Origin: Lysobacterales bacterium
Lineage (GTDB): Bacteria > Pseudomonadota > Gammaproteobacteria > Xanthomonadales > Marinicellaceae
Length of the DNA: 10,927 bases
Direction: 5' to 3'
Assembly: GCA_015494035.1 (NCBI GenBank)
Contig: WGBZ01000207.1
Coordinates: 1 to 10,927, forward strand
This document shows positions 1 to 10,927 of this stretch, piece after piece; positions within the stretch are counted from its first letter, which is position 1; each line of letters starts with the position of its first letter. The notes beneath the pieces were generated by a model, which was not told the origin of the DNA, searched no databases, and saw only the letters and a program-made list of their open reading frames with translations. Both the position numbers and the translations under genes were made by a program.

Positions 1-321
1 GCCATCGCCCGGCCTGTCTTCCTGGCAACGCAGCTCAAAAGGCTGTCCCGGCTTGAGCTCCACTTGGCCGTCGGCAAAACGGCCCACCCGGATTTTGGGG
101 CCTTGCAGGTCCTGCAGGATGCCCACACGCACGCCACTATTTTCCGCCGCGGCGCGAATGTTATTGACGTTGGTGCGATGCTGTTCGGCCGAACCGTGGG
201 AAAAATTAAGCCGAAACAGGTTGACGCCTGTCTGGATAAGAGTCTGGATCATTTCGGGACTTTCGCAGGCAGGCCCAAGGGTGGCGACAATTTTGGTGCT
301 GCGTTTTTGCTCGGTGGTCAT
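1..321 (-). CDS. pyk: Pyruvate kinase, N-terminal part (cut by window edge)
   Basis: Pyruvate kinase transfers phosphate from phosphoenolpyruvate to ADP, the last step of glycolysis, in the cytoplasm. The 107 visible residues begin MTTEQKRSTKIVATLGPACE and continue with the family's NLFRLNFSHGS segment (phosphate and substrate-binding Arg and Asn), then ILQDLQGPKIRVGRF, which leads into the beta-barrel B domain. The frame stays open to base 1, so the rest of the roughly 470-480-residue protein lies outside the window. The ATG at 319-321 is preceded by GGAG about 11 bases upstream, and no better start is seen. A sigma-70-like promoter lies upstream at 361-389. Bacteria often carry two pyruvate kinases (PykA and PykF types), and this fragment does not allow a choice between them. 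Confidence 0.95.
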   Translation of the reverse strand, partial: MTTEQKRSTKIVATLGPACESPEMIQTLIQTGVNLFRLNFSHGSAEQHRTNVNNIRAAAENSGVRVGILQDLQGPKIRVGRFADGQVELKPGQPFELRCQEDRPGDG

Positions 322-360
322 GCGTGACGGGTGCTCCGGTTTGGTGTGGTTAGTGGTGTT

Positions 361-389
361 CTTTTACCCTGCACGGGATGCTTGTTCAA
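361..389 (-). promoter_or_regulatory. Sigma-70-type promoter for pyk
   Basis: Read on the minus strand, TTGAAC (384-389) and TAAAAG (361-366) are separated by exactly 17 bases, a good match to the -35/-10 consensus. It would give a leader of about 30-35 bases before the pyk ATG. This rests on motif match only. Confidence 0.55.
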
Positions 390-464
390 AGCGTGTTGCA
401 GAGAAAGTTACCATGAAAAAAACAGGATTGATAGCCACAAACCTGGTGCTATCCGGATTTCGGG

Positions 465-470
465 TAAAAT
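465..470 (+). promoter_or_regulatory. Possible -10 box for the zinc-ribbon gene
   Basis: TAAAAT lies about 50 bases upstream of the ATG at 522. No convincing -35 box is found at the correct spacing. A weaker alternative is TTGATA (428-433) with TATCCG (450-455), 16 bases apart. The gene must have a promoter in 390-510 because the upstream gene is divergent. Confidence 0.3.
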
Positions 471-521
471 TGATGCAACACATCATCAACAGGCACAGCC
501 CGCACGGGCAAGGAGAAAATC

Positions 522-884
522 ATGGCGTTAATCAAATGTCCTTCGTGCGATGCGCGCGTCTCAAGCGTTGCCAGCCAGTGCCCGGAGTGCGGCTTTGATC
601 TGGCCGCGGGCATGGCGGATGAGGAAACCCTGCGCACGCTGCGCAACCGGCGTTATCGGGATCGCATGTACGTGCTCAAGATGCTTTCGTTTGCGGCTAT
701 GGCCATTGCCATGATAGGCGCCATTCCCATGCTGTTTCATTACATCAACGCCATCGAGGCGGGCATCCCGGCGCAGCTGATGGATCACTGGGGCGTCTAC
801 CTGGTGGGCATCGGTTTTGTGTTCTACCTGATTGTGCGGGTGCGCATGTTGTCGATGAAAAGCGCTCATCGGCGCGGACAATAG
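522..884 (+). CDS. Small zinc-ribbon protein with two membrane segments, function unknown
   Basis: This 120-residue protein opens with a zinc-ribbon knuckle pair, CPSC (Cys6, Cys9) and CPEC (Cys20, Cys23), expected to bind one zinc ion. A charged stretch follows at about residues 33-50 (RTLRNRRYRDR), then a hydrophobic segment at about 52-73 and a second at about 89-107, and an Arg/Lys-rich tail. The likely topology is a cytoplasmic N-terminal ribbon on a two-helix inner-membrane hairpin. The start is well supported: AAGGAG at 510-515 lies six bases from the ATG. It is divergent from pyk and convergent with hsp20, so context gives no functional clue. I do not recognise a characterised family. 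Zinc-ribbon membrane proteins of this size are common and usually annotated as hypothetical. Confidence 0.85.
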   Translation: MALIKCPSCDARVSSVASQCPECGFDLAAGMADEETLRTLRNRRYRDRMYVLKMLSFAAMAIAMIGAIPMLFHYINAIEAGIPAQLMDHWGVYLVGIGFVFYLIVRVRMLSMKSAHRRGQ

Positions 885-892
885 GTGCTTAA

Positions 893-1049
893 GGAAGCTC
901 TGGTCGAATAGTGAACTCGCTTCTCATACCTGAAATGTCCGATAACTGCGTTGAAGTTCTTGCCAATAGCCCGCTATTGGCAAGAACTTCGCCTTGTTCT
1001 CGAACATTTCCGGCATAACCTGCTTCGTCCAGATTCGACCAGAGCTTCC
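893..1049. mobile_element. Palindromic MITE-like element, copy 1 (subfamily A)
   Basis: This 157-bp element has inverted termini GGAAGCTCTGGTCGAAT at both ends and is flanked by ttaa (889-892 and 1050-1053), read as a 4-bp target duplication. The two halves are imperfect reverse complements along their whole length and meet at a centre GCCAATAGC-cc-GCTATTGGC, so either strand can fold into one long hairpin. It carries no plausible gene. It lies 4 bases past the zinc-ribbon stop codon (the target repeat fills the gap) and before the convergent hsp20 terminator. Transcripts of the zinc-ribbon gene should therefore end in or beyond it. It is closest to copy 5, but in the opposite orientation. 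Confidence 0.88.
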
Positions 1050-1093
1050 TTAAGAAGGTTTTTGGGTTTCTGCCTAATGCGGACAGGGTAAAT

Positions 1094-1125
1094 AAAAAAG
1101 GCCCGCCCTGAATCCAGAGCAGGCC
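1094..1125 (-). terminator. Intrinsic terminator of hsp20
   Basis: On the minus strand, GGCCTGCTCTG, a GATT loop and CAGGGCGGGCC form an 11-bp stem (two G-T wobbles), followed directly by six T residues. It lies about 20 bases past the hsp20 stop. There is no T-run in the plus direction, so it should act only for hsp20. Confidence 0.88.
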
Positions 1126-1146
1126 CCAGAGGGAGTCTGGTCGCTA

Positions 1147-1647
1147 TCAGGCGACTTTATGCGCGCTGGTTTCCCGCACTTCGGCGCTTTCAGCCGCTTC
1201 GGCGGAAGATTCCAGCAGCGACTGACTGCCAATTTCAATCCGTCTTGGCTTCATGGCCTCGGGAATTTCTTTCACCAGTTCAATGGTTAACAGGCCATTG
1301 TCCATGTGTGCGCCCACCACGCGAACGTGGTCGGCAAGTTGGAACTTGCGTTCAAACGCACGGGTGGCAATGCCCCTATGCAGGAACTGGCGATTTTTTT
1401 CTTCCTTGACTTCCCGAACCTTGCCTCTGATGGTCAGCAGGTTGGGTTCGGTCAGGATTTCGATGTCATCCTTGTTGAAGCCGGCCAGAGCCAAGGTGAT
1501 TTTGTACTTGTCATCGCCTTCCACTTCGATGTTGTAAGGCGGGTAGGACAAGTTGCCTTGCTCGGTGCGGGCCACCTGATCAAGCAGGCTGGCCATGCGA
1601 TCAAAACCAATGGCAGTTCTGAAAAGTGGAGTGAAATCAACGTTCAT
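1147..1647 (-). CDS. ibpA: IbpA-type small heat-shock protein (Hsp20)
   Basis: This is an ATP-independent holdase chaperone that binds unfolding proteins and aggregates in the cytoplasm and hands them to the DnaK and ClpB system. The N-terminus NVDFTPLFRTAIGFDRMASL and the YPPYNIEV motif match enterobacterial IbpA/IbpB closely. The alpha-crystallin domain spans about residues 38-125, with AFERKFQLADHVRVVGA and the family signature GLLTIEL. The C-terminal oligomerisation I-x-I motif is present in PRRIEIGS. At 166 residues it is about 25-30 longer than E. coli IbpA, the excess being an Ala/Glu/Ser-rich tail. I chose the ATG at 1645-1647, seven bases from GGAGG. An adjacent GTG at 1648-1650 would add one residue but is only four bases away. 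A sigma-32 promoter, a three-hairpin leader and a terminator make it a self-contained heat-shock unit. Confidence 0.95.
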   Translation of the reverse strand: MNVDFTPLFRTAIGFDRMASLLDQVARTEQGNLSYPPYNIEVEGDDKYKITLALAGFNKDDIEILTEPNLLTIRGKVREVKEEKNRQFLHRGIATRAFERKFQLADHVRVVGAHMDNGLLTIELVKEIPEAMKPRRIEIGSQSLLESSAEAAESAEVRETSAHKVA

Positions 1648-1648
1648 C

Positions 1649-1745
1649 ACATATCCTCCCTATCAGCAATATGTTTTGACTTCCTCCGGTGTTTCCGCTG
1701 AAACCACCGGAGCCCACATTGTCCACAGGCCAAAGCCCTGTGGAT
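1649..1745 (-). promoter_or_regulatory. ROSE-like RNA thermometer in the hsp20 leader
   Basis: The predicted leader of about 97 bases folds into three successive hairpins (5' to 3' on the minus strand). Hairpin I at 1743-1723 has stem CCACAGG/CCTGTGG. Hairpin II at 1712-1684 pairs CTCCGGT with ACCGGAG and GTTTC with GAAAC, leaving one bulged G. Hairpin III at 1674-1649 pairs ACATAT with ATATGT, continues T-G, skips one G, then pairs CT with AG. Hairpin III buries the Shine-Dalgarno AGGAGG-like stretch and places the TTGCT motif opposite AGGA, as ROSE elements of ibpA genes do. The known role of such elements is to block ribosome access at low temperature and melt on heating. The fold was done by eye. 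Confidence 0.8.
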
Positions 1746-1752
1746 GCCTTGA

Positions 1753-1780
1753 TTATGGGGATTGGTGGCAGAATTTCAAG
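1753..1780 (-). promoter_or_regulatory. Sigma-32 (RpoH) heat-shock promoter of hsp20
   Basis: On the minus strand, CTTGAAA (1774-1780) is followed by a 13-base spacer and CCCCATAA (1753-1760), almost exactly the sigma-32 consensus CTTGAAA-N(11-16)-CCCCATNT. The predicted start of transcription is near 1745, immediately before the first leader hairpin. Confidence 0.9.
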
Positions 1781-1846
1781 GGGTAGAAAGGGCCGTAAAG
1801 AGCTGAAATGGCAGAGATAAACTGGAGAGTCCGGGCCGGCTATTAG

Positions 1847-2006
1847 GGAGCCTCTGATCGAATCGTGACACGGCATCTTGTGGCGTAAAATTGTCCATTT
1901 CTGCGTTGCAAACCTTCACAATAGCTCGCTATTGCGTGCGGTTTGCGCCTTGAACTGAACAATTTTTCACGACAATCTGCTCGCGCCAGATTCAATCAGA
2001 GGCTCC
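1847..2006. mobile_element. Palindromic MITE-like element, copy 2 (subfamily B)
   Basis: This 160-bp element has ends GGAGCCTCTGAT and ATCAGAGGCTCC and is flanked by ttag (1843-1846 and 2007-2010). Its halves are imperfect reverse complements, centred on CAATAGC-tc-GCTATTG. The right-hand target repeat contains the ubiA stop codon (2007-2009, TAA on the minus strand), so insertion happened precisely at the end of ubiA. No intrinsic terminator is seen between ubiA and the hsp20 promoter, so ubiA mRNA probably carries this element in its 3' end. It has the same orientation as copy 4, with only about five differences in the first 79 bases. Confidence 0.9.
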
Positions 2007-2894
2007 TTAGCGAGCCAGGTAAGCGGCCAGGATGCCGACAAAAATGGCCATGCCCACCCAGTTATTGCTCACAAAGGCCCGAAAACACTGCTCCGGGTCG
2101 CGTTCTTCGATGATAGCCAATTGCCACAGGAACAGCGCCGCTGCGGTCAACAGGCCCAGGTAATACCACCAGTTCAGGCCCAGTTTCAGCCCCAGTAGCA
2201 GCATGACAAACAGGAATAGTGCCTGAATGATGCCGGTAATGACCCGATCCAGTTCGCCAAAAAGGATGGCAGTGGATTTGACGCCGATTTTCAGGTCGTA
2301 CGGGCGGTCGATCAGCGCGTAAATGGTGTCGTAGGCGGTGGTCCACAATATGGCGGCAATAAATAGCAGCCAGGCTTCGGCCGGGATTTCTCCACGCACT
2401 TCGGCAAAGGCCATGGGAATGCCCATGGCAAAGGCCATGCCCAGATACACCTGCGGCAACCAGGTGTATCGCTTCATGAAAGGATAAGTGGTGGCCAGGA
2501 AAACCGCTACAAAAGCCAGTTTGACCGTCAAGGGTTTCAAGGCCAGTAACAACAGCGCGGCCAGTCCAATCAGGGCAAAAAACAGCGCGTAGGCGTGTGG
2601 CACGGGCACTTCTTTGCTGGCCAGCGGCCGGTTCCGGGTTCGGGCCACGTGGCCATCGAAGCCCCGGTCAGCTATGTCATTGATTACGCAACCGGCCGAG
2701 CGCATGAGGAACACACCCAGCACAAATACGATCAGGGTTTTGATGTCCGGCAGGCCTTCGGCGGCAATCCACAGCGCCCACAAAGTGGGCCACAGCAACA
2801 ACAAGGTGCCGATGGGGCGGTCCAGCCGCATCAGGCGAAAGTAGGGGTCAAGTTTCTTAAGCAGCGCTTTGAGCTGCGGTTGGCCATTGGGCAT
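2007..2894 (-). CDS. ubiA: 4-hydroxybenzoate octaprenyltransferase
   Basis: UbiA attaches the polyprenyl tail to 4-hydroxybenzoate, the first membrane-bound step of ubiquinone biosynthesis, at the inner membrane. The 295 residues have the usual family length and about eight or nine hydrophobic helices. Both Asp-rich motifs that bind Mg-prenyl diphosphate are present: NDIADRGFD at about 72-80, followed by GHVARTRNRPL, and YDTIYALIDRPYD at about 188-200, followed by LKIGVKSTAILFG. The start at 2892-2894 has no good Shine-Dalgarno (AGACCCCC precedes it), but the N-terminal RLMRLDRPIGTLLLLWPTLWAL aligns with E. coli UbiA. No ubiC (chorismate lyase) lies beside it in this window. It is divergent from trmL, with 56 bases between them. 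Its stop codon lies in the target duplication of palindromic copy 2. Confidence 0.97.
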   Translation of the reverse strand: MPNGQPQLKALLKKLDPYFRLMRLDRPIGTLLLLWPTLWALWIAAEGLPDIKTLIVFVLGVFLMRSAGCVINDIADRGFDGHVARTRNRPLASKEVPVPHAYALFFALIGLAALLLLALKPLTVKLAFVAVFLATTYPFMKRYTWLPQVYLGMAFAMGIPMAFAEVRGEIPAEAWLLFIAAILWTTAYDTIYALIDRPYDLKIGVKSTAILFGELDRVITGIIQALFLFVMLLLGLKLGLNWWYYLGLLTAAALFLWQLAIIEERDPEQCFRAFVSNNWVGMAIFVGILAAYLAR

Positions 2895-2915
2895 GGGGGT
2901 CTGGCAACGTATAAT
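2887..2915 (+). promoter_or_regulatory. Sigma-70 promoter of trmL
   Basis: TTGGGC (2887-2892) and a perfect TATAAT (2910-2915) are separated by 17 bases, giving a leader of about 30 bases before the ATG at 2951. The -35 box overlaps the first codons of the divergent ubiA gene. Confidence 0.65.
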
Positions 2916-2950
2916 GCAAAGCCCTATTTTATCAGAAGGCCCGCAGCCGC

Positions 2951-3415
2951 ATGTTTCACATTGTGCTCTATGAGCCGGAAATTCCGCCCAACACCGGTAA
3001 TATCATGCGCCTGTGTGCCAACACTGGCGCGCACTTGCACCTGATTCATCCCCTGGGCTTTTCACTGCAGGAAAAAGCCCTGCGTCGGGCCGGGCTGGAT
3101 TACCGCGAGTGGGCCAGCGTCAGGCAGTATGCCGACTATGCCGATTTCACCCAGAAAAACCCGGACATTCGCCTGTTTGCCTGCACCACCAAAGCGGCAC
3201 GGTTTCACACCCGGCCAAGTTACCGAAGAGGCGAAGGGTTTTTGTTTGGACCGGAAACCCGGGGTTTGCCGGAAAGTCTGCTCGAATCCTTGCCGGAGGA
3301 ACAGAAAATCCGCATTCCTATGCAGCCGCACAGTCGCAGCCTGAATCTGTCCAACGCGGTGGCCGTGGTTTTGTATGAAGCCTTGCGCCAAAGTGACTTT
3401 GAAGGCCTGGGTTGA
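2951..3415 (+). CDS. trmL: tRNA (cytidine/uridine-2'-O-)-methyltransferase TrmL
   Basis: TrmL is a SPOUT-class, AdoMet-dependent methyltransferase that modifies the 2'-hydroxyl of the wobble nucleotide 34 in two tRNA-Leu isoacceptors. The 154-residue length equals that of E. coli TrmL (YibK). The N-terminal MFHIVLYEPEIPPNTGNIMR carries the conserved N-T-G-N-I-x-R motif. The knotted AdoMet site is seen as FLFGPETRGLP, and IPMQPHSRSLNLSNAVAVVLYEALRQ forms the last motif with the conserved Ser-Leu-Asn-Leu. It is a single-gene unit with its own promoter and a terminator about 30 bases past the stop. Confidence 0.97.
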   Translation: MFHIVLYEPEIPPNTGNIMRLCANTGAHLHLIHPLGFSLQEKALRRAGLDYREWASVRQYADYADFTQKNPDIRLFACTTKAARFHTRPSYRRGEGFLFGPETRGLPESLLESLPEEQKIRIPMQPHSRSLNLSNAVAVVLYEALRQSDFEGLG

Positions 3416-3442
3416 GCCGTATTCTGCCATTCTCTCCACAAA

Positions 3443-3465
3443 AAAAGCCGGCATAACCGGCTTTT
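3443..3465. terminator. Bidirectional intrinsic terminator between trmL and the protease gene
   Basis: AAAAGCCGG, a cataa loop and CCGGCTTTT form a 9-bp stem with T-tracts on both strands (longer on the minus strand, where seven or more T follow). It ends trmL in the plus direction and should also stop the convergent protease transcript after it has passed palindromic copy 3. Confidence 0.85.
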
Positions 3466-3492
3466 CGTGATGATTCCGGTTTTGTGGGTTAA

Positions 3493-3652
3493 GGAAGCTC
3501 TGATTGAATCTGGCGCGAGCAGATTGTTGTGGAAAATTGTTCAGTTCAAGGCGCAAACCGCACGTAATAGCAGGCTATTGCGAAGGTTTGCAACGCAGAA
3601 ATGGACAATTTGACGCCACAAGATGCCGTGTCACGATTCGATCAGAGCTTCC
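3493..3652. mobile_element. Palindromic MITE-like element, copy 3 (subfamily B)
   Basis: This 160-bp element has ends GGAAGCTCTGATTGAATC and GATTCGATCAGAGCTTCC and is flanked by ttaa (3489-3492 and 3653-3656). It is inverted relative to copies 2 and 4: the arm beginning GAATCTGGCGCGAGCAGATT is on its left here and on their right. The centre is AATAGC-agg-CTATT. It lies between convergent trmL and the S8 protease, ten bases past the protease stop codon, and beyond the shared terminator as seen from trmL. It should therefore be part of the protease mRNA 3' end. Confidence 0.9.
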
Positions 3653-3662
3653 TTAAGCGAGG

Positions 3663-6071
3663 CTATTCAAAGCCGTGCTGAAAAATCAGGTCCGTGCATG
3701 CTGAGGCCGCCGAGCCACTGATGCCGGTGGGCGTAATGGCCACCGTCAGTCGCGCATTGGGGCCCTGATTCGAGGCGTCATTGAGAACCACTTCACTGAA
3801 CACGGGCCCGGCATTGGTGCTGGTGACCTGGGCGCAAAAGGTCACGTCAATGCTTTCGCCCGGTTGCAGGGTAAAGCCGGCAGGCAGGCTGGAAAGCAGG
3901 TAATTGGCTGTATTCTGGGGTTGTACGTTCCAGTTGGTGACTTGTGAGCTGCGGTTGGTGAAGGTGCGATGCCAGACGCAGGTGCCGTTACAGTCGTTGG
4001 CGCGCAGGCTGGGAATATTCAGGCTGGCCGGATCGCCACCGCTGCCCGGGTTGGCCGCCAGGTAGTTGGCAAAGGTTTCGTTCATGGTCAACTTCGACAA
4101 GGCGGCCAGGCGCAGATCCACCATGCCACTGCCTACGTCATCGGGGGTGGCCTGCGTGCTGCCGTCTTCTTTTTTGGTGGTTTTGTCCGCAGTCATCATC
4201 AGGGCTGAACGGATTTCCGCCGGGCTCCAGTCCGGGTGCGCGGCCTTAATCAGGGCGGCAGAACCGGCCAGATGTGGGGAAGACATGGACGTGCCGCTGA
4301 TCATGCCGTACTGGGGTGCGGCCCCGGCATTATCGGCATAGGCCGCCATGATGTTGACCCCTGGGCCAGTGATGTCCGGCTTGGTCACGGAAAACGTGGT
4401 GTTTGGTCCGCGGAAGGAGAATGAGGCCAGCCGGTTGCCCAAACTGTCAATCAGGCGCCAGGTGGTGGTCGCCAGGATTTCAATGGTTGCTGCCGTGGGC
4501 AGGCTGCTGGTGATGAAGTCGCGCAAGGCTGTGCCATCGGCCAGCCCCACCATGACAGAGGGAATCGTGGTGGTGTTCAAGCCACCCATGACAATGGGAA
4601 CATCGCTGGCATTGTTGTAAACCACCACGGAAAGCGCGCCGGCGTTCATGGCATTATTGATCTTGTCGGCAAAAGCGCAGGAACCGCGGCTGATCAAAGC
4701 CACCGCGCCGGCAAATTCGTTGCCATTGGGCCAGGGGTTGCAGCCTTCAAAGTTGGACGGGTCCACATTGCCCGCATAAATGGCATTGGCATTGATATCG
4801 GCACCCAGTGCCGGGCCGCTGCCTTGCAGACCATACAGGTTCTGTGTGTTGGCCGGCGGTGTGCCCGGGCCGGTGGCGCTGACGTTGTTGCTGTTGGCGC
4901 GGTGGTGGGTGGAAGCGGCAATGGTCATGACCCAGGGGCCCAGGTGATTGACGTTGCCCACCGGATCCGGTGTGCCAGCGCTGGTGTTGCCAGCAGAAGC
5001 GGACACCACGATGCCGGCATTGACCGCGTCCAGAAACAACCGATCAGCGTCGTTCCAGGGGCTGAGGCCACCAGAGATAGAGAAGTTGATTACGTCCACG
5101 CCATCGGCAATGGCCTGGTTGATGGCGGCGGTGATGGCCGAGCCGGGGCAACTGTTTTCACACACGTCGTAGTTGATGATGTGCGCGTGCGGCGCCACGC
5201 CGGAAATACTGGGCGCATTGAGTGTGGCACCGGAGGTGGTGACAATAAAACCACCGGGCGGGGCGGTGATGGTATTGCCTGCGGCGGTGCTGGCTGTGTG
5301 CGAGCCGTGGCCGTTGGAATCTTCCGGGCCATCATTTTCTGCTGTCACCGCATCGGCAAAATCCCAGGCGCCGATGTGCTTGTCGTTACACACAAAAGCC
5401 GGGTTGAAGTTGGGGTTGTTCGGGTCGCACCAGCCAACAAAATTGCCAGCACCCAGCGGGTTGGCTGCGGAAAAATCATAGCCATCCTCGGGTGCATCGC
5501 TGAACGATGGATGGTCAAAGTTAATACCGGTATCAATCACACCAACGATTATCCCTTCGCCTTTGTTGGGCAGGTTGCCGGGCATATTGGTACCGCTCCA
5601 GAGGGTATCGGCACCAATCAGCAACGGGCCGGCATCCGTGTGCAGCTCGTAGTTTTTATCCGGTTCGACGCGTTTGATACCCTTGATGGTGGCCACTTTG
5701 GCGGCTTCTTCGGGGGTCAGGCGCACGGCCACGCCGTTCATGGCCAAGTCGTATTCAAAAACGGGAGTCACCGCCCGGCTCAATGCGCCCTGCATAGCGG
5801 CCAGTTTCTGTTGCTGCCGGCTTTTTAACCAGTGGCGGTATTCCACGGTGGCTGGCGAGCGGACATCCAGTTTGCGTTTTCCGGTCACGGCCGGGCTGGT
5901 GGCACGCAAGCCGGCTATGCCACCAGTGTAGCTGGCCACAGGTGGTTCCTCAAACTGAATTAGGTAAATGGCCTTGTCCGCGGCTTGTGTAGCAAAAGAC
6001 AGGCTTAAGGCAATGGCTGTCAGCACAGGCAAAAAGCCACGCTGACGGATGGACTGGATTGGTGAACTCAC
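3663..6071 (-). CDS. Secreted subtilisin-like (S8) serine protease with PA domain
   Basis: This is a predicted extracellular or periplasmic serine endopeptidase of 802 residues. A Sec signal peptide occupies about residues 1-31 (cleavage near ATQA-ADK), followed by an inhibitor-I9-like propeptide to about 145. The S8 domain has the catalytic triad Asp180 (GVIDTGI), His255 (NGHGSH) and Ser595 (GTSMSSPHLAG), with oxyanion Asn362 (SASAGN). A PA (protease-associated) domain is inserted at about 420-515 (GAVALISRGSCAFADKINNA). The C-terminal 130 residues look like a beta-rich, fibronectin-like region. The protein ends ACTDLIFQHGFE, a short tail after a Cys that may be a sorting or processing signal. 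Translation starts at a GTG, six bases after GGGAG. It is divergent from gltX and its stop lies ten bases from palindromic copy 3. All catalytic residues are present, so it is probably active. Confidence 0.93.
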   Translation of the reverse strand: MSSPIQSIRQRGFLPVLTAIALSLSFATQAADKAIYLIQFEEPPVASYTGGIAGLRATSPAVTGKRKLDVRSPATVEYRHWLKSRQQQKLAAMQGALSRAVTPVFEYDLAMNGVAVRLTPEEAAKVATIKGIKRVEPDKNYELHTDAGPLLIGADTLWSGTNMPGNLPNKGEGIIVGVIDTGINFDHPSFSDAPEDGYDFSAANPLGAGNFVGWCDPNNPNFNPAFVCNDKHIGAWDFADAVTAENDGPEDSNGHGSHTASTAAGNTITAPPGGFIVTTSGATLNAPSISGVAPHAHIINYDVCENSCPGSAITAAINQAIADGVDVINFSISGGLSPWNDADRLFLDAVNAGIVVSASAGNTSAGTPDPVGNVNHLGPWVMTIAASTHHRANSNNVSATGPGTPPANTQNLYGLQGSGPALGADINANAIYAGNVDPSNFEGCNPWPNGNEFAGAVALISRGSCAFADKINNAMNAGALSVVVYNNASDVPIVMGGLNTTTIPSVMVGLADGTALRDFITSSLPTAATIEILATTTWRLIDSLGNRLASFSFRGPNTTFSVTKPDITGPGVNIMAAYADNAGAAPQYGMISGTSMSSPHLAGSAALIKAAHPDWSPAEIRSALMMTADKTTKKEDGSTQATPDDVGSGMVDLRLAALSKLTMNETFANYLAANPGSGGDPASLNIPSLRANDCNGTCVWHRTFTNRSSQVTNWNVQPQNTANYLLSSLPAGFTLQPGESIDVTFCAQVTSTNAGPVFSEVVLNDASNQGPNARLTVAITPTGISGSAASACTDLIFQHGFE

Positions 6072-6219
6072 GGTGTACTCCCTCTGTTTCTCGGAAATGT
6101 AACATTTTGTTTTGAATGCTGACTTCTATGGAGGCCAGCTAGACGGTGCCCAGACACTACCTTTGTTTCCGGGGTGAATCAAGATGAGAAGACAAAAAAG
6201 GCCGAAAATTCCCGCCATT

Positions 6220-6228
6220 TGCTAAAAT
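6220..6228 (+). promoter_or_regulatory. Extended -10 promoter of gltX
   Basis: TGCTAAAAT matches the extended -10 form TGnTATAAT with one mismatch. No clear -35 box is present at 17 bases, as expected for this class. The leader would be about 23 bases. The rest of the 186-bp divergent region must also hold the protease promoter, which I could not identify. Confidence 0.5.
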
Positions 6229-6257
6229 AGCCGATTCTTTTTCGCGGATTCCGTTAA

Positions 6258-7661
6258 ATGACCGTTAAAACCCGTTTTGCCCCCAGCCCCACTGGGGTTT
6301 TGCACATTGGTGGTGCCCGTACCGCCTTGTTCTCCTGGCTGTTCGCCCGCCATCATGGTGGCGAGTTTGCCTTGCGCATTGAAGACACTGATCGTGAACG
6401 ATCAACTGAAGAATCCGTGCAGGCGATTCTGGACGGGATGGCCTGGTTGGGGCTGGATCATGATGGCGAGGTGGTGTTTCAGACCCAGCGCTTTGATCGC
6501 TATGGTGAACTGATCCAGCAACTGCTGGATGAAGGCAAGGCCTATTACTGCACCTGCTCCAAGGAGCGGTTGGAAAAATTGCGCGAAGAGCAAATGGCAG
6601 CGGGTGAAAAACCCCGTTATGACGGCAAATGCCGTCACGCCAATATCCCGGCCGGAACACCTGGAGCGGTGGTGCGGTTCAAGAATCCACTTGAAGGCGA
6701 GGTCAGTTTCCACGACCACGTGCGGGGGGGCATCACCGTCGGCAATGCCGAACTGGACGATTTGATTATCGCGCGTGCCGATGGCACACCCACCTACAAT
6801 TTTACCGTGGTGGTGGATGACATGGACATGGGCATGACCCACGTCATTCGCGGCGATGACCACATTAACAACACGCCTCGTCAGATTAATCTTTATCAGG
6901 CGCTGGGTGTCACGCCGCCGGCATTTGCCCACGTGCCCATGATTCTGGGGGATGACGGCAGCCGGCTTTCCAAGCGCCATGGCGCGGTGGGTGTCATGCA
7001 GTACGCCGAGGACGGCTATTTGCCCGAGGCGGTGCTGAATTACCTGGTGCGGCTGGGCTGGTCGCATGGCGATCAGGAAATTTTTTCGCGCGAGGAAATG
7101 ATCCGTCTGTTTGACCTCAAGGGCATTAATCGCGCCCCGTCCACTTTTAACACTTCCAAGCTCAACTGGCTGAACCAGCATTATATCCAGCAGGCCGACA
7201 ACGCGCGGCTGGCTGCTTTGTTGGCCGAGCGGCTGAAAAAAATGAAGCTGGCCGTGCCAGAAGGCATGAACCTGGAAGACGTGGTGGCCCTGTTCAAGGA
7301 ACGCAGCGTCACCATCAACGACATGGCCGAGCAGGCACGTTTTCTGTTTGAGCCGATCAGCGACTATGACGCCAAAGCTGATAAAAAAATATTCCGTGCC
7401 GCTGCCCTGGAACCACTGCAGACCCTGCGTCAGCGACTGGCCGAGATTGAAAACTGGCAAGAGGTTGATCTGCACGCAGTCATCGAACAAGTGGTCAATG
7501 ACCTGGGCGTGGGATTTGGCAAGGTGGGTCAACCGCTGCGCCTGGCGCTCACCGGCAAGTCCGGTGGCCCGGCCAACGATGTGATATTACGCCTGTTGGG
7601 CAAGGACGAGAGCCTGCGCCGCATTGACCAGGCCATCGCGCATTTGCAAAGGAACCTCTGA
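6258..7661 (+). CDS. gltX: Glutamyl-tRNA synthetase
   Basis: GltX is a class I aminoacyl-tRNA synthetase that charges tRNA-Glu with glutamate using ATP. The 467 residues fit the family length (about 465-475). The ATP-site motif is FAPSPTGVLHIGGARTALF (HIGG at 16-19, the usual GluRS variant of HIGH). The KMSKS-type loop is SRLSKRHGA at about 235-243. A zinc-binding set is visible at Cys98, Cys100, Cys125 and His127, as in E. coli GluRS. The C-terminal part is the helical anticodon-binding domain. The last codons (Arg partly, Asn, Leu and the TGA stop at 7659-7661) lie inside the left end of palindromic copy 4, so the insertion rewrote the very end of the protein without removing a known functional part. 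The Shine-Dalgarno is weak. Confidence 0.97.
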   Translation: MTVKTRFAPSPTGVLHIGGARTALFSWLFARHHGGEFALRIEDTDRERSTEESVQAILDGMAWLGLDHDGEVVFQTQRFDRYGELIQQLLDEGKAYYCTCSKERLEKLREEQMAAGEKPRYDGKCRHANIPAGTPGAVVRFKNPLEGEVSFHDHVRGGITVGNAELDDLIIARADGTPTYNFTVVVDDMDMGMTHVIRGDDHINNTPRQINLYQALGVTPPAFAHVPMILGDDGSRLSKRHGAVGVMQYAEDGYLPEAVLNYLVRLGWSHGDQEIFSREEMIRLFDLKGINRAPSTFNTSKLNWLNQHYIQQADNARLAALLAERLKKMKLAVPEGMNLEDVVALFKERSVTINDMAEQARFLFEPISDYDAKADKKIFRAAALEPLQTLRQRLAEIENWQEVDLHAVIEQVVNDLGVGFGKVGQPLRLALTGKSGGPANDVILRLLGKDESLRRIDQAIAHLQRNL

Positions 7662-7811
7662 TTGAATCGTGACACGGCATCTTGTGGCGTAAAATCGTCC
7701 ATTTCCGCGTTGCAAACCTTCGCAATAGCCTTGCTATTACGTACGGTTTGCGCCTTGAACTGAACAATTTTACACGCCAATCTGTTCGCGCCAGATTCAG
7801 TCAGAGCTTCC
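7651..7811. mobile_element. Palindromic MITE-like element, copy 4 (subfamily B)
   Basis: This 161-bp element has ends GGAACCTCTGATTGAATC and GATTCAGTCAGAGCTTCC. The flanks are caaa (7647-7650) and caga (7812-7815), a 4-bp repeat with one mismatch. The centre is CAATAGC-ctt-GCTATTA, and the two halves are imperfect reverse complements. Its left end overlaps the last ten bases of gltX and supplies the stop codon. It precedes the shared terminator at 7871-7902, so gltX mRNA should contain the whole element. It has the same orientation as copy 2. Slightly more mismatches between its ends suggest an older or drifting copy. Confidence 0.88.
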
Positions 7812-7870
7812 CAGAACAAGCTGGCCGCCGACGGCCCCTGAGACAGTCCCTTCCCTCACCTGAAAACATA

Positions 7871-7902
7871 AAAAGCCCCGCTGCTGAGCCGGGGCTTTTT
7901 TT
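7871..7902. terminator. Bidirectional intrinsic terminator between gltX and the hydratase gene
   Basis: AAAAGCCCCG, a nine-base loop and CGGGGCTTTT form a 10-bp stem. Seven T follow on the plus strand and an A-run precedes it, so it can serve gltX (plus) and the convergent hydratase gene (minus), whose stop is about 20 bases away. Confidence 0.88.
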
Positions 7903-7924
7903 GCGAGCGGGAGGTGTTTTTTAA

Positions 7925-8701
7925 TTACTTGCCTGAGAACCTCGCCGGACGCTTTTCCAGAAAGGCACTGGTGCCTTCAGCCTTGTCTTCGGTGGCGCAG
8001 CAGACGGCAAAGGCCTTGGCTTCATACGCCAACGCTTCGGGCAGGGCGCATTCGGCACCGTGATTGATGCTGTCTATAATCATCGACAGGGCCACGGGAG
8101 CGGACTGGCTCAATTGTTCGCCCATGGCCTGAGCGGTAGACAGCAGTTCGGATGGCGCCACCACCTTGTTTACCAGGCCAATGTCATGCGCGCGTTGGGC
8201 GTCGATCATGTCGCCCAACAGGTTCATCTCCATGGCCCGGCCCTTGCCCACCAGGCGTGTCAGGCGCTGGGTGCCACCAAAGCCGGGGATAACGCCCAGC
8301 TTGATTTCGGGTTGGCCAAAGCGGGCGTTTTCGCTCGCCAGGCGCAGGTGACAGGCCATGGCAAGTTCGCAGCCGCCGCCCAGGGCGAAGCCATTGACGG
8401 CCGCAATCACCGGCTTGGGGCTGTTTTCGATGCGGTTCATGACCTGTTGGCCGAATTCGGCAAAACGCAGCCCGGAAATGGCATCGGTTTGTGCCAGTTC
8501 GGCAATGTCCGCACCGGCAACGAAGGCTTTTTCGCCACTGCCGGTGATCACCAGCGCGCGGATGGACTCATCGCCAATGGCCTGGCTTATTGCCTCATCC
8601 AGTTCGGTGAGTGTTTCGTGATTCAGCGCATTGAGCTTGCTGGGCCGGTTGATGGTGATGGTCATGACGGCGTTGTGCGTGTTCAAAAGCAAGTTGTTCA
8701 T
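7925..8701 (-). CDS. Enoyl-CoA hydratase/isomerase family protein (crotonase)
   Basis: This probable enoyl-CoA hydratase would add water to trans-2-enoyl-CoA, as in fatty-acid or amino-acid breakdown. The 258 residues match the short monofunctional crotonase length. The oxyanion-hole segments are AFVAGADIAEL (about 59-69) and ALGGGCELAMACH (about 106-118). Both catalytic glutamates of true hydratases are present: Glu112 in GGGCE and Glu132 in FGQPEIKLGVIPGFGGTQRL. The C-terminal trimerisation tail ends TSAFLEKRPARFSGK, typical of the family. The start ATG follows AGGGA by about seven bases. It stands alone, with no thiolase or acyl-CoA dehydrogenase beside it, so the pathway (beta-oxidation, leucine, phenylacetate or crotonyl-CoA) cannot be told from context. 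Confidence 0.93.
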   Translation of the reverse strand: MNNLLLNTHNAVMTITINRPSKLNALNHETLTELDEAISQAIGDESIRALVITGSGEKAFVAGADIAELAQTDAISGLRFAEFGQQVMNRIENSPKPVIAAVNGFALGGGCELAMACHLRLASENARFGQPEIKLGVIPGFGGTQRLTRLVGKGRAMEMNLLGDMIDAQRAHDIGLVNKVVAPSELLSTAQAMGEQLSQSAPVALSMIIDSINHGAECALPEALAYEAKAFAVCCATEDKAEGTSAFLEKRPARFSGK

Positions 8702-8736
8702 GCGGTTTTCCCTAAAGGCCTCAAGTGAAGGGGGAA

Positions 8737-8745
8737 ATTATAACA
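8737..8745 (-). promoter_or_regulatory. Extended -10 promoter of the hydratase gene
   Basis: On the minus strand, TGTTATAAT is a perfect extended -10 (TGnTATAAT). It would give a leader of roughly 30 bases before the ATG at 8701. No good -35 box is visible. Confidence 0.55.
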
Positions 8746-8896
8746 TTGCTGGAACTTGAGCCACGGCCAGTGGGTCAGACAAACCGCTTGCACCGCTGTC
8801 GGTGCCGGCATAAAATACGCCATCCGCTGCCAGATGTGATCCCGTGTGGATGATGGCGGCTCCAGCCCGGCTGTTGCGATGTAACTGAGTGATCAT
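8738..8896 (-). other. Small open frame upstream of the hydratase gene, possible gene remnant
   Basis: A 52-codon frame runs from an ATG at 8894-8896 to TAA at 8738-8740. Its translation contains GAAIIHTGSHLAADGVFYAG, followed by TDSGASGLSDPLAVAQ, a composition that looks more protein-like than the antisense frames nearby. There is no Shine-Dalgarno, and its end overlaps the likely -10 box of the hydratase gene. It also lies opposite the FKBP promoter region. It may be chance, or the eroded end of a lost gene. I do not recognise a family. Confidence 0.2.
8788..8816 (+). promoter_or_regulatory. Candidate sigma-70 promoter of the FKBP gene
   Basis: TTGCAC (8788-8793), a 17-base spacer and TAAAAT (8811-8816) give a plausible promoter. 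It would leave a leader of about 115 bases before the ATG at 8938. The -10 is good and the -35 only moderate. I saw no strong structure in the leader. Confidence 0.45.
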
Positions 8897-8937
8897 CGAA
8901 AGCGCTGCGGTTTATTCAATCAAGAGGTTTATACTGC

Positions 8938-9663
8938 ATGAAAATTCGTCAATTACTGCTGGCAGGCATGATGCTGGTCGGTTCCGCTGCCCTGGCCCAG
9001 AAAGCCGAGGTCAGTGCCAAAGACATTCATTTCGACAAGAACAAGACATCCTACGCCATGGGCTTTCAACTGGGTCGCGACCTGGCCGCGCGCAAGGGCA
9101 CCGAGTTTGAACTGTCCATGGACGAAGTCCTCAAGGGCGTGCGTGATGCCTATGCCGGTAAGCAGCCGGCCTATGCCAAGGAAGACCTGATCAAGAACAT
9201 GACGGCCTTCGAGAAAAAAATGCGTGCCAAGCAGATAGAAACCTTCAAAAAGGTTGCCGAAGAAAACAAGAAACGCTCGGAAAAGTTTCTGGCCCAGAAT
9301 CGCAAGAAAAAAGGCATCAAGGAACTGCCTTCAGGCGTGCAATACCGCGTGATTGAAGAAGGTTCCGGCAAACGCCCGACGGCAGACAGTGAAGTGACCA
9401 TTCACTACCGCGGTTCCCTGATTGGCAAGGACAACTTTGACAACCTGCGCGAATTCGACAGTTCTTTCATTCGCGGTGTGCCACGCACATTCAAGGTCAA
9501 TGAAGTGCTCAAGGGCTGGCAGGAAGTACTGCCACTGATGAAAACCGGCGCCAAGTGGCAGGTGTTCATTCCACCTGAACTGGCTTATGGCATCCGTGGC
9601 CAGGGCCCCATTGGCCCCAACGAAGTGCTGGTGTTCGACATCAATCTGTTGGATGTCAAATAA
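8938..9663 (+). CDS. Periplasmic FKBP-type peptidyl-prolyl isomerase (FkpA/Mip-like)
   Basis: This is a peptidyl-prolyl cis-trans isomerase and folding helper in the periplasm. A signal peptide covers about residues 1-20 (MKIRQLLLAGMMLVGSAALA), with cleavage at or just after Ala20. Residues about 35-125 form the FKBP N-terminal dimerisation region (SYAMGFQLGRDLA), continuing into a long Lys/Glu-rich helix. The FKBP catalytic domain occupies about 130-241: GVQYRVIEEGSG, VTIHYRGSL, REFDSSFIRG, EVLKGWQEVLPLMKTGAKW, FIPPELAYG, GPIGPNEVLVFDINLL. Between YRGSLIG and FDSSF it has about five to six more residues (KDNFDNLRE) than the usual short turn. The total of 241 fits the FkpA/Mip/FklB group. AGAGG lies ten bases before the ATG. 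A strong terminator follows, so it is a single-gene unit. Confidence 0.94.
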   Translation: MKIRQLLLAGMMLVGSAALAQKAEVSAKDIHFDKNKTSYAMGFQLGRDLAARKGTEFELSMDEVLKGVRDAYAGKQPAYAKEDLIKNMTAFEKKMRAKQIETFKKVAEENKKRSEKFLAQNRKKKGIKELPSGVQYRVIEEGSGKRPTADSEVTIHYRGSLIGKDNFDNLREFDSSFIRGVPRTFKVNEVLKGWQEVLPLMKTGAKWQVFIPPELAYGIRGQGPIGPNEVLVFDINLLDVK

Positions 9664-9687
9664 GCCAGAACCACAAGTTATTCCTTC

Positions 9688-9718
9688 ACGGGCAGGTGTC
9701 AGCACTTGCCCGTTTTTT
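9688..9718 (+). terminator. Intrinsic terminator of the FKBP gene
   Basis: ACGGGCAGGTG, a tcag loop and CACTTGCCCGT form an 11-bp stem with one G-T wobble, followed by six T. It lies 25 bases after the stop codon and separates the gene from palindromic copy 5 and the NudL gene. Confidence 0.92.
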
Positions 9719-9728
9719 ATGCAGCAAG

Positions 9729-9887
9729 GGAAGCTCTGATTGAATCTGGATGAAGCAGGTTATGCCGGAAATATTCGAGAACAAGGTGAAGTTTGCAGCC
9801 AATAGCCAGGCTATTGGCAAGGACTTCAACGCAGTTATCGGGCATTTCAGGTATGAGATGCGAGTTCAAGATTCGATCAGAGCTTCC
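9729..9887. mobile_element. Palindromic MITE-like element, copy 5 (subfamily A)
   Basis: This 159-bp element has ends GGAAGCTCTGATTGAATC and GATTCGATCAGAGCTTCC and is flanked by caag (9725-9728 and 9888-9891), a perfect 4-bp duplication. The centre is GCCAATAGCC-a-GGCTATTGGC. Its right half, read in reverse complement, matches the left half of copy 1 (CTCATACCTGAAATG, CGATAACTGCGTTGAAGT), so it is inverted relative to copy 1. It lies just after the FKBP terminator and ends eight bases before the first ATG of the NudL gene, so it forms that gene's whole immediate upstream region. Confidence 0.9.
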
Positions 9888-9895
9888 CAAGGCAA

Positions 9896-10579
9896 ATGCA
9901 GGCCATGAAAGCCGGCCTTTCTGCTGAAGCCTCCGGCCAGCCGATTCAGGACTGGGACAGCCAGGCCTTTCGGCAACGGCTGAAATCCGCCCTGAAACCG
10001 CCTGAAGTGTGGCAACCGGATACCCGTGGCGGCCTGCGCCCGGCGGCTGTGCTGATCCCTTTGTTTCAGGACAAGGGTCAGTGGCAGGTATTACTCAACA
10101 AGCGCGCCGAAGGACTCAAGCATCACGCCGGCCAGATCAGTTTTCCCGGTGGCGCATTTGAACCCACGGATGCCAACATTCGTCATACCGCCTTGCGGGA
10201 AACGCACGAGGAACTGGGGCTGGATCCCGCTTACATTGAGATTGTGGGTTACCTGGATGAGCTGGAAACCATCAGCGGCTATCGGGTGACGCCGTTTGTG
10301 GCCTTGTTGAAACCTGGCTTCAGCGTGCAGGTGGATCCGGGCGAAGTGGCCGAAGCGTTTTCCGTGCCGCTGGATTTTTTCCTTGACCCGGCCAATCGCC
10401 GCGCGCAGGGATTTCGGTCCGAAGGCAAACGCTGGCAGACCTGGGTTTTTCATCACCAGGGTCACACCATCTGGGGCGCCACGGCGCAAATGCTGGTGAA
10501 CCTGGCGGAAAAACTGCAGCCGCCGGCTGTGGTGTCCGGGGACAGAAGCCTGCCGGAAAACAGGCAAGGCAACAGCTAA
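9896..10579 (+). CDS. nudL: CoA pyrophosphatase, NudL-type Nudix hydrolase
   Basis: It is predicted to hydrolyse coenzyme A or acyl-CoA derivatives to 3',5'-ADP and phosphopantetheine. The NuCoA signature is clear at about residues 66-86: VLLNKRAEGLKHHAGQISFP followed by GG. The Nudix box follows, with GGAFEPTD and then LRETHEELGL (metal-binding Glu102, Glu105 and Glu106) in the same spacing as E. coli NudL. The later SGYRVTPFVALL also matches that family. The product has 227 residues if the ATG at 9896 is used. The second ATG at 9905 (224 residues) is also possible. Neither has an ideal Shine-Dalgarno: AAGG at 9889-9892 is three bases from the first and twelve from the second. An in-frame stop at 9854-9856 inside palindromic copy 5 excludes a longer form. 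The native promoter may have been displaced by the element. Confidence 0.92.
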   Translation: MQAMKAGLSAEASGQPIQDWDSQAFRQRLKSALKPPEVWQPDTRGGLRPAAVLIPLFQDKGQWQVLLNKRAEGLKHHAGQISFPGGAFEPTDANIRHTALRETHEELGLDPAYIEIVGYLDELETISGYRVTPFVALLKPGFSVQVDPGEVAEAFSVPLDFFLDPANRRAQGFRSEGKRWQTWVFHHQGHTIWGATAQMLVNLAEKLQPPAVVSGDRSLPENRQGNS

Positions 10580-10630
10580 GACAATACAGAAATCATCTCT
10601 TACTAACGGCCCGGTGGCCACGAGTACCGC

Positions 10631-10927
10631 ATGACTAGCAAGATAGAAACACGCCATTTAGCGCCTGCAGGCAAACTGTTCATCAAAACGCATGGTTGCC
10701 AGATGAACGAGTACGATTCGGCCAAGATGGCTGACGTGCTGAAAGCTTCTCACGGGTTGGAGTTGACCACGAACGAGGCCGAAGCGGATGTGATACTGGT
10801 CAACACCTGCTCCATTCGCGAAAAAGCCCAGGAAAAGGTCTTTTCGCAACTTGGCCGCTGGCGTGAACTGAAAGAAAAAAATCCCCAGGTGGTGATTGGC
10901 GTTGCCGGCTGCGTGGCTTCCCAGGAA
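10631..10927 (+). CDS. miaB: tRNA-2-methylthio-N6-isopentenyladenosine synthase MiaB, N-terminal part (cut by window edge)
   Basis: MiaB is a radical-SAM enzyme that adds the methylthio group at C2 of isopentenyladenosine-37 in tRNAs reading codons that begin with U. The 99 visible residues form the start of the UPF0004 domain. Its three cysteines, expected to hold the auxiliary 4Fe-4S cluster, are all present: Cys23 ([14 protein letters not shown]), Cys60 ([15 protein letters not shown]) and Cys94 ([10 protein letters not shown]). The radical-SAM CxxxCxxC motif and TRAM domain lie beyond the window. The ATG at 10631 has only a weak upstream GAG. It starts 51 bases after the NudL stop in the same direction, with no terminator between them, so the two could be co-transcribed. 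Confidence 0.96.

Follow-up and report, generated by a model that had tools for sequence, protein, structure and literature searches.

Five palindromic repeats in the window

The stretch analysed here (the window: 10,927 nucleotides of contig WGBZ01000207.1 from a Lysobacterales bacterium) carries five copies of a palindromic repeat, and raises the question of whether these are transposed elements or simple intergenic repeats, what enzyme would move them, and whether their interior has any role. The initial annotation had described them as a MITE-like family; its coordinates proved exact for all five copies (157, 160, 160, 161 and 159 bp), and a repeat search and folding bore out their near-palindromy over the full length. 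Like MITEs, which are short, have terminal inverted repeats and lack a transposase, the copies are 157–161 bp long and palindromic, and none encodes a transposase, as the annotation had also noted. The 4-bp flanking repeats that it reported are identical in four copies and differ by one mismatch in copy 4.

The window copies belong to two subfamilies, A (copies starting at 1847, 3493 and 7651) and B (893 and 9729); the strand given below is for each copy the better-folding one. Copy 1 (893–1049, minus strand, subfamily B, 157 bp) lies between TTAA (889–892) and TTAA (1050–1053) and folds at -92.4 kcal/mol, against -76.4 on the other strand. Copy 2 (1847–2006, minus strand, subfamily A, 160 bp; -90.2 against -67.3 kcal/mol) is bordered by TTAG on both sides (1843–1846 and 2007–2010). 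The stop codon of a minus-strand gene (2007–2894) lies within this duplicated TTAG. For copy 3 (3493–3652, plus strand, subfamily A inverted, 160 bp) the flanks are TTAA (3489–3492) and TTAA (3653–3656) and the folding energies -88.9 and -60.1 kcal/mol. Copy 4 (7651–7811, minus strand, subfamily A, 161 bp; -80.5 against -58.2 kcal/mol) has the imperfect pair CAAA (7647–7650) and CAGA (7812–7815). It replaces the end of the reading frame 6258–7661, which we take to be gltX-like: as translated, the frame now stops inside the element (...HLQRNL), and its putative displaced tail, NKLAADGP-stop, is found beyond the copy. Copy 5 (9729–9887, plus strand, subfamily B inverted, 159 bp) is flanked by CAAG (9725–9728 and 9888–9891) and folds at -81.7 against -60.9 kcal/mol.

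Target duplications and empty sites

The terminus pattern GGARSCTCTGRTYGAAT occurs exactly 343 times (171 + 172) in the 2.14-Mb genome that contains the window; the reversed control gave 0 + 0. We compared the flanking 4-mers of 137 non-redundant full copies from this genome, the sister species G032 and, for four of them, other lineages, copies with less than 12 bp of flank having been excluded beforehand. The two 4-mers are identical in 71 copies, well above chance (permutation mean 19.4, maximum 36 in 20,000 shuffles). The consensus of the duplication is YTAR, to which 66 of the 71 identical pairs conform; among the 80 copies with YTAR on both sides these 66 agree, where 21.4 are expected. 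The fifth flanking base matches in 36/137 copies, which is the chance level, and tandem copies are spaced by exactly 4 bp. TTAA flanks are uninformative by themselves because TTAA is self-complementary; TTAG, CTAA and CAAG flanks are genuine direct repeats.

In G032 the orthologous sites of copies 1, 3 and 5 carry no element. A single TTAA stands at that of copy 3, and a B copy peculiar to G032 occupies another place in this intergenic region; the site of copy 5 reads as a single CAGG. Near copy 2, G032 has a separate insertion at a CTAG that lies 8 bp from the site, as reconstructed from the ends of two contigs. When 86 copies of this genome and 47 of the sister were compared, both flanks matched for two pairs only, and a third site was matched by a tandem pair. 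Thus, from the duplications and the empty sites, the repeats are transposed elements with 4-bp duplications, as had been proposed, and not simple intergenic repeats. The median divergence of a copy from the consensus of its subfamily is 5%; these subfamily statistics exclude the copies of other lineages, namely L096, L112 and mostly also L119.

The mobilising enzyme

An IS5-group enzyme had been suspected from the duplication alone, and according to an excerpt of PMC10359306 the motif that IS5 duplicates is YTAR. Other element-bearing Gammaproteobacteria support this link, as they contain complete IS5-group elements of 1.17–1.19 kb whose ends match closely and whose target duplications are mostly YTAR. 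Three of these IS5-group elements, L237, L251 and L238, have such ends and the flanks CTAA/CTAA, CTAG/CTAG and CTAA/TTAA respectively; the transposases match NCBIfam NF033581 at 354–370 bits (cut-off 140). L153, a locus of G035, is the remnant of an IS5-group element in which one end still matches, and it too counts for the IS5 reading. Less favourably, IS and element share their end variants in three of the five genomes compared. The annotation had proposed to look for a full-length IS with matching termini; ISs with closely matching ends occur in other element-bearing genomes but were not found at home: neither this genome nor G032 yielded an IS5-group IS with matching ends, and exact GAATC-type ends were found on an IS5-group IS in no genome examined. 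Over 369 genomes the presence of the transposase is not associated with that of the element (17 shared, Fisher p=0.32). An IS5-group transposase is most likely the missing enzyme, and we infer that such transposases act on the copies of this genome.

Other candidates were discarded. L059, an IS5-like locus (G000:C174) in or beside a damaged copy, has ends of its own (ATAGTGTCGTCACGA, with CTAG flanks), and the DUF772 protein of G000:C282 is likewise associated with other ends. L122, where coding sequence directly adjoins a terminus in G032, was considered as an autonomous partner; L161, its relative in G000, belongs to the IS110 family and has inserted into the terminus. DDE_Tnp_1 was hit four times in G033 and G035; three of these hits lack such ends, and the fourth is L153, described above. 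IS701 also makes 4-bp duplications, and its end consensus, as published in the part of PMC2266710 consulted, does not fit.

The interior of the element does not derive from the ISs examined: a scan of 30 DUF772-hit loci with the model R1 gave one partial match, outside the IS (R1 was not applied to locus L276, whose copy is also covered by L368).

Distribution across Gammaproteobacteria

A profile search of the genome and its relatives, as the annotation had advised, shows that the family is not confined to this genome, where it is abundant, but is spread across the class Gammaproteobacteria: a covariance model matches the ~159-bp element in 100 of the 369 genomes sampled. Length and fold are kept throughout while the ends vary; G035 carries subfamilies A, B and C. 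From 34 genomes we retained 103 class copies, counting identical elements once; they were collected by a model that already contains the structure. Flanking 4-mers, available for all but two, are identical in 45/101 (permutation mean 10.5). Plasmid and phage searches gave weak, unrelated or no matches. In viral contigs four single termini were seen with no partner terminus found (L171 being inspected at its terminus only), and the class core of the element is absent from these contigs.

A strand-specific fold

Beyond the single window of the initial annotation, one strand of the element bears a conserved RNA-like fold across the class. The reverse-complement strand folds far better than the other (mean -78 against -57 kcal/mol), in 102 of the 103 class elements and in 133/133 copies of this genus. 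The difference rests on G-U pairs and on two-sided compensatory changes, the latter present across genera in 34 of 45 pairs. The covariation score is 0.442, against 0.127 for shuffled and at most 0.089 for slid controls, the scored pairs having been predicted from the same alignment. A structure predicted on the better strand alone gives 703 G-U against 94 A-C, a ratio favoured by construction, and we therefore relied on the 36 pairs predicted from both strands. These contain 152 G-U against 63 A-C cells (29 columns against 2). Counted on the poorer-folding strand, wobbles are 54 A-C against 22 G-U, an excess by which the other strand is recognised as the folding one. In several pair columns G-U predominates over the class as a whole (72, 64 and 61 of 105 rows, for example), and unpaired bases are near-invariant, such as two AA pairs conserved in 102/105 rows each.

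Selection on the fold

Variants shared by several copies and variants private to one behave differently. Transitions keep or break pairing in 63 and 16 cases among shared variants, and in 38 and 31 among private ones (p=0.0015); within a single genome the contrast is weaker (p=0.027 in this genome, 0.12 in the sister). Private variants produce G-U and A-C about equally (31 and 30), so that resident copies appear to decay freely. Because multi-copy variants keep pairing more than private ones, we place selection at the propagation of the element and not in the host, and infer that its target in this process is a folded RNA or single strand.

We consider the following account probable. Each member of the family is a miniature transposon of ~159 bp, palindromic from end to end ("snap-back") and non-autonomous; IS5-group DDE transposases, acting in trans, would recognise its ~18-bp ends (GGAACCTCTGATYWATTC and variants; GGAAGCTCTGATYGAATC in this genome) and duplicate a 4-bp YTAR target on insertion. 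The interior is a conserved module that matches no part of the ISs examined, and its reverse-complement strand folds almost completely into a hairpin that includes G-U pairs and conserved bases in internal loops. Selection would act at a step in the propagation of the element, on a transcript or else on single-stranded DNA.

The strongest competitor, though unlikely, is an ordinary IS5-derived MITE with a functionless interior, the fold being the remnant of a palindrome that a handful of master copies passed on and horizontal transfer dispersed. The ends, length and duplication are indeed MITE-like, the low divergence from the subfamily consensus is that expected of recent bursts, and the free decay of private variants agrees with it. 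But a passive remnant accounts poorly for the compensatory changes across genera, the near-invariant unpaired bases and the lack of a model match inside the scanned IS5-group elements. Neither does it predict one preferred strand: simulated palindromes with symmetric divergence show no bias (26/60, on a null built from 60 of the 103 arms).

That the fold is selected as single-stranded DNA rather than RNA, for example at a replication or strand-specific recombination step, seems to us somewhat less probable still. With DNA folding parameters the preferred strand is unchanged (102/103; means of -36 and -29 kcal/mol), and in DNA G-T is better tolerated than A-C. The scan around copy 2 found no promoter, and orientation relative to tandem genes is not clearly biased (44 against 30). 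The columns that are mostly G-U nevertheless suit RNA better, and the 4-bp duplication favours cut-and-paste of double-stranded ends.

A role for the host is improbable. Transcript stabilisers or processing sites at gene ends have been proposed for REP-like and NEMIS-like repeats, and the present copies do lie at gene ends and between genes: by a crude call, 118 of 120 placed copies are outside spanning ORFs (2 spanned; 11 at edges were left unplaced). Against this stand the same lack of a clear orientation bias, the neutral decay of private variants and the fact that, among the copies compared, nearly all sites differ between the sister genomes. Finally, a mutational asymmetry, in which C>T and A>G changes on a strand exposed during transposition yield G-U without selection, would confine the asymmetry to inherited variants, as observed, but is very improbable since shared transitions at unpaired sites have no direction (15 against 12) and the opposite change, from G-U back to Watson-Crick, is frequent among shared variants (92 + 68 copies, against 18 + 0 that break pairing).

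Of these readings we favour selection on a one-strand fold during propagation. That this hairpin is kept across the class suggests that the RNA of the element matters for its own spread. A bolder version, which we advance tentatively and at less than even chances, is a mobile RNA module found throughout the class: a hairpin RNA of ~159 nt selected for its fold. It would spread with the ends of any IS5-group transposase at hand, and a step of its propagation would need the RNA. To our knowledge, this would be the first case of a DDE-type miniature DNA transposon that needs RNA to move. Bacterial MITEs are usually regarded as fragments of an IS confined to one species; in this family the ends differ between lineages, and about one in four of the sampled Gammaproteobacteria keep the interior, the length and the one-strand fold. 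The family thus offers a testable case of a miniature DNA transposon carrying a selected RNA (or single-strand) structure, with a working definition for annotation (covariance model, ends, target and likely partner transposase) and, in the recent insertions of the sister genomes, a set usable for experiments.

Comparison with known systems

Rfam gave no match, at E up to 1, on any element in the window or at seven loci, and the literature outside subscription papers and ISfinder, searched also with terminus and core strings, yielded no description of the family. Within that scope the claim that the family is undescribed could not be overturned.

IS5-group ISs (NF033581) resemble the element in their ends, which match closely (GGAACCTCTGAWYAA...), and in duplicating 4 bp of YTAR type, but they are 1.15–1.3 kb long and carry a transposase gene, and those scanned contain no match to the element model. 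ERIC, Correia/NEMIS and REP repeats are also palindromic and mostly intergenic, and the latter two also reach high copy number; as generally described, all three differ from the present family in ends, length and duplication. High copy number is likewise reported for ERIC in the part of PMC10969869 consulted. QMITE2 of Coxiella burnetii resembles the family as a palindromic MITE of 150–190 bp with a very stable stem that overlaps gene ends, and is a target of IS1111 (excerpt of PMC5896051). It is set apart, by the description in the same excerpt, by direct repeats that are variable and 7–11 bp long, whereas the present family makes 4-bp YTAR duplications beyond which the next base agrees at the level of chance.

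Copies in the window and in the genome

The genome to which the window belongs (2.14 Mb in 386 contigs, 88% complete; the window is one entire contig, G000:C207) contains 343 exact termini of the element, for 0 in a reversed control. Exact termini are present in two of the 33 genomes of the family, both of this genus, and none was found in G031, the genus's third member, which is 99% complete. The five copies that the initial annotation placed at 893-1049, 1847-2006, 3493-3652, 7651-7811 and 9729-9887 are indeed there with their 4-bp duplications, one of them imperfect, and they split into subfamilies A and B. Copies 1, 3 and 5 are intergenic. Copy 2 adjoins a minus-strand gene, the stop codon of which falls within the duplicated TTAG. 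Copy 4 lies inside a gltX-like gene, at its 3' end: the reading frame stops within the element as HLQRNL, and the displaced tail (NKLAADGP-stop) is found past the element.

The minus strand of 3663-6071 encodes an 802-aa putative subtilisin-like protein ending in FQHGFE, which is similar to a C-terminal motif of Lysobacterales proteins. Mini-copies of about 67 bp (L113:5190-5256 and around L114:3207) keep the outer arms alone, and other copies are enlarged at or near the hairpin tip with intact ends (L173, 199 bp; L181, 194 bp; L187, 206 bp; L203:2470-2679, 210 bp).

Evidence for transposition

The copies have transposed, as initially proposed; empty sites in the sister genome G032, of the same genus, and the flanking duplications both bear this out. 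G032 lacks an insertion at the orthologous sites of copies 1, 3 and 5, where the flanks are joined with a single 4-mer (TGCA, TTAA and CAGG respectively) replacing two. The sister region of copy 2 has an insertion 8 bp off, at CTAG, seen from two contig ends, and in the neighbourhood of copy 3 a B copy proper to G032 occupies a different position. When 86 own copies were compared with 47 sister copies, both flanks matched in two pairs (L004/L145 and L008/L111) and the tandem pair L087 matched a third sister site; the remaining one-sided matches listed, two of them weak, are read as cases where the flank is an adjacent copy.

Flanking 4-mers are identical in 71 of 137 copies, better than the chance value of 19.4 obtained by permutation, with YTAR as consensus; the fifth flanking base is at the chance level. 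Several copies stand in tandem with a spacing of exactly 4 bp, among others in C9 (1236-1395 and 1400-1556), C314 (4019-4179 and 4184-4341) and C185 (6369-6526 and 6531-6688), which is what insertion into the duplicated target of another copy would give.

Distribution across the Gammaproteobacteria

An exact both-ends scan of a contig collection of 84,980 species, which may omit own-genome records, returned 28 stretches, in a Lysobacterales MAG, two Sedimenticola MAGs and S144_22. The Sedimenticola MAGs and S144_22 also hold variants, among them subfamilies A, B and a third one, C; GATTC-type ends occur in some. Twenty-six such copies were used to build a covariance model, which, with at most eight candidates scored per genome, matched 100 of 369 genomes sampled class-wide (own included; 77 of 272 genera), and gave no match in four genomes of the same order. 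From 34 matching genomes 103 distinct elements were gathered, 102 of 155-162 bp and one of 210 bp. Identical 4-mers border 45 of the 101 flanked elements (permutation mean 10.5, maximum 22), 33 of the 45 being YTAR. The interior architecture is constant while the ends differ from lineage to lineage, with TATTC, AATTC and AAGTC forms as well as a second type, GGGCACCTCTATTAATTC, observed with the same interior at L222, L225, L354-L356, L365 and L366. A viral contig (L172:1104-1121) carries a single terminus, GGAGCCTCTGATTGAATC, after CTAG, for which no partner end was found.

Candidate mobilising enzyme

Searches with DDE_Tnp_1 gave two matches in the own genome, none in G032, one in G033, none in G034 and three in G035, a genome holding subfamilies A, B and C. 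One match, at the edge of a G035 contig, represents a decayed IS5-group transposase followed by the end GGAACGTCTGATCTATTC; it shares 88% identity over 52 residues with the transposase of L237. DUF772 matched in 19 of 50 genomes, and complete IS5-group elements were recovered: L237 (755-1945, flanks CTAA/CTAA) and L251 (1273-2459, CTAG/CTAG) in G157, and L238 (143-1313, CTAA/TTAA) in G334. Their transposases, of 318-320 aa, score far above the NF033581 (IS5) cut-off. G157 and G334 both carry the element: a full-length IS with closely matching ends, for which the initial annotation had suggested looking, exists in other element-bearing genomes. Neither the DUF772 nor the protein searches showed such an IS in the own genome. 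Short-read MAGs easily lose multi-copy IS, so this absence is weak evidence.

A protein search found relatives in 52 of 369 genomes, and transposase presence is not associated with that of the element (17 shared, Fisher p=0.32). Paired ends bordered by identical 4-bp flanks were found in 15 of 30 loci scanned (YTAR in 10 of these, poor ends in one); the scan was not blind, its scoring rewarding motif and duplication. The commonest element end variant is also the resident IS end in G292, G229 and G049, where the IS is known from single ends, and differs from it in G146 and G334.

Other IS in or beside copies of the element

An IS110-family element (NF033542, 352 bits; L161:1299-2480 in G000:C167) has a 12-bp subterminal repeat, GGCGGTGTCCAT, and interrupts an element end. 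It is found likewise at eight places in G032 (L160, L162-L168), visible there by its edge only, at contig ends. Its end abuts GAGGYTCC at all nine places, so that it appears to use the element ends as target. PMC11187229 mentions IS1111-type elements that target REP, attC or the ends of other transposons. Separately, another, distinct IS5-like element lies in or beside a damaged copy (L059, G000:C174); its ends are ATAGTGTCGTCACGA, its flanks CTAG, and its transposase frame is interrupted.

Fold, strand asymmetry and probable selection

Thirty-three elements (30 class-wide, two from the window, one from Sedimenticola) were aligned with MAFFT; in 34 of 45 pairs both partners have changed and pairing is preserved. 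The score for covariation is 0.442, versus 0.127 for shuffled and at most 0.089 for slid versions, the pairing being predicted from the scored alignment itself, which favours it over the slid ones. The reverse-complement strand has the more stable fold in 102 of 103 elements from the class (-77.7 vs -57.0 kcal/mol) and in all 133 copies from this genus; the consensus energies are -72.0 and -33.7 respectively, and with DNA parameters the difference is smaller but of the same sign (-36 vs -29). The bias is absent from simulated palindromes with symmetric divergence (26 of 60). The 36 pairs predicted from both strands comprise 152 G-U vs 63 A-C cells (29 vs 2 columns). The apparent asymmetry between the two arms consists mostly of G-U pairs formed on the reverse-complement strand. 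Unpaired bases are near-invariant in several places, e.g. two AA steps (each 102 of 105 rows), and 67 of the 105 rows have a GA/GA loop; rows are related, and fold counts are not independent events.

Distinct transition variants were counted at paired sites of subfamilies A and B in 133 own and sister copies. Variants in at least two copies keep rather than break pairing in a ratio of 63 to 16, private ones 38 to 31 (p=0.0015), part of the kept pairing being expected by chance because a transition at either base of a G-U pair always yields a Watson-Crick pair. The direction holds in each genome (own p=0.027, sister p=0.12). Private changes from Watson-Crick pairs give G-U and A-C about equally (31 and 30), shared ones 182 and 51 copy-counts. 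A mutational origin of the asymmetry is disfavoured, since shared transitions at unpaired sites have no directional bias (15 vs 12). Most simply, the fold would be important during propagation of the element, with resident copies decaying afterwards. As bearer of the fold, RNA is our first choice over single-stranded DNA because of the use of G-U, though these data are compatible with either.

Comparison with known elements

The element works like a MITE mobilised by the IS5 group, and its ends and target fit that description. PMC10359306 gives YTAR as the IS5 duplication motif. Derivation by internal deletion was rejected for every IS examined. No Rfam family matches the element; a near-threshold match to RsmW (47 bits, gathering 52) in Sedimenticola, L185:1698-1824, lies beside but outside it. 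The claim of novelty is limited to the searches named here. Going by the description in PMC5896051, the element resembles QMITE2 in size, stem stability, overlaps with gene ends and use by IS1111, but differs from it in its direct repeats, which in QMITE2 are variable and 7-11 bp long.
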